A DNA stretch of 64,000 nt from Myxococcaceae bacterium (GTDB lineage Bacteria > Myxococcota > Myxococcia > Myxococcales > Myxococcaceae). This document shows, piece by piece, positions 1 to 64,000 of the stretch. A program made the position numbers and the translations under genes. The stretch covers positions 62,001-126,000 of the forward strand of contig JAIBBQ010000002.1 in assembly GCA_019694595.1 (NCBI GenBank), given 5' to 3'. How positions within the stretch are numbered: the first letter of the stretch is position 1; the number at the start of each line of letters is the position of its first letter. The notes beneath the pieces are model-generated. The model was given only the letters and a program-made list of their open reading frames with translations. It was not told where the DNA came from and searched no databases.

Positions 1-145
1 ACGCGACGGCCAGGCGGGACCTCAGCGTGAGATCGGCCTCGAACCAGCTCCGCGTCGTCCGGGACAGGACCGCATAGGCGACCAGCGCGAGCAGGCCGAG
101 ACCGACCAGGAGCACCGACAGGAATCGCACCATTCGGTTCATCAT
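1..145 (-). CDS. 5' end of a membrane-anchored protein, possibly trehalose-6-phosphate synthase (partial)
   Basis: Only the first 48 or so codons are present; the gene runs off the left edge. The start is one of three in-frame ATGs (145, 142 or 133). The product begins with a few polar residues, then a single hydrophobic segment, then a stretch with W-F-E-A-D-L-x-L-R-S-R-L. That pattern resembles the extra N-terminal membrane segment of some proteobacterial OtsA proteins, which make trehalose-6-phosphate from UDP-glucose and glucose-6-phosphate. The divergent neighbour is a GH15 glycosidase, and OtsA/GH15 pairs are common. The identification rests on a short fragment plus context. A sensor or another membrane-anchored enzyme remains possible. 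Confidence 0.4.
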   Translation of the reverse strand, partial: MMNRMVRFLSVLLVGLGLLALVAYAVLSRTTRSWFEADLTLRSRLAVA

Positions 146-200
146 GATCGGCTACCACGCATTACTTGGAGTTCCAAGCATCTCCTGGTACACGCCCCCC

Positions 201-1970
201 ATGAGCCTCGCGGACCTCGGACTGATCGGTAACTGTCAGATCGCCGCGCACGTGCACCGTGGTGGCGACGTGGTCTGGTGTTGCCTGCCCCGCTTCGATT
301 CGCCACCCGTCTTCGGCGCGCTCCTCGATGAGCGCGCAGGTGGCCGCTTCAGCATCGGTCCGGCCGACGGCCGCCTCGGCACCCAGCGCTACCTTCCCAA
401 CACCAACGTGCTCGAGACGCGCTTCGAGACCCCAGAAGGGGCTTTCAGGGTCATCGACTACGCGCCGCGCTTCATCCAGCACGGTCGGACCTTTCGGCCC
501 ACCAAGCTGATACGCACCCTGGAGCCACTCTCGGGCACCCCCCGCGTCCGGGTGGAGTGCGACCCCGTGCTCGGCTGGTCCAAGACCAGGCCGACGCGCG
601 ACCAGGGGTCTCACCACGTCACGTTTCACGGTTACGAGTCAGAGCTCAGGCTGACGACCAATGCTCCGCTCGCGTACCTCAACGGAGCGCCGTTCGCGCT
701 CACCGGGACCAGACACTTCGTCCTCGCGTGGGGCGCTCCGGTGGAAGAGGCGCTCGAGCCGTTGTGTGACCGGTTCCTCGCGGAGACCTGTCGCTACTGG
801 ACCACGTGGGTGAAGCACTGCGACGTCCCCACGACGTACCAGGAAGAGGTGATCCGATCGGCGCTGGCGCTCAAGCTCCACTGCTACGAGGACACCGGTG
901 CCATCGTCGCTTCACTGACCACTTCGATCCCAGAAGCTCCGGGCTCGGGACGAACGTGGGACTACCGCTACTGCTGGCTGCGCGACTCCTTCTATGCGCT
1001 GGCGGCCTTCCGGCACCTGGGCCACTTCGAGGAGCGTGAGCAATTTCTCGGCTACCTGCTCAACATCGTCGCCAACAGCCCCGAGCTCACGCTCGCCCCG
1101 CTCTACCGGATCGATGGCCGCAGCGACCTCTCGGAGGAGATCCTGCCCGGCTGGCCGGGGTACTTGGGCGAAGGGCCCGTTCGAATCGGGAACGGAGCCG
1201 CCACCCACATCCAGAACGACGTCTTCGGAGAGCTGGTCCTGGCACTTGCGCCGTTGTTCCTCGACGCCCGCTTCCGGGAGCAAGCCAGCCCCGAAGTCCT
1301 CGAACTCCTGATTCGCCTGGCTCGGAGGGCCGTGTCGTTGTCGGGACAACCCGACGCCAGCATCTGGGAATACCGCACCGAGGGGCGCGCCAGGACCTTC
1401 AGCACCCTGATGTGCTGGGCCGCCGCCGATCGTGTCGCCCAGGTGGCCGCGACGCACCGCCCTTCGGTGGCCGCCGAGTTCACCGCGGCGGCAGCGAAGA
1501 TCCGCGGCGAGATCCTCTCTCGGGCCACGTCCCCCACGCACGGCGGACTGGTGGCCGACTACGGAGGCGTCGAGGTCGATGCCGCCCTGCTGCAGGCAGT
1601 GACCCTCAGGTTCTTCGGCCCCGGCGACCCCAGGGCCTTGGTGACCATCGACGCGGTTCGCCGTGACCTCGAGCATCACGGCTGGCTCAAGCGGTACCGG
1701 AGCGACGATGGGTTCGGGCCGCCGAAGGTCGCCTTCACGCTCTGTACGTTCTGGTTGGTCGAGGCCCTGGCCAGAGTCGGCCGGGAAGAAGAGGCACGGA
1801 AGCTGCTCGAGCGCGTCGGCGAGCTCAAGGCTCCACTCGGTCTCTATGCGGAAGACGTCGAGCCGACGACCGGAGTGATGTGGGGGAACTACCCTCAGGC
1901 GTACTCCCACGTCGGCCTGATCACGGCCGCCTTTGCCGCTGCTCCCCGTTGGTCCGAGTTCGGGCCATGA
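201..1970 (+). CDS. Glycoside hydrolase family 15 protein (glucoamylase/trehalase-like)
   Basis: A 589-residue cytoplasmic protein with no signal peptide. It has the GH15 layout: an N-terminal beta-sandwich opening with L-I-G-N-C-Q-I-A-A and W-C-C-L-P-R-F-D, then an (alpha/alpha)6 barrel with W-D-Y-R-Y-C-W-L-R-D and, later, P-V-R-I-G-N-G-A followed by I-Q-N-D-V-F-G-E, the region of the catalytic acid/base. GH15 enzymes hydrolyse alpha-glucosidic bonds. Many bacterial members of this subtype are trehalases, which would fit a divergent OtsA-like gene. I chose ATG 201 rather than an in-frame ATG at 144, because family members start just before the L-I-G-N-C block and because 144 overlaps the divergent gene. 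The stop overlaps the next start (ATGA). Substrate is not shown by the sequence. Confidence 0.82.
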   Translation: MSLADLGLIGNCQIAAHVHRGGDVVWCCLPRFDSPPVFGALLDERAGGRFSIGPADGRLGTQRYLPNTNVLETRFETPEGAFRVIDYAPRFIQHGRTFRPTKLIRTLEPLSGTPRVRVECDPVLGWSKTRPTRDQGSHHVTFHGYESELRLTTNAPLAYLNGAPFALTGTRHFVLAWGAPVEEALEPLCDRFLAETCRYWTTWVKHCDVPTTYQEEVIRSALALKLHCYEDTGAIVASLTTSIPEAPGSGRTWDYRYCWLRDSFYALAAFRHLGHFEEREQFLGYLLNIVANSPELTLAPLYRIDGRSDLSEEILPGWPGYLGEGPVRIGNGAATHIQNDVFGELVLALAPLFLDARFREQASPEVLELLIRLARRAVSLSGQPDASIWEYRTEGRARTFSTLMCWAAADRVAQVAATHRPSVAAEFTAAAAKIRGEILSRATSPTHGGLVADYGGVEVDAALLQAVTLRFFGPGDPRALVTIDAVRRDLEHHGWLKRYRSDDGFGPPKVAFTLCTFWLVEALARVGREEEARKLLERVGELKAPLGLYAEDVEPTTGVMWGNYPQAYSHVGLITAAFAAAPRWSEFGP

Positions 1971-3430
1971 CGCCCGCCGAGCGCTCGGCCGCTGTCAGGC
2001 TTCGACAGCGCCTCGGCCAAGCCTGGGTCACCGCCCGGGATTGGGTGCGGCGGTACCTGTCCGACGAGTCGCACCTCTTCGCGCTCACCCTGCTGGTGGG
2101 GGTCGTCTGCGGCTTGGTGGCGGTGGCGTTCCACCTGGCGATTCGAGCCATGGAACACGTGCTGATCGATCGCGCGCTCGGGGCGACCGGGGCGCTAGGC
2201 TGGGGCCTCACCATCGTGACGCCGATGCTGGGCGGTCTGGCGGCGGGGGCGGCGCTCACCTTTCTGGCCCCGGGGGCCCGAGGCTCGGGCATTCCCCAGG
2301 TGAAGCAGGCCTTCGCCTTCGAGGGAGGCCGGGTGCGCCTCCGGGACGCGATCGGCAAGTTCATCATCGCCGCGGTGCAGATCGGCGCGGGGGCTTCGCT
2401 CGGCCGAGAGGGGCCGACAGCGCAGATCTGCGCAGGGGCGACCAGTGCCCTCGCCAGGGTGACCGCGCTCCCCACCAAGAGCGTGCGGCGCCTGCTCCCC
2501 GTCGGCGTCGCCGCCGGCATCGCCGCGGCCTTCAACGCCCCCATCGCCGCCGTCACCTTCACCATCGAGGAGATCGTCGGCTCACTCGACCATGCCGTGC
2601 TGTCGGGCGTGGTGGTGGCGGCGGCCCTCGCCGCCGTCATCGAGCGCGGCATCCTGGGGGTTCACCCGGTGATCGTGGTCGACCGCGCGTATGCGCTCGA
2701 CCACGTCTCGTCCTTGCCGATCTTCGCCTTGATGGGTCTCGCCGCCGGAGTCATCTCGGTCACCTTCACCGATTCGCTGCTCAAGCTTCGCGCTGGCTTC
2801 AGCACCTTCCGGTTGCTGCCCCGCTGGACCCACCCCGCAGTCGGCGGACTGGTGAGTGGCGCCCTCGCAGCGGTCGCGCTCCACGTGTTCGGAACCACCG
2901 GCGTCACCGGGGGCGGCTATGACACCCTCACCGATTCACTCGGTGGGAAGCTCGGCTTCGGAATGTTGCTTGGCCTCGGGCTCGCGAAGCTCGTGGCCAC
3001 CGTGTTCTCGTACTCGAGCGGCGGCGCGGGCGGCATCTTCGCCCCATCGCTCTTCATCGGCGCGATGCTAGGCGGCGCGTTCGGATACCTCGACGTCCTC
3101 GTCTTCGACCACGAGGACCTGCAGCGGGGTGCCTTCGCCCTCGTCGGCATGGGCGCCGTGTTCGCCGGAGTGATCCGAGCCCCCATCACCTCGGTACTCA
3201 TCATCTTCGAGATGACCGGAGGCTACGGACTGGTGCTGCCCCTGATGCTGGCGAACATGACGTCGTACGTCGTGGCCCGCCGCCTGCGCGCCCGACCGAT
3301 CTACGAAGAGCTGTTGCTGCAGGACGGGATCACGCTGCCCCACGCGCCCCTGGTGGCGAGCCCGCTCCCTGCGGGCGACCCCGGCGGCGTCGTCCCTGGG
3401 CGTTCTCCGGGCACGCAGCCCGATCAGTGA
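1967..3430 (+). CDS. ClC-family chloride channel / Cl-/H+ antiporter
   Basis: A 487-residue polytopic membrane protein. The three ClC selectivity stretches are visible: G-S-G-I-P (106-110), G-R-E-G-P (146-150, with the gating glutamate at 148) and G-G-I-F-A-P towards the C-terminus. A Glu-Glu pair at about 201-202 sits where exchangers carry the internal proton glutamate, so a Cl-/H+ antiporter is more likely than a pure channel (inference). There is no C-terminal CBS pair. It is translationally coupled to the GH15 gene by an ATGA overlap. Its 3' end overlaps the convergent phosphoesterase gene by 7 bp. Confidence 0.9.
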   Translation: MTPAERSAAVRLRQRLGQAWVTARDWVRRYLSDESHLFALTLLVGVVCGLVAVAFHLAIRAMEHVLIDRALGATGALGWGLTIVTPMLGGLAAGAALTFLAPGARGSGIPQVKQAFAFEGGRVRLRDAIGKFIIAAVQIGAGASLGREGPTAQICAGATSALARVTALPTKSVRRLLPVGVAAGIAAAFNAPIAAVTFTIEEIVGSLDHAVLSGVVVAAALAAVIERGILGVHPVIVVDRAYALDHVSSLPIFALMGLAAGVISVTFTDSLLKLRAGFSTFRLLPRWTHPAVGGLVSGALAAVALHVFGTTGVTGGGYDTLTDSLGGKLGFGMLLGLGLAKLVATVFSYSSGGAGGIFAPSLFIGAMLGGAFGYLDVLVFDHEDLQRGAFALVGMGAVFAGVIRAPITSVLIIFEMTGGYGLVLPLMLANMTSYVVARRLRARPIYEELLLQDGITLPHAPLVASPLPAGDPGGVVPGRSPGTQPDQ

Positions 3431-5157
3431 ACGAACTTCACGCCGGTGACGGTGAACGAGGAACCGTCGCTCTTGGTGGTGCCGTCGAAGGGCGCGAACA
3501 CCTTGCTGCCGATGGTGCCCTGCGCGGTGTCGATCTCCAGCAGGCGCGACGGGTTGGTGACCTCGTCGTGGTAGCACTGGAGAAAGCTGTAGATCGTGTT
3601 GCCCGCAGCGCCGGTGTCCGTGCGGTAGCCGTGGGTGCCGACGTGGCCCGACAGCACCATCAGCACGTTCGGGTACACCTTGAGCAGGTTGTCGAACACG
3701 TACTGCGGGCTGTTGGCGCCGTAGCCGCCGTTGGTCTGCTCGATGCCGCCTGCGCTGTTGAGGTGCGAGTGGGTGATGACGATCACGTTGTGGTGCGGGT
3801 GGCTCGCGACCACCGACTTCGCCCAGGTGACGACCGCCGTTCGCGGCCAGAGCTCGAGCGCGAGGATGAGCCAGTTCACCCCGCCGGCGCTGAAGGTGTG
3901 GAAGGCGTTGTCGATCTTCCCCGTCTCGTAGGTGCCGCCGAGGTTGGGGAACCGGGAGACCGGGTAGTAGTGGTTGAAGGTGTCGGTGATGCGGAGCGCC
4001 TGCGGCACCGTCGGGCAGCTCGGCGTGCCCGTGGGCGTGCACGCGCTCCCGCCGATGCCCACCGCGTTGGTGTCGTGGTTCCCGGGGACCAGCGCGTACG
4101 GCACGCCCGCGTCGTCGAGGATCGCCAGCCCCGCGCTGGTGCGCTCGTACATGATGTGGTCGGCGGTGTCCCAGTCCTCCAGGTCGCCCACCTGGACGAC
4201 GTAGCGAATGTCGAGCGCCGCGCGCTGGGCCTTCACCCACTCCATGCGGTTGGCGAAGCGGGGCGCCTTGGCCGCCGAGTTCACCTCGCGTTGCGTGTCG
4301 GGCATCACCACCAGCGTGAAGCGGGTGTCGATTCCCGCATCGGGCATCGGCGGCCCGGCGTCCACCTGGCCCGCATCGGGCACCGGGTGGCCCGCGTCGC
4401 CCGGGCCTGCGTCCCGCGCTCCGGCATCCGCGTGGCCCGCGTCGGCGACACCCGAGTCCGCCCCACCGGCGTCGGCGTGGCCAGCGTCCGCCGACCCTGC
4501 GTCGAGCTCGCCCGCATCGAACTCCCCAGCGTCGGGGGCGCCCGCATCGGACTTTCCACCGTCGACCTGGGGCCCGGTGACCGGCGGCGTGTAGCCATCG
4601 CCGGCGCGCGCGTAGAACGCGACCCCTTCGTCCTCCCATTCCACCGCGAGCAGCGCGTCGCGCTCGGCCTCGGAGGTGGTGAGGCGGTGCTTCAGGTTCG
4701 CGGTGTCGAAGAGGCTCCACACCGGCACCAGGCACGCGCCCGTCGCCGCGGCGACGAAGACCGGGCTCATCGGCTGTCGCAGGTACCCTTCCCCTTCGAG
4801 GCGAGCGATGAGCGCCGCGTCGGTGGTGAAGACGTGATCGTGATTCCCGTCGTTGTACAGGCGGGTGACGAGCTCGGTGCCAGGAGCGCGCTCGGCGGCG
4901 CCACGAAACGCCACCCCGCGCCGCACCGTGAAGCCCAGCGCCGCCGCAGCGGAGACCTCGTCGCTGGTGACCGCGTACACGCTGTCGCCGCTGACCGGGT
5001 GCTCGTACCGCACGGCCGCCTCGGTCAGCGCAGCACACCCGTCGTCGGAGCCCGCGTCACCGGGCCCACCGAGGAGCCGCTCGTCGCACGCGGTCAGCGA
5101 GAGCAGCACCAGCGCGAGGAAGGGCCTGGGAGACCGAGCAGAGGGCGGGACGTTCAT
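3424..5157 (-). CDS. Lipoprotein: DUF5648-like repeats, DAG linker, calcineurin-like metallophosphoesterase
   Basis: A 577-residue predicted lipoprotein with lipobox L-T-A-C (Cys24). Residues about 45-190 carry repeats of the DUF5648 style (H-x-F-T-T and R-L-T-T around aromatic/His positions), often found in surface proteins. A linker of about 80 residues is made of D-A-G triplets. The C-terminal 300 residues are a metallophosphoesterase: P-D-T-Q, V-G-D-L-E-D-W, G-N-H-D and T-H-S-H are all present. The final metal motif, usually G-H-x-H, reads G-H-V-G, so the last metal-binding histidine is missing or supplied elsewhere. The likely site is the outer membrane or cell surface. Substrate is unknown. 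Confidence 0.78.
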   Translation of the reverse strand: MNVPPSARSPRPFLALVLLSLTACDERLLGGPGDAGSDDGCAALTEAAVRYEHPVSGDSVYAVTSDEVSAAAALGFTVRRGVAFRGAAERAPGTELVTRLYNDGNHDHVFTTDAALIARLEGEGYLRQPMSPVFVAAATGACLVPVWSLFDTANLKHRLTTSEAERDALLAVEWEDEGVAFYARAGDGYTPPVTGPQVDGGKSDAGAPDAGEFDAGELDAGSADAGHADAGGADSGVADAGHADAGARDAGPGDAGHPVPDAGQVDAGPPMPDAGIDTRFTLVVMPDTQREVNSAAKAPRFANRMEWVKAQRAALDIRYVVQVGDLEDWDTADHIMYERTSAGLAILDDAGVPYALVPGNHDTNAVGIGGSACTPTGTPSCPTVPQALRITDTFNHYYPVSRFPNLGGTYETGKIDNAFHTFSAGGVNWLILALELWPRTAVVTWAKSVVASHPHHNVIVITHSHLNSAGGIEQTNGGYGANSPQYVFDNLLKVYPNVLMVLSGHVGTHGYRTDTGAAGNTIYSFLQCYHDEVTNPSRLLEIDTAQGTIGSKVFAPFDGTTKSDGSSFTVTGVKFVH

Positions 5158-5198
5158 GGCCGCCCGATGGGACGAGGGCCGCCGGAAACCGTCGCACG

Positions 5199-5213
5199 CC
5201 GGCTCGGAGCCGG
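5199..5213 (-). terminator. GC hairpin directly after fusA (no U-tract)
   Basis: A near-perfect 15-bp inverted repeat (CCGGCTC-G-GAGCCGG) begins right after the fusA stop codon. There is no run of T on the minus strand, so it is not a classical intrinsic terminator. It may instead stabilise the mRNA end or slow polymerase. Confidence 0.3.
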
Positions 5214-5214
5214 G

Positions 5215-7311
<2,097 letters not shown>

Positions 7312-7330
7312 GGTCGGGTGCCGGGAGTCG

Positions 7331-7373
7331 AAAAAAGTTCAGGCCGGGACGCTCGACGCGTACCCGGCCTGAA
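7331..7373 (-). terminator. Intrinsic terminator/attenuator between rpsG and fusA
   Basis: An 11-bp perfect inverted repeat (TTCAGGCCGGG at 7338-7348 with CCCGGCCTGAA at 7363-7373, 14-nt loop) is followed on the minus strand by C then six T residues (7336-7331). This is the form of a Rho-independent terminator for leftward transcription. It starts about 20 bp after the rpsG stop and ends about 20 bp before fusA. Confidence 0.8.
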
Positions 7374-7394
7374 GGCGACTGCCAAGTGCTGAAA

Positions 7395-7865
7395 TTACCA
7401 GCGGTAGTGCGAGAACGCCTTGTTGGCCTCGGCCATCTTGTGCGTGTCTTCGCGCTTCTTCACCGCGTTGCCGCGGTTGTTGGCGGCGTCCATGATCTCG
7501 CCAGCCAGCTTCTCGCGCATGGTCTTCTCACCGCGCGCCTTGGAGTAGTCGATGATCCAGCGCATGCCGAGCGCCACGCGACGGTCCTGACGGACCTCGA
7601 CGGGCACCTGGTAGGTCGCGCCACCGACGCGGCGGCTCTTCACCTCGAGCACCGGCTTGACGTTGTCGAGCGCCTTCTTGAACGTCTTGAGGGGGTCTTC
7701 CTTCGCCCGCTCCTCGACCAGCGCCAGCGCGCCGTAGCAGATGGCCTCGGCAACGGACTTCTTGCCCTTGCGCATCAGGTCGTTGACGAACTTGGTGACG
7801 AGCCGATCCTGGAACTTCGGGTCGGGGAGAATGCGGCGCTTGGCGACTACGCGGCGACGGGGCAT
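7395..7865 (-). CDS. rpsG: 30S ribosomal protein S7
   Basis: A 156-residue protein, the normal S7 length, starting M-P-R-R-R. The conserved [11 protein letters not shown] block and the N-R-G-N-A-V-K-K region are intact. S7 binds the 3' major domain of 16S rRNA and starts assembly of the 30S head. An AAGGAA ribosome-binding site lies 8 nt before the ATG. It follows rpsL by 27 bp. Confidence 0.97.
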
Positions 7866-7892
7866 TGAAACGTTCCTTCTAGAAAGTGTGGG

Positions 7893-8264
7893 TTAGCTCG
7901 GCCGCTTGGCGCCGTACTTCGAACGGCTCTGCTTGCGGCCCTGCACGCCGACGGAGTCGAGCGTGCCGCGGATGATGTGGTACCGAACGCCCGGGAGGTC
8001 CTTCACACGGCCGCCGCGGATCATCACCACCGAGTGCTCCTGGAGGTTGTGACCGACGCCCGGAATGTAGGACGTGACCTCGATGCCGTTGGTCAGACGA
8101 ACGCGGGCCACCTTGCGAAGGGCCGAGTTCGGCTTCTTCGGAGTGGTCGTGTACACGCGGGTGCAGACGCCGCGCTTCTGGGGAGATTCCTTGAGCGCGG
8201 GGCTCTTGCCCTTGTAACGAACTTCTTCGCGGCCCTTGCGGATCAGCTGGTTGATCGTCGGCAT
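7893..8264 (-). CDS. rpsL: 30S ribosomal protein S12
   Basis: A 123-residue protein, the standard S12 length. The decoding-centre loops are conserved: T-T-P-K-K-P-N-S-A and [11 protein letters not shown]. Both streptomycin-sensitive lysines are present, so no rpsL resistance change is apparent. It opens the str operon behind a recognisable sigma-70 promoter. Confidence 0.97.
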
Positions 8265-8308
8265 GAGTGTTTCTGGGTTCTCGAGTCTTCGGACTGAAAA
8301 GGGTGGCC

Positions 8309-8337
8309 CTCGTACAGAGTCCGACACGGCCTGTCAA
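8309..8337 (-). promoter_or_regulatory. Sigma-70 type promoter for rpsL
   Basis: On the minus strand a perfect -35 TTGACA (8337-8332) is followed by a 17-bp spacer and a -10 TACGAG (8314-8309). The expected start site is near 8302, giving a leader of about 38 nt to the rpsL ATG. Confidence 0.65.
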
Positions 8338-8368
8338 TGGGGGCTCCACACGGCCCGCCCCCCGACCG

Positions 8369-9259
8369 TCACTTCTTGCCCTTCTTGGGGGGCGTCGCCG
8401 CCTTGGCCAGCTTCTTCAGCGTCGCCTTGGCCGCGGTGAGCGCCCGCTCGCAGTCGTTGACGAAGGCCGAGGGGATGACCGAGCGCCCGCCGACCTGGAT
8501 CGGGTTGAGCGTGGCGCCCGGGTGACGGCCGAGCACGACCTTCCCTTCGCTGACGCAGCCCTGGTACCCCTTCACCACGTCTTCCTGCTTGGAGGCCTTC
8601 TTGGCCGGGTCCTTGGTCGCCTTCACCTCGTCCAGGGCTTCCCGTGCCTGGGCTTCCCTGGCGACCGGGCCTTCGGCGAACTCGACCCGCACGGCGATCG
8701 CCGGCAGCTTCCCGGCCTGCCCCGCCAGCATGGCGCGGTAGCCCTTCACCTTCTCGGCCCAGGCGGGGACTTCCTTCTCGAGCTCCGGCTGCTCGTCGAG
8801 CCCCGACTGCAGGCTCTTGGCGCGCTTCTGGTACCGCTCGAGGTCGTCGCTGGTCGCCTTGGGACCGGCGAGCGCCTCGAAGGCCTGCTGGCAGTCCGCC
8901 ACGTCACCCTTGAGATCGTCCTCGCGGCGCTTGGCCTTCTCCTCGAGGTCGCGCTTGCGGCGGGCCTCCTGCACCGCGGGGATCGCGGCCTGGTCGCGCT
9001 TGAGGCGGTCGGCGAGCATCTGCCACTCGGGGTACAGCTCGGCGTTCGGCTTGCCGAGCTCCTGGCGGGCGTCCTCGAGCAGCTCGTCGGCGTCCTTCGG
9101 CTCGAGCTCGCGCATCTTGGTCTCGGCCTTGGACAAGATCTCGTCGACCTCGTTGGCGATCGACTCGCTCTGCGCCATGCGCTGCTTGAGCGTCTTGGGG
9201 CCACAGGCGAGCGCGAGCGACAGCGCCACCACCCACCACCCTGCGGTTCGCTGGTTCAC
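8369..9259 (-). CDS. Predicted lipoprotein with helical coiled-coil body, function unknown
   Basis: A 296-residue protein starting at a GTG two bases after the rimI stop. Residues 1-19 look like a lipoprotein signal (hydrophobic core, then L-A-L-A-C). The rest is charged and largely helical (E/K/R/A-rich, for example [10 protein letters not shown]), consistent with coiled coils, and ends in a Lys-rich tail P-P-K-K-G-K-K. It contains a few cysteines (for example in V-A-D-C-Q-Q and Y-Q-G-C-V). It probably belongs to the SurA-like/rimI transcription unit. No family is recognised. Confidence 0.7.
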
Positions 9260-9261
9260 GC

Positions 9262-9729
9262 TCAGAAGTCCTTGATCATGACCACCGCGTCCTCGCGGTT
9301 GTCCGTGTAGTACGCCGGGCGCATGCCCACGGCGCGAAACCCGAGCGAGCCGTAGAGGGCGATCGCCGCGTCGTTGCTCCGGCGCACCTCGAGCGTGGCG
9401 ATGCGGCACTTGTGGGCCCGCGCCTTCTCGAGCGACGCCTCGATCACCAGCCGCCCGAGCCCGCGCCGGCGGTGGGCGTGGTCGATGGCCACGTTGAGCA
9501 GGTGCATCTCGTCGGTCACCAGCCAGAAGATCGAGAAGCCGCGCACCTCGACGCCGCCCGGGCCGTCTTCTTCCACCAGGAGCACGGTCGACCATTCCTG
9601 GGTGAGCTCCTTCTGCACCATGTCGAACGACCACGGGTTGGTGAACGCCACCCGCTGGATGTCCATGACCTTGGGGAGGTCGTGGTGGGTCATCGGACGG
9701 ATGTGAATCGCGCTCGCCAGCTGCCTCAC
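9262..9729 (-). CDS. rimI: Ribosomal-protein-S18-alanine N-acetyltransferase RimI (GNAT)
   Basis: A 155-residue GNAT acetyltransferase. The acetyl-CoA loop R-R-R-G-L-G-R-L-V and the RimI-type C-terminus L-Y-G-S-L-G-F followed by Y-Y-T-D-N-R-E-D-A are visible. RimI acetylates the N-terminal alanine of S18. The ATG overlaps the stop of the upstream SurA-like gene (ATGA), so the two are translationally coupled. Broader GNAT substrate range cannot be excluded. Confidence 0.85.
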
Positions 9730-10412
9730 CGGGAGCCTCCGTCGCTGCGGCGGGCGAACGGCCCCAGGAGCCGCACCACCCCCGGCTTGCGCAGGCCCTT
9801 GAGCTCCTGCTCCACCAGGGTCACGTACCGCTCCTGGGCGAGCTTGGCGCGCAGGGGCTCCAGGGCCAGGCCTTCGAGGTCCGGGCGGCCCGCCTGGGTT
9901 GCCAGGGCCTCGGCCTCCGTCACCTGCGAGCGCAGCCGCAGCTTGCCGTCGAAGGCCCGCTGCACCCGCAGGGAGCGCTCGAGCAGCGCCCCGAGCTCGC
10001 CGGCGGTCGCCTCGTGCCGCTCCAGGAAGGCGTCGAACTGGGCCCGGGTCACGAAGCGGCTCTTGAAGGCTTCCAGGGCGGACTGCACGTCTTCAGGGTC
10101 GACCCGCCAGGCCTTGAGCTTCTCGGCCTCGGCCAGCTCGAGCCGCTCGCCGATGACCGCGTCGAGCACCTTGGCCAGGAGCGCGTCGTCGAGCTCCGCG
10201 TCGGCCGCCGCCACGCCCCCGGAGCGAACCAGGAGCACCCGGGCCTCGAAGTCGAGCTCGCTGCGGGTCACCACCCGCCCGTTGACGATGGCCACCGCCT
10301 CGTCGAGCAGGCGCGGCGCCGCCCCGGAGGCCCCCGCAACCAGGCAGAGCCACAAGAAAACCGGCCGCCACTGGCGTAACGGGCGGGCCTGGTTAGCTTG
10401 GGTGCGAACCAT
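9726..10412 (-). CDS. SurA-like periplasmic chaperone N-domain protein without PPIase domain
   Basis: A 228-residue exported protein with an N-terminal signal region (hydrophobic stretch, about 18-31, ending G-A-A). The mature part starts [18 protein letters not shown], the hallmark opening of SurA/PpiD-type N-terminal domains. It then continues as a helical bundle, but no parvulin domain follows, so it may bind unfolded outer-membrane proteins without isomerase activity (inference). The start codon overlaps the divergent DnaJ-type start within CCATGG. It is followed by rimI. Confidence 0.7.
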
Positions 10413-11337
10413 GGTCGATGACTACTACCAGCGACTGGGCGTCTCGCGCCAAGCCTCAGATGACGAGGTGAAGAAGGCGTACCGTCAGGCCGCCAAGAAG
10501 TTCCACCCCGACCTGAACCCGGGGAACAAGTCGGCCGAGGAGAAGTTCAAGCAGGTGACGGCGGCCTTCGAGGTCCTCTCCGACCCCAAGAAGCGCAAGC
10601 TCTACGACGAGCTCGGGCCGGAGGCGGAGAAGCTCGGCTTCGACGAGAAGAAGGCCCAGGCGTACCGACAGTGGAAGAGCGCCGGCTCCCCGGGCATGGG
10701 CGGCATGCCGGGCATGGGAGGCTTCGACTTCGACGCCCAGGGCGTGGACCTCGAGGACCTGCTCGGCCAGATGTTCGGCCAGCAGCGCGCCCGTGGCCCG
10801 CGGCGCGGCAGCGACCTCCAGGCCACGGTGCAGGTCTCGCTCAAGGAAGCGATCACCGGCACCGAACGGAACCTCGAGGTCGACGGTCGCCGGGTGACGG
10901 TGAAGATTCCTGCCGGCGTCGACACCGGCACGCAGGTCCGGGCGGCGGGCCAGGGCCAGAAAGGCCCTCGCGGCGGAGCAAGCGGCGATCTGCTGCTGGA
11001 GATCGAGGTGCTCCCCCACCCGCTGGTGCGGCGCGAGGGCGCTGACCTCTACCTCGACCTCCCGGTGACGGTGCGCGAGGCGCTCGAGGGCGCACAGATC
11101 CGCGTGCCCACCTTCGGTGGCGGCGGGACGGTCACCCTGAAGCCCGGCTCTCAGTCCGGCACCAAGCTGCGGCTGCGTGGCCAGGGCGTACCGGCGCTGC
11201 GCGGAGGAGCCGCCGGAGACCTCTACCTGGTGGTCCAGGTGAAGGTGCCCGAAGGGGCCTCCGAGGCACTGCGTGCTGCCGCCAAGGCGCTCGATTCCGG
11301 CTACGCGGGCGACGTGCGTTCCGGGCTCACGCTGTAG
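10411..11337 (+). CDS. DnaJ/CbpA-type co-chaperone without zinc finger
   Basis: A 308-residue J-domain protein. Residues 1-70 form the J domain with the K-K-F-H-P-D-L motif that stimulates DnaK ATPase. A Gly/Met/Phe-rich linker follows. Two beta-rich substrate-binding domains come next, with no CxxCxGxG zinc repeats, so it is the CbpA class rather than DnaJ proper. Its start overlaps that of the divergent SurA-like gene, so the two share a very compact control region. A DnaK partner is not in the window. Confidence 0.88.
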
Positions 11338-11408
11338 CGAGCATTCCCTGCCGTTCGAAAGCTGGTAGACACCGCGCCCGCGGTCTTCCACTTCCAGAAG
11401 GACATCAC

Positions 11409-12137
11409 GTGGGGCTCTTCGACTTCTTCGGCGGTGGGACGCCGGCCGACAAGGCCGCCAAGCTCAAGGCCAAGGCGACCCAGAAGTACGGGGACCCGCT
11501 GACGCGGCAGAAGGCGCTCGACCAGCTCGCGCAGCTGAAGTCGCCCGAGGCGGTCACGGTGCTCCTGCAGCGCTTCACCTTCAACGTCGAGCCGCAGACC
11601 ACCGACGCCCAGGAGAAGGACGACGTCTTCGAGGCGATCGTCGGCATGGGCGACGAGGCCATTCCCCCGGTGAAGGAGTTCCTCTTCCGCTCCGAGCAGG
11701 CCACGTCCTGGGCGATCAAGATCCTCGACGCGTTGGTGCCGGCGGAGCAGCGCCTGGACATCACCTGCGAGCTGCTCGCCAAGCTGGGCACCACCTACAC
11801 CCGTGACCCCGAGAAGAAGTCGGTCGTGGTGCAGTCGGTCGAAGGCAAGAGCGACCCGCGCCTGGGGCCCTTGCTGGTGCCGTTCCTCGAGGACGACTCC
11901 GACGACGTGAAGATCGCCACCCTGCGTGCGCTGGGGGCGCTCAAGCTCGAGGCGGCCCGCGAGCCGATCCTCAAGCTGCTGACCGGAGACGACACCGCGA
12001 AGCGCGTGCAGACCGCCGCCATCGCCGCGGTGGTCGAGTCCGCCTTCACCGTGCAGGGCTACCGCGAGAAGGTCGAAGCGCGGCTGAGCGACCCGTGGTT
12101 CCTCGACAAGGCAGGCGCGATCAAGAAGCGCGGCTGA
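11409..12137 (+). CDS. HEAT-repeat-like cytoplasmic protein, function unknown
   Basis: A 242-residue protein from a GTG start, opening M-G-L-F-D-F-F-G-G-G. The body is made of paired helices with a HEAT-like rhythm, for example D-V-K-I-A-T-L-R-A-L-G-A-L at about 168-180. No signal peptide or membrane segment is visible. Such proteins are usually scaffolds, and no partner can be named. The next gene begins three bases after its stop, so they are likely co-transcribed. Confidence 0.72.
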   Translation: MGLFDFFGGGTPADKAAKLKAKATQKYGDPLTRQKALDQLAQLKSPEAVTVLLQRFTFNVEPQTTDAQEKDDVFEAIVGMGDEAIPPVKEFLFRSEQATSWAIKILDALVPAEQRLDITCELLAKLGTTYTRDPEKKSVVVQSVEGKSDPRLGPLLVPFLEDDSDDVKIATLRALGALKLEAAREPILKLLTGDDTAKRVQTAAIAAVVESAFTVQGYREKVEARLSDPWFLDKAGAIKKRG

Positions 12138-12139
12138 CG

Positions 12140-13489
12140 ATGCGCCGCGCGACCCTCGCCGCCGCCCTGTTGCTGGCGGCCTGCCCGAAGGCGGCCTCGA
12201 CGGCCGACGCGGGCGCCGACGCCGCGGTGGAAGTGAGCCCGGTGGAGCTGTGCGAGCGGCTCGCGCACGCCCGCTGCGACGTGCTGTCCCGCTGCTACGC
12301 CGCCTACCAGCGGACCAGCGGCGACGAGTGCTTCACCGCCGAGCAGGCCCGCTGCTTCACCCAGACCGGGCCGATGCAGAGCGCGTTCGACGGTCGGCGC
12401 GTCCACGTCGATGCGGCGCGGCTCTCGGTGTGCGAGCAGCGCATGCGCACCAGCAGCTGCCCGCCGTCGTTTCCCCCCGGGTACCCGCTGGCGGTCGCGG
12501 TGCCGTTCTCCGACTGCGACGTGCACACCGGGCTGATCGCCGGGGCAGTGGCGAGCGGCGAGCTGTGCGAACTCGGCGAGGAGTGCACCGCCGGGACGAC
12601 CTGCATCAAGCCGGGCGGCGTCTGCAAGGGCACCTGCTCGAGCTGGCCCAAGGAGGGCGAGCCCTGCGGCTTCGGCTGCGCCCCGGGGCTCATCTGCGAC
12701 GACCAGGGCACCTCGGGGACGAGCGACGACCGCTGCCACGCGCCGCGCGGGCTCGACGAGCCCTGCGCCTCCAGCGCCGCCTGCCAGGCCGACCTGGTGT
12801 GCACCGACGCCCACTGCCGGCCCCGGGCGCGGCTCGGCGAGAGCTGCCTCTTCGACCCCGAGCGGCTGTCGACGTGCGAGCCGGGCCTCGCCTGCGACGT
12901 GGCCCCCTTCGTCGCCGACGCGCGCGGCACCTGCGTCGCCCCCTCGCCGCTCAACGGCAAGTGCGCCTTCCACTGGTCGTGCGCTCCCGGCCTGGTGTGC
13001 GCCGACCTCGACTACGAGCTGTACCCGATGCAGTCGCCTGGCACCGGCTTCTGCCGCGCGCCGGCCGACCCCGACACCTTCTGCTCGGCGACCGCGTACC
13101 AGCGCTTCGTGGGCGACCAGTGCAAGGCGGGCCAGGGGTGCGCGCTCGACGAGAAGAAGTGCCGGCCGCTGCCCAAGCTCGGGGAAGCCTGCACGCCGTC
13201 GGCGGCCTCGTGCGTGGGCGCCGAGGTGTACTGCAAGCCCAACGGGAGCGGCGACACCGGCACCTGCACCGGCCCCGCGGGCCTGGGCGAGCGCTGCGTG
13301 TTCGAGGTCGACGCGCAGCGCAAGGTGACCCTGCCCTGCGCCAGCGGCGCCTGCGACGAGGTCAGCACCCAGACCTGCCGGCCGCCCAGCAAGGTGCTGG
13401 GCTCGGAGTGCAGCTCCGACGGCGAGTGCCTCTCGGGCCGCTGCGCCGTGCAGCAGGACCGCTCGCAGCGCTGCGCCAGCCCCTGCTGA
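12140..13489 (+). CDS. Cysteine-rich secreted lipoprotein
   Basis: A 449-residue predicted lipoprotein (L-L-A-A-C, Cys15), followed by a short D-A-G stretch. The mature protein carries dozens of cysteines in short repeats of the type C-x-x-G-x-x-C, similar to EGF/dickkopf-like modules of myxobacterial surface proteins. An odd number of Cys per block and many Pro/Gly suggest a disulfide-linked extracellular rod. Function is unknown. It ends 30 bp before argS. Confidence 0.75.
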   Translation: MRRATLAAALLLAACPKAASTADAGADAAVEVSPVELCERLAHARCDVLSRCYAAYQRTSGDECFTAEQARCFTQTGPMQSAFDGRRVHVDAARLSVCEQRMRTSSCPPSFPPGYPLAVAVPFSDCDVHTGLIAGAVASGELCELGEECTAGTTCIKPGGVCKGTCSSWPKEGEPCGFGCAPGLICDDQGTSGTSDDRCHAPRGLDEPCASSAACQADLVCTDAHCRPRARLGESCLFDPERLSTCEPGLACDVAPFVADARGTCVAPSPLNGKCAFHWSCAPGLVCADLDYELYPMQSPGTGFCRAPADPDTFCSATAYQRFVGDQCKAGQGCALDEKKCRPLPKLGEACTPSAASCVGAEVYCKPNGSGDTGTCTGPAGLGERCVFEVDAQRKVTLPCASGACDEVSTQTCRPPSKVLGSECSSDGECLSGRCAVQQDRSQRCASPC

Positions 13490-13519
13490 GCCGGTGCGTG
13501 CTATGCGCGCCGGCACACC

Positions 13520-15232
13520 ATGAGCATCCTCGCCTCCTACCGCGCTCGCTTCGTCGAAGGTCTGTCCCGTGCGCTCGATCTCCCCGGCGCCGAGATCGAG
13601 AAGCTGGTGAAGCCGGCCGACCCGCAGCACGGCGACTTCAGCTTCGGCACCTTCGTGGCCGCGAAGGCCAAGGGCAAGAAGCCGCCCGAGGTGGCCGTCG
13701 AGCTCGCGAAGTCGCTCAGCCTCGAGGGCCTGGAGATCGCCCCCGCGGGCCCGTACGTGAACGCGCGCATCGCGGCGATGCCCTTCTCGCGCGAGGTGAT
13801 CGACCAGGCGTACGCGCAGCAGGAGCGCTACGGCCACGGCACCAGCGGCACCGGCAAGACGGTGACCATCGACTACTCGTCACCGAACATCGCCAAGCCG
13901 ATCGCCTTCCACCACATCCGTTCCACGGTGATCGGCCACTCGATCGCCAACCTCTACCGCTCGCAGGGGTGGAAGGTCGAAGGCATCAACTACCTCGGCG
14001 ACTGGGGCAAGCAGTTCGGCCTGGTCGCGGTCGGCTTCCAGGAATGGGGCGACCCCAAGCGCATCAACGACGTCGCGCACCTCGTCGACGTGTACGTGAA
14101 GGCCAACGAGCGCGCCGAGAAGGAGCCCGCGTTCGACGAGCGCGCCCGCGAGTTCTTCCGCCGCATGGAAGCGAACGAGCCCGAGGCGATGAAGCTCTGG
14201 CAGCAGTTCCGCGAGACGTCGCTGTCGGACTTCAAGCTCATCTACGCGCGGCTGGGCATCGAGTTCGAGCACTACGAAGGCGAGAGCCGCTACCAGGGCA
14301 AGATGGACGCGGTCATCGACCGGGTGACCGCCACCGTCGGCACCAAGGTGAGCGAGGGCGCGCTGATCGTCGATCTGCCGTACGCCGAGAACGAGCCGCC
14401 GGTGCTGCTCAAGAAGAACGACGGCTCGACGCTCTACGCGACGCGCGACCTCGCGGCGGCCATCGACCGCCAGGAGCGCTTCAAGTTCGACCGCTCGCTC
14501 TACGTGGTGGCCACCGACCAGTCGCTCCACTTCCGCCAGTTCTTCGGCGTGCTGGCGAAGATGGGCCTGCCCTGGGCCGATCGCCTGGTGCACGTCAACT
14601 TCGGCCGGGTGAAGGGCATGAGCACCCGCAAGGGCAACCTGAAGCTGCTGTCCGAGGTGCTCGACGAAGCGCACAGCCGCGCGCTCACCAAGGTGAAGGA
14701 CAACATCGCCGCGGGCCGCATCGAGACCGACGATCCCGCGAAGCTCGCCGAGGAGATCGGCCTGGGCGCCATCGTCTTCGGCGACCTCAAGAACCGCCGC
14801 ACCACCGACTACGAGTTCGACTGGGACCAGGTGCTGGACTTCGAAGGCCACACCGGCCCGTACCTCCAGTACGCGCACGCGCGCGCCTGCACCGTGCTCC
14901 AGCGCGGCGGCGGCGTCCCCGCGTCCTACGACGCCTCGCTCCTCGTGTTGCCCGAGGAGCGCGCCCTGCTGCGCCAGATCGCCACTCTGCCCGTCGTCTT
15001 CCAGGACGCGCTGGCCCAGAACGAGCCGTCGCTCGTCGCCCGGCACCTGCTCGAGATCGCGGCCGCCTTCAGCCGCTGGTACACGCTGGGCAACCAGCAG
15101 CGCGAGCACCGGGTGCTGGTCGAAGGTCAGCCGGCGCTGCAGGCGGCCCGCCTCGCGCTCACCAACGCGTCGGCGATCGCGCTGCGCGCCGGGCTCGGCA
15201 TCCTCGGCATCGGCGCTCCCCAGCAGATGTGA
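13520..15232 (+). CDS. argS: Arginyl-tRNA synthetase
   Basis: A 570-residue class I synthetase that charges tRNA-Arg. The N-terminal Add-1 domain is present. The active site has S-S-P-N-I-A-K-P-I-A-F-H-H-I-R-S-T, where the canonical H-x-G-H is replaced by an A-F-H-H form, and the KMSKS equivalent G-M-S-T-R-K-G-N. The C-terminal DALR anticodon-binding domain holds an F-S-R-W-Y motif near the end. A TATGCG -10 like hexamer lies 12 nt before the ATG. Confidence 0.95.
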   Translation: MSILASYRARFVEGLSRALDLPGAEIEKLVKPADPQHGDFSFGTFVAAKAKGKKPPEVAVELAKSLSLEGLEIAPAGPYVNARIAAMPFSREVIDQAYAQQERYGHGTSGTGKTVTIDYSSPNIAKPIAFHHIRSTVIGHSIANLYRSQGWKVEGINYLGDWGKQFGLVAVGFQEWGDPKRINDVAHLVDVYVKANERAEKEPAFDERAREFFRRMEANEPEAMKLWQQFRETSLSDFKLIYARLGIEFEHYEGESRYQGKMDAVIDRVTATVGTKVSEGALIVDLPYAENEPPVLLKKNDGSTLYATRDLAAAIDRQERFKFDRSLYVVATDQSLHFRQFFGVLAKMGLPWADRLVHVNFGRVKGMSTRKGNLKLLSEVLDEAHSRALTKVKDNIAAGRIETDDPAKLAEEIGLGAIVFGDLKNRRTTDYEFDWDQVLDFEGHTGPYLQYAHARACTVLQRGGGVPASYDASLLVLPEERALLRQIATLPVVFQDALAQNEPSLVARHLLEIAAAFSRWYTLGNQQREHRVLVEGQPALQAARLALTNASAIALRAGLGILGIGAPQQM

Positions 15233-15241
15233 GGAAAGGCC

Positions 15242-16237
15242 TCAGCGCACCCGGTCGAAGCGGAACCGGGTGCCCTGCGAGGGCAGCGAGTCGCTCAGCG
15301 CGTTGGGAACCCGCCAGAACTGGCCACCGTCGGCGAGCACCACGAGCTCGTAGTCGCCGCGCGGAATGGCCGTCAGCGCGGTGCGCACCGTCTTGCCCTG
15401 CTTGCCCGGGGTGAGCTCCTGCGCCACCGGCACCACGGTGAGCTGCAGCCGGTCGGTGCGCACCGAGAGCCCGACCCGGCCCCCGAGTTCCTGGAGGAAC
15501 GCGGTGGGATCGAAGGCCAGCGGCACCACCACCTGCGCGTCGGGCGCCAGCTGCCCCGGGAGCGGCTTGAGCCTCAGCACGAAGGTCAGCGTGAGGTCCG
15601 GCGCGCCGTCGCCGTCGTTGTCCTGCGGCCGCCCGTCGCCATCGGGGTCTGCCAGGCCGATGCGGAACCCACCCTGGGCCAGGTTCAGCTTCCCGCCGGC
15701 GTCGTCGCTCACCACCACGAAGCTGGCCGGCGCGCGCGGGTCGCCGTCGAGCACCAGCTGCGTCTCCTGGGTGTCGACGTGGAACGCCGGCGGCTCGCTG
15801 CGGATGCGGCTGGCCACCTCGAGCGGCGCCTCGGTCAGCTTGCCGGGCTGGAGGTTCACCGCCTGGCCCGCGGACACCCAGTCGGCGGCGCCCGGCTGGG
15901 CGAGCACGTCGATCTGCGGATCGAAGTTCCCGTCGCCATCGAGGATGCCGAAGAGGCGAAACGGATTCGGCTGCACGGGCAGGAAGAGGTACCGGGGCTC
16001 GCCTTGGGCGACGCGCTGCGCGCTCACCGCGGTGACGTACCGGGGCGCGACCGGGGTCGACGGGAAGCCCTCGCCCGGGCCGTAGAGGAACACCCAGGCG
16101 TTGCCACCGGCCCCTGCGGGGACCTGGAGCGCGCCCTGGAGGGTCGCCAGGCGCTCGGGCGCGACCGTCTCGTCGACCCCGGCACACCCCGCGAGCACCA
16201 CCGCCAGCATCACCCACGTCCGCACGGGCGCGACCAT
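15242..16237 (-). CDS. Predicted lipoprotein with calcium-type DxDGD loops, function unknown
   Basis: A 331-residue protein with lipobox L-A-G-C (Cys18 from ATG 16237). It contains I-L-D-G-D-G-N-F-D and L-A-D-P-D-G-D-G-R-P-Q-D-N-D-G-D-G stretches that look like EF-hand-like or thrombospondin-type calcium loops in a beta-rich protein. The start is uncertain. A TATGGT hexamer covers ATG 16237, so a GTG at 16225 (V-R-T-W-V-M-L) would also give a good signal peptide. The 3' end faces argS at a distance of 9 bp. Confidence 0.7.
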   Translation of the reverse strand: MVAPVRTWVMLAVVLAGCAGVDETVAPERLATLQGALQVPAGAGGNAWVFLYGPGEGFPSTPVAPRYVTAVSAQRVAQGEPRYLFLPVQPNPFRLFGILDGDGNFDPQIDVLAQPGAADWVSAGQAVNLQPGKLTEAPLEVASRIRSEPPAFHVDTQETQLVLDGDPRAPASFVVVSDDAGGKLNLAQGGFRIGLADPDGDGRPQDNDGDGAPDLTLTFVLRLKPLPGQLAPDAQVVVPLAFDPTAFLQELGGRVGLSVRTDRLQLTVVPVAQELTPGKQGKTVRTALTAIPRGDYELVVLADGGQFWRVPNALSDSLPSQGTRFRFDRVR

Positions 16238-16280
16238 ACCGCTTGGCAGGCCGCTCGCCGTGCTAAGCAACCGCCCTTCG

Positions 16281-16298
16281 ATTGATTCAGGAGTCAAT
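16281..16298. promoter_or_regulatory. Palindromic operator matching the TetR-operon operator
   Basis: The 18-bp site ATTGATTCAGGAGTCAAT has 8-bp arms with one mismatch and a 2-bp spacer. It overlaps the AGGAG ribosome-binding site of the carboxyltransferase gene and begins about 11 bp downstream of a TAAGCA hexamer (16264-16269) that could serve as a -10. The same core lies upstream of the tetR gene at 53283-53300. Confidence 0.6.
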
Positions 16299-16304
16299 CT
16301 CGCC

Positions 16305-17888
16305 ATGAAGATGACCGAACGCGTCGAGGAGCTGTCCCGTCGCAAGGCCAAGTCGCTCGAGATGGGCGGCGCGGAGCGGGTCGCCCGCCAGCGAGGGCGC
16401 AACAAGCTCGACGCGCGCGCACGCGTGCAGGCGCTCTTCGACCCGGGCACCTTCGAGGAGCTCGGCGCCCTGGCGGCGAACAACGGCGACCTCCCGGAAG
16501 AAGAGGACGCGTCCAAGCCTTCTCCGGCCGACGGGGTGATCACCGGCATCGGCGAGATCCACGGCCGGCCGGTCGCCACGGCGATCTACGACTTCACCGT
16601 CTTCGGCGGGTCCATCGGCGAGGTCGGCGAGCGCAAGGTGACGCGCATGCGCGACCTGGCGCTGAAGCACCGCATCCCCATGGTGTGGCTGATCGACTCC
16701 GCGGGCGCGCGGCTCGAGGCGTCGGCCGGGGTCGACCCGCGCCGCATCGCCGGCTTCGCGGACACCGGCTACCTCTTCCGCGAGCAGGTGGTGCTCTCGG
16801 GCGTGGTCCCGCAGGTCGCGGCGATGGTCGGCCCGGGCGCGGCGGGCACCGCCTACATCCCCGGCCTGGCGGACTTCGTGCCCATGGTGAAGGGCACCAG
16901 TTCCATCGCCATCGGCGGCCCGTACCTGGTCGAGTCGGTGGTGGGCGAGAAGGTCAGCGAGGAAGACCTCGGCGGCTCGAAGGTCCACAACGAGCTGTCG
17001 GGCGTGGCCGACCAGGAATACGCCGACGACCCCACCTGCATCGCGGCGATCCGCGAGTACCTCTCGTTCTTCCCGTCGCACGCCGGCGAGCTGCCGCCCC
17101 GCATTCCGTCGAGCGACCCGTTCGATCGCCGCGACGAGGACCTGCTCAAGGTAGTGCCGGAGAGCCCGCGTCAGGCCTTCGACATGCACAAGGTCATCCT
17201 CGGGCTGGTCGACGACCGGAAGTTCTTCCCCATGAAACCGCGCTGGGCGCGCAACCTGATCACCGGCCTGGCGCGCATCGACGGGTACCCGATCGGAATC
17301 GTCGCCAACAACTCGATGTTCTACGGCGGCGTGCTCGACGTGAACTCGAGCGACAAGGCCGCGCGCTTCGTGAACCTCTGCGACGCCTTCAACATCCCCC
17401 TGCTCTTCCTGCAGGACGTGCCGGGCTTCATGGTCGGCACCAAGGTCGAGCAGGCGGGCATCATTCGCCACGGCGCCAAGATGCTCTACGCGGTGAGCAG
17501 CGCGACGGTGCCCAAGTTCACCGTGGTGATCCGCAAGGGCTACGGCGCCGGGTACTACGTGATGAACGGTCGCGCCTACGAGCCCGACCTCCTGGTCGCC
17601 TGGCCGGCGGCGGAGATCGGCGTCATGGGGCCCGAAGGCATGGTGGCCATCGCGGCGCGCAAGCTGCTGCAAGGGGCCGAGAGCCCGGAGGCCGCCGAGG
17701 CGATGAAGAAGGAGCTCGCCGACTCGCTGCGGCAGCACATCTCGATCTACCGCACGGCCGCGCTGGGCATGATCGACGACGTCATCGACCCTCGTGACAC
17801 CCGCCGCCTGCTCGCCCGCGCGCTCAAGCGCACCCGGAACAAGCGCGTCGAGCGCCCCTTCCGCCGCCGCGAGATCAGCCCGGTCTGA
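16305..17888 (+). CDS. Acyl-CoA carboxylase carboxyltransferase (beta) subunit
   Basis: A 527-residue biotin-dependent carboxyltransferase with the tandem crotonase-fold halves of PccB/MccB/AccD-type proteins. Visible stretches include D-S-A-G-A-R-L, G-P-G-A-A-G-T-A-Y, G-G-P-Y-L-V (N half) and F-L-Q-D-V-P-G-F-M-V-G, G-A-G-Y-Y-V-M-N-G-R-A-Y, A-W-P-A-A-E-I-G-V-M-G-P-E-G (C half). It moves carboxyl from carboxybiotin to an acyl-CoA. The G-R-A-Y-x-P stretch resembles methylcrotonyl/geranyl-CoA types more than propionyl-CoA, but substrate is unproven. No biotin carboxylase subunit is nearby. The start is set by AGGAG 11 nt upstream. The operator above implies TetR control. Confidence 0.85.
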   Translation: MKMTERVEELSRRKAKSLEMGGAERVARQRGRNKLDARARVQALFDPGTFEELGALAANNGDLPEEEDASKPSPADGVITGIGEIHGRPVATAIYDFTVFGGSIGEVGERKVTRMRDLALKHRIPMVWLIDSAGARLEASAGVDPRRIAGFADTGYLFREQVVLSGVVPQVAAMVGPGAAGTAYIPGLADFVPMVKGTSSIAIGGPYLVESVVGEKVSEEDLGGSKVHNELSGVADQEYADDPTCIAAIREYLSFFPSHAGELPPRIPSSDPFDRRDEDLLKVVPESPRQAFDMHKVILGLVDDRKFFPMKPRWARNLITGLARIDGYPIGIVANNSMFYGGVLDVNSSDKAARFVNLCDAFNIPLLFLQDVPGFMVGTKVEQAGIIRHGAKMLYAVSSATVPKFTVVIRKGYGAGYYVMNGRAYEPDLLVAWPAAEIGVMGPEGMVAIAARKLLQGAESPEAAEAMKKELADSLRQHISIYRTAALGMIDDVIDPRDTRRLLARALKRTRNKRVERPFRRREISPV

Positions 17889-18111
17889 CGCCGCCGAGCA
17901 GCCGGGTCAGCTCGGCCGCCACCTCGCCGAGCCCTTCCGGGCCATCGGCCTCGTGGAGCAGCCGCATCAGCCCGATGACGATCTCGCGGACCTGATCGGT
18001 GCCGAGATCGACCGGGTCGCCGGGATTTCCGGTGACCGCCTTGATCTGGATCGAGGCTTCGTCCACCCAGGCCGTGAAGTCGTCCACCGTGAAGCTCGAG
18101 CCGATCGCCAT
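17875..18111 (-). CDS. Small acidic protein, function unknown
   Basis: A 78-residue protein with no membrane segment. It follows kce on the same strand at 35 bp and overlaps the convergent carboxyltransferase gene by 14 bp at its 3' end. Composition is normal for a soluble helical protein (I-V-I-G-L-M-R-L-L-H). It could be a small conserved accessory or a spurious reading frame. Confidence 0.45.
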   Translation of the reverse strand: MAIGSSFTVDDFTAWVDEASIQIKAVTGNPGDPVDLGTDQVREIVIGLMRLLHEADGPEGLGEVAAELTRLLGGVRPG

Positions 18112-18146
18112 GGCGCCGGCGACGGTAGACGATCACCCCCGAAGGG

Positions 18147-18980
18147 TCACCCCAGCCGCAGCAGCTCGCGGGCTTCCTGCGGCGAGGCCAGCGTGCGCCC
18201 CTTGGCGCGGGCGCGCTTGGCGGCCTCGGCGACCAGCTCGTGGTTGCCCTTCGCCAGCACGCCCTTCGACAGGAAGATGTTGTCTTCCATGCCTACGCGC
18301 GAGTTGCCTCCGCGCTCGGCGCACAGCTCGACGAACGGCAGCTGGTGACGCCCCATCGCGGCGCAGCTCCAGGTCGACCCCGCGGGAATGTACGCACGCA
18401 GGAAGTCGAGCGCCTCGGGCCGGGCCTGCAGCGCCCCGCCCACGCCGAGCACGAAGTCGAAGTGCCCCGGCAGCTCGATGAACCCTTCCTTCTGGAGCGC
18501 CAGCGCCTCGTCGACCATGCCGGCGTCGAAGCACTCGATCTCCGGGCGAATTCCGAGCGCCTTGATGCGCGCCGCGATGTCGCGCACCAGCGGCCGCGGG
18601 TTCCAGAACACGTCGGGGCCGAAGTTCACCGTCCCCGTGGTGAGCGACGCCATGTCCGGGCGGTCGGCGCCGGTGAGCGTCAGACCGCCGCAGCGCTCGT
18701 CGACGCCCATGCCCACCGCGCCGCCGGTCGACACCTGGATCAACACGTCGCACCGCTTGCGCACCTCGCGGATCGCCGCCCGGAAGAGCTCGGCGTCCTG
18801 GCTCGGCTTGCCGTCGGCGGTCCGCACGTGGAGGTGCACCATCGCCGCACCGGCTTCGCGGCACTTGGCGGCGTCCTCGCCGATCTCCTGCGCGGTGATG
18901 GGCAGGTACGGCGTCTGCTCGCGCGTCACCTCGGCGCCCACCATGGCGCAGGTCAGCACCATCGGCGGCGCCGCGCTCAC
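18147..18980 (-). CDS. kce: 3-keto-5-aminohexanoate cleavage enzyme (BKACE family)
   Basis: About 277 residues from a GTG start that overlaps the kal stop (GTGA); an internal ATG at 18962 is the alternative. The BKACE TIM-barrel signature is clear: G-A-x-M-V-H-L-H-V-R with the zinc-binding His pair, Q-V-S-T-G-G, and R-V-G-M-E-D-N near the end. Kce condenses 3-keto-5-aminohexanoate with acetyl-CoA to give acetoacetate and 3-aminobutyryl-CoA. The neighbours kamD, kamE and kal support lysine fermentation rather than another beta-keto acid. Confidence 0.88.
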
Positions 18981-19363
18981 TTCGAACCCCGCTGCTTGTC
19001 CTTGGGGGTCACGCAGGTGCCGCTCGCCCGGCACACCACCACCGGCGGGTTCAGCACCTCGGCGGCCGAAGCGGAGATCTCCGGCGCCGCGCGGATCACC
19101 TTGCGCGCCTCGAACTTCATCTTCCGGCTCGTCTTGCCGACCTCGACGATCTCGCCTTCGGCCTCGATGTAGTCGCCCGCCAGGACCGGGGCGAGGAACT
19201 CCACCGCGTCGTACGCGCGGAACAACCCCTCGTCGCCGTCGTGACGGATGAGGAGCTCGGTCGCCACGTCGCCGAAGAGCGCCAGCATGCGCGCCCCGTC
19301 CACCAGCCCGCCGCCATAGTGCGCGTCGTGGCTGCCCATGCGCAGCCGCAGGGTGACCTTCAC
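18977..19363 (-). CDS. kal: 3-aminobutyryl-CoA ammonia-lyase (hot-dog fold)
   Basis: A 128-residue protein starting at a GTG that overlaps the kamE stop (GTGA). It opens [20 protein letters not shown], the typical Kal start, and has the hot-dog helix/strand pattern with [11 protein letters not shown]. Kal removes ammonia from 3-aminobutyryl-CoA to give crotonyl-CoA. Its place directly between kamE and kce, with coupled starts, supports the call. Confidence 0.88.
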
Positions 19364-20142
19364 GAAGGCTCTCCTTCGAAGTGGGCGCCACGGGCTTCCT
19401 TGCCGATCTTCTGCAGCACCCGGTGCACCACGTAGTTCGCCACGTCCGACGGCTTGGTCCCCGGCCCGAAGCCGGCGTCGAACCCGAGCTCCAGCGCGAG
19501 CGCGTGGTCGACCCGCGGGCCGCCCAGCAGCAGCGCCACCTGCCCCTTGAGCCCGCCCTTGGTGGCCTCCTCGATGAACTGCCGCGAGTTGTCCTTGTGC
19601 ACGTCGCGCTGGGTGACCACCTGGCTCACCAGCACCGCGTCCGCCTTCTTCTCCTTGGCGATGCGCACCAGCTCGACGTTGGGCACCTGGCTGCCCAGGT
19701 TGTGGGCGTCGAACCAGGGGTAGCGCTCGAGGCCGTAGTCGCCCGAGAAGCCCTTCATGTTGAGGATGGCGTCGATGCCCACGGTGTGGGTGTCGGTGCC
19801 GGTGCAGGCGCCGACCACCACCACCCGCCGCGCGATCTTCTCTTCGATGAGCGCGTTGAGCTCGTCGAACCCGAGCTTCTTGATCACCAGCTCGGGCGTC
19901 GAGATCGCCGCGTAGTCGATGGAGACGTTGGCGCGCGCGTAGACGATGAAGAACGTGTACTCGTCGGCCGCGCGCTCTGCGGCCGCGACCTTGACGTCGG
20001 TCAACCCCAGCGCCGCGCAGAAGCGGGACGCCGCCTCCTTCGCCTTCTCGGACAGGGGCACGGGCAGCGTGAACGACAGCTGGATGATGCCGTCGTCGCG
20101 GCGGTCGCCATAGGCACGCAGGAGCTGTCGTTGAGCAGTCAC
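19360..20142 (-). CDS. kamE: Lysine 5,6-aminomutase beta subunit
   Basis: About 260 residues. I chose GTG 20142, with GAAGGA upstream, 11 bp after the stop of the preceding gene. The cobalamin motif D-T-H-T-V-G is at 117-122 with the axial His119. Lys130 lies 11 residues later, the spacing of the PLP lysine in the Clostridium enzyme (His133/Lys144). A Rossmann-like B12 domain follows with L-G-G-P-R-V-D. With KamD it moves the epsilon-amino group of D-lysine or beta-lysine from C6 to C5, using adenosylcobalamin and PLP. Confidence 0.92.
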
Positions 20143-20153
20143 CCGGGTTTCCT

Positions 20154-20615
20154 TCAGTGGGGGTACTTGAGCGAGCTGATGATCTTCTTGATCAGCACCC
20201 CGAAGCGGGCCGACTGCGACTGCTGCGAGCTCAGGGTGAGCACCCACTTGGTGGACCCGTTGCAGCCCACGTAGGTCACCGAGCTCACCTTGGCCACCTT
20301 GGCCCCCGCGTCGGGCTCGCCCAGGGTGTCGAGCACCACCTTGCGGGCCGCGGGCTCGCCGCCGACCTCGATGTCCTCGAAGCCTTCGCCGATCTTCTCC
20401 TTGAGCTCCGCCATGCACTTGCGCGGCGTGCGCTTGGGGTCGACCGCGAACACCGACAGCTCGAGCTGCGCGTCACCCTTCTTCTCTTCCAGTGACACGC
20501 CATCGTCGGTGTCGCTGCGCGACCACGCCGACGGGAGCTTGAGCGACAGCCCCTGCACCTCGGACGTGGCCAGCGGGTCGGCCGCCAGGGTCATCGCCAG
20601 CAGAACGCCGATCAT
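20154..20615 (-). CDS. Small protein of unknown function between kamD and kamE
   Basis: A 153-residue protein whose ATG overlaps the kamD stop (ATGA) and whose stop is 11 bp before kamE, so it is tightly embedded in the operon. Residues 1-12 are hydrophobic and could be a short signal peptide, though without a positive n-region. The rest is a compact alpha/beta domain (L-S-L-K-L-P-S-A-W, then E-L-S-V-F-A-V-D-P) with cysteines at about 67 and 118. It resembles small exported proteins of the DUF1795/PsbP-like type only loosely. It is not a known part of lysine fermentation. Confidence 0.75.
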
Positions 20616-22165
20616 CGCTTCGCCTCCAGGATCTCGAGGAACGGGTTGAAGTAGTCGGGCGCCTTGGCGATCACCCCGTCGAGGCCCTTGCCGCCCGTCT
20701 CCGCACGCTTCACGTCGCCGAACCGGCCCTTGCCGATGGCGGCCACCATGCCTTCGCTGGCGCACTCTTCCAGCAGCGCGAGCGCCCGGTCGAAGACGAA
20801 CCGCGCCCGGTTCGCGATCTTCCCGTCTTCCCTGACCACGAACTCCTCGTCGATGCCGCGTGCGGCGCGGTGCAGGTAGTCCGCTGACTTGAGCGCCACG
20901 TAGCGGTCGGCCAGCAGCGGGGTGTGCATCGCCTCGGTCATCATGCCGAGCAGCTGGATGCCTTGCCGCGTCCACACCGCCACCAGGTCGGCCATCACGT
21001 CGTACGCGTGGCTGAAGAAGATGTCGGTCTCCTTGTGCTTCGTCGGCGGCATGTACTTGAGCGGCGCGTCGGGGAAGCAGCGGCGCACCAGCATCGCCTG
21101 CGACAGCTCGAGCAGCAGCGTCTCCGGGCGGTGCGGGTCGATCTCGTACGAGTGCCCGAGGCCGAGCTGCCAGTCCTTCAGGCCAGCCGCGTGCGCGAAG
21201 CGCTCGTTGATGAACTGGCTGGCGATCACCGTGTGCGCGGCGTCGTAGGCGTCGGCGGTGGTGATGTAGTTGTCCTCGCCGGTGTTGATGACGATGCCGG
21301 CCAGCGCGCAGATGCGGCGCGAGAAGTACTGGTCGATGAACGTGCGCCGCATGTTGATGTCGCGGAAGAGGATTCCGTACATCGCGTCGTTGAGGAGCAT
21401 GTCGAGCCGCTCCCAGGCCGCGCAGAAGGCGATCTCCGCCATGCACAGGCCCGACGAGTAGTTCGTCAGCTGCACGTACCGTTTGAGCCGCTTCGACTCC
21501 TCGTCGAGCGCCTCCCGCATGATGCGGAAATTCTCCTGCGTCGCGTAGGTGCCGCCGTACCCCTCGGTGGTGGCGCCGTGGGGCACGTAGTCGAGCAGCG
21601 ACTGCGCGGTGGAACGGATGACCGCGATCACGTCGGCGCCCGCCTGCGCGGCCGCGCGCGCCTGGTCGACGTCGTCGAAGATGTTCCCGGTGGCGACGAT
21701 GACGTACTTGTGCGGCGTCTTCCCCGAGCCGAGCTCGTCGCGCAGCGCACGCCGGCGCGCCACCCGGGACTCCAGCTCTGCCACTGCCGCGCGGGCCTCG
21801 CCGCGCACCTCGTCGCGCAGCGCGGCCTCTTCCGCGGCGGGCAACGGCCCCAGCGCTTCCAGGGGCGCCGCCGCGAGCCGCTCCACGGCGTCGAGCGGGC
21901 TCTGGGCCCCCATGCGCAGCGCGCGGCCATACCAGTAGGCCGCCCCTTGGCGCAGCAGCCCCTTCTCGTGGAGCCGGTCGGCCATCAGGTTGACGAGCGG
22001 AGCGCCCATCGAACCGACCCCATCGATGCCGAACCAGCGCAGCACGGTCCGTTCGACGGAGATGGTGGTGTGTTGTTCGATGTGCGCGAACAGCGGGGCC
22101 GTGATCTGCTGAGCGAGGGCACGGGCGCGGAGAATCTGCTCGTCGGTGATGAACGGGCCTGGCAT
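20612..22165 (-). CDS. kamD: Lysine 5,6-aminomutase alpha subunit
   Basis: A 517-residue protein, the usual KamD length. It forms the TIM-barrel subunit; long stretches such as K-Y-V-I-V-A-T-G-N-I-F-D-D-V-D-Q-A and Y-G-I-L-F-R-D-I-N-M-R-R-T are typical. The start at ATG 22165 matches family N-termini (T-D-E-Q-I-L-R-A-R). A TATACG -10 like hexamer ends 10 nt before the ATG, so the transcript may be nearly leaderless. It is the first gene of kamD, unknown, kamE, kal, kce and possibly the 78-residue gene. Confidence 0.92.
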   Translation of the reverse strand: MPGPFITDEQILRARALAQQITAPLFAHIEQHTTISVERTVLRWFGIDGVGSMGAPLVNLMADRLHEKGLLRQGAAYWYGRALRMGAQSPLDAVERLAAAPLEALGPLPAAEEAALRDEVRGEARAAVAELESRVARRRALRDELGSGKTPHKYVIVATGNIFDDVDQARAAAQAGADVIAVIRSTAQSLLDYVPHGATTEGYGGTYATQENFRIMREALDEESKRLKRYVQLTNYSSGLCMAEIAFCAAWERLDMLLNDAMYGILFRDINMRRTFIDQYFSRRICALAGIVINTGEDNYITTADAYDAAHTVIASQFINERFAHAAGLKDWQLGLGHSYEIDPHRPETLLLELSQAMLVRRCFPDAPLKYMPPTKHKETDIFFSHAYDVMADLVAVWTRQGIQLLGMMTEAMHTPLLADRYVALKSADYLHRAARGIDEEFVVREDGKIANRARFVFDRALALLEECASEGMVAAIGKGRFGDVKRAETGGKGLDGVIAKAPDYFNPFLEILEAKR

Positions 22166-22175
22166 CGCGGGGTTG

Positions 22176-22181
22176 CGTATA
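22176..22181 (-). promoter_or_regulatory. Candidate -10 element for kamD
   Basis: TATACG on the minus strand sits 10 nt before the kamD ATG. No convincing -35 is seen. The expected start site would lie within a few bases of the ATG. Confidence 0.35.
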
Positions 22182-22272
22182 CCGCGAATCGTCCTGGGAG
22201 GGCGGTGCGGCGGCGACCACCGCGCCCCCACCGGTCCCATTTCCGCCGGGAGTGCGCCACAATCACCGCTCG

Positions 22273-24075
22273 ATGGGAATCCCCATGTCGGCACGTGTGT
22301 GCAGCGCCCTCGTCGCCTTCTGGCTCGCCGGCTGTGGCCCGCTGGAGAGCAGCTGGACCGCGCCGCGCGGCAACTCGGTGTCTGCCGCCGAGCACCACCG
22401 CACCGCGGAGGTCACCGGCGGAACGCTCATCTCGGCTGGCGGGGGGCGCTTCGCGGTGGTGACGGACGCCGACCTCGATCGCGTCTGGGTGGTGGACCTG
22501 GCGCAAGGCTCCATTCGCAACAAGGTCCAGCTCCCGTCGGGCAGCGCTCCGGGCCGCCTGGTGGAGGACGCGCACGGCGCGGTGTGGGTCGCACTGCGAG
22601 GGACCGGCCAGCTCGCCAAGGTCTCCCCTTCCAGCGGCACCGTCGGCGCCACCATCGACGTCTGCCCGGAGCCGCGAGGGCTGAGCCTGGCGAGCAACGG
22701 CGACGTGCTGGTGGCCTGCAGCTCCGGGGAGTTCGCCCGGGTGAGCACCGCCGGGGTCGCGGTGCAGCAGGTCGGCCTCGAGCTGCGCGACGTGCTCGAG
22801 ACGCCGGCCGGCCTCACCGGGGTGACCTTCCGCACGGCCCAGGTGGTGTCGCTCGGCTCCGACGGCGCGGTCACCCGGACCGTGGCGCCCCCGACGGTCG
22901 GGCTCCCGCCGGCGCAGGGCGTGCAGGCCGCCATGGTGCCCAAGGTCGCCTGGCGTGCCGTCGCCGCGCCCGGCGGCCGGGTGGTCATCGCCCACCAGCG
23001 CCACGTCGAAGGGCCGATCGCCGCCATCCAGCTCCCGGCGGCACCGCCCAGCCCCGCCTACTACGGCAACACCTGCAGCTCGGCGGTGGTGCGCAGCGCC
23101 CTGACCGTGATCGGCGCGGACGGGGTCGCCGGGTCGATCGAGCTCGGTGGCGCGTTGCCCGTCGACCTGGCCATCTCGCCCGACGGGGAGCAGGTCGCGG
23201 TGGCCATCGCCGGCACCGGCGCCGTCGCGGTGCTCCCGCTGTCGAGCGTGGCGGGCGTCTCGGGGGGCGTCTGCGGCGCGCGAAACCCGTTCCCCTTCCG
23301 CGGCGACGACGCCCTGGTCGACGCGGTCGCCTACACGCCGCAGGGGCGCCTGCTGGTGCACAGCCGCGAGCCCAACCGGGTGGAGATCCTCCCCCCGTCG
23401 GGGAGCGGTGAGGCGCCGACCCGCATTCTCCTCAACGAGGCGACGCCGAAGGACCCCGGTGCCCTGCTCTTCCACACCGCGCCGTCGGGTTCGAGCTCGG
23501 GAGTGCCCATCGCCTGCGCCAGCTGCCACCCCGAGGCCCGTGAAGACGGCCACGCGTGGACCTTCTTCTCCACGCCGATGCGCACCCAGACGGTCGCCGG
23601 CGACGTGACCGCGACCGCCCCGTTCCACTGGAAGGGCACGCTCAACACCCTCGACGCGCTGCTGGGCGACACCTTCGTGACCCGCATGGGCCGCGAGCAC
23701 CCCGACGCGGCGACGGTGAAGGCCCTCTCCGAGTGGCTGGCCCGCATTCCCGAACCCAGGGTCGCCAGGGCCGACGACGCGCTGGTGGCGCGCGGCGACG
23801 TGCTCTTCCACCAGGCCGAGGTGGGCTGCGCCGGGTGTCATTCGGGCCAGAGCCTCACCAACAACCAGACGCTCGACGTCGGCACCGGCGGCAGCTTCCA
23901 GGTCCCGTCGCTCCGCGGCGTCGCGGGCCGCGGGCCCTGGATGCACGATGGTTGCGCGACGACCCTGCGCGAGCGCTTCACCCGCACCGACTGTGGGGGC
24001 ACCGCCCACGGCAACGTCGACGGCCTCGGCCCGGGCGACCTCGACGCCCTGCTCGCGTACCTGACGACGCTCTAG
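22273..24075 (+). CDS. Beta-propeller / cytochrome c fusion lipoprotein
   Basis: A 600-residue predicted lipoprotein (W-L-A-G-C, Cys21; ATG 22285 is an equally good start). The first 400 residues repeat a YVTN/NHL-style propeller pattern (V-W-V-V-D-L, I-S-P-D-G-E-Q-V-A-V-A). The C-terminal 200 residues carry two haem c motifs, C-A-S-C-H and C-A-G-C-H, with R-M-G and W-M-H-D-G as in di-haem peroxidase/MauG-like proteins. It is likely periplasmic or surface-bound and redox-active. It divides kamD from kdd and is divergent from kamD. Its stop shares CTAG with the convergent kdd stop. A role in lysine use is not implied by the sequence. Confidence 0.8.
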   Translation: MGIPMSARVCSALVAFWLAGCGPLESSWTAPRGNSVSAAEHHRTAEVTGGTLISAGGGRFAVVTDADLDRVWVVDLAQGSIRNKVQLPSGSAPGRLVEDAHGAVWVALRGTGQLAKVSPSSGTVGATIDVCPEPRGLSLASNGDVLVACSSGEFARVSTAGVAVQQVGLELRDVLETPAGLTGVTFRTAQVVSLGSDGAVTRTVAPPTVGLPPAQGVQAAMVPKVAWRAVAAPGGRVVIAHQRHVEGPIAAIQLPAAPPSPAYYGNTCSSAVVRSALTVIGADGVAGSIELGGALPVDLAISPDGEQVAVAIAGTGAVAVLPLSSVAGVSGGVCGARNPFPFRGDDALVDAVAYTPQGRLLVHSREPNRVEILPPSGSGEAPTRILLNEATPKDPGALLFHTAPSGSSSGVPIACASCHPEAREDGHAWTFFSTPMRTQTVAGDVTATAPFHWKGTLNTLDALLGDTFVTRMGREHPDAATVKALSEWLARIPEPRVARADDALVARGDVLFHQAEVGCAGCHSGQSLTNNQTLDVGTGGSFQVPSLRGVAGRGPWMHDGCATTLRERFTRTDCGGTAHGNVDGLGPGDLDALLAYLTTL

Positions 24076-25103
24076 ACGTAGCGCTCCTCGAAGAGGCGAC
24101 GGAGCTTGGGCTCCGCGCGCAGCAGCTCGAGCGTGAGCGCCGCGTGCCCGGGTGCGTAGCCGTTGCCGACGAGCATGGTGACGTCCTTGCCGACGCCCTC
24201 CGCGCCCAGCGCGGCGCTGGTGAAGCTGGTGGCCATCGAGAAGAAGATGACCGTGCCACCGTCGCGCACGCTCAGGATGCTCGCCATCTCGGTCTGGGCG
24301 ACCGAGGCGCAGTTGACCACCAGGTCGGCCAGCGCGCCGCCGGTGGCCTCGCGGACCCGGTCGAGCACCGCGACCGCCTGCGTGGCATCGGCGGCGATGG
24401 TGTGATCGCACAGCCCGATGCCCTTCAGCGCCTCGAGCGCCTTGGGCGAGATGTCGAGCGCCAGGAGCGAGCCCTGCCCGGCGAGGGCCTTGCGGGCCTG
24501 GGCCAGGCAGAGGGCGCCGCTCTTTCCCGCACCCAGCACCAGTACCTTCATGCCCGGCCGCACGTACCGCGCGACGAGCGCCGGCGCGCCGCACACGTCG
24601 AGGGCGGCGAGCGCGAGCGTGTCGGGCAAGTCGCTCGGGAGCTCGGCGTAGATGCCGCTGGCGAAGAGGATCGCGCGCCCCTTCACGTCGAGCCGGTCGA
24701 TCGCCGGGTGCACCGCGACCACCTCGTCGATCACCAGCGGCGTGAGGGTGAGACTCACCAGGGTGGCCAGCCGGGTGCCGGGCTTGAGGCGGGCGGCGTC
24801 GGGGTGCTCGGGGGAGCACTCCCGCACGCGGCCGATGAGCATGCCGCCGGACCCGGTGACCGGGTTCTGCATCTTCCCGCGCGTGCGCACGATGTCCTGC
24901 ACGGCGGCGGCGATCTTGGCGCTGTCGCCACCGGCGGCTTCCTTGAGCTGCTTGAACGAGGCCGCGTCGATGTTGAGGCTCTCGACGTCGATCGCCACCT
25001 CGCCCGGGCGCAGCGGCATCGACGGATCGACGCGCTGGGCGCGCTGCGGCAGCACGCCGGGTTCACCGATGACGCGTCCGAGGCCGTAGCGGTCGATCGC
25101 CAT
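24072..25103 (-). CDS. kdd: L-erythro-3,5-diaminohexanoate dehydrogenase
   Basis: A 343-residue NAD(P)-dependent dehydrogenase with an MDR-like build: G-R-V-I-G-E-P opening, I-D-V-E-S-L-N-I-D-A-A-S-F, and the Rossmann turn V-L-V-L-G-A-G-K-S-G. Kdd oxidises 3,5-diaminohexanoate to 3-keto-5-aminohexanoate, the substrate of Kce. The gene lies on the same strand as kamD but is separated from it by a divergent cytochrome gene, so it must be transcribed separately. TACGGT ends 8 nt before the ATG, which suggests a leaderless transcript. Confidence 0.9.
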   Translation of the reverse strand: MAIDRYGLGRVIGEPGVLPQRAQRVDPSMPLRPGEVAIDVESLNIDAASFKQLKEAAGGDSAKIAAAVQDIVRTRGKMQNPVTGSGGMLIGRVRECSPEHPDAARLKPGTRLATLVSLTLTPLVIDEVVAVHPAIDRLDVKGRAILFASGIYAELPSDLPDTLALAALDVCGAPALVARYVRPGMKVLVLGAGKSGALCLAQARKALAGQGSLLALDISPKALEALKGIGLCDHTIAADATQAVAVLDRVREATGGALADLVVNCASVAQTEMASILSVRDGGTVIFFSMATSFTSAALGAEGVGKDVTMLVGNGYAPGHAALTLELLRAEPKLRRLFEERYV

Positions 25104-25111
25104 GGCTGCGG

Positions 25112-25117
25112 ACCGTA
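25112..25117 (-). promoter_or_regulatory. Candidate -10 element for kdd
   Basis: TACGGT on the minus strand, 8 nt before the kdd ATG. If used, RNA would begin at or very near the start codon. No clear -35. Confidence 0.3.
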
Positions 25118-25142
25118 TGGGGTTCGAAGGCGCCCGGAAAGC

Positions 25143-25541
25143 TCAGCGACTCGGAATCAGGAGCACCACGCCGGTGACCACGGCGGTGGCGATGAAAGCC
25201 TGCTGGTACACCTTGCGCGCCTGGACCTTGATCGCCTGGGCTTCGCGCTCGCTGGGCGTCAGCCGGTCCTGGCGCGAGTCACCCAGCACTCGAATGTTCT
25301 GCTTGGCGAAGGCCACGCAGGTCTGGGCCCGCGCCTGGAGGAAGCCCATGGCCGCCACGTATGCCGGCAGCGCGATGGCGAACCGCGCCGCCCAGGGGAA
25401 GCCCGCCTCGAGAAACGCGCCCACCAGCAGCAACGTCACCGCGGTGGACACCACCCCCACGATGTTGCGCAGGCGGCGCTCCTTGGGCCCGATGTTGGGG
25501 CACACCACGGCACTGTCTTCGGCAGGCATCGCTTCCATCAC
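25143..25541 (-). CDS. Small inner-membrane protein upstream of kdd
   Basis: A 132-residue protein with an N-terminal C-P-N-I-G-P-K-E-R-R-L-R-N motif before the first of about three membrane segments (about 29-45, 52-68 and 113-129). A second conserved-looking stretch, T-C-V-A-F-A-K-Q-N-I-R-V-L-G, follows the second segment. The layout recalls the small DUF2892-type membrane proteins but I cannot assign a family. It ends 39 bp before kdd on the same strand, so co-transcription is possible. Confidence 0.65.
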   Translation of the reverse strand: MMEAMPAEDSAVVCPNIGPKERRLRNIVGVVSTAVTLLLVGAFLEAGFPWAARFAIALPAYVAAMGFLQARAQTCVAFAKQNIRVLGDSRQDRLTPSEREAQAIKVQARKVYQQAFIATAVVTGVVLLIPSR

Positions 25542-25639
25542 CTGGGATTCATGCAGGCACCAGCTCGCCGGTGCAACTCAAACGCCGGGCGGGGTCTCTC
25601 CCGGGGACGGCCGGGGGCTCCTGCGCGAGCGTTCGGTCG

Positions 25640-25710
25640 TTCGATCCGAACCACCACCCTACGACGAGGCGAAGCCTCGCCGGTGAGCGCGGCGGGAGCC
25701 GGTGCTCACC
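25640..25710 (-). terminator. Cluster of hairpins at the end of the gliding gene run
   Basis: The gap between cglE (ending 25727) and the small membrane protein holds several inverted repeats: GGTGAGC/GCTCACC (25682-25710), CGAGGC-GAA-GCCTCG (25665-25679), and a 6-bp GTTCGG/CCGAAC stem nearer the left end. There is no U-tract, so this is not a textbook terminator, but the position suits the end of a long operon. Confidence 0.35.
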
Positions 25711-25726
25711 TCAACAACGGCTCACC

Positions 25727-26332
25727 TCAGAACGTGTACTTGACCCGCGGGAAGAACTGCAGCGAGTGCACGTTGGCGCCGATGATGAGGCGGTAGACCA
25801 CGTCGACGCCGATGGTGAAGTGGTCCATGTTGGTCGCGTACTCGAGGCCGATGGCGCCGCCGAGATCGATGCCGCCCTTCACGTTGGCCACCGGCGCCGG
25901 GTCGAGCAGCGTGTAGCCCCCCATCACCCGGCCGCCCACGTAGAGGCGCTCGATGATGCGCCGCATGTAGCCGACCGACGCGTTGATGAAGGTCGCGGTG
26001 AAGCTGTCGGCCTGGGGGCACGCGCCCTGCGAGCCGCCGCCGCCGACGCGGCCCGCGTAGCAGTTGCCCGCGCTGGCGCCGATGCCCACGTGGAGCCCGA
26101 CGGGAATGTAGTGCTTGTCCTCGTCGCCCAGGTTGAACTGGTACCCGACGCCGAGCTGCAGGTACGCCTGCAAGTTGGAGTACGCGTCGTCACCGCCCAG
26201 CGTCAGAAACCCGCCGATGTCCGTCTCGGTGAAGAAGCCGGTGCGCACCTTGAGCGGCACGCCTTCCTGAGGCGTCGCCGCCTGGGCCGTCATCGAAACC
26301 GCCAGCACCACCAGAGCAAGAAGCTTCCGCAC
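25727..26332 (-). CDS. cglE: CglE-like outer-membrane beta-barrel (gliding motility)
   Basis: About 201 residues from GTG 26332, chosen because it gives a clean signal peptide (R-K-L-L-A-L core, cleavage after Q-A). The mature part has alternating beta strands with aromatic girdles (A-Y-L-Q-L-G-V-G-Y, R-L-Y-V-G-G-R-V-M-G-G-Y) and ends in F-P-R-V-K-Y-T-F, a C-terminal Phe signature for outer-membrane insertion. The opening of the mature chain fits what I remember of CglE. It is the last gene of the gliding run, 144 bp after gltG. Some call the same position gltH, and the naming is from memory. Confidence 0.68.
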   Translation of the reverse strand: MRKLLALVVLAVSMTAQAATPQEGVPLKVRTGFFTETDIGGFLTLGGDDAYSNLQAYLQLGVGYQFNLGDEDKHYIPVGLHVGIGASAGNCYAGRVGGGGSQGACPQADSFTATFINASVGYMRRIIERLYVGGRVMGGYTLLDPAPVANVKGGIDLGGAIGLEYATNMDHFTIGVDVVYRLIIGANVHSLQFFPRVKYTF

Positions 26333-26476
26333 GATCGTTTCGCTGCCTTTCAGGGGCCCTTGAAGCGCGCGGCACCCTACATCTGCGACCCCCACCGTCC
26401 AAGCCCCAAAACGACGAACGGCGGCCCCTCCGACCTCGAGGGTGCCGCCGTCGGACCGGCCTGCAGAGTGGCCGGG

Positions 26477-28336
26477 CTACTCTTCGCCACCCTCGGCGCC
26501 GCCCGCAGGCTTGAACACCCACGGGTAGGTCACGGTCACCGTGCCGCCACCCTCGGGCTCGGGGAACTTCCACCGGCGAATGCGCGCCAGCATGCAGTTC
26601 TCAGCCGTGCTGTTGCCCATGGTGGACTCGGAGACGTTGGCCTCGGCCACGCCGCCCGCAGGGTCGATGGTGAAGAGCACCGCCACCTTGCCGGAAAGGT
26701 CCGGCGTCTTCTGCAGCTCCTGCTCGTAGCAGAACTTGATCTCGTTCTGGTGGCGCTTGATCACCTTGTTGATCTGGTCCTTCGACAGGCCGCCCACCAC
26801 CGTGGTCTTGCCGGGGATGATGCGGGTCGAGTCCTTGCCCTTGCCGCCGAGGTCGATGGAACCGAAGCCACCCGCGCCACGGCCGCCACCCTTGGTACCC
26901 AGGCCGCCGAGACCGAGGCCGGTGCCGCCACCGCCGGTGCCCGCGCCGCGCGAGCCCATGCCGCCGACGCCGTGCGCGTCACCCACGCCCGCGCCGCCCT
27001 GGAGGCCGCCGAGCGCGTTGTTGATGCCGGTGCCCAGGCCGCCCGGGCCGAACACGTTGGAGGCCGCGCCGTTGTTGAGCGCGCCGAGCAGACCCGCCTG
27101 CGCGATCTTCTTGCGGTCTTCCTCGCGCTTGTTCACGTCGACGGTCGGGGCGCCCTTCTTCGAGGGGTCGGCGTCCTTCTTCTTCTCTTCCTTCTTGCCG
27201 AACTTGCCTTCGTCGTCCTTCGGCTTGGCGCCTTCCTTGATGCCCGAGAGGTCGACCTTCTTCACCTCGACCTTCTTCTCGGCCTTCACGATCATCTTCA
27301 CGTACTTCGAGGGGTTCGCGAACAGATCGTCGGCCGCCCCACCCTCGAGCCAGCCCGGGGTGAGGATGATGGCCGCGATCAGCGCCGCCAGCGCCATCAG
27401 GCAGACCGAGGCGATCTTGAAGAAGGTGAAGTCCGCCTCGTCGAGCGTGTTCACGCTCACCGCGGCGCTCGGGCGCACGTAGCGCACGATGAAGGCCACC
27501 GACTCGAACGAGACCTGCACCCGGTCGTGCAGCCCGAGCTCCACCGCGTCGGCGCGCACGCCGCCGTCGGACGCGCGCAGCTTGCCTTCGGCCTTCAGCT
27601 GCTCGCGGGTCTTGTGGGTGCTGCCACCGCGGCTGACCACCAGGCCGGCCTCGGGGGGCACGTTGACGATCGCGCTCGCGCCCTTGCCCTGGGCGAGCAC
27701 GAACTGCGCGCCCACGCCCGACGAGAAGACGTTGAAGCGGTTGGTCGGCCCTTCGCCGATCGACACCGGCACGCCGTCGGCGAAGTGCTGCACGTTGATC
27801 AGGGTGTCGCCCCACAGCAGCGCGACCTGCAGCACCTTGTCGTCGTCGGCCGGCGTGGCCTCGGGCGGCAGCGGGTCGTTGAAGAGCACCGCGGAGTTCT
27901 TGCCCGTGCCCGCGAGCGCGCGCGGCGGCATCGGCGGCGGCGCCTTCTTGCGCTCCTCGGCCTGCGGCGGGCCGGCGTGCGAGCCGTTCATCTTCACCAT
28001 CTCCGTCGGGGCCTCGGCGGTGGCCTCGTCGCCGAAGAGCACCTTCACCTGCGCGCCGCCGACGTTGAGCAGGTCGCCCGAGCGCAGGGTGACGGGGTCC
28101 TTCACCACCTGGTCCTTGAACCGGGTGCCGTGCTCCGAGCCCAGGTCGATGGCGGTGACCTGCCCCGACTTCTCGACCTTGAGCATGAAGTGGAGGTTCG
28201 AGACCTTGGGGTCCGAGATCTTCACCGCGGCGCCCGCGCCGGAGCCGACGATCACGCTCTCGAGCTCGCTGGACGACTCGTGGACCTGCCCGTCGGGGCC
28301 GGTGATGCGCAGGGTGATGGAAGTCTTCTTCGCCAT
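26477..28336 (-). CDS. gltG: GltG-like TonB-type inner-membrane protein with FHA domain
   Basis: A 619-residue protein from ATG 28336. Residues 1-100 form a cytoplasmic FHA domain (L-E-S-V-I-V-G-S-G, K-V-S-N-L-H-F, D-L-G-S-E-H-G-T), which binds phosphothreonine. A single membrane segment is at about 306-326. The periplasmic part is Lys/Glu-rich, then Gly-rich (about 440-510), and ends in the AgmX/PglI-type C-terminal domain with I-N-K-V-I-K-R-H-Q-N-E-I-K-F-C-Y-E and W-K-F-P-E-P. In the Glt machine this class links the cytoplasmic motor side to outer-membrane parts. No motor genes (aglRQS) are in the window. Confidence 0.85.
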   Translation of the reverse strand: MAKKTSITLRITGPDGQVHESSSELESVIVGSGAGAAVKISDPKVSNLHFMLKVEKSGQVTAIDLGSEHGTRFKDQVVKDPVTLRSGDLLNVGGAQVKVLFGDEATAEAPTEMVKMNGSHAGPPQAEERKKAPPPMPPRALAGTGKNSAVLFNDPLPPEATPADDDKVLQVALLWGDTLINVQHFADGVPVSIGEGPTNRFNVFSSGVGAQFVLAQGKGASAIVNVPPEAGLVVSRGGSTHKTREQLKAEGKLRASDGGVRADAVELGLHDRVQVSFESVAFIVRYVRPSAAVSVNTLDEADFTFFKIASVCLMALAALIAAIILTPGWLEGGAADDLFANPSKYVKMIVKAEKKVEVKKVDLSGIKEGAKPKDDEGKFGKKEEKKKDADPSKKGAPTVDVNKREEDRKKIAQAGLLGALNNGAASNVFGPGGLGTGINNALGGLQGGAGVGDAHGVGGMGSRGAGTGGGGTGLGLGGLGTKGGGRGAGGFGSIDLGGKGKDSTRIIPGKTTVVGGLSKDQINKVIKRHQNEIKFCYEQELQKTPDLSGKVAVLFTIDPAGGVAEANVSESTMGNSTAENCMLARIRRWKFPEPEGGGTVTVTYPWVFKPAGGAEGGEE

Positions 28337-28427
28337 GACGGTCCTCGAAGGCACTGCTTGAAGAAAAGAGCGCTGCGAAAGCCCGACCCCAGTGCGCCCG
28401 GCGCGCGCCGCTGGAACGGGTGAACGA

Positions 28428-28688
28428 CTACAGGTTGTCGACCGACTTCTGGAGCTCGGGCACGAAGTTGTCGCGCACCTTGATCAGGCTCTTGAAGGAC
28501 GTCTTCTTCTTCGAGATCGAATACGTGCCTTCAGGCTTGGTGAGCTCGCCTTCGACCGCGACGTCGGTGAAGTCGATCACCGTCTTCTTGCGGACGACCG
28601 TCTTGTCCGCTTCCTGGATCACGTTCACCTTGCCCTGAGCGAAGGCCGAAGCAGCGATCATCGACACCACGAATGCGTACCGAACCAT
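28428..28688 (-). CDS. cglF: CglF/GltF-like small periplasmic gliding protein
   Basis: An 86-residue exported protein. Signal peptide residues 1-18 (hydrophobic, ending A-F-A-Q) are followed by a short mature chain with V-I-D-F-T-D-V-A-V-E-G-E-L and P-E-L-Q-K-S-V-D-N-L at the C-terminus. The start is fixed by a strong GAGGAGG site 5-6 nt before the ATG. It lies between gltE and gltG, the position expected for the small gliding gene, and the sequence matches my memory of CglF. The exact equivalence of the names gltF and cglF is not certain. Confidence 0.72.
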   Translation of the reverse strand: MVRYAFVVSMIAASAFAQGKVNVIQEADKTVVRKKTVIDFTDVAVEGELTKPEGTYSISKKKTSFKSLIKVRDNFVPELQKSVDNL

Positions 28689-28763
28689 GCGTACCTCCTC
28701 GGTAATGCACCGACACCGCCCATGGGGCGGGGGTTCCCAAAAGTCGGCGGACACTAGGCTTCT

Positions 28764-28786
28764 TGCGGCGCGGTTGTCACGCCGCA
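28764..28786 (-). promoter_or_regulatory. Intercistronic hairpin between gltE and cglF
   Basis: A 7-bp perfect stem (TGCGGCG/CGCCGCA) with a 9-nt loop lies 4 bp after the gltE stop. A second 6-bp hairpin (CCGCCC/GGGCGG, 28716-28730) follows before the cglF ribosome site. There is no U-tract. It may mark RNA processing or differential stability within the operon. Confidence 0.35.
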
Positions 28787-28790
28787 CCCG

Positions 28791-30119
28791 CTACTTGGGG
28801 GCGGGCTTGGCACCCTCGGGTGCCTTCTCAGGGGCCGCCGGGGTTTCCGGAGCCGGCGCCGGGGCCGCCCCTTCGGACTTGGCCGCGTCGTCGGTGACCT
28901 TGTCGAGCAGCGACGCGCCGCCGGTGCCGGTCGCCTTGGGCTTGTCCTTGGCCGCCGCGCCCGCCGCCGGAGCCTGGGCCCCCGACTTCTGCAGGGTCTC
29001 GATGCTCTTGAGCTTGGCGTCGATGAGCTGCTGATCGGCCGCGGTGGTGCTCGCCAGCGCCTTGCACTTCTGGAGGTACGGCACCGCCTTGTCGAACCCG
29101 GTCTTGTCGGCGGCGTACGCCCACCCCGCCCCGCACACCGCGTCGGACTGGTCGGCCTTCAGCGCCAGCACCTTCTCGAACGCCTGCCCCGCCGCCAGGC
29201 CCTTCTTGGGGTCGCGGCCCTTCTGCCCGTCGAGCGCCCACGCGTAGGCGAGGAAGCCTTCGTAGCTGGTGGGGTCGAGTTCGGTCGCCTTGGCGAACGA
29301 CTTCTCGGCGTTGTCGTAGTCGCGGTAGCTGAGCGCCATCGCGCCCAGGTTGAACAGACCCGGCGCGAAGTCGGGCTTGAGCGACACCGCCTTCTGGAAG
29401 TACCCCAGCGCCCCGCGCCGGTCGTCGTTGCGCAGGAAGATCATGCCCAGGTTGTTCCACACGCCCGGGTCCTTCTCGTCGAGCTTCTTGGCGTTGGCGC
29501 TGATGAACTCCGCCAGGCGGTAGTTGCCCTGGTCGAAGTAGACGAGCGCGAGGTTCTTGTACGCGTCGGGGTTGTCCTTGGTGCGCGAGAGCACCTTGCG
29601 CGCCGCGCCCTCGGCCTGGTCGAACTTCTTCGCCAGCCGGTACGCCACGGTGAGGTTGTTGAGCAGGGGCACGTTGAACTCCTGCCCCGGCTCCTTGAGC
29701 GCGCTCTCGTACAGCGAGATCGCCTGTTCGAACTTGTCCTGCAGGCGGTAGACCTTGCCCAGGTTGAGCAGCGTCGGCTCGTGCATCGGGTCCGCCTTGT
29801 GGGCGGCCTCGTAGTGGGTCTGCGCCTCGGTGAGCTTGCCTTCGCGCTCGCTGATCACCCCGAGGTTGAACTCCGCCGACACCAGGCCCGGCTTCTTCTC
29901 GAGCAGCTTGGTGAAGGCGGCGCGCGCCTCGCCCAGCTGCCCCTTGTCGAAGGCCGCCACGCCCTGGTCGAACAGCTCCTGGGGCGAGCGTTCCTTGGTG
30001 CTCTGCACCGGCGTGGTGGTGACCGGCTTCTCGTCGGGCTTCACCTGCTGCTCGGTCGGCGTGCAGGCAGCCGCCCCCGCGAGGGCGGCGACGGCGGCGA
30101 AACGCAGGGTCTGCTTCAT
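28791..30119 (-). CDS. gltE: GltE (AglT)-like TPR lipoprotein
   Basis: A 442-residue lipoprotein; lipobox A-A-A-C, Cys19. ATG 30119 is preferred over 30134 because GAGGA lies about 10 nt before it. Residues about 45-350 contain at least seven TPR units, for example F-D-Q-G-V-A-A-F-D-K-G-Q-L-G-E-A and W-N-N-L-G-M-I-F-L-R. The C-terminus is Pro/Ala-rich. In the gliding machine this class is a periplasmic TPR lipoprotein that acts with GltD. It starts about 20 bp after the gltD stop. Confidence 0.85.
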   Translation of the reverse strand: MKQTLRFAAVAALAGAAACTPTEQQVKPDEKPVTTTPVQSTKERSPQELFDQGVAAFDKGQLGEARAAFTKLLEKKPGLVSAEFNLGVISEREGKLTEAQTHYEAAHKADPMHEPTLLNLGKVYRLQDKFEQAISLYESALKEPGQEFNVPLLNNLTVAYRLAKKFDQAEGAARKVLSRTKDNPDAYKNLALVYFDQGNYRLAEFISANAKKLDEKDPGVWNNLGMIFLRNDDRRGALGYFQKAVSLKPDFAPGLFNLGAMALSYRDYDNAEKSFAKATELDPTSYEGFLAYAWALDGQKGRDPKKGLAAGQAFEKVLALKADQSDAVCGAGWAYAADKTGFDKAVPYLQKCKALASTTAADQQLIDAKLKSIETLQKSGAQAPAAGAAAKDKPKATGTGGASLLDKVTDDAAKSEGAAPAPAPETPAAPEKAPEGAKPAPK

Positions 30120-30138
30120 GGCGTGGGTCCTCATGAGA

Positions 30139-33100
30139 TCACCGGGCTCCCGCGGGCGTGGCCGCCGAGGCGCTGGTGGGAGGAGGCGCGGGCTGCTGCG
30201 CTTCCTTGCTGGCGGGGGGAGCCGCGGCCGGAGCCGGCGCCGCGTCGACCGGCGCCTTCTTCTCGACCGGCGCGGTGGCGAAGAACTCCGCGCCCCGGTA
30301 CTGCACGTCGCGGACCTTCCCGTAGAGCCCGGGCTTGTACTTGTTGATCTTGTCCTGCGCGAGAATCGTCCACTCGTTGTAGATCGACAGCTCGTAGCTC
30401 TTGGCGAGCGCCTTCTCGAGCGCCTCGATCGACTTCTCTTCCAGCGGGAAGGCGCGGTTCTCGAGCTCGCCGCGGTACATCGAGAGCTGGTCCTCGTCGA
30501 GGCCCTTGGGGTCCGGCGAGTCGAGCAGGTTCTGCGACAGGTCACCGTACGCCAGCCCGATGCGGGTCAGCGCCGCGATGCCGTACTCGCCGTTCCCGAT
30601 CTTGAGCACCTCCTCGTACGAGTTGGTGACCTCCTGGATCTTCTTCTGCTTGGCGATCAGGTCCGCCTTGAGCGTCCCCAGCTTGTTGAACTTGATGTCG
30701 GTGTACGCCTTCCACATCGGCTCGAGCTGCACGAAGCGCGCGTTCGCCACCGCGAGCAGCGCGCGGTCGTTCTTCTTGTCCTCGGCGGAAAGCTTCGGGT
30801 ACGCGGCGATGATCTCCTTCGCCAGCTTGTCCTGCTCGGCGGTGTTCTTGAGCGTCTTCTGCATCAGGTACTGGCGGTACTTGATGTCGAGCTTGCGCAG
30901 GTCCTTCACCCGCGCGTCCTTGGCGTAGGTGGTGAGGTACTGGTCGTAGTACTTGATCGCGTCCGCCCACTTCTTGTCCTTCTCCAGGATGAGCCCGATG
31001 TTGAAGGCGATCTCCGGCACGTCGGACTTGTCCTTGAAGCGCGCGATGTAGTGGTTGTACGCGCTGATCGCCTTGTCGCTCTTGCCCAGGCCTTCCCACC
31101 ACAGGCCGGCGTTGAACTGGGAGTCGGCGATGAACGCTTCCGCTTCCTTCACCTGGGCGTCGCGTTCCTTCTGCTTCGCCTCGTCGAGCTTCTTGGCCGG
31201 CGCGGCGGCGGCGGTCTTCGCGGCCGGCGCAGCGGGCTTGGCGCCCTTCTTGGCCTTCGCTTCCTTCTCCGCGGCCTCCTTCTCCTTCTTGAGGAGGTCC
31301 TTCACGTTGTCGTACCCGATCGCCTTGGTGCCGGCGGCCGCGTCGTAGGTGGCGATGAAGTCCTCGTACATCGAGGCCGACTTCTCGAAGTTGGCGATGC
31401 GCTCGTAGCCCTTGGCGAGCTTCACCTTCACCTTGAGGTCGAAGATCGAGCTCGGGTACTCCTTGAGCACCCGCTCACCCGTCTCGGTGCTGCGGTCGAG
31501 CTGGTTGGCGTCCTCGAAGATCACCATCGCGTAGGTGAGCGCCCGGTCGGCGTTGTCCGACTTGGGGAACTCGGCGACGAACTTGAGGTACTCCTCGGCC
31601 GCCTTCTGCGCGTTCTTCTCCTTCTTGTAGATGACCTCGTCGACGTACTTGTACTGGCTGCCCTCGACCACGCCGGTGACGCGCTTGGCGAACTCCGCCG
31701 AGTCCTTCCCCGCGAGCAGCCGCTTGTTGGCGAGGAACTGACGCGAGAGCTTGTTGAGCTCGAACCACTCTTCCTTCTCTTCCAGCACCGCCATCGAGAG
31801 GTCGGCCGCGTCGCGCGAGCGCTTCTCTTCCGGGAACCGCTGGATGATGTCGCCGAACCGGCGCGCCGCTTCGACGAAGTGGTTCTTGTCGTAATAGATG
31901 GTCGCCGCCGAGTACGCGACGTCGATCTCGTCCGGGTTCTTGGGGAACGCCTGGTTGTACTTGTCGCAGGCCGCGGCCAGCGCCAGCTCGTACTTGGTGA
32001 GCGCCTGCTCCTGCAGCTCCTTGGCGGAGCGCTTCTGGAGCTTGCCCGACTTGGTGATCTCACCCTTCTTCTTGTTCTCGTCGATCTTCGCGCCGTCCTT
32101 GAGGTCCGTCTTCTGGATGATGCCGCGCTCGATCTGCACCAGCTTGGAGTACGCGAGGATCGAGGCGTACGCCGCGCGCTGCCGGTACTTCTCGTCGGCC
32201 GCCTGCTTCGCCTCGTCCCGGTTTGGGATCTTGAACGCGGTGACCTCGTCGTACTGCTTGGCCGCGTTCTCCCACTCTTCCAGCGCCCACAGGATCTCGG
32301 CGTAGAAGAACTTCATGTTGAAGCCGTAGTCCGAGATGAAGTTCTCGTCGTCACCGGCGGCGAACGCGTCGACGTACTGCTTGTAGATGTCGCGGGCCAC
32401 CCGGTACGTCTCGACCTGCTTCGTCTGCTGCGCCTCGCGGTGGTACTCGGTCACCGTCACGCGCATCGCTTCCTCGGCGACCGCGAAGCCGTTGCGCAGC
32501 ACTTCCTTCTTCGACTCGTTCGCCTTCCACCAGGAGCTGCCCGGCCGGTACAGCTCGGCCATCTTCTTGGTCTCGGCCTTCACGTTGTCGCGCTGGCGCA
32601 GGCTCTCGTACGACTTGATGATCGCCTGCTGGAAGTCGGGGGCCGCTTCCGCGATCGGGTTGTCGTTGAGCAGCAGCCGCAGGATCTTGATCGAGTTCTC
32701 GTGGTGACCCGCGTCGCCGAGCGCGAAGGCGAACTTCGAAGTCAGGCTCACCTGCTTCTTCTTGCCGGCGTGCGCCTTGAAGTACGCCACCGCGTCGTCG
32801 GCGCGGTTGAGCTGCACGAACATCAGCACCGAGTCGTTGAGCGCTTCGTTCTTCAGGTCGGTGAACGTCTTGCCCTGCTGCTCGGAGTACTCGATGACGT
32901 CCTGCAGGCGCTTGAGCGCGCGCTCGTAGTCGCCCGCGTTGTAGTCGCACCAGGCGAGCTTGTAGAGCGCGTAGCTCTTGATCTTGGGCACCGTCGAGGC
33001 GAACGCCTTCTCGTAGTACTCCTTGGCCTTCGACAGGTTGGCGGCCACCTCGAAGTAGTGGTTACCGAGCTGCACGTACGTGTCGGGCACGAACTTCGAG

Positions 33101-33738
33101 CCCGGGTAGTTCTTGATCAGCTCCTCGTACCGCTTGACCGCCTGATCCTTCTTGTTGGTCTCGTAGAGGTTGTAGCCGAGCGAGAAGAGCACCTCGTCCT
33201 TGCGATCGTAGCTGGGGTACTCGCGCAGGATCGTCTCGTAGAACCGCATCGTCTCGGTGCGGAAGAGTTCGGACTCGCGGTGGTCTTCCTTGGCGTCGGC
33301 GACCTTCTCGCCCTTGTTGCGCGCGTCATCGACCTTCTTCTCGTCGTCCTGAAACTTCAGCATCTCCTTGCGGTACAGGTACTTCGACTTCTCCCAGTAG
33401 AGCTCGGACAGCTGGAAGAGCAGCTCGGCGCGCTGGGGCGAGCCGTCTTCGATCTTCGGAATGATCTTCTTCAGCGACTCGATCGCCTCGTCGCGCTTCT
33501 TGTCGGCGAGCGCTTCCTTCTCCGCGTCCTCGAGCTTGGGCACTTCCTTGAGCGACGCCGGGCCGCGGCGCTCTTCCTTCTTGCGCGCCTCCGCCTTCTT
33601 GTCGGCGTTGGTCGCGGTGGCCGCCGCGCCCTTCTCGTCCTTCTTCTTGGTGGTCTTCTTGGCGTCCGCGGCCAGGGCCGGCATGGACAGCAGGGCCAGC
33701 AGCGCAGCCCACAGAATGCTCGAGGAAACCCGCGTCAT
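30139..33738 (-). CDS. gltD: GltD (AgmU)-like large periplasmic TPR protein
   Basis: A 1199-residue protein close to the length I recall for AgmU (about 1.2 kDa-thousand). ATG 33738 is supported by GAAGGAG just upstream and gives a signal peptide (L-W-A-A-L-L-A-L-L-S-M-P-A-L-A). After a Lys-rich segment the chain is a long series of TPR-like helix pairs (Y-W-E-K-S-K-Y-L, A-L-K-R-L-Q-D-V-I, A-I-S-A-Y-N-H-Y-I), interrupted by an Ala/Lys coiled coil near 850. The tail is Pro/Ala-rich. AgmU decorates a helical periplasmic track and is required for gliding in M. xanthus (known). The match here rests on length, architecture and neighbours. Confidence 0.82.
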   Translation of the reverse strand: MTRVSSSILWAALLALLSMPALAADAKKTTKKKDEKGAAATATNADKKAEARKKEERRGPASLKEVPKLEDAEKEALADKKRDEAIESLKKIIPKIEDGSPQRAELLFQLSELYWEKSKYLYRKEMLKFQDDEKKVDDARNKGEKVADAKEDHRESELFRTETMRFYETILREYPSYDRKDEVLFSLGYNLYETNKKDQAVKRYEELIKNYPGSKFVPDTYVQLGNHYFEVAANLSKAKEYYEKAFASTVPKIKSYALYKLAWCDYNAGDYERALKRLQDVIEYSEQQGKTFTDLKNEALNDSVLMFVQLNRADDAVAYFKAHAGKKKQVSLTSKFAFALGDAGHHENSIKILRLLLNDNPIAEAAPDFQQAIIKSYESLRQRDNVKAETKKMAELYRPGSSWWKANESKKEVLRNGFAVAEEAMRVTVTEYHREAQQTKQVETYRVARDIYKQYVDAFAAGDDENFISDYGFNMKFFYAEILWALEEWENAAKQYDEVTAFKIPNRDEAKQAADEKYRQRAAYASILAYSKLVQIERGIIQKTDLKDGAKIDENKKKGEITKSGKLQKRSAKELQEQALTKYELALAAACDKYNQAFPKNPDEIDVAYSAATIYYDKNHFVEAARRFGDIIQRFPEEKRSRDAADLSMAVLEEKEEWFELNKLSRQFLANKRLLAGKDSAEFAKRVTGVVEGSQYKYVDEVIYKKEKNAQKAAEEYLKFVAEFPKSDNADRALTYAMVIFEDANQLDRSTETGERVLKEYPSSIFDLKVKVKLAKGYERIANFEKSASMYEDFIATYDAAAGTKAIGYDNVKDLLKKEKEAAEKEAKAKKGAKPAAPAAKTAAAAPAKKLDEAKQKERDAQVKEAEAFIADSQFNAGLWWEGLGKSDKAISAYNHYIARFKDKSDVPEIAFNIGLILEKDKKWADAIKYYDQYLTTYAKDARVKDLRKLDIKYRQYLMQKTLKNTAEQDKLAKEIIAAYPKLSAEDKKNDRALLAVANARFVQLEPMWKAYTDIKFNKLGTLKADLIAKQKKIQEVTNSYEEVLKIGNGEYGIAALTRIGLAYGDLSQNLLDSPDPKGLDEDQLSMYRGELENRAFPLEEKSIEALEKALAKSYELSIYNEWTILAQDKINKYKPGLYGKVRDVQYRGAEFFATAPVEKKAPVDAAPAPAAAPPASKEAQQPAPPPTSASAATPAGAR

Positions 33739-33796
33739 CGTTGCTCCTTCACTGCGATTCACCAGTGGCCAGCGGCGCATGCCGCTCCGGAAGACC

Positions 33797-33828
33797 TTTG
33801 ACCCGGGCAACGCCCGGGGGGGTCAAAA
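33797..33828. promoter_or_regulatory. Strong long hairpin upstream of gltD
   Basis: A GC-rich inverted repeat with outer arms TTTGACC/GGTCAAA and an inner CGGGC/GCCCG stem lies between the 671-residue gene and gltD. It lacks a downstream U-tract on either strand. On the minus strand it would sit about 60 nt before the gltD ATG and might act as an RNA-stability or processing element. Confidence 0.45.
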
Positions 33829-33870
33829 GCGCGCGGACCCTACACCCCACGTGCGCGGAAGAAAACCGCC

Positions 33871-35886
33871 TCAGTCGTGAGATGGTTCCCCGAACAACGC
33901 CCGCATGCCCTGCTCTGCGCCGCGGACGATTTCGGGGGCAAAGAGGTACGAGATCGCCAGGTTCCGGGCATTCCGGGCAGCTTCCCGGTGCACCGTGCGC
34001 CGCAGCGTGTCCGAGACCGAGCCGTCGCCGAAGCGCTCGCGCATCGCCGCCCGCTGCGCTTCGACCTGCGCCTTCGCCTGCTCGATGCCGGCCAGGGTGC
34101 GCTCCCGCGAGGCCGGCGCTTCACAGGCCTTGCGCTTGACGGAAGTCAACGTTTCCAGGGGTTTGCCGTGAACCCAGCGGGCCACCGCCTCGGCCGAGAC
34201 CGCCGGGTCGGCGCCCGCCACCTTCGCGCGCAGGGCTTCCAGGTCCCCCAGCGCCCGCTCGGAGGCCGAGAAGAACGACTTCACCGTGTCGAGCGTGTCG
34301 CGGATGGTGTCGTTGACCCGGGTCCAGTCGGGGGCCTCCAGGCCCTTGAGCATCGCCTCGCCCTTGCCCACCAGCGCCTTGCTCCCGCTCGTCACCGTGG
34401 CCGGGGCGTTCCCCAGCGACTGGGCGTCGAGGAGCATGGTCGCGTTGGAGACCAGGTCGTCCCACAGCAGGTTCGCCCGGGAGCCCCACTTGCTGCCCGC
34501 GGCCTCGCGGTGGAGCACCCAGGCGCCGTCGACCGGGCGGTTGCCGTAGAGCAAGCCGAGCTCGATGTCCTGGTTGCGCGTGGCCGAGCCCCACACCGCG
34601 CCCCGGGGCCCGAAGGTGGTGGCCGACCGGGTGATGGAGTCGGGCCCGGAGCCGGTCATCGTCCCCGCGGTGGGGCCGTCGAGCCAGTCGTCTCCCGGCT
34701 GCCCCAGGTAGGCCTTCTCGGTCGGGCGCGGGAACTCGAGCACGATGGAGGCGATGTCGAGGTCGATGCCCCCGGTGAAGTTCGCCGTCGCCAGGGCGTC
34801 GGCGTCGCTGCGCCCTTCGAAGGCCCCGATGGTGTCGACGTCGAGCTTCACGTTGGGACCAGGCACCTTGGGCTTCTCGCCTTCCAGCCGGGCCCGGCGC
34901 ACGCTGGCGTTCTTGTCCAGCGCCAGGAGCATCTGGTCGTGGTCGAGCTGGAAGAACCGCCCCTTCCCTTCGCTCTCGGGAAGCTGGCGGGACAGCGCCA
35001 GGCCCGCGAGCATCGAGTTGTTGCGGTTGCGGCCCACGCCGTCGCCGGCCCCGGAGCCGAACAGGGCGCTGAGCGCCGCGCGCACGTCGTCCTGGGAGAG
35101 CCCGTGCCCCGCCACCTTGGGCGACGCGAGCGCCGCCTGCTCGATCGCCTGGTGAAACGCCTGCTCCCGCTCGGCGCCCAGGTAGAGAAACCGCGCGCCC
35201 GACTTCGAGGCCTGGGTGAGCTGCTCGGTGAGCGCGCGCACCTGCGCGTCCATCGGCGGGGGCGAGTCGTCGGTCAGCACCACCGTCATGCCGCGGGTGG
35301 CGTGGGCCGCCGACGCGTCCTTCGCGAAGCCGAAGGTCTGGAAGTTCTTCTCGTGCGAGGCGAGCACTTCCTTCAGGTTCGTCAGATCGGTCGGCGTGCG
35401 GCAGTACGCGATGATCGACATCGTGCGCAGGCTGGTCGGCCCCACCTCGCGGGCCGGCACCGGGCGCACCGCCTCGCGGCTCGCCGGCACCGACCAGTCG
35501 TCCTTCGCGTGGCGACGAGCCGGCGCCTCGAGCGATGGCTCCGGCCGCTGGTTGGTCAGCGTGAGCCGGGTCTCTCCACCGTCCACGAAGAGCCGCTGCC
35601 CGGTGACCGCCCCCAGCCGGTCGGCGAGCACCTGCAGTGACAGCGCCAGCGACTCCTTCGCCGTGGCCCCGAGCCCCGCCGGGAAGGCGACGCTCGCCTC
35701 GGCGCGCGCGCCCAGCAAGACGCGCCGGACCGCGCCGTCGTCCAGCACGGAGGCGAGCGCGGGGGTGACCTTGAAGTCGCTCTGGGTCAGCAGCAGGTCG
35801 AGCTGGACCCGGCGCGACTCGTAGCGCGCCTCCGCATCGGCGGGGCGCAGCGGCGGCGGTGCCTTGGGAACGACGCGGGCGGACAT
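33871..35886 (-). CDS. Unknown 671-residue protein inside the gliding cluster
   Basis: I do not recognise this protein. ATG 35886 has GGAG about 7 nt upstream. There is no signal peptide and no membrane segment, so it is probably cytoplasmic. The first 170 residues look like one domain followed by a Pro/Arg-rich break. The middle contains F-F-Q-L-D-H-D-Q-M-L-L-A-L-D and L-D-V-D-T-I-G-A-F-E-G-R. A Gly/Ser/Trp-rich stretch (W-G-S-A-T-R-N, W-G-S-R-A-N-L-L-W-D-D-L) leads to a helical C-terminus with coiled-coil character. It sits between gltC and gltD, 87 and 132 bp away, on the same strand. Context suggests a gliding-related or inserted gene. Confidence 0.72.
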   Translation of the reverse strand: MSARVVPKAPPPLRPADAEARYESRRVQLDLLLTQSDFKVTPALASVLDDGAVRRVLLGARAEASVAFPAGLGATAKESLALSLQVLADRLGAVTGQRLFVDGGETRLTLTNQRPEPSLEAPARRHAKDDWSVPASREAVRPVPAREVGPTSLRTMSIIAYCRTPTDLTNLKEVLASHEKNFQTFGFAKDASAAHATRGMTVVLTDDSPPPMDAQVRALTEQLTQASKSGARFLYLGAEREQAFHQAIEQAALASPKVAGHGLSQDDVRAALSALFGSGAGDGVGRNRNNSMLAGLALSRQLPESEGKGRFFQLDHDQMLLALDKNASVRRARLEGEKPKVPGPNVKLDVDTIGAFEGRSDADALATANFTGGIDLDIASIVLEFPRPTEKAYLGQPGDDWLDGPTAGTMTGSGPDSITRSATTFGPRGAVWGSATRNQDIELGLLYGNRPVDGAWVLHREAAGSKWGSRANLLWDDLVSNATMLLDAQSLGNAPATVTSGSKALVGKGEAMLKGLEAPDWTRVNDTIRDTLDTVKSFFSASERALGDLEALRAKVAGADPAVSAEAVARWVHGKPLETLTSVKRKACEAPASRERTLAGIEQAKAQVEAQRAAMRERFGDGSVSDTLRRTVHREAARNARNLAISYLFAPEIVRGAEQGMRALFGEPSHD

Positions 35887-35924
35887 CGACGCTCTCCGGG
35901 CCAACGGGCGGACTGCCGCCCCCT

Positions 35925-35942
35925 CGACGACAGGAGTCGTCG
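35925..35942. repeat. Short perfect inverted repeat between gltC and the unknown gene
   Basis: CGACGAC-AGGA-GTCGTCG, 7-bp arms and 4-nt loop, in the 104-bp gap before the 671-residue gene. No U-tract. It could be an RNA hairpin or a protein site. Confidence 0.35.
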
Positions 35943-35990
35943 CCGCACGGATTGTCGCAGCCCCGCCCCTTCAGGCGCCAGCGGGCGAGG

Positions 35991-37505
35991 TCAGTCGCCG
36001 CGCCCGGCCGGGCAGCCCTTCTTCAGGGTGTACTGGTAGTAGCCGATCTCGTCGCGCCAGAACTCGCCCTGGAACTTCCAGTAGTTCCAGTTTTCCTGCG
36101 GCGTCTTCGGCCGGTAGAGCGTCTGCTTCTTGAGCAGCGCCACCTGGTCGACGCCCGCCTCGGCGAGCTCCTTCTCGGACTTCGACGTCTCGAAGCGGAT
36201 GATTTCCGCCTGGTCCGCGAAGCCCTTCACGTTGCGCAGCGCTTCGACGAGGCGGTTCTTGGCGAACTGACCCGCGACCTGCTCGAGCAGGCCCCTGGTC
36301 TGGTCGAGGTAGCCCACCACCTCGGGCACCAGCTTCACCGCGCGCCAGCCCTGCTTGTCGTCGATCACCCGCTTCTCGGCGTCGATCTGCTTGAGCATCG
36401 CGAACACGCCCAGGAGGCGCTCGTTGCTGCGCACCCAGTTGAGCACCGGCTTGGGCACCTTGGTGCCGTCGTCGCCTTCGACCAGGCGGAAGTAGGCGGT
36501 GACGTCCTTGTCGTCGCCTTCGACCAGGCCCTTGAGCTTCTCGATCATCGGCAGGTACAGCTCGTCGAACGCCGCCAGCGCGGTCTTCGATTCCTGGTGC
36601 AGGCAGCTGAAGTAGTAGGTGGTGGCCTTCAAGATCCACGACTCGGGCTGGAAGGCGCCCGCGAACTGCGGCGCGTGGAGCGCCTGGAGGCTGCCCAGCG
36701 CGCCGCCGAGGTCGTCGTTCTGGAAGCGGGCGAACCCGTTCTCGAACAGCGCCTGGTCCCAGTACTTGGAGAAGCGCGGCACGCGCTCGTAGGCGTCGAC
36801 CGCCTTCTGGTACTCGCCCATGCCGTAGTACGTGCGGCCCAGGCCGAGCAGCGCGAGCTGCTGGGTGAGCAGCAGGTCCTTCTGGTTGCGCGCGGTGGTG
36901 TCGATCACCCGCTGGAACGCCGCGATCGCCTCCTGGCCCTGCGAGCCGCCCGGGTAGCGCGGGTCGACCAGCACGATGCCCAGCAGGTACTGCGACTTCG
37001 CGTAGACCGCCGACTCCTTCGGCACCGCCTCGAGGAACGCCTTCGCCTCGTCGAACTTGCTCTTGCGCTGGGAGATGCCGCCGATGAGGTAGTTGATGCG
37101 GCTGAGCACCTCGAGGTTCAGCGTCGCCCAGTCCTCGTTGTAGTTGTTGTTGAGCAAGTTCGGGATCAGGTACTGGTCGCCGAGCGTCTCCTGCACGTTG
37201 ACCAGGCCTTCGACCGCCTTGAGGTAGTTCTTGTTGGCCTTCCCCTGCTTCAGGATGTTCGCGTAGTAGCTGTACGCGGTGACCGGCAGGTTGAGCCGCT
37301 GGAACGAGGCCGCCAGGTAGTACTCGGCGTTGGCCTTCACGTCCTGGTCGGTGGCGGAGTTCGAGACCTCGAACAGCAGCTGCGCGGCGGTCTCGTAGTC
37401 GCCCGAGTTATAGGCCTGCAGGCCCTTGTTGTAGGTCGCGGCGTCCTGCGCGAGCGCGGGGACGGCGGCCAGGAGCAGCGCGGCGATGGCAAGTGAGCGC
37501 GTCAT
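35991..37505 (-). CDS. gltC: GltC-like periplasmic TPR protein
   Basis: A 504-residue exported protein; signal peptide residues 1-19 end P-A-L-A-Q. The mature chain begins A-A-T-Y-N-K-G-L-Q-A-Y-N-S-G-D-Y-E-T-A and contains TPR units (for example L-L-G-L-G-R-T-Y-Y-G-M-G-E-Y). The final part, N-W-N-Y-W-K-F-Q-G-E-F-W-R-D-E, is well matched to my memory of GltC. GltC joins the outer-membrane GltA/GltB barrels in M. xanthus. It directly follows gltA (6 bp). Confidence 0.82.
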   Translation of the reverse strand: MTRSLAIAALLLAAVPALAQDAATYNKGLQAYNSGDYETAAQLLFEVSNSATDQDVKANAEYYLAASFQRLNLPVTAYSYYANILKQGKANKNYLKAVEGLVNVQETLGDQYLIPNLLNNNYNEDWATLNLEVLSRINYLIGGISQRKSKFDEAKAFLEAVPKESAVYAKSQYLLGIVLVDPRYPGGSQGQEAIAAFQRVIDTTARNQKDLLLTQQLALLGLGRTYYGMGEYQKAVDAYERVPRFSKYWDQALFENGFARFQNDDLGGALGSLQALHAPQFAGAFQPESWILKATTYYFSCLHQESKTALAAFDELYLPMIEKLKGLVEGDDKDVTAYFRLVEGDDGTKVPKPVLNWVRSNERLLGVFAMLKQIDAEKRVIDDKQGWRAVKLVPEVVGYLDQTRGLLEQVAGQFAKNRLVEALRNVKGFADQAEIIRFETSKSEKELAEAGVDQVALLKKQTLYRPKTPQENWNYWKFQGEFWRDEIGYYQYTLKKGCPAGRGD

Positions 37506-37511
37506 GGTGGC

Positions 37512-38543
37512 CTAGAAGATGAACGAGGCGCCGAGATACAGGCCCAGGTTGTTGAGCACGTCGGAGGTCGGCTTCTCGACCAGCTTCGAAGCCAGGTTCG
37601 CGTCAGCGTCGCCCGAGAACTGGCCGGCGTTGCAGCTGCCGCCCACGTTCGCCTTGCTGTTGAGCGCCAGCGCCTTGAGCTCGGTGAGGTCGCAGCCGTT
37701 CACCGTGTCCACGCGCGCGGTGTAGATGAGGTCGCGGAGCTCCGCGCGGATCGCGAAGCGCTTGCCGAGCTGCAGCCGGAAGCCGCCGCCCACCTCGAAC
37801 TGGAACCGCGAGCCGGTGTCGCCGTAGGTCGCCGGGCCCGCCGCGTTGTCCGGCTTCAGCTGGTGCCGGGTGCCGCCGATGCCCGCGCCCGCGTTCAGCA
37901 CGAGCGAGAACTGCGCCAGCGTCGACTCGTAGAGCGCGAACTTGCCGTAGATCGGCGTCACCTCGATGCCGCCCACCACGCCCCAGACGTTGAGCAGCGA
38001 GCTCGCCGGCTCGGCTTCCTCGTTCACCTTGGTGATCAGCTCGCCGTTGAAGCCCGACTCGGTGTTGACCCAGTTGTACTGGCCCTGCACCTGGAAGCCG
38101 AAGTTCTCGTTCAGGTGGTACACCAGGCCGATCGCCGTGCCGTAGTGCTGGGTGAACTTGCCGTTGGTCTGCAGCACCACCGGGAACAAGATCGCCTCGA
38201 AGCGGTGGTAGTCGCTGAACTTCTTCTGCTCGACGATGTGCACCGCGACGTTCGGGTTGTAGAGCGGCGCGCCCGACACCAGCTTCTGCTGGTCGGCGTT
38301 CGCCGGCACCGGCGTCACCGTGACCGCGCCGAGCGCGGCCGGGGCTTCGGCCTTCTTCTCTTCCGCCTTGGGCGCGGTCTTCGCGCCGGGGGCCGGGTCC
38401 TCTTCGTCGTCGTCGGCCGGCTTCGACGCCGCCGGCGCGGGGGCCGCACCAGCGGTCAGCACCGTCTCCAGCACCGGCGCCGACGGCGCCGCGAGCGCGG
38501 AGGCCGACACCAGCACGGCCAGGCTTGCAATCAGGGAGCGCAT
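37512..38543 (-). CDS. gltA: GltA-like outer-membrane beta-barrel
   Basis: A 343-residue exported protein. Signal peptide residues 1-19 are followed by an Ala/Pro/Lys/Glu-rich linker to about 75, which could cross the periplasm. The rest is a beta-barrel of the myxobacterial outer-membrane barrel family (for example F-G-F-Q-V-Q-G-Q-Y-N-W-V, R-F-Q-F-E-V-G-G-G-F-R-L-Q-L) and ends L-Y-L-G-A-S-F-I-F with terminal Phe. Two cysteines near 270-310 may form a loop disulfide. It lies 13 bp after gltB. Confidence 0.8.
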   Translation of the reverse strand: MRSLIASLAVLVSASALAAPSAPVLETVLTAGAAPAPAASKPADDDEEDPAPGAKTAPKAEEKKAEAPAALGAVTVTPVPANADQQKLVSGAPLYNPNVAVHIVEQKKFSDYHRFEAILFPVVLQTNGKFTQHYGTAIGLVYHLNENFGFQVQGQYNWVNTESGFNGELITKVNEEAEPASSLLNVWGVVGGIEVTPIYGKFALYESTLAQFSLVLNAGAGIGGTRHQLKPDNAAGPATYGDTGSRFQFEVGGGFRLQLGKRFAIRAELRDLIYTARVDTVNGCDLTELKALALNSKANVGGSCNAGQFSGDADANLASKLVEKPTSDVLNNLGLYLGASFIF

Positions 38544-38556
38544 TGGGTTCGTGCCT

Positions 38557-39330
38557 CTAGAAGATGAACTGGTAGCCGACGTTGAGCATCACCAGGTTGG
38601 TGATGCCGGGGTTGGTCGCCGGAGTGCCGCCCGGGTTGGCGGTGCCCGCGGTGACCGTCTTCTTGTCCAGGTTCTCGAGGTAGGAATCGAGATAGCTGTA
38701 GTCGCGCATCTCGAGGCCGATGGCGTGCCGGCGGGTGATGAAGAACCGGGTGCCCAGCGCCACGCTCACCAGCGGGCCGACCTTGCTCTCGTTCAGGTAG
38801 GTGCCGCAGTCGGCGCCGGCCTTCTGGGTGCAGATGATGACCGAGTCGCGCTTGAAGAGCCCGACCCCGCCGCCCGCCCAGAGATAGAGCTGGAAGTGCA
38901 CCGGCAGCTCCGCCATCAGGCCGAGCTTTCCGTAGATCGGCTGCCAGCGCGCGCCGACCACGCCGTTGACCGTCATCTCCCACAGGTCCTTGAGGTCGGC
39001 CGTCTTGGTCGGGCCCACCGCCGGGAACTCCTTGGCGATGCGGTCCGCCAGGCCGGTGTGCTTGGAGTACGCGTAGCCCGCGCGCAGCTCGATGGCGAAG
39101 GTCTCCGCCACGTTCCACGCCGCGGTCACGTTGAAGTTGTAGTGATCGGTCAGACGCGTCAGCAGCGCCAGTCCGATCGACCCACCCACCTCGAAGCGAT
39201 CGTCGACCTCGAAGAGGCGGTTGCGCACCGCCACCTTCTCGACCAGCTCACCTTCGGGCTCGTCCTCCGCCAGCGCCGGCAGCGCGACCAGCGCCAGGAG
39301 TGCCAACCACCGAAACCGTGTCGTCGTCAT
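38557..39330 (-). CDS. gltB: GltB-like outer-membrane beta-barrel
   Basis: A 257-residue exported protein; signal residues 1-21 end L-P-A-L-A. It has the V-R-N-R-L-F-E-V-D-D-R-F-E-V start typical of the same barrel family as GltA, paired strands with G-Y-A-Y-S-K-H, Y-L-W-A-G-G-G-V-G-L, and ends V-G-Y-Q-F-I-F. GltA and GltB form an outer-membrane platform at focal adhesions (known in M. xanthus). It starts 15 bp after the VWA lipoprotein gene. Confidence 0.82.
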   Translation of the reverse strand: MTTTRFRWLALLALVALPALAEDEPEGELVEKVAVRNRLFEVDDRFEVGGSIGLALLTRLTDHYNFNVTAAWNVAETFAIELRAGYAYSKHTGLADRIAKEFPAVGPTKTADLKDLWEMTVNGVVGARWQPIYGKLGLMAELPVHFQLYLWAGGGVGLFKRDSVIICTQKAGADCGTYLNESKVGPLVSVALGTRFFITRRHAIGLEMRDYSYLDSYLENLDKKTVTAGTANPGGTPATNPGITNLVMLNVGYQFIF

Positions 39331-39345
39331 CCCCTCACCCAGGTG

Positions 39346-40866
39346 TCATGGACAGCTGTTCGAAAAATTGGCCTGCACGTCGTAACAAACCTCGACCGAG
39401 GCGAGGCTCTCGGGCACCGCGTTGCCGTCGAAGCGCACGATGTTGCGCAGCGCCGACCCGTCGCACTTCACGTACTGCGCCCCGTTGGGCGCGCTGGCCA
39501 GCGCCACGTCGAGCGCCTTCACGCAGCGCCCCGCCCGGCACTGATCGCCCGGCGCGCACTGGGCCGCCGTCATGCACGCGCAGACGTTGTTCACGCAGGT
39601 CTGGGACATCGAGCACTGGGTGTCGACCTGGCAGGGCCGCGGTGCCTCCGACACGTAGAGCTCGACCCCGGTGGCCTTGCCGCCCATGGCCCGCAGCTCC
39701 GGGCCGCGCGACAGGCGGAACTCGCGGCGCAGGCCGGAGGCCGCGTAGCCCAGGGAGGCGAGCGCGTTCTGGAAGTCGCTGTCGCAGATGTTCACCGCGA
39801 CGCCGCCGGTCTCCGCCGCCACCTTGAGGTACCGGCCGCCGAAGTACGCCACCTCGAAGCCGCCGTCGTTGGGGCCCAGGTGCGGGCAGTCGGCGCCGTT
39901 GAGCGACTTGCAGCACCCGACGTGCTGCGTGGGCTCGCCGAACTGGCTGGGCACACCCGCGTCCGCGCCGTCGTCCTTGGCGACGATCGCCGCCAGCGCC
40001 ACCAGGTCGCCGTTGCCGTAGCCCTTGTAGGTCTCGAAGAAGCGCGTGAAGTAGGCCGTCGAGCCGAAGGCGTTGGGGCCCCCGAGCGTCTGGTCGGTCG
40101 CGCAGCGGCAGCCCGGGTCGGCGGTGCACGTCGGCTGCGACACCAGCGGGTTGCACGACGAGTCGTCCTCGTCGCTCACCACCACCACGTACAGCGCAGC
40201 GTCGTTGCGAATGAAGCGCTCGCTGCTCGCGGTGCTCACGTTCGCCGGGTTGGTGAGCGCCAGGTACGCCGCGAGGAGACCGCGTTCCTGGGCGCTGCCC
40301 TGGGTGCCGACCAGCGCCATCTGGTTGAACGCCAGCACCGCCGCGGTCGTGCCACCGTCGACACTGGGCGCGGTGTTGCAGAGCGAGCCGCCCGTCGGCT
40401 GCGGAGTGCAGGCGATGTAGTCGCCGGAGTACGGCGCCAGGCTCCAGGTGCGCAGCGCCCCGCGCGTCTTGGGGTCGTCGGTGTCGGTGGTGACCACGCC
40501 GATGTGGAAGTCGATGGGAATGGTGGCGTTCACCAGCTGGGAGATGAAGCCGTTGAAGTTCGCCGCCAGGCGGGCCTGCTTGGGCGCCATCGAGCCCGAG
40601 GAGTCGACCACCCAGAGGATGTCGACCTTGCGCACCGACAGCTGCTGGAACAGGTCGCACTGGCGCGGGCTCGCGACCGAGAAGTTGCCGTTGTCCATGC
40701 GCAGGTCGGTGTCGACCGACGGCGCCTTGGAGTCGACCGCCGGCTGCCCGGGGACGATGGCGAACGGCTCGATGATCTTCTGGGTGCGGGTGCGATCGGG
40801 GCACGCCGTCAGCGCCGCCAGCAGCGGCACCAGAACCCAAGGCATGGCGCGGAATTGGAGCGTCAT
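39346..40866 (-). CDS. cglB: CglB-like von Willebrand A-domain lipoprotein (candidate gliding adhesin)
   Basis: A 506-residue lipoprotein; lipobox L-T-A-C, Cys22. A VWA domain starts near 80 with D-I-L-W-V-V-D-S-S-G-S-M, giving a complete MIDAS D88-x-S-x-S motif. The domain continues past residue 380 with several cysteines (Y-I-A-C, S-S-C-N-P, G-C-R-C, V-G-C-C). A cysteine-rich module follows (C-S-M-S-Q-T-C-V-N-N-V-C-A-C). CglB is the outer-membrane adhesin of myxobacterial focal adhesions, so this gene next to gltB/gltA/gltC fits. Here it is longer than the roughly 416 residues I recall for M. xanthus CglB. Orthology to another gliding lipoprotein (GltK/AgmO position) cannot be excluded. Confidence 0.66.
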   Translation of the reverse strand: MTLQFRAMPWVLVPLLAALTACPDRTRTQKIIEPFAIVPGQPAVDSKAPSVDTDLRMDNGNFSVASPRQCDLFQQLSVRKVDILWVVDSSGSMAPKQARLAANFNGFISQLVNATIPIDFHIGVVTTDTDDPKTRGALRTWSLAPYSGDYIACTPQPTGGSLCNTAPSVDGGTTAAVLAFNQMALVGTQGSAQERGLLAAYLALTNPANVSTASSERFIRNDAALYVVVVSDEDDSSCNPLVSQPTCTADPGCRCATDQTLGGPNAFGSTAYFTRFFETYKGYGNGDLVALAAIVAKDDGADAGVPSQFGEPTQHVGCCKSLNGADCPHLGPNDGGFEVAYFGGRYLKVAAETGGVAVNICDSDFQNALASLGYAASGLRREFRLSRGPELRAMGGKATGVELYVSEAPRPCQVDTQCSMSQTCVNNVCACMTAAQCAPGDQCRAGRCVKALDVALASAPNGAQYVKCDGSALRNIVRFDGNAVPESLASVEVCYDVQANFSNSCP

Positions 40867-40929
40867 CGGGCTTTCCAAAAGCCGCCGTGGCGTAGCACAG
40901 CCGTTCGGGCCAGCGGCAAGCGATTTGCG

Positions 40930-42720
40930 CTACTGAAGCGACGGGGGAATGCACACCTGCGTCTGCATGCCCGTGACCAGGGGCGCAGAACCGCAGGACC
41001 ACCCGTCAGGACACGCTTCCCCCATCGCGCACGACTGCGTGCAGATGGGACCCGAGTCCTTGCGAATGCACAGCCCGCTCTCGCAGGCTGCCGGCCCAAA
41101 CGCGCAGTTGGCGCCGCTCTGGCCGCCTCCTGCGGGGAAACACACGTCGAGCTCTCCCGACATGCCCTGCAACTGCGCCTTGCGGCAGGTGAAGCCGCCC
41201 GGGCATGCCGCCCCGTTGGCGCAGGTGGTGCTGCACAGCCGCGCGGTGCCCAGGTCGAGGCAGGTGCCGGTCTGGCACGGCGGGCGCCCCGGCGAGCAGT
41301 CGTCGCCGAACAGGCCACCCAGCGGAGCGCAGACCCCCGAGCCGCTCTTGGGGCCATCGGCCACGCGCTTGCCTTCGCTGCAGTCGTACCCGTTGGCTCC
41401 CGCCTCGCAGCAGCGGTAGCGGGTGTCGCCGCAGTTCACGTCCTTGGTGCACGGCAGGCTGCAGAGCGAGGTCGTCCCGGCGTGCAGACAGACGCCGGCC
41501 AGGCAGTCCTGGGCGCCGTGCACGCTGCAGTCCGAGCCGAGCTGCCCGAGGCCAGACTGGCAGGTGCCGCGCTGGGGCAGGCAGTAGCTCTTCATCGCCC
41601 CCGACGTGTCCGCCACCTTCTTGCAGACGAAGCCGGGGCCGAAGCTGGTCACGCAGGCCGCGTCGTCGGCGCACGGGCTCGCGCAGAAGGCCTCCCCCTT
41701 GAAGGGGCAGTTCTCGCAGTTGTTCACCACGCAGCGGTTCTCGGCGTGGGTGCCGCGGCGGCAGTCGTCGTTGGAGCCGCAGGGGCTGCACTCGCGGCCG
41801 TCGGTCGCCGGCACGCACTTCTCGCCGGTGCACGCCTTGCCCAGGCCACACTGCCGCAGCTGCCCGGCCTCGTCGGCCGCGCTGCAGTACCCCTCGCAGG
41901 TGTTGGAGTTGGGCACGCACTGGAACGGCCCCTTCACGTTGGGGTCGTCGGACTTGCCGATGTTGGTGCAGCTGAACCCCGACGGGCATTCCGGGTTCTG
42001 GGCGCTGTCGAGCGAGGCGGGGTCGCAGCCGTCGGTCGGGCACACGTTCTTCGCCGGGTTGCAGTCGCGGCCGCAGAAGTGCTCGCCGGACACCACGTTG
42101 CGCACGCAGAGGTCGAACGGCCCGCCGCATTCCACGTCGCCGGCGCACGGCGCGCAGAGCTCCTTGCCCGCGTTGCACGACTGGCTCGTCGGCACGCACT
42201 GGCGGGAAGCGACCTGGTCCTTGCCGATGGCGATCTCGCTGCAGCTGAAGCCCAGCGGGCAGCTGTCGCCCACGCCACAGGGGGCGGTGCAGAACTGCTC
42301 TCCCGAGCCCACCGCGGTGAAGCAGGCGCCGCCCGCGGGGCACTGGAGCGCGTCCTCGCAGGGCGAGCACAGCGTGCGGCTCACCGCGATGTAGCAGTTG
42401 CCGGTCTCGGAGTCGCACGCGTGACCCGACGGGCAGTCCTCGTCGACCTTGCAGCCGGCGTTCTTGCGGCAGACCTTGCCGAAGCGGCCCGCCGCCACGC
42501 AGAAGAAGTTGTCGGGGCACTTGTCGTCGGCGGTGCAGTCCCGGGTGCAGAAGCCCGACGCGGAGTCGAGCGCGACGCAGAGGCCGTCGGCGCAGTCCTG
42601 GGAGACTTCCCCGGGGGCTGCGGCAGGGGCGCACGGCTCACCCATCGCCAGCAGGCCGGCCTTCGAAGGGCCACAGCCTGCGGCGACGACGAACAGGACG
42701 AGGAGTGCGCCACTGCGCAT
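40930..42720 (-). CDS. Large cysteine-rich lipoprotein between rplC and cglB
   Basis: A 596-residue lipoprotein; lipobox V-A-A-G-C, Cys16. The mature chain carries more than 60 cysteines in a repeating pattern of about 25-40 residues: C-x-x-D-x-x-C-P-x-G-x-x-C (for example D-E-D-C-P-S-G-H-A-C-D). Such rods are common on myxobacterial surfaces. It starts 14 bp after rplC and ends 63 bp before the cglB-like gene on the same strand, so it is probably part of the same transcript. Possible role: surface partner or stalk of the adhesin (inference). Confidence 0.75.
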   Translation of the reverse strand: MRSGALLVLFVVAAGCGPSKAGLLAMGEPCAPAAAPGEVSQDCADGLCVALDSASGFCTRDCTADDKCPDNFFCVAAGRFGKVCRKNAGCKVDEDCPSGHACDSETGNCYIAVSRTLCSPCEDALQCPAGGACFTAVGSGEQFCTAPCGVGDSCPLGFSCSEIAIGKDQVASRQCVPTSQSCNAGKELCAPCAGDVECGGPFDLCVRNVVSGEHFCGRDCNPAKNVCPTDGCDPASLDSAQNPECPSGFSCTNIGKSDDPNVKGPFQCVPNSNTCEGYCSAADEAGQLRQCGLGKACTGEKCVPATDGRECSPCGSNDDCRRGTHAENRCVVNNCENCPFKGEAFCASPCADDAACVTSFGPGFVCKKVADTSGAMKSYCLPQRGTCQSGLGQLGSDCSVHGAQDCLAGVCLHAGTTSLCSLPCTKDVNCGDTRYRCCEAGANGYDCSEGKRVADGPKSGSGVCAPLGGLFGDDCSPGRPPCQTGTCLDLGTARLCSTTCANGAACPGGFTCRKAQLQGMSGELDVCFPAGGGQSGANCAFGPAACESGLCIRKDSGPICTQSCAMGEACPDGWSCGSAPLVTGMQTQVCIPPSLQ

Positions 42721-42734
42721 GGGCGGCTCGATTC

Positions 42735-43406
42735 TTACTTCTTGGCCTTGGCCTGGTGCCCGGCGCGCATCGCCGACTTCACCGACGGCTTCACCACCAC
42801 CACGTTGTCGGAGTAGCCGGGGATGCCGCCCTTGACCAGCAGCAGGTTCTTCTCGGGGATCACGTCGACCACCAGCAGGTTCTGGGTGGTGACGGCCTCG
42901 ACGCCGTAGTGACCGGGGAGCTTCTTGTTCGGGTACACGCGGCCCGGCGTCTTGCGCTGACCGATGGCGCCCGGGTGCCGGCGGTACTCGTGGGTACCGT
43001 GGGTCTGACCGAAGCCGCGGAAGTTCCAGCGCTTCATGACGCCCTGGTAGCCGCGGCCCTTGGTGATGCCGCTGACGTCGACGAGCTCGCCCTTCTTGAA
43101 GAGGTCGGGCTTCACCGCGTCGCCCACGTTGTAGCCGGTCAGCTCCTCGGCCGAGACGCGGAACTCCTTGAGGTGCCGCTTGGGGGCGGCGCCCTTCTTC
43201 TTGAAGTCGCCGATCTGCGCCTTGGTGAGGCGCTTCTCCTTGACCTCGCCGAGGCCCAGGGTGACCGCGGTGTACTTGTCGAGCTCGGCGGTGCGCTTGC
43301 CGACGACGGTGCACGTCGTGGTGTCGATCACGGTGACGGGGACCATCTCGCCCGCGTCGTCGAACACCTGCGTCATCCCGACCTTCTTGCCCAGCAACCC
43401 CTTCAT
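42735..43406 (-). CDS. rplC: 50S ribosomal protein L3
   Basis: A 223-residue protein with all L3 marks: start M-K-G-L-L-G-K-K-V-G-M-T-Q-V-F, the G-R-G-Y-Q-G-V-M-K-R-W-N-F stretch, and H-R-x-P-G-A-I-G-Q-R-K-T-P-G-R-V around the peptidyl-transferase-facing loop. L3 starts 50S assembly and is essential. It is not in an S10 operon here: neither rpsJ nor rplD is adjacent. The neighbours are a TIGR02996-type protein upstream and a lipoprotein gene downstream. It may be a second copy. Confidence 0.95.
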   Translation of the reverse strand: MKGLLGKKVGMTQVFDDAGEMVPVTVIDTTTCTVVGKRTAELDKYTAVTLGLGEVKEKRLTKAQIGDFKKKGAAPKRHLKEFRVSAEELTGYNVGDAVKPDLFKKGELVDVSGITKGRGYQGVMKRWNFRGFGQTHGTHEYRRHPGAIGQRKTPGRVYPNKKLPGHYGVEAVTTQNLLVVDVIPEKNLLLVKGGIPGYSDNVVVVKPSVKSAMRAGHQAKAKK

Positions 43407-43560
43407 GGTGAAACCTTTCCGTCTCTCGCACGTGCCCTGAGGCAGAGGTGCGGGCCGAGGGAGAAGACCGAGGGAAATCCCCGGAACGACTCGGCGCGCG
43501 GGCTCGTACCAACAGCTCCGCGGGAAAGCAACCGCAGCGCTCTGCCCTGCCCCGACGCGC

Positions 43561-44634
43561 CTACCGGCCGAGCGCCACGCCCTGCCCCGCGACCACCAGC
43601 GCCTCGATGGTGCTCACCCGGCGGCAGGCGGCGCGCAGTGCGTCGAGTTCCTGCGGCCGCAGCCGCCCGCCGGGCAACGGCCCCACCTCGACCCGGGCGA
43701 GGCCCGAACCACCGAGGAGCGCCAGCACCGAGGCCGCGCTGGCGATGCGGGCCCCCACGTCGCGGGTGCCGGGCACCGCGGCGTCGATCGAGAAGGTGGT
43801 GAACGGCCCCCGGGGGGCCTCGCGGCCGAGGCCGCAGAGCGCCTCGCCGTAGCCGACCGACCACTTCACCACCCGCTTGAAGGTGGTCACCCGCCGCGCG
43901 CCCTGCAGCAGCCACCGTGCGCTGCCTTCCAGGGTGCCGAACCGGGCGACCAGGTCGACGGCGTCGAGCCGGGGCAAGAGCCCCGAATGCCCCAGCGCGT
44001 CGGCCAGCTCGTCGGCGTACTGGGGGTTCATGAAGTCGCCCGAGTTGAGCTCGAGCTCACGGACGCTCTCGAAGGCGTCGACCTTGCTCAGGGCGGTGAG
44101 CTGCGCGTCGGGGTGGAGCACCCGCACGGCGAGCGTGTCGAGCGCGAACGAGGGCGCGTGGTCCTTGAAGGCGATCGCGCCTTCGGCGTCGAGTTCGAGG
44201 CGCTTCACCGCGGCGAGCACCGGGTGCGAGAACACCTTGGCGATGGTGCGCAGAGGAGAGCGGCCCGCGGAAACGCCCAGCGTGCGCACGGTGCCCAGCC
44301 GCGGCTCGCCTTCGTGCGACAGCCAACGCGAGTCGCCCAGACCGGCGAGGAAGCGGGCTTCCGCGAGGAAGCCGCCTTCGAACCGGTACGCCGCGAGGGC
44401 GCCGTCGAGCGGGCCCAGCCACCGGCGCGCGTGGAGCTGCTCGAGCCGGGCGATGCGGCGCAGCTGGGGGCGCGAGAGATCGTCGCGCGCGCCCAGGGTG
44501 ATCACCTCGGCGCGCTCGTCGCCCTGCTCCGCCAGCCAATCGGCGAACACCAGCCGCAGGGTGCGATCGCCCGGGTGGCGGGCGATCTGCACGAGGAAAT
44601 CTTCCTCGGTCTTCGGCCCGCCCTGCGGCGGCAC
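43561..44634 (-). CDS. TIGR02996-domain protein
   Basis: A 357-residue protein from a GTG start, one base after the mdh stop. The N-terminal 50 residues (E-E-D-F-L-V-Q-I-A-R-H-P-G-D-R-T-L-R-L-V-F-A-D-W-L-A-E-Q-G-D) match the TIGR02996 repeat-companion domain found in many myxobacterial and planctomycete proteins. The remainder has loose leucine-rich or similar repeats (L-D-A-V-D-L, S-V-R-E-L-E-L-N). Probably cytoplasmic. Function is unknown; co-transcription with mdh is likely. Confidence 0.78.
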   Translation of the reverse strand: MPPQGGPKTEEDFLVQIARHPGDRTLRLVFADWLAEQGDERAEVITLGARDDLSRPQLRRIARLEQLHARRWLGPLDGALAAYRFEGGFLAEARFLAGLGDSRWLSHEGEPRLGTVRTLGVSAGRSPLRTIAKVFSHPVLAAVKRLELDAEGAIAFKDHAPSFALDTLAVRVLHPDAQLTALSKVDAFESVRELELNSGDFMNPQYADELADALGHSGLLPRLDAVDLVARFGTLEGSARWLLQGARRVTTFKRVVKWSVGYGEALCGLGREAPRGPFTTFSIDAAVPGTRDVGARIASAASVLALLGGSGLARVEVGPLPGGRLRPQELDALRAACRRVSTIEALVVAGQGVALGR

Positions 44635-44635
44635 G

Positions 44636-45619
44636 CTAGCCGAGCAGGTGCTTCACGGCGTCGCGCTCTTCCTCGAGCTCCTTCAGGGTCGCGTTCATCT
44701 TCTCGCGCGAGAAGGCGTCGATCTCCAGGCCCTTGACGATCTCGTACTGGCCCTGGCCCTTGCAGAGCGTGGGGAAGCCGTAGACCACGCCTTCGGGAAT
44801 GCCGTAGCTGCCGTCCGACGGCACGCCCATGGTCACCCAGCGCTCGCCGGCGCCGAGCCACCAGTCGCGCACGTGGTCGATGGCCGCGTTGGCCGCCGAG
44901 GCGGCCGACGACAGACCGCGCGCCTCGATGATCGCCGCGCCGCGCTTGCCGACCGTGGGAATGAACGTCTCCTTGGTCCACTTCTCGTCGTTCACCAGCG
45001 CGGTGACCTTCTGGCCCCCGGCGAGCGCGTAGCGGAAGTCGGGGTACATCGTCGGCGAGTGGTTGCCCCACACGGTGAGCTTCTCGAAGCTCGCCACCGG
45101 CTTGCCGGTCTTCGCCGCGAGCTGCGACAGCGCGCGGTTGTGGTCGAGCCGGAGCATGGCGGTGAAGTTCTTCTTCTCGAGCCCGGGCGCGCTCTTCATC
45201 GCGATGTACGCGTTGGTGTTGGCCGGGTTGCCGACCACCAGCGTCTTCACGTTGCGCTTGGCGACCTCGTTCATCGCCGCGCCCTGGGCCTTGAAGACCG
45301 CCGCGTTGCCTTCGAGCAGGTCCTTGCGCTCCATGCCCTTCGAGCGGGGCTTGGCGCCCACGAGCAGCGCCACGTCGATGTCCTTGAACGCGGTCTTCAG
45401 GTCGTCGGTGGGGACCAAGCCCTGGAGCAGCGGGAACGCGCAGTCTTCCAGTTCCATGCACACGCCCTTGAGCGCGTTCATCGCCGGAGTGACCTCGAGC
45501 ATGTGGAGAATGACCGGCTGGTCCTTGCCGAGCATGTCGCCGTTGGCGATGCGGTACAGCAGCGCGTAGCCGATGTTTCCGGCGGCACCAGTCACTGCGA
45601 CGCGAATGGGGGTCTTCAT
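44636..45619 (-). CDS. mdh: Malate dehydrogenase
   Basis: A 327-residue NAD-dependent dehydrogenase of the group with [11 protein letters not shown] at the cofactor site. The substrate arginines are in P-R-S-K-G-M-E-R, the N-P-A-N-T-N motif is present, and the catalytic His is in W-G-N-H-S-P-T-M-Y. It converts malate to oxaloacetate in the TCA cycle. It follows icd by 20 bp, an icd-mdh pair seen in several bacteria. ATG 45619 has AAGGAA upstream. Confidence 0.95.
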
Positions 45620-45639
45620 GGCGTTGAGTTCCTTTGTGA

Positions 45640-46935
<1,296 letters not shown>

Positions 46936-46993
46936 GAACGACTCCTTGGTGTGCGGCCCGGACGCGGGCGCGCGAGAACTTTCGAGGGCGCGC

Positions 46994-47022
46994 ATCGTGC
47001 GCACGCGTCCCGGAGTCGTCAA
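46994..47022 (-). promoter_or_regulatory. Sigma-70 type promoter for icd-mdh
   Basis: TTGACG (47022-47017), 17-bp spacer, CACGAT (46999-46994) on the minus strand, about 60 bp before the icd ATG. Confidence 0.5.
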
Positions 47023-47061
47023 CGCGATTCAGCGGGTGCCCCGGGCCGGCGTTCGGAGCCG

Positions 47062-47089
47062 TTGTCGAGGGGGCGACAGTTGGTATGGT
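47062..47089 (+). promoter_or_regulatory. Candidate promoter for the FHA activator
   Basis: TTGTCG (47062-47067), 16-bp spacer and TATGGT (47084-47089). The start codon lies 9 nt after the -10, so the RNA may be nearly leaderless. It is back-to-back with the icd promoter. Confidence 0.45.
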
Positions 47090-47098
47090 CGAACGCGA

Positions 47099-48430
<1,332 letters not shown>

Positions 48431-48678
48431 CCAGGCGGCGAATCAGTTCTGCCAGGCCCACGCGGCCGTCACCCGCACGGAGCGGCTCGCCTGGTCGCCA
48501 CAGCGCGCACCGAGGTCGGTGGCCCGGCCGCTGCCTTCGTCGACCACGACGAGTTCGACAGCCTCGAGAGCGCACCTGCTGGAGGGTGGCGCAGCCTCAA
48601 GCCAACGTCATCGCACGCACAGCGTTCCGAGTCGGCTCATGGAGCCACCAGACGAACGCGAATGCGGCTTCGTGTCCG

Positions 48679-49524
48679 TCAGCCGGCGTCGCCGGCGTCC
48701 GGCTCTCCCGCGTCGGTGCCCGCATCCTCGATACCGGAATCGGGCGGACCGGCGTCGGGAGGACCTGCGTCCGGCGGTCCCGCGTCGGGCGGACCGGCGT
48801 CGGGAGGACCTGCGTCCGGCGGTCCCGCGTCGGGCGGACCGGCATCGGGCGGACCTGCGTCCGTCGGTCCCGCATCGGGCGGACCGGCGTCTGGCTTCCC
48901 GGCGTCGGGAGTGCCGCCGTCCTTCTTGCCAGCGTCAGGGGTCCCGGAATCCTCGACCCCGGAGTCCCGGCCCGCGTCCGGGCGAGGAGGAACGATGATC
49001 GGGCCACCGTCCTTCATCATGCCCGCATCGCCCTCGATGGGCAGACCTCCGTCCGGAAGACGATCGGCCCGTAGCAGCACGAAGGGCGACAGGTGACCGA
49101 CCGTGCCGCCGACGGTGGCGCGAACGCGATCGAGCTGAGGGTCGCTCAGCGGGACCCAGCCAGTCTCGTCACGCGTGTAGATGCGCAGCAGCGTCGAAGG
49201 CACCCCCGCGTCGTCGTCGATGTTGGGCAGCCCGTCGTAGCGGAAGGTGACGTGAGCCGGCTTGAGGAAGGTGGTGCCCGACGGCCCGATCTCGAAGCCA
49301 TCGCCGAGAGCGGCCTCGGGCAGGTCCGTGGTCGGGCCGATGGTGAAGTTGACCTGGCGCTCGATGGCGCCCTCGTCGAGGCGCAAGCACACCTTGCGAT
49401 CACCGACGCAGAGCTCACCACCCGCCGGGGTGATCACCCCACCCGCCTGGTTCGCGCCCCCGCACGAGAGGCCGACTGCCACTGCTGCTGCGAGGATTCG
49501 CCGGTTCACGTGACCTGGGAGCAT
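48679..49524 (-). CDS. Lipoprotein with C-terminal Pro-Asp-Ala-Gly repeat tail
   Basis: A 281-residue predicted lipoprotein (G-L-S-C, Cys21); a GTG at 49509 is an alternative start. Residues about 25-160 are a beta-rich domain (V-N-F-T-I-G-P-T-T, F-L-K-P-A-H-V-T-F-R-Y, then W-V-P-L-S-D) reminiscent of ZU5-type modules. The last 100 or so residues are built from P-D-A-G-P and similar pentads, and the protein stops in this tail. Such tails usually link a domain to the outer membrane surface; here the tail is C-terminal, which is less usual. Confidence 0.72.
   Translation of the reverse strand: MLPGHVNRRILAAAVAVGLSCGGANQAGGVITPAGGELCVGDRKVCLRLDEGAIERQVNFTIGPTTDLPEAALGDGFEIGPSGTTFLKPAHVTFRYDGLPNIDDDAGVPSTLLRIYTRDETGWVPLSDPQLDRVRATVGGTVGHLSPFVLLRADRLPDGGLPIEGDAGMMKDGGPIIVPPRPDAGRDSGVEDSGTPDAGKKDGGTPDAGKPDAGPPDAGPTDAGPPDAGPPDAGPPDAGPPDAGPPDAGPPDAGPPDAGPPDSGIEDAGTDAGEPDAGDAG
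48742..48906 (+). repeat. 15-bp tandem repeat coding for the PDAGP tail, with 45-bp higher-order period
   Basis: About eleven 15-bp units of the type GGGCGGACCGGCGTC. Three unit variants alternate to give a 45-bp super-repeat that is present twice almost exactly (48742-48831) and then decays. It lies within the coding sequence of the lipoprotein above. Confidence 0.85.
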
Positions 49525-49570
49525 AGCCGCTGCTTGACCTCGTTCGAACCTGGGTCATTCTTCTCCCGCC

Positions 49571-50440
49571 GTGTTCACTGCGCTCACCCTGACGTTGCTG
49601 GCGCAGACCGGAGCCTCGGTGGAGCTCCAGCCGGGGTCGGCGCATCCCGGCGAAGCCGTGCTCATCGTGGTGCGCGGGAGCACCCGCGAGCCGAGCGGGA
49701 GTCTGGGCGGAGATCCGCTCGACTTCTTCGACTACCACGGCACCTACCTCGCGCTCGCCTCGCTTCGGGTCGACCAGGTCGAAGGGTCACTGCCGCTGGC
49801 GGTGCGGCTGGTGACCCAGGGGCGCGAGCAGGACGTGGGCGGTCAGCTCGACGTGCTGCCACCTGACTTCCGGCACCGCACGTTGACCGTGGCGCCCCGG
49901 TTCATCTCGCCGTCGAAGGCTCAGCAGCGGCAGATGAAGGAAGACCAGCGCGCCTTCGACGAGGCCTTCGATCAGGACCGGGTCGGCCCGATGTTCGACG
50001 ACGACTTCGAATGGCCGCGGCCCGCCGAGGTCACCGCCCCGTTCGGCGACATCCGGCTCTACAACGGCAAGAAGACCAATCAGCACTTCGGCACCGACAT
50101 CGATGGCAGCACCGGGGACCCGATCTTCGCCTCCAACGAGGGGGAGGTCGTGATGCAGCGCCCTTGCTACGGGTCGGGAAACACGGTGGTGCTCTTTCAC
50201 GGCCTCGGTCTCTTCACCGCGTACTTCCACCTCTCACGCTTCGACGTGAAGGTGGGCGACCACGTCGACCAGGGGCAGCGACTCGGACTGGTGGGAATGA
50301 CCGGGCGGGTGACGGGGCCGCACCTCCACTTCGGCGCCAAGATCCACGGCCGCTGGGTCAACGCCGAGAGCGTGCTCAGGCTGCACTTCCCTCCGGGGAC
50401 AGCGCCGTCCGAGACCCCCTCGCTGACTCCAGGGCTGTGA
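49571..50440 (+). CDS. M23-family metallopeptidase (LytM), probably periplasmic
   Basis: A 289-residue protein from a GTG start with a short hydrophobic N-terminus. Residues about 15-105 form a beta domain. The catalytic M23 domain has H172-x-x-x-D176 (Q-H-F-G-T-D-I-D) and the H-L-H-F-G motif at 251-255, with another His in Y-F-H-L-S. All metal ligands of an active zinc endopeptidase appear to be present, so it may cleave peptidoglycan cross-links. The short signal region lacks a clear positive end, so export is inferred. It is followed by a repeat-bearing noncoding gap. Confidence 0.85.
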   Translation: MFTALTLTLLAQTGASVELQPGSAHPGEAVLIVVRGSTREPSGSLGGDPLDFFDYHGTYLALASLRVDQVEGSLPLAVRLVTQGREQDVGGQLDVLPPDFRHRTLTVAPRFISPSKAQQRQMKEDQRAFDEAFDQDRVGPMFDDDFEWPRPAEVTAPFGDIRLYNGKKTNQHFGTDIDGSTGDPIFASNEGEVVMQRPCYGSGNTVVLFHGLGLFTAYFHLSRFDVKVGDHVDQGQRLGLVGMTGRVTGPHLHFGAKIHGRWVNAESVLRLHFPPGTAPSETPSLTPGL

Positions 50441-50932
50441 GCCGCAGCCGGTTCTCGAGGCACGAGAACCTGAGATTGAACGCCGAATCCGTGTCCTCCC
50501 TCGGCTCCTGAGCCGCCGTGGGCGCCGGTACCGTGTAGGTCACGCACCCGGTCGACCCACGCACCCGGTCGACCCACGCACCCGGTCGACCCACGCACCC
50601 GGTCGACCCACGCACCCGGTCGACCCACGCACCCGGTCACCGGGTCGACCGAGTGCCTGAGTACCCTGCCGCCAACGAGGTCACCCGGCCCCTGCGACCG
50701 GTGCCTTCTCGGACACCCCTGCTGACTCCTCGAACAGGCGCGGACGGGCACTGAGCAGGCCACGGGCTGGGGCCCACGAGTCCCCTGAAGCGTTGCGCGG
50801 ACTGGGCGGGTATGCCCAGGGTGCGGAGCGTCGCACCGAGGGCTGACGTCGAGTGTGCCTCGAACGATGCGCTGACGAGGCTGGAGGGCTCCGCGGAAAC
50901 ACGGAGCCCGAGCAATCAGGTCGAGCCGGGGC
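50441..50932. other. Noncoding gap with a tandem repeat array
   Basis: About 490 bp with no gene that I would defend. Open frames inside it are produced by the repeat or by GC bias. The left half holds the 17-bp array. The right half (about 50660-50930) shows no structure I can name. Confidence 0.6.
50541..50638. repeat. 17-bp direct repeat array with palindromic core
   Basis: Five exact copies of CACGCACCCGGTCGACC begin at 50541, 50558, 50575, 50592 and 50609; a sixth at 50626 breaks after 13 bp. Each unit contains the 8-bp palindrome GGTCGACC. The array is followed by ACCCGGT-C-ACCGGGT, an inverted repeat (50631-50645). There is no sign of spacers, so it is not a CRISPR. Confidence 0.9.
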
Positions 50933-51826
50933 CTACCAGGACCAGGGCAGGTGCAGCGCCTCGCGCGCCTCGGCCACGGTCATCGGCTCGCGGCCGGTGT
51001 CGCGGGCCATACGGACGGCCTTGGCCACCAGCTCACCGTTGGACTTGGCCATCTGGGTGCCGGCAGCGTCGAGGTAGAAGTTGTCCTCCAGCCCCACGCG
51101 CACGTTGCCACCGAGGGCGAGCGCGGCGCCGACCAGCTTCCACTGCTGCTTGGAGATGCCGATGACCTCCCACTGGTCGTCGGGCCCGGCCTGGCGGGCC
51201 ATGTGGGCCAGGGTCTCGGTGGTCGCGGGCACGCCGCCCAGCACGCCGAGGATGAAGCTGTACTGGAGCGGCCCCTTGAGCGCGCCCATGGCGAGCAACG
51301 GCGTGGCGTTGTGGATGTGGCCGACGTCGAAGCACTCGAGCTCGGGCTTCACCCCGCCCTCGCGCATCGCCTGGAGCACCATCAACAGGTCGCTGAACGG
51401 ATTGGGGAAGACGAAGTCGAAGACGAACGCTTTGCGCTTCTCGGAGTACTTCGCGTAGTTCATCGAGCCCATGTTGAGCGCTGCCACCTCGGGCTTGGTG
51501 CGCCACACGTACTCGATGCGCTGCTTCTTCTCGGCATCTCCTTCGACGCCCATGTTGAAGCCGCCGGTGCTGAAGTTGACGATCACCGGGCAGCGCTTCT
51601 GCACCTCGGCCTTGATCTGGCCGTAGATGTCCGACGACCAGGTCTGATCACCAGTGTCGGGTTCCCGCGCGTGAATGTGCACCTGCGCCGCGCCGGCGTC
51701 GTAGGCCCGCTTGGCTTCCTCGGCGATCTCCACCGGGGAGTACGGCAGATGAGGGCACTGTTCCCGCTTCGCGAGCACGCCGGTCAGCGCGCAGGTCACC
51801 AGCACCTTGTCCTTCGAGACGGCCAT
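50933..51826 (-). CDS. Second BKACE-family beta-keto acid cleavage enzyme
   Basis: A 297-residue TIM-barrel protein paralogous to the Kce gene at 18.1-19.0 kb. The family marks are A-G-A-A-Q-V-H-I-H-A-R-E (zinc His pair), N-F-S-T-G-G and R-V-G-L-E-D-N. BKACE enzymes take a beta-keto acid plus acetyl-CoA to acetoacetate plus a CoA ester; the substrate cannot be read. It lies downstream of an enoyl-CoA hydratase gene (12 bp), so an acyl-CoA-linked breakdown route is likely rather than lysine. Confidence 0.85.
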   Translation of the reverse strand: MAVSKDKVLVTCALTGVLAKREQCPHLPYSPVEIAEEAKRAYDAGAAQVHIHAREPDTGDQTWSSDIYGQIKAEVQKRCPVIVNFSTGGFNMGVEGDAEKKQRIEYVWRTKPEVAALNMGSMNYAKYSEKRKAFVFDFVFPNPFSDLLMVLQAMREGGVKPELECFDVGHIHNATPLLAMGALKGPLQYSFILGVLGGVPATTETLAHMARQAGPDDQWEVIGISKQQWKLVGAALALGGNVRVGLEDNFYLDAAGTQMAKSNGELVAKAVRMARDTGREPMTVAEAREALHLPWSW

Positions 51827-51838
51827 GGCGTTGCTCCT

Positions 51839-52618
51839 CTAGCGGTCTTTCCAGGCTGGCGACCGCTTCTCCAGGAAGGCGGTGACGCCCTCGGCGGCGT
51901 CCTCCGCGAGTACGTTGAGCGACAGCTGGGCAGCGAGCGCTTCGACCGCCTGAGGCAGCGGCAGATCTTCGGCCATGAAGAACGCCCGGCGACCGAGCGC
52001 GAGGATCGCCTGGCTCTTGCCCGCGAGCGCGCCGGCGAGCTGGCCCACCGTCTCGTCGAGCGCGGCGGCCGCCACCACCCGGTTCACCAGCCCCCACGAC
52101 ATCGCCTCCGCGGCGGTGAGTCGCTGGCCCAGCGTGATCAGCTCCAGGGCGCGCTTGCGGCCCACGTGACGCTGCAGGAGCGCCATCAACATCATCGGGA
52201 ACAGGCCGCGGTCGATCTCGGGCGTGCCGAAGCCGGCCCCGTCCACCGCGACCGCGAGGTCGCACGCCAGCACCAGGCCGAGGCCTCCGGCGAGCGCATG
52301 ACCGTTCACCCGCGCCACCACCGGCTTCTTGCAGCCCTGCAGCCGGAGGAGCAGCTGGCCATAGAGCCGCCGCCCGTCATGCCCGGCGAGAAACCCGTCG
52401 CCCGACATGCCGCCGAGGTCGCCTCCGGCACAGAAGACCTTGCTGCCCGCGCCGGTGAGCACCAGCGCGCGGACCGCCGGGTCTGCCTCGCAGCGGTCGA
52501 TGGCCGAGAGCAGCCCCTGCACCACCCCGGGAGACAGCGCGTTGCGCGCCGCCTCGCGGTTGATGGTCAGGCGCGCTTGGCCAGCTTGGGTTTCGACGAG
52601 GACTTCGGGCTCGTCCAT
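51839..52618 (-). CDS. Enoyl-CoA hydratase/isomerase (crotonase) family protein
   Basis: A 259-residue crotonase. Landmarks are F-C-A-G-G-D-L (oxyanion-hole region), N-G-H-A-L-A-G-G-L-G-L-V-L-A-C-D and F-G-T-P-E-I-D-R-G-L-F-P. The usual second Glu of hydratases (E164-type) is not obvious, so an isomerase or other crotonase reaction is possible. ATG 52618 is the only sensible start, and it overlaps the end of the tetR gene by 52 bp in another frame. Confidence 0.86.
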   Translation of the reverse strand: MDEPEVLVETQAGQARLTINREAARNALSPGVVQGLLSAIDRCEADPAVRALVLTGAGSKVFCAGGDLGGMSGDGFLAGHDGRRLYGQLLLRLQGCKKPVVARVNGHALAGGLGLVLACDLAVAVDGAGFGTPEIDRGLFPMMLMALLQRHVGRKRALELITLGQRLTAAEAMSWGLVNRVVAAAALDETVGQLAGALAGKSQAILALGRRAFFMAEDLPLPQAVEALAAQLSLNVLAEDAAEGVTAFLEKRSPAWKDR

Positions 52619-53265
52619 GCGGCCTCCAGGGTGCGCTGCGTGCCAGGGCTGACGCCCCGCAGAAAGGTCTCGGTCACCTGCCGCTGCGCGGCGAGCAAGG
52701 TGTCCTCGCGGCGGTCGATGAACCCCATCACGAAGCCGGTCAGCCCCATCTCGATGGCACCGAAGAACATCGCCGCGCAGAGCTTGGGGTCGTGGTCGGG
52801 CTTGAGCTCGCCGTTGCGCTGCGCTTCCTCGAAGAGCTGGGACGCCAGCTGGATCACGTGGGCGAAGGCCTTGCCGCGGTTGACCGCTCCGCCCGACGGG
52901 CTGCGGCCCACCTCGAGGATGAGCACCTTCACCGCCTTGGGGTCGCGCCGGTAGCTCTCGAAGGCCACGCCGACGACACTTTCCACGCGCTCGTCGAAGG
53001 TGTTGCCCTTGCCGGCCGCCTCGATGACCCGCGCCAGGAACCAGCTCCACCCGGCCTCGAAGACCGACTCCAGCAGCTCGTCCTTGTTCTGGAAGTAGTG
53101 GTACACGAGCCCGTACGCGACGCCGGCTTCCTTCGCCACGTCGGCGATGCGGCAACCCTGGTACCCCTTGCGCGAGAACACCTCGATGGCCGCGCGCAGG
53201 ATGGCGCGCCTCCGCTCTTCCTCACGCTTCCCCGGTGCTTTCGCTGCGCTGCTGTCCTTGGCCAC
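52567..53265 (-). CDS. TetR-family transcription regulator
   Basis: A 232-residue regulator from a GTG with AGGGG upstream. The N-terminal HTH is typical: I-L-R-A-A-I-E-V-F-S-R-K-G-Y-Q-G-C-R-I-A-D-V-A-K-E-A-G-V-A-Y-G, then L-V-Y-H-Y-F-Q-N-K-D. The C-terminal ligand domain is helical and its N-half resembles regulators of acyl-CoA metabolism. It heads an operon with the crotonase and BKACE genes, and a perfect palindrome lies at its own promoter, pointing to self-control. The ligand is probably an acyl-CoA (inference). Confidence 0.9.
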   Translation of the reverse strand: MAKDSSAAKAPGKREEERRRAILRAAIEVFSRKGYQGCRIADVAKEAGVAYGLVYHYFQNKDELLESVFEAGWSWFLARVIEAAGKGNTFDERVESVVGVAFESYRRDPKAVKVLILEVGRSPSGGAVNRGKAFAHVIQLASQLFEEAQRNGELKPDHDPKLCAAMFFGAIEMGLTGFVMGFIDRREDTLLAAQRQVTETFLRGVSPGTQRTLEAAWTSPKSSSKPKLAKRA

Positions 53266-53282
53266 GGCGCCCCTGGGCTCGA

Positions 53283-53300
53283 GTTGATTCCAGAATCAAC
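53283..53300. promoter_or_regulatory. Perfect palindromic operator before tetR
   Basis: GTTGATTCCAGAATCAAC: 8-bp perfect arms around CA. It starts 18 bp before the tetR start codon and 8 bp after the -10. The core TTGATTC-NN-GARTCAA recurs at 16281-16298. Confidence 0.72.
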
Positions 53301-53308
53301 CGAGCCGC

Positions 53309-53336
53309 ACACTACACGAGCCCCCCGGCAGCGCAA
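53309..53336 (-). promoter_or_regulatory. Candidate promoter of the tetR operon
   Basis: TTGCGC (53336-53331), 16-bp spacer and TAGTGT (53314-53309) on the minus strand. The expected start site falls on the palindromic operator, so a bound TetR dimer would block transcription. Confidence 0.5.
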
Positions 53337-53345
53337 CGCCCTGGC

Positions 53346-54890
53346 TCAGGGGTACGCCTTCAGGTCCACCTGGATGTTGGGCAGGTTGATGATGACCTTG
53401 TGCCCGTCCTGAGGAGAGGCGGTCAGCTTGCAGACGACCTCCGCGAGGATCGACCGCGCGGGCTGAGCGACCGGCATGCCCATCGAGTTGACCTCCGCCT
53501 TGCGGATGTCCTGCACGCCGAGGCTGAAGACGGTGAGCGACGGGTAGGTGAACGCGATGCCTGCGTGCGCCACCTTGGGCTGGATCTCGATGAACTCGTT
53601 GGCGGCGATCGCGCAGCCGTCGTTGATGTCGTTCTGGGCGATGGAGTTGAACCAGGGGTCGGTGAAGCCGACGGTGATCGGGCTGTAGTAGCCGCCGAAG
53701 GTGGGGATCGTCGCGACTCCGTTGGAAGGCACGAAGATGCGGATCAACGAATCGGGGCCGACGGTGTCGAGCGGATCGGGCCACCCCGTCCAGATGAGGC
53801 GCTCCGGCACCCAGATGAGGGCGTTGGCGTCCCACTTGCCGTTGGCGCCGTCCCACTTGCCGTTGGCGTTGGCATCGACGAAGCGCTCGTCGGGGTCCCA
53901 GGTGCCGTTGTCGTCGGCATCGACGAACGGCTCGGTGAGATCGTCGAACGGCTCGCCGTCGTCGAACTTGCCGTTGTTGTTGGCGTCGAGGAAGCCTTCT
54001 TCGCCCGCGACCACGGCGATCATGCTCACCAGGTTGTCGCGCGGGTTGTTGACGATGTCCTTGTTCGAGGAGTCCTTGCGGACGGGATCGACACGGCGCG
54101 GCTCCGGCTGATTGGTGGTCGACGGAGGCGTCAGATCGGTGGGCTTGGCGATCCACCGGTACGGCTCCATCCACTGCGGAGCGAGCAAGGCCCCGGTGTG
54201 GGTGGCGTCCTTGGGAGGGGCCCAGGTGAACACGCCGGGGTCGGTGGCCTTGGGGAACGGCAGCGACGACTTGTAGAGGATCTTCGCGTTGCCCACGACG
54301 TCGGCGACCGAGGCCTCGGTCGGGCCGATGGTGCCCGCCTCGGTGAGGAAGGAGACCAGCGCCCCCGGCACACCGTCGCCGCTGCGATCGCCCACGTGCG
54401 CGATGCAGTCGACCTTCACGCCTGCGATCAGGTGCCTCGAGGAATCGTAGGCGCCGATGGCGTGGATGCCGCCCGACGCGTCGCCCGCGATGGAGCCGCA
54501 CTGAAAGGTGAACTGCCGGGCGTTGGGCACGGACCCGGCCACGGAGATCGGAGGCGTGCTGACGGTCTTGTCGCCCGACTTCGCGGTGATGATGAGCGAC
54601 GTCACGCGGGTGCTCACCACCAGCTGGGTCTCGGCGTAGCCCGTGCCCTTGAGCGACTGCACCTGGGCGGGAGACAGCGAGACGCCGTCCACCTTGTCGC
54701 CCTGCACCTTGAAGTCGACCGGAGCACCCGCCTGCGGCTCGCCGCGGTAGTCGAGCACGCGGAAGCGCACCGTCACCACCTCGCCGATCCGCGGCTGGGC
54801 GGGAATGACCTCGAGGAATTCGAGCGAGGCTGCGCCGTAGCCACAGGCCGACAGCGACACCGCGGCAAGAAGTAGGAACGGAGAGCGCAT
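53346..54890 (-). CDS. Lipoprotein with Ig-like domains and calcium-type loops
   Basis: A 514-residue lipoprotein; lipobox L-S-A-C, Cys16. The N-terminal part has an invasin/Big_1-like pattern (V-T-V-R-F-R-V-L-D-Y-R-G-E-P-Q-A-G-A-P-V-D-F). A second such unit follows (G-V-P-G-A-L-V-S-F-L-T-E-A-G). Residues about 325-385 contain three E-F-hand-like loops: D-A-N-N-N-G-K-F-D-D-G-E-P-F, D-A-D-D-N-G-T-W-D-P-D-E-R-F and D-A-N-A-N-G-K-W-D. The C-terminal third is beta-rich with few cysteines. It is probably a surface protein using calcium. It lies 90 bp downstream of lptD. Confidence 0.75.
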   Translation of the reverse strand: MRSPFLLLAAVSLSACGYGAASLEFLEVIPAQPRIGEVVTVRFRVLDYRGEPQAGAPVDFKVQGDKVDGVSLSPAQVQSLKGTGYAETQLVVSTRVTSLIITAKSGDKTVSTPPISVAGSVPNARQFTFQCGSIAGDASGGIHAIGAYDSSRHLIAGVKVDCIAHVGDRSGDGVPGALVSFLTEAGTIGPTEASVADVVGNAKILYKSSLPFPKATDPGVFTWAPPKDATHTGALLAPQWMEPYRWIAKPTDLTPPSTTNQPEPRRVDPVRKDSSNKDIVNNPRDNLVSMIAVVAGEEGFLDANNNGKFDDGEPFDDLTEPFVDADDNGTWDPDERFVDANANGKWDGANGKWDANALIWVPERLIWTGWPDPLDTVGPDSLIRIFVPSNGVATIPTFGGYYSPITVGFTDPWFNSIAQNDINDGCAIAANEFIEIQPKVAHAGIAFTYPSLTVFSLGVQDIRKAEVNSMGMPVAQPARSILAEVVCKLTASPQDGHKVIINLPNIQVDLKAYP

Positions 54891-54945
54891 CGCCTGATCG
54901 GCTCCTTGGGGCGCCCGCGGGAGGACCGCGTGAGGGCGCCCGGGC

Positions 54946-54975
54946 ATCATCGACACCCCGATCAGGCAGCGTCAA
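54946..54975 (-). promoter_or_regulatory. Weak promoter candidate before the Ig-like lipoprotein
   Basis: TTGACG (54975-54970), 18-bp spacer and GATGAT (54951-54946) on the minus strand, about 56 bp upstream of the start codon and just after lptD. Confidence 0.3.
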
Positions 54976-54980
54976 GGAGT

Positions 54981-57359
54981 TCAGCGGGCGATTCCGAGCG
55001 CCCCGAAGTTGCCGATGGTGATGCTCGCCGAGAAGTCGGGCAGCCGGTACGACGGCACGGAGCGAATGGAGTCGTCGAGGCGCTGGGTGGCGGCGACGTC
55101 GACGGTGAGGCAGTCGCAGGCCGGGGTCCAGGTCACCCCGACGCCGTGCTGGGTGAGCGTGAGCACGGGGGCGCCCCCTCCCCACACGCGATCGCCCAGC
55201 AGCACGTCGTAACGCAGCCGGAAGTCCTTGAGCTTGAGGCGGCCGCCGAAGGTGACGGCCTGCGACGCTCCGCGCGACAGCTGCGGCGCCACCCCGCCGA
55301 ACAGCAGGTCGACGCTCGCACGCTGGAGCGCGCTGCCTTCGGCGAGGAGGCGCTCGTAGCTGCCGTAGAGCCCGTCACCGCGCCCATCGTCGAGCGACAC
55401 CGCTGCGCTGGCTCGCGAGATGCGCACCGCCAGCGGATCGAAGCGCGCGGCCCCGTCGAGCACCACCGGCCCCAGCCGCAGCCGGCCTCGGGCGAAGGTC
55501 TCCGACACGCCGATCGCTCCCGGGGTGAGGTCGACGCCCTGCCCCACTTCCAGCATGGCGAGCTCGCCGCCCGGCCGCGTGAGCCGCTGGCGGATGCGGC
55601 CGACCGCCTGCACCGCGCGGCCCTCGCCGCCCAGCGCGCGGTCGAGCTCGTCGTAGGCGATGGCCGCCGAGCCGACGGTGAAGGGCACCGCCCGCAGCTC
55701 CGCGGCCGGGCTCACGGTGTGACGGAGCGTTCCGAAGTCGCGGGCGAGCTCGGTGCCCAGGGTGGCCCCCAGCACGGGGGCGCCGAAGGTCGAGGCGCGG
55801 CCGGTCACCTCGCCGACCCATGCGAGCTGGCGCCAGCCGGCATTGGCCTCGAGCTGGAGCAGATCGCCGAGCGGCACGGCGAGCGACAGCCGTGGCACGA
55901 GCGACCAGCGGTGCCGTGCCTCGCGCTCACCGGGCTGGTAGCGGCGGTCGCCGCGTGCGACGTCGGCCATCGGGCGCAGCTCCTCGGGGCACGCAGCGCT
56001 CGCCGCGGAGGGCCAGTACAGCCGCTCGCGCAGGCATTCGACGCTGACCGGCGTCGCGTCGACCACTCCGGCGCCCTCGTTGCCCTGCACCCCTTCGTCG
56101 CCGGTGCCGCCGGTGGTGGGCGCGAGCCGGACCCAGTCGAGCGCGATGCCACCCGAGAGCGGCCCCACGAGCGGGCGCAGCGGCATCGCGGCGGTGAAGC
56201 CGGGCAGGCGCTGCAGCGGGTTGGGGCCCTGCAGGGCCGCGGGCGTGGTGGCGGGCAGCGGCAGCACCGGGAAGCCGAAGGTCAGGTCCTGGCGCAGCAC
56301 CGCATCGACGCCCACCCAGCTGGTCTCGGTGACGTGGGCCAGCGAGGCCGCAGAGCGCAGGTAGCCCGCCTCGCGCGCGAGCACGTCGGTGGTGAGATCG
56401 CGGAAGAGGAAGCCATCGGAGACGAGCGACGCGTCGACCCGGGCGCGGAAGGCCCCGAGGTCCTGCCGGTGCTGCCACTGGGCTTCGAACCGCGGCCCGC
56501 GCAGGCCTTGGGCCGCGGCGACCGAGGTCACCGGATCGCGCGGCGCCTTGAGGTCGAAGAGCACGCCGACCGCGACGCGGCCGGACGAGGTGACGGTGGG
56601 GGCGTAGCGGAACTCGGTGCCCAGCCGCGGCCCCTGGATGCCCGCGAAAGGGTTGGGGCCGCCGAAGAAGTACCCCGGGGTCAGCGTGAGATCGTACGAG
56701 GGGCCGAGGGTGATGAAGAGCGGCTGCTCGAAGCTGAAGCCGTTGAGCACGGTGAACGACGGCTTGGGGAACAGGAGCCCCGTCTGCCGGGCCGTGAGCG
56801 GCAGCGAGAGCCAGGGCGCCCACAGCACCGGCAGCTCGTAGATGCGCACCGTGGGCCACCAGAGCGAGGCGCGCTGGGCGTCGAAGTCGAGCGCGGCGTC
56901 GGAGGCGCGCACCGTGAGCACCGGCTCGTCGGCCTTGCAGGCGCACGGCACCAGGGTGGCGCCCCCGACCAGCCACTCGCCGTCCTCGCGCACCATGTGC
57001 TCCGCCTTGAGCTGGGCCCCGGCGCGGTTGCCGGCGCGCCGCTCCAGGGTGCCGTCGAGGGCGAAGATCTCGGTCACCTGATCGCCTTCGAAGCGCAGCG
57101 CGAGCGACTCGCCCTGGAGCGTGAAGCGGCCCGAGGAACTCTCGAAGTCCCCCCGCACGTCGCCGGTGGCCCAGGCGAGCTGGCGCTTGCGGTCGAACGC
57201 GATCACCCGGGCCCGCAGCGTGGCCCCCTGCGCCTCGAGGACGGCGTCTCCTTCGGCGGCGCCGACTTCCTGGGTGGTGGCCCACAGCAGGTGCTCGGCG
57301 CGCAGCTCGACCGGGGCGGGCCCGGCGGCGAGCAGCGTCAGGAGGAGCGCCGGGCTCAT
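54981..57359 (-). CDS. lptD: LptD-like LPS-assembly outer-membrane protein
   Basis: A 792-residue exported protein. The N-terminal 170 residues form an OstA/LptA-like beta-jellyroll (A-E-H-L-L-W, then G-D-A-V-L-E-A-Q-G-A). The C-terminal 600 residues are an outer-membrane barrel, with the LptD-type L-P-V-L-W-A-P-W-L-S-L-P at the junction and ending I-T-I-G-N-F-G-A-L. Cysteine pairs occur near the junction (C-A-C) and late in the barrel (C-D-C), the right general places for the inter-domain disulfides. LptD inserts LPS into the outer leaflet. It is preceded by the AMIN protein gene (15 bp). LptE is not in view. Confidence 0.85.
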   Translation of the reverse strand: MSPALLLTLLAAGPAPVELRAEHLLWATTQEVGAAEGDAVLEAQGATLRARVIAFDRKRQLAWATGDVRGDFESSSGRFTLQGESLALRFEGDQVTEIFALDGTLERRAGNRAGAQLKAEHMVREDGEWLVGGATLVPCACKADEPVLTVRASDAALDFDAQRASLWWPTVRIYELPVLWAPWLSLPLTARQTGLLFPKPSFTVLNGFSFEQPLFITLGPSYDLTLTPGYFFGGPNPFAGIQGPRLGTEFRYAPTVTSSGRVAVGVLFDLKAPRDPVTSVAAAQGLRGPRFEAQWQHRQDLGAFRARVDASLVSDGFLFRDLTTDVLAREAGYLRSAASLAHVTETSWVGVDAVLRQDLTFGFPVLPLPATTPAALQGPNPLQRLPGFTAAMPLRPLVGPLSGGIALDWVRLAPTTGGTGDEGVQGNEGAGVVDATPVSVECLRERLYWPSAASAACPEELRPMADVARGDRRYQPGEREARHRWSLVPRLSLAVPLGDLLQLEANAGWRQLAWVGEVTGRASTFGAPVLGATLGTELARDFGTLRHTVSPAAELRAVPFTVGSAAIAYDELDRALGGEGRAVQAVGRIRQRLTRPGGELAMLEVGQGVDLTPGAIGVSETFARGRLRLGPVVLDGAARFDPLAVRISRASAAVSLDDGRGDGLYGSYERLLAEGSALQRASVDLLFGGVAPQLSRGASQAVTFGGRLKLKDFRLRYDVLLGDRVWGGGAPVLTLTQHGVGVTWTPACDCLTVDVAATQRLDDSIRSVPSYRLPDFSASITIGNFGALGIAR

Positions 57360-57374
57360 GCGGCGCGCCTTCTA

Positions 57375-59270
57375 TCAGGGCCGGGCGAACTCCAGCGTGA
57401 GCTCGGTGCCCTGCTGGGCGACGCGGTACGGCACGGGCTGCTTGAGCTGCACCACCACCTGGGCGTCTGCGCCGCGGGTTCCGGGGACGATGCGGGCGAC
57501 GGCGGTGTCGAAGAACGAGGTGTCGAGCAGCCGCTCGCCCCCCGGCAAGGCGAGCTCGGCGCGGCTCAGGGTGAGCACGACGTTGCGGTCGCGGTCCTCG
57601 CCCAGCGCGTACGCAGCCGGAGCCGAGGTGCGCACGACGACCCGGCCGACGCCGCGGTCCTGCTTGAAGCCCACGTAGGTCAGCTGCACGCCGGCGGTGG
57701 GAGCGGTCTGCGGCTCCGGGCGCGCCATGGCCACCTCGCGCTTGCCGGCGCTGGCGGCGGCCTCGTCGGCCTGGCGCTTGGCCTTGGCCCGGGCGAGCGC
57801 GACCTCGAGCTCGGCCTTCTCCTGCTCGAGCCTCTCGCGCTCGGCGCGCTCCTTCTCGAGGCGGGCCCGCTCCTGGGCGCTGCGCCCTTCGGCTTCCTGG
57901 CGGGCCTTTTCCTGGCCGCTGGCGCTCGCGCGCTTGGTGGCCTCGGCTTCTTGCTTGGCGGAAGCGAGCTTGCGCTCGAGTTCCAGCTTCTCGGCGGCGA
58001 GGCGTTCCTTCTCGGCGCGCTCGCGCTCGGCCTGGGCGGCGAGCGACTTCGCCTCCTGCTTCGCCTTGGCCTCGCTCTCGGCGCGCGCCTGGACCTCGGC
58101 CTCGGCCCGCAGCCGGGCCCGCTCTTCGGCGCTCGCCTTGGCCTGGGCTTCCGCGCGGGCCTTGGCCTCGGCAGCGGCCCGGGCGTCGGAGGCAGCGCGG
58201 CCCTTGGCCTCTTCCTGGGCGCGGGCCTCCGCCTCGAGCTTCGCCCGGACCTCGGCCTGGGCGCGGGCTTCGGCTTCCAGCTTGGCCTTCGCTTCCGCCT
58301 GGGCGCGGGCTTCCGCTTCCAGCTTGGCCTTCGCTTCCGCCTGGGCGCGGGCTTCCGCTTCCAGCTTGGCCTTCGCTTCCACCTGGGCGCGGGCCTCGGC
58401 TTCCAGCTTGGCCTTCGCTTCCGCCTGGGCGCGGGCTTCCGCGTCGAGCTTGGCCTTCGCTTCTGCCTGGGCGCGGGCCTCGGCTTCGAGCTTGGCCTTC
58501 GCTTCCGCCTGGGCCTTGGCCTCGGCGTCCTGCTTCGCCCTGGCTTCGGCCTGGGCCTTGGCTTCGGCAGCGGCGCGCGCGCGGCTCTCGGCCTCCGCGC
58601 GGGCGCGCGATTCCTGCTCGGCCTTGGCGCGGGACTCGGCCTCGGCGCGAAGGCGGGCCTCGCTCTCGCCGCGGGCCTTGGCATCGGCCTCGGCACGCAG
58701 GCGGGCCTCGGTGTCCTTCTGGGAACGGGCCTCGGCCTCGGCGCGCGCGCGATCGGCCTCCAGGCGCGCCTTTTCCTGCTCCTTGGCGCGGGACTCGGCC
58801 TCCAGCCGGGCCTGGGTCTCGCCTTCGACGCGGGCCTGGGCGAGCTCCACCGGGGGCGTCGTCTTGCCGGGGTCGGCCTTGGCGACCGGCGGCCGCGCGC
58901 CGCGGACCAGGGGCCGGACGATGAGCCGGTTGCCTTCGGGCACCACGTCGTAGTCGATGGCCTTCTCGAGGCCGATGAGCACGCGGGCGACGGACGAGGT
59001 GGCCGACCCGAAGGTCGCGGTGCGCACGCCGACGATGCCTGCGCGGCCGACCGGCTGCTCGGCGGGCACGCCCTGCACGGTGGCCTCGAAGATGTCGATG
59101 ACCAGGCGCGGCGGCGAAGGCTGGGTGAAGGTGGTGTAGCTGGGCTTCTTCGAGCCCTGGATCTCGACCGCGCCGTCCTTCACCTCGACGCGGGAGATGG
59201 CGTTGAGCTCGACGCGTTCCTGCCCCGAGGTGGAGGCGGCGCACACCAGCGCGAGCAGGAGGTGCTTCAT
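57375..59270 (-). CDS. AMIN-domain protein with long coiled coil, co-transcribed with lptD
   Basis: A 631-residue exported protein. Residues 1-17 are a signal peptide (L-L-L-A-L-V-C-A-A-S). An AMIN domain follows (about 20-125: R-V-E-V-K-D-G-A-V-E-I, P-R-L-V-I-D-I-F). Then comes about 390 residues of uninterrupted A/E/K/R coiled coil with a 14-residue repeat (A-K-L-E-A-E-A-R-A-Q). A second AMIN-like domain closes the protein (L-T-Y-V-G-F-K-Q-D, L-T-L-E-F-A-R-P). AMIN domains bind peptidoglycan or bring envelope complexes to the right site. TolA-like length could span the periplasm. Its role with lptD is unknown. Confidence 0.78.
   Translation of the reverse strand: MKHLLLALVCAASTSGQERVELNAISRVEVKDGAVEIQGSKKPSYTTFTQPSPPRLVIDIFEATVQGVPAEQPVGRAGIVGVRTATFGSATSSVARVLIGLEKAIDYDVVPEGNRLIVRPLVRGARPPVAKADPGKTTPPVELAQARVEGETQARLEAESRAKEQEKARLEADRARAEAEARSQKDTEARLRAEADAKARGESEARLRAEAESRAKAEQESRARAEAESRARAAAEAKAQAEARAKQDAEAKAQAEAKAKLEAEARAQAEAKAKLDAEARAQAEAKAKLEAEARAQVEAKAKLEAEARAQAEAKAKLEAEARAQAEAKAKLEAEARAQAEVRAKLEAEARAQEEAKGRAASDARAAAEAKARAEAQAKASAEERARLRAEAEVQARAESEAKAKQEAKSLAAQAERERAEKERLAAEKLELERKLASAKQEAEATKRASASGQEKARQEAEGRSAQERARLEKERAERERLEQEKAELEVALARAKAKRQADEAAASAGKREVAMARPEPQTAPTAGVQLTYVGFKQDRGVGRVVVRTSAPAAYALGEDRDRNVVLTLSRAELALPGGERLLDTSFFDTAVARIVPGTRGADAQVVVQLKQPVPYRVAQQGTELTLEFARP
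58237..58530. repeat. 42-bp tandem repeat within the coiled-coil gene
   Basis: Seven starts of the AGCTT motif are spaced exactly 42 bp apart (58237, 58279, 58321, 58363, 58405, 58447, 58489). Each unit codes for 14 residues, that is two heptads. The best-conserved copies lie between 58279 and 58405. Confidence 0.85.
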
Positions 59271-59345
59271 GCTGCAACAACGCTACCACCCCGGAGCGAT
59301 TCCCCAATTTTTCCGCCGGGATTGCCCCACTCGTTCACCGGCGCG

Positions 59346-60563
59346 CTACTGGATGCGGGGGAGCGACGGCGAGCGGTGGCGGTGCTGCCGCGCGTACTCG
59401 ACGAGGTTCTTGATGTCGTAACAGATCTGCCTGATGTCGTGCCCCATGGTGAGCTCGATGTGGCTGTTGCCCTTCACCGGCCGCCACAGCAGGTACTCGC
59501 TCTTCGCCGAGCGGTAGACGCTGGCGGTCGACGAGACGTTGGCGAGCGGGTCCTGGTCGCCGAAGACGATGGCCATGGGAATGCGGATCTTGTGGAACCC
59601 GCGCTGGAAGTCGTAGCCGGTGCGGTAGCAGACGACCTCGTTGCTGCGGATCCACCGGAGGAACTGCTCGGCGACCAGGCGCGGCTCGCGCTCGCCGCCT
59701 TCGCGCAGCAGCCAGCGGATGTCGCTCGAGGCCATGCGGTCGAACCGGGCGAGCCAGTTGATGCGGCTGGCGACGGCGCCGAGCACGGGGCTGCGCTCGG
59801 CATAGTCGAGCGCGTCGGCGGCGGTCTTGAGCCAGGCGTCGACCGGCACGTAGCGGAAGTTCAGCGCGGCGGGCTTCTCTTCGCTGGCGACCTTGCGGAC
59901 CTTCTGGGCGAGCGAGCGCACCAGGTGCGCGGCACCGCGCTGGGCGTTGACGGTGCCCAGGGTGGCGTCGACGGCGGTGCCGATGCCGGGCCCCGCGAAG
60001 GCGAGCAGCTTCAGGGGGAGCGAGCCCTTCCCCAGCTCTCCGGGCGCGCCGATGGTGACCAGGCCTTCGAAGTCGTCGTGGATGCCGGCGTAGCCGTACC
60101 CGAGGATGCCGCCCATGGAATGGCCGCAGTAGAAGATGCGGTCGCGGCGGGTGATGCGCTTGACCCCGGCGACGGCGGCCGGGAGGTCGTAGAGGAAGTA
60201 GCTGTCGATGTCCCACGCCCACTCGAGGTCCGACGGCGGGGGGCGGTTGAACTTGGCGGCGCGCTCGAGCTGGAAGGCGACCGAGCTCTTGCCGTGGCCG
60301 CGCAGCTCGAGGATGTGGATGTCGAGGCCGAAGAACAGCAGGTTCTTCACGAATTCGCCGCTCGTCCACGCGTGGCGGTTCTGGGAGAAGCCGTGCACCA
60401 GGAGCATCGGCTCGCCGAAGAGCGGCTGGGGGAAGCTCTGGGGGGTCGGCCGGTAGCGGGTGATGCAGAGCGACCAGCCGTCGGCGGTCTCCACCACGTA
60501 CTTGGTCTTCGCGTAGAGCGCGCGGAACTCGACGTCGTCCACGGTTGGGTCGGCGACCGCCAT
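59346..60563 (-). CDS. Alpha/beta hydrolase
   Basis: A 405-residue protein from ATG 60563; AGAAGGGA lies just before it. The serine hydrolase marks are L-V-H-G-F-S-Q-N (oxyanion hole), G-H-S-M-G-G with nucleophile Ser149, a late Asp in F-G-D-Q-D-P, and a His in G-N-S-H-I-E-L. The N-terminal D-G-W-S-L-C-I-T-R-Y resembles lipase/acyl-transferase types. There is no obvious signal peptide. Substrate is unknown. It is divergent from the nitrilase-family gene. Confidence 0.85.
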   Translation of the reverse strand: MAVADPTVDDVEFRALYAKTKYVVETADGWSLCITRYRPTPQSFPQPLFGEPMLLVHGFSQNRHAWTSGEFVKNLLFFGLDIHILELRGHGKSSVAFQLERAAKFNRPPPSDLEWAWDIDSYFLYDLPAAVAGVKRITRRDRIFYCGHSMGGILGYGYAGIHDDFEGLVTIGAPGELGKGSLPLKLLAFAGPGIGTAVDATLGTVNAQRGAAHLVRSLAQKVRKVASEEKPAALNFRYVPVDAWLKTAADALDYAERSPVLGAVASRINWLARFDRMASSDIRWLLREGGEREPRLVAEQFLRWIRSNEVVCYRTGYDFQRGFHKIRIPMAIVFGDQDPLANVSSTASVYRSAKSEYLLWRPVKGNSHIELTMGHDIRQICYDIKNLVEYARQHRHRSPSLPRIQ

Positions 60564-60623
60564 CAATTCCCTTCTATCGCCGTGCTAGACCGCACGCCTG
60601 TTCTCTTTCAGGGGGTCTCGAAC

Positions 60624-61490
60624 GTGGCACGGATCGTCAAGGGCGGCCTCATCCAGCTGGCGAACGCGAAGTCCGAAGGCAGCGTGAAGGAGATCTGCCA
60701 GGCGATGCTGGAGAAGACGCTCCCCTGGGTGGACAAGGCGGGCAAGGCCGGCGTGCAGATGCTGTGCATGCAGGAGGTCTTCAACACCCCGTACTTCTGC
60801 CCGGCGCAGACGCCCAACTGGTACGAGGCGGCGGAAGCGTGCCCCGGGCCGCTGACCGCGCTGCTCAGCGAGTACGCCAAGAAGTACTCGATGGTGATCG
60901 TCGTCCCCATGTACGAGCGGGAGATGGCGGGCGTCTATTACAACACCGCCGCGGTCATCGACGCCGACGGCAAGTACCTCGGCAAGTACCGCAAGAACCA
61001 CATCCCCCAGACCAGCGGCTTCTGGGAGAAATACTACTTCAAGCCCGGAAACCTGGGGTACCCGACCTTCCGCACCCAGTACGGCGTGGTGGGCGTGTAC
61101 ATCTGCTACGACCGGCACTTCCCCGAAGGGGCGCGGCTGTTGGCGCTCAACGGCGCCGAGGTGGTCTTCAACCCCAGCGCCACGGTGGCGGGCCTCTCGC
61201 AGTACCTGTGGAAGCTCGAGCAGCCCGCGCACGCGGTGGCGAACGGCTACTTCATGGGCTGCATCAACCGGGTGGGCACCGAGGCGCCGTGGAACATCGG
61301 CCGCTTCTACGGCACGAGCTACTTCGTCGACCCGCGCGGCCAGTTCCTGGCCACCGGCAGCGAGGACAAGGACGAGCTGGTGGTCTCGGACATGAACTTC
61401 GATCAGATCGAAGAGGTCCGCCGGGTGTGGCAGTTCTTCCGCGACCGCCGCCCGGACTCCTACGAGAACATGGTGAAGCAGCTGCCGTAG
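60624..61490 (+). CDS. Nitrilase-superfamily amidohydrolase (beta-ureidopropionase-like)
   Basis: A 288-residue protein from GTG 60624. The Glu-Lys-Cys triad is visible: Glu51 in M-Q-E-V-F-N-T-P-Y-F, Lys124 in Y-R-K-N-H-I-P and Cys161 in Y-I-C-Y-D-R-H-F-P-E. These segments fit beta-ureidopropionase (pyrimidine breakdown, N-carbamoyl-beta-alanine to beta-alanine) or N-carbamoylputrescine amidase. No dihydropyrimidinase or agmatine gene is beside it, so substrate is open. A TGCTAGAC block about 32 nt upstream may be a -10. Confidence 0.85.
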   Translation: MARIVKGGLIQLANAKSEGSVKEICQAMLEKTLPWVDKAGKAGVQMLCMQEVFNTPYFCPAQTPNWYEAAEACPGPLTALLSEYAKKYSMVIVVPMYEREMAGVYYNTAAVIDADGKYLGKYRKNHIPQTSGFWEKYYFKPGNLGYPTFRTQYGVVGVYICYDRHFPEGARLLALNGAEVVFNPSATVAGLSQYLWKLEQPAHAVANGYFMGCINRVGTEAPWNIGRFYGTSYFVDPRGQFLATGSEDKDELVVSDMNFDQIEEVRRVWQFFRDRRPDSYENMVKQLP

Positions 61491-61509
61491 CGATGCGCCC
61501 TGCCCTCGC

Positions 61510-64000
61510 TCACCGGCACGCGGCGCCGGTGAGCAGGTAGACGCGGTCGTCGCCCGGAGACGCCACCAGCACGTCGAGCCGCCCGTCGCCGTCGACGTCG
61601 GCGAGCCGGAGCGCGTTGGAGGCGCCGCCGATCTTCAGGCTCTGCGTGTCGACGCCGGGCCCGAGCGCGAAGACCTGAGGGGCGCCGAAACCGCCGTCGG
61701 CCTGCGCGAGCGCGACGGCCACCGACGAGCCGGCGGAGTGCGCGGTGACGGCATCGGCGCGCCCATCGCCATCGAGATCCCCGAGCGCCAGGGCGTGCGC
61801 GTCCTGGGTGATGGGGAACAGCTGCGGGGGCGCAAGCATGCCGCCGCCCTTGCCGCGCAGGACCGACAGCTCGCCGATGAAGCGCCCGCCCGCGCCCACC
61901 ACGTCGGCCCGGCCGTCGCCGTCGACGTCGCCCACCGCGACCGCGGCGATGCCGGCGTCGGTGTCGACCTGGACGAAGCGGGTGAAGCCGCCGTCACCCT
62001 TGTTCCGGAGCACCTCGATGGTCTCGTACTGGGAGCACGCGACCGCGAGATCGGGGTGCCCGTCACCGTCGACGTCGCCGCTCGCGAGCCCGGTCGGGCC
62101 CGGGGTGAGGCCGTACTCCTGCCAGGGCGCCGACGCGCCGGGGAAGACCATGGCCATGCCGTTGGGGAGGTACCCGGTGGACATCGCCAGCGCGTCGCGG
62201 CCGGTGCCTGCGATGTCGATCGACTGCAGTCCTTCGTTGAACGAGTCGCCCGCCACCACCGCGCCGGCATCGACCCATGCCTGGCCCTGAGGGGCGTAGT
62301 GGATGAACGAGCGCCCGAAGGAGACGGCGAGCTCGGAAGTCCCCGGGCCGCCGAAGCTGCCCCAGGTGAGGCCGCGGGCGTCGATTGGAATGGTGGCGGT
62401 CGCGGGCGCACCGAAGGTCGCCGGGCCCGTTCGCGGGTAGACCTCGAGGCGGCCCAGCCGGGTGGCGACCGCGAGCGCGCCGGCGTCGGCGAGCGCGGCG
62501 ATCACCAGGGGCTCGGCGGACGTGGCGAGCGAGCGCGGCTGGACGAAGCCACCGTCGCCTTCTCCCACCAGCACCGCCACCGCGTCGCCGGAGATGCAGG
62601 TGAGGTCCGGCTTGCCGTCGCCGGTGTGATCTCCGACCGAGAGCTCGGCCTGACCCGAGCCCGCGCCGACCGGCAGCGGCTCGGAGAAGCCCCCGTCGGC
62701 GCGCGAGAGGAACACCACCACCTTGGCCTGGAAGAAGCCCCCGCGCGCGGCGAGATCGGCGCGCCCATCGCCGTCGAAGTCTGCCGCGACCAGCGACGAC
62801 ACCTGCGCCTTGGACTTGAGCAACGTCGGGGGCTCGAAGGTCCCCGGGGCGGCCGGCTGGTTGAACAGCAGGAACACGCCCGCATCGCCCCGCGCATACC
62901 GGGTCGCCACCGCGAGATCCTTGAGGCCATCGCCGTTCCAGTCGCGGGCGACGATCTCTCCCGGCCAGGTCACGGGAATGCTCTGCACCAGCTTGAACTG
63001 GCCGGCGTCGGTGCGCCGGTGAACGTCGATGGAGTCGGTGCCGGACTTGGTGAAGTCGCTGACCACGAGCTCGGGCCGGCCATCGCCGTCGAGATCCTCG
63101 AGGAGCAGGCCATCGACCTGCGCGGCGCCGACGATCTCCGGGCCGGAGAGGCCGCCGTCGGCCTGACCGAGGTGGATCTGCACCCGGGTGTTGGGCGGGA
63201 AGCTCTGGGTGTTGAGGATCGCCACCGCCACGTCGAGGCGCCCGTCGCCGTCGACGTCACCCAGCGCGAGCGTGCCGGGCTGAGGGCCGGTCGGCGTGTC
63301 GACGATCAGGAAGCCTCCGTCGCCCCGGTTGAGGAAACGCCGCACCATGCTGGAGCTGGGCCCGGTGGCCGCCGCGATGATGTCGTTGCGGCCGTCGCCG
63401 TCGAGGTCCGCGATGGTGAGGTGCTCCACGCCGGTGGTGTCGAGTCGCTGGGGTTCTCCGAAGCGGAAGCCGCCCTTGCCGTGGAGCACGTAGGTGCGGC
63501 CGTCGCCCTCGAGCTGCTCGCCGGTGGACACCACGAGGTCGAGCTTCCCGTCGCCGTCGAGATCGCCGGTCGCGTGGTACAGCGCCTGGTGCCGCGGGAA
63601 GACCGCGGGGGTGAGCCCGGCGAAGGTGACGCCGTCCGCGCAGCCGCCGCCGGGGCAGGTCCCGTTCGAGCACTGACCGCTGCACGCGCGATCGCAGCGA
63701 CCGCAGTGGGCGTTCGAGCTCTGCAGATCGACGCAGGCGTTGCCGCAGGCAGTGAGCCCCGCCGAACAGACGCAGAGCCCGGTGGCGGGGTCGCAGTGGG
63801 TGCCGCCCGAGCACATGCTCGCCTCGCAGCGGTCGACCCCGGAGCACTGCCCCGAGCTGCACGCGACACCCGGCGCGCAGGTGGTGCCGCAGGCGCCGCA
63901 GTTGGCGCGGTCCTGGTTCAGGTCGACGCAGGCGGAGCCGCAGCGGGCCTGCCCGGCGGGACACTCTCCAGCGACGGGGCCTCCGCACTGACACCCCGCC
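61510..64000 (-). CDS. Cysteine-rich FG-GAP/VCBS surface protein (5' end missing)
   Basis: The visible 829 residues run off the right edge with no start codon. The N-terminal visible part holds Cys-rich repeats of the type C-G-x-x-C-V-D-L-x-x-x-x-x-N-C-G-x-C. From about residue 115 there are more than ten FG-GAP/VCBS-type beta-propeller blades, each with D-x-D-G-D-G-x-x-D-L or close variants (for example D-L-D-G-D-G-R-P-E-L), which bind calcium. It is probably secreted and surface-bound, like many myxobacterial integrin-like proteins. It is convergent with the nitrilase-type gene, 19 bp away. Confidence 0.82.
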   Translation of the reverse strand, partial: AGCQCGGPVAGECPAGQARCGSACVDLNQDRANCGACGTTCAPGVACSSGQCSGVDRCEASMCSGGTHCDPATGLCVCSAGLTACGNACVDLQSSNAHCGRCDRACSGQCSNGTCPGGGCADGVTFAGLTPAVFPRHQALYHATGDLDGDGKLDLVVSTGEQLEGDGRTYVLHGKGGFRFGEPQRLDTTGVEHLTIADLDGDGRNDIIAAATGPSSSMVRRFLNRGDGGFLIVDTPTGPQPGTLALGDVDGDGRLDVAVAILNTQSFPPNTRVQIHLGQADGGLSGPEIVGAAQVDGLLLEDLDGDGRPELVVSDFTKSGTDSIDVHRRTDAGQFKLVQSIPVTWPGEIVARDWNGDGLKDLAVATRYARGDAGVFLLFNQPAAPGTFEPPTLLKSKAQVSSLVAADFDGDGRADLAARGGFFQAKVVVFLSRADGGFSEPLPVGAGSGQAELSVGDHTGDGKPDLTCISGDAVAVLVGEGDGGFVQPRSLATSAEPLVIAALADAGALAVATRLGRLEVYPRTGPATFGAPATATIPIDARGLTWGSFGGPGTSELAVSFGRSFIHYAPQGQAWVDAGAVVAGDSFNEGLQSIDIAGTGRDALAMSTGYLPNGMAMVFPGASAPWQEYGLTPGPTGLASGDVDGDGHPDLAVACSQYETIEVLRNKGDGGFTRFVQVDTDAGIAAVAVGDVDGDGRADVVGAGGRFIGELSVLRGKGGGMLAPPQLFPITQDAHALALGDLDGDGRADAVTAHSAGSSVAVALAQADGGFGAPQVFALGPGVDTQSLKIGGASNALRLADVDGDGRLDVLVASPGDDRVYLLTGAACR

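Follow-up and report, generated by a model that had tools for sequence, protein, structure and literature searches.

The window, by which is meant the whole 64,000-nucleotide stretch of DNA analysed, raises the question of why a large protein of no recognised family, here called X, is located within a one-strand run of genes for a known machine, and whether it belongs to that machine or entered the run later. An earlier note, made from the sequence alone, had placed X between gltC and gltD in an otherwise all-gliding run, and had proposed either a new gliding component or regulator, or a later insertion. The frame and its start region are as follows.

33871..35886, minus strand: X (P0001), an orphan protein of 671 amino acids, with an intact frame from ATG to stop, in which no signal peptide or membrane span was seen
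35892..35897, minus strand: possible ribosome-binding site GGAGAG, seen by eye 5 nt ahead of the ATG of X

The reading frame of X is real, and its coordinates, its length and the strand common to its neighbours were all confirmed exactly as described earlier. The GC content at codon positions 1, 2 and 3 is 0.71, 0.52 and 0.94, respectively, and this GC3 skew (94%) matches that of the neighbouring genes. In the analysis of codon usage, the frame of X displayed a score of 0.43, the highest of the six frames (the other five range from -0.29 to -2.49) and lower than that of the neighbouring genes (0.92-1.16). The intact frame, the host-like codon positions and the possible ribosome site together suggest that X is translated. 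A spurious frame, one of the many that high-GC DNA leaves open, or an error of assembly in a genome divided into 394 contigs, is scarcely credible given the coding signature described above and the position of X within a contig of 144.6 kb, where it is flanked on either side by nfs genes. No hydrophobic segment was found in X, for which the Kyte-Doolittle mean over 19 residues peaks at 1.25, in agreement with the lack of a signal reported before; since no stretch resembles a membrane span, the description of X as a large and probably cytoplasmic protein was correct. Promoter and terminator scans around X provided nothing useful.

Judged by sequence comparison, the gene cluster that holds X is the nfs spore-coat locus, paralogous to glt. 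The genes around X are listed below.

38557..39330, minus strand: nfsA orthologue, matching TIGR04565 above its cut-off
37512..38543, minus strand: nfsB orthologue, outer-membrane beta-barrel family TIGR04565
35991..37505, minus strand: nfsC orthologue of 504 aa (gltC in the earlier note), 55% to M. xanthus locus L104, 217-219 bits against the GltC model NF033756
30139..33738, minus strand: nfsD orthologue (gltD in the earlier note), a TPR protein of ~1199 aa from the likely ATG
28791..30119, minus strand: nfsE orthologue, resembling a TPR lipoprotein, with its start picked by eye; 109 bits against the GltE model NF033758, below the cut-off of 225
28428..28787, minus strand, start provisional: nfsF orthologue, 63% in M. 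xanthus L104
26477..28354, minus strand: nfsG orthologue with FHA and TonB_C domains
25727..26395, minus strand, start provisional: likely nfsH, by position, length and a beta-barrel match

The order on one strand is A, B, C, X, D, E, F, the FHA/TonB protein G and the beta-barrel H, and the nfsA-to-H order is thereby present in the window, A to G by match and H by position only. M. xanthus nfsA-H (MXAN_3371-3378), with published lengths of 294, 442, 512, 1202, 499, 94, 682, and 200 residues (PMC2875238), likewise has A to F in sequence on a single strand, followed by an FHA/TonB protein and a beta-barrel. Identities of A, B, C, D, E, and F between the window and the M. xanthus locus L104 are 45, 45, 55, 53, 48, and 63%, respectively. 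The M. xanthus glt proteins are paralogous to those of the window, and naming the genes as glt was a fair guess. However, the GltC-like and GltE-like scores in the window lie below the curated glt cut-offs, and the real GltC is elsewhere in the genome: with the NCBIfam GltC model (NF033756, cut-off 450) the window gene reaches 217-219 bits, whereas the true GltC, encoded on contig C215 of this genome, reaches 958 bits. The next-best gltD-like copy of this genome, which is the best candidate for gltD, is found at 31% on contig C51. Moreover, gltC and gltD of M. xanthus are located in separate clusters according to PMC3169522, whereas nfsC and nfsD are in one cluster in the window. The relatives are split likewise, with an nfsC-like copy apart from the true GltC. 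For example, in the 9.0-Mb single contig of G022 the nfsC-like copy (57% to the window) is at 3.957 Mb and the true GltC at 2.952 Mb; here, the nfsD-like match directly after the nfsC-like copy has 54% identity, and other gltD-like copies have at most 33%. The flanks of X are therefore gltC-like and gltD-like and on its strand, as first described, but they are nfsC and nfsD, and the supposed gliding run is an nfs paralogue cluster. With this correction the cluster concerns the spore coat and not gliding. In the published accounts, nfs is required for viable spores in M. xanthus (PMC2875238), and Nfs moves the coat polymer, the coat being a glycan, round the spore by means of the gliding motor (PMC3858216).

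The nfsC-nfsD junction was followed through other genomes by a scan of the collection with an nfsC alignment, which provided 55 loci (L091 and L132 come from one genome). Forty-nine of these, with nfsC at 50% identity or more, were counted as orthologues, and L124 and L127-L131, below 50%, were left out. It can be observed that nfsD follows nfsC directly, without X, in 45 of the 49; among the remaining four, the contig edge intervenes in L078, L091, and L114, and L093 is rearranged. In the genome of the latter, G023 (L093; L065 10-3174), nfsD is replaced by a frame convergent to nfsC, of 1054 residues or more. X was found at none of the 45 junctions that could be judged, nor anywhere in the 55 loci. 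In the 45 loci the first nfsD match begins 0-623 nt beyond the nfsC stop; in the window, 2253 nt lie between that stop and the nfsD ATG. In the M. xanthus locus L104, 214 nt separate the nfsC-like stop from the first in-frame nfsD-like ATG; the published gap is 214 bp, described in PMC2875238 as being without a convincing frame, whereas the longer gap of the window holds X. Absent from the other nfs clusters examined, X is not a core nfs component. It is true that nfs and glt are paralogous and that the Agl motor is common to both (PMC3858216), which would allow X to be a new component of the gliding machine. That possibility is nevertheless very improbable, considering that the cluster is nfs, that other parts of the genome carry the true gltC and the best candidate for gltD, and that X is lacking at every orthologous junction judged.

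A tree of nfsC was built from 25 of the 55 loci and the window, with rows L123 and L124 on very long branches. In it the window forms a pair with L078 (support 88/83); by path length, L079 and L080 come next. In these three lineages nearest the window, a small exported gene of ~106-109 residues is located between nfsC and nfsD (L079 2198-2524; L080 7452-7760; L078 3862-4115, at the contig end). The small exported genes are mutually homologous, with E values of 6e-7 and 3e-12 from the G009 copy, and the protein displays only a weak match to PilP (E 0.15). In the genome of the window no convincing match to this gene was found (best E 0.027), and X is unrelated to it. On the simplest reading, X may have taken over the place of the small exported gene or filled its site. 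The junction seems prone to gene exchange, being a spot that holds different genes in different lineages.

Relatives of X were searched for widely. None was found in 60 relatives, in 145 genomes of the order or in 195 of the phylum, where the best foreign E value was 0.009 and the matches were short unrelated stretches. In the collection of genome contigs there were 176 pattern matches and in viral contigs 32, none of them a relative; since both scans were seeded by exact short peptides, distant relatives could be missed there. Plasmids provided only two records (E 0.9), phages none, and the PDB none by sequence. Within its own genome, X retrieved only itself at E values up to 10. Pfam, NCBIfam, PHROGs, and PADLOC contained no family matched convincingly by X, which bears out the earlier statement that its family is not a recognised one. 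The check proposed at that time, whether homologues keep the gltC-X-gltD order, found no homologue in the 60, 145 and 195 genomes; for the same reason, neither homologues scattered away from glt genes nor a clear match to an unrelated family appeared. Because X has no homologue, conservation provides no argument for its function. In short, nfs is a known spore-coat operon, and X is an orphan insertion seen in this genome only, among the genomes searched. Comparison of the junctions thus indicates that X is an insertion specific to this lineage within the spore-coat operon, and not a conserved gliding component. Of the two options in the earlier note, later insertion is the one that agrees with these results, while that of a new gliding component or regulator found no support in an nfs cluster with no homologues keeping the order.

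The position of the insertion could be defined more closely through a conserved block ahead of nfsD.

33811-33870: leader of nfsD between X and nfsD, a T-rich tract with the GTGTAGGGTCCGCGCG block; core TGTAGGGTCCGCGC at 33831..33844, minus strand

The core, TGTAGG[G/T]T..CGCGC after a T-rich tract, is located shortly before nfsD in 13 of the 45 loci, with a single copy in each of these and no other occurrence across the 55 loci. In the window it also occurs once, 26 nt beyond the stop of X. Since the block lies between X and nfsD, the point of insertion is downstream of the nfsC stop and ahead of the nfsD leader, which was left whole. The block may serve nfsD as a promoter or as some other signal of the leader. 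In M. xanthus, as reported in PMC2875238, the tested nfs gaps were all spanned by RT-PCR products, nfsC-nfsD excepted, and a promoter fusion of nfsD displayed no specific signal; on these results the authors favour one transcription unit (PMC2875238).

The reading preferred here, with a probability of roughly 0.45, is that X is a lineage-specific entrant to the nfs operon with a proposed cytoplasmic accessory role in building the spore coat. The sequences show that X entered the operon after nfsC and immediately ahead of the conserved leader of nfsD, where the nearest relatives have the small exported gene. From this position, and by analogy with the single unit published for M. xanthus, X is probably transcribed with nfs during sporulation, and would most likely serve as a cytoplasmic accessory of coat building in this lineage. 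More speculatively, if its middle part is a sugar-transferring enzyme, its substrate in the cytoplasm would be the coat polymer or a precursor of it, and X would stand apart from the moving Nfs complex. It should be noted that a passenger, that is, a gene of foreign or recent origin which settled in a tolerated gap and is unconnected to coat building, is quite plausible at somewhat less than even odds. X is a singleton in all searches, and the junction holds other content that is not conserved, namely the small exported gene in three relatives and the convergent frame in G023/L093. On the other hand, X follows the nfsC stop in the orientation of the operon, the nfsD leader beyond it is intact, the 671-codon frame of X is likewise intact, and no long repeat was seen to flank it, the repeats there being short matches of low identity.

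Leads to a possible activity for X as an accessory of coat building were sought in its sequence and predicted structure. Motifs selected by eye are GRNRNN (285-290), QLDHD (313-317), NFTGGIDLD (369-377), NQDIELG (438-444), and H459. Their arrangement was read against DUF6271 (PF19787), a family which we take to resemble glycosyltransferases, the reading starting from this family and from the D.D motif. By eye, the order of short motifs in DUF6271 (TNR, LDS, G..N, D.D, FxG....D, and D then H) resembles that in X at ~157-460, but there is no significant profile match and the forced alignment has 21% identity over 265 columns. The profile was prepared with the S. chartreusis row excluded and two rows trimmed at their N-termini. 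In the global profile alignment this region of X outscored most controls, but 3 of the 100 shuffles and 6 of the 200 real proteins scored as high or higher. Local alignment stayed at chance level: 60 of 200 shuffles reached the score, and in another local run it was reached by 22 of 100 shuffles and exceeded by the reversed sequence. Pfam scans of the middle region of X yielded no sugar-transferase family, and a DNA pattern for one motif had no match in 142 genomes. Furthermore, a profile of five DUF6271 proteins retrieved no credible solved relative, so the glycosyltransferase nature of the family is itself presumed. DUF6271 is present in 2 of 193 genomes of the phylum, that of the window not among them, and is not named in the literature searched.

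The structure prediction advised in the earlier note gave no usable fold over the middle region. With AlphaFold run without relatives, the mean pLDDT was 38.2 for full-length X, where only 14-113 and parts of 530-620 were fair, and 33.5 for the fragment 150-500 modelled alone. Residues 14-113 form a small and fairly confident alpha/beta unit in the predicted model, and the C-terminal part, 500 to 665, is predicted as long helices. Foldseek with the model of X gave a best E value of 0.18, to designed proteins. The VIA structure comparison reached a best Z of 8.3, from long-helix matches in the C-terminus, which are common for long helices. A short-chain dehydrogenase was also considered for X and rejected, since only ~50 residues (54-108) resemble the C-terminal tail of that family (E 0.026, Pfam E 0.086).

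Two more specific roles may be weighed against these data. The middle part of X (~155-490), which may resemble a sugar-transferring enzyme in layout, offers a weak lead. It is improbable that X is a new and highly divergent enzyme of this kind, captured by the nfs operon and supplying glycosyl transferase activity. The authors of the 2013 Agl-Nfs study suggested, in their account, that such an activity might be linked to Nfs (PMC3858216). If it were so, one operon of this lineage would encode both the transport of the coat polymer and its synthesis or tailoring. Alternatively, X could be a scaffold or regulator on the cytoplasmic side of the Nfs-Agl machine, contacting for instance the FHA part of NfsG via its C-terminal helices. 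The helices predicted there are consistent with such a role, but the structure matches in that region are of the long-helix type only and none is specific, and no other nfs cluster examined has an equivalent; this role is accordingly rated as unlikely. Under the preferred reading of X as a coat-building accessory, if X works with Nfs, it would represent a lineage-specific extension of the machine that winds a sugar polymer round the spore, and X would be a named candidate for tailoring of the coat polymer.

Other features were observed around nfs clusters. Upstream of nfsA in the window, at 39346-40878 on the minus strand, there is a gene for a lipoprotein-like product, which matches VWA marginally. 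This gene was matched next to nfs in 16 of the 55 loci, all of them metagenome-assembled relatives; no match was found in the flanks fetched for the Myxococcus or Corallococcus loci. Finally, the nfs cluster of locus L106, from a record titled Comamonas sp. KCTC 72670, is of the typical myxobacterial kind, and the record is therefore probably mislabelled.
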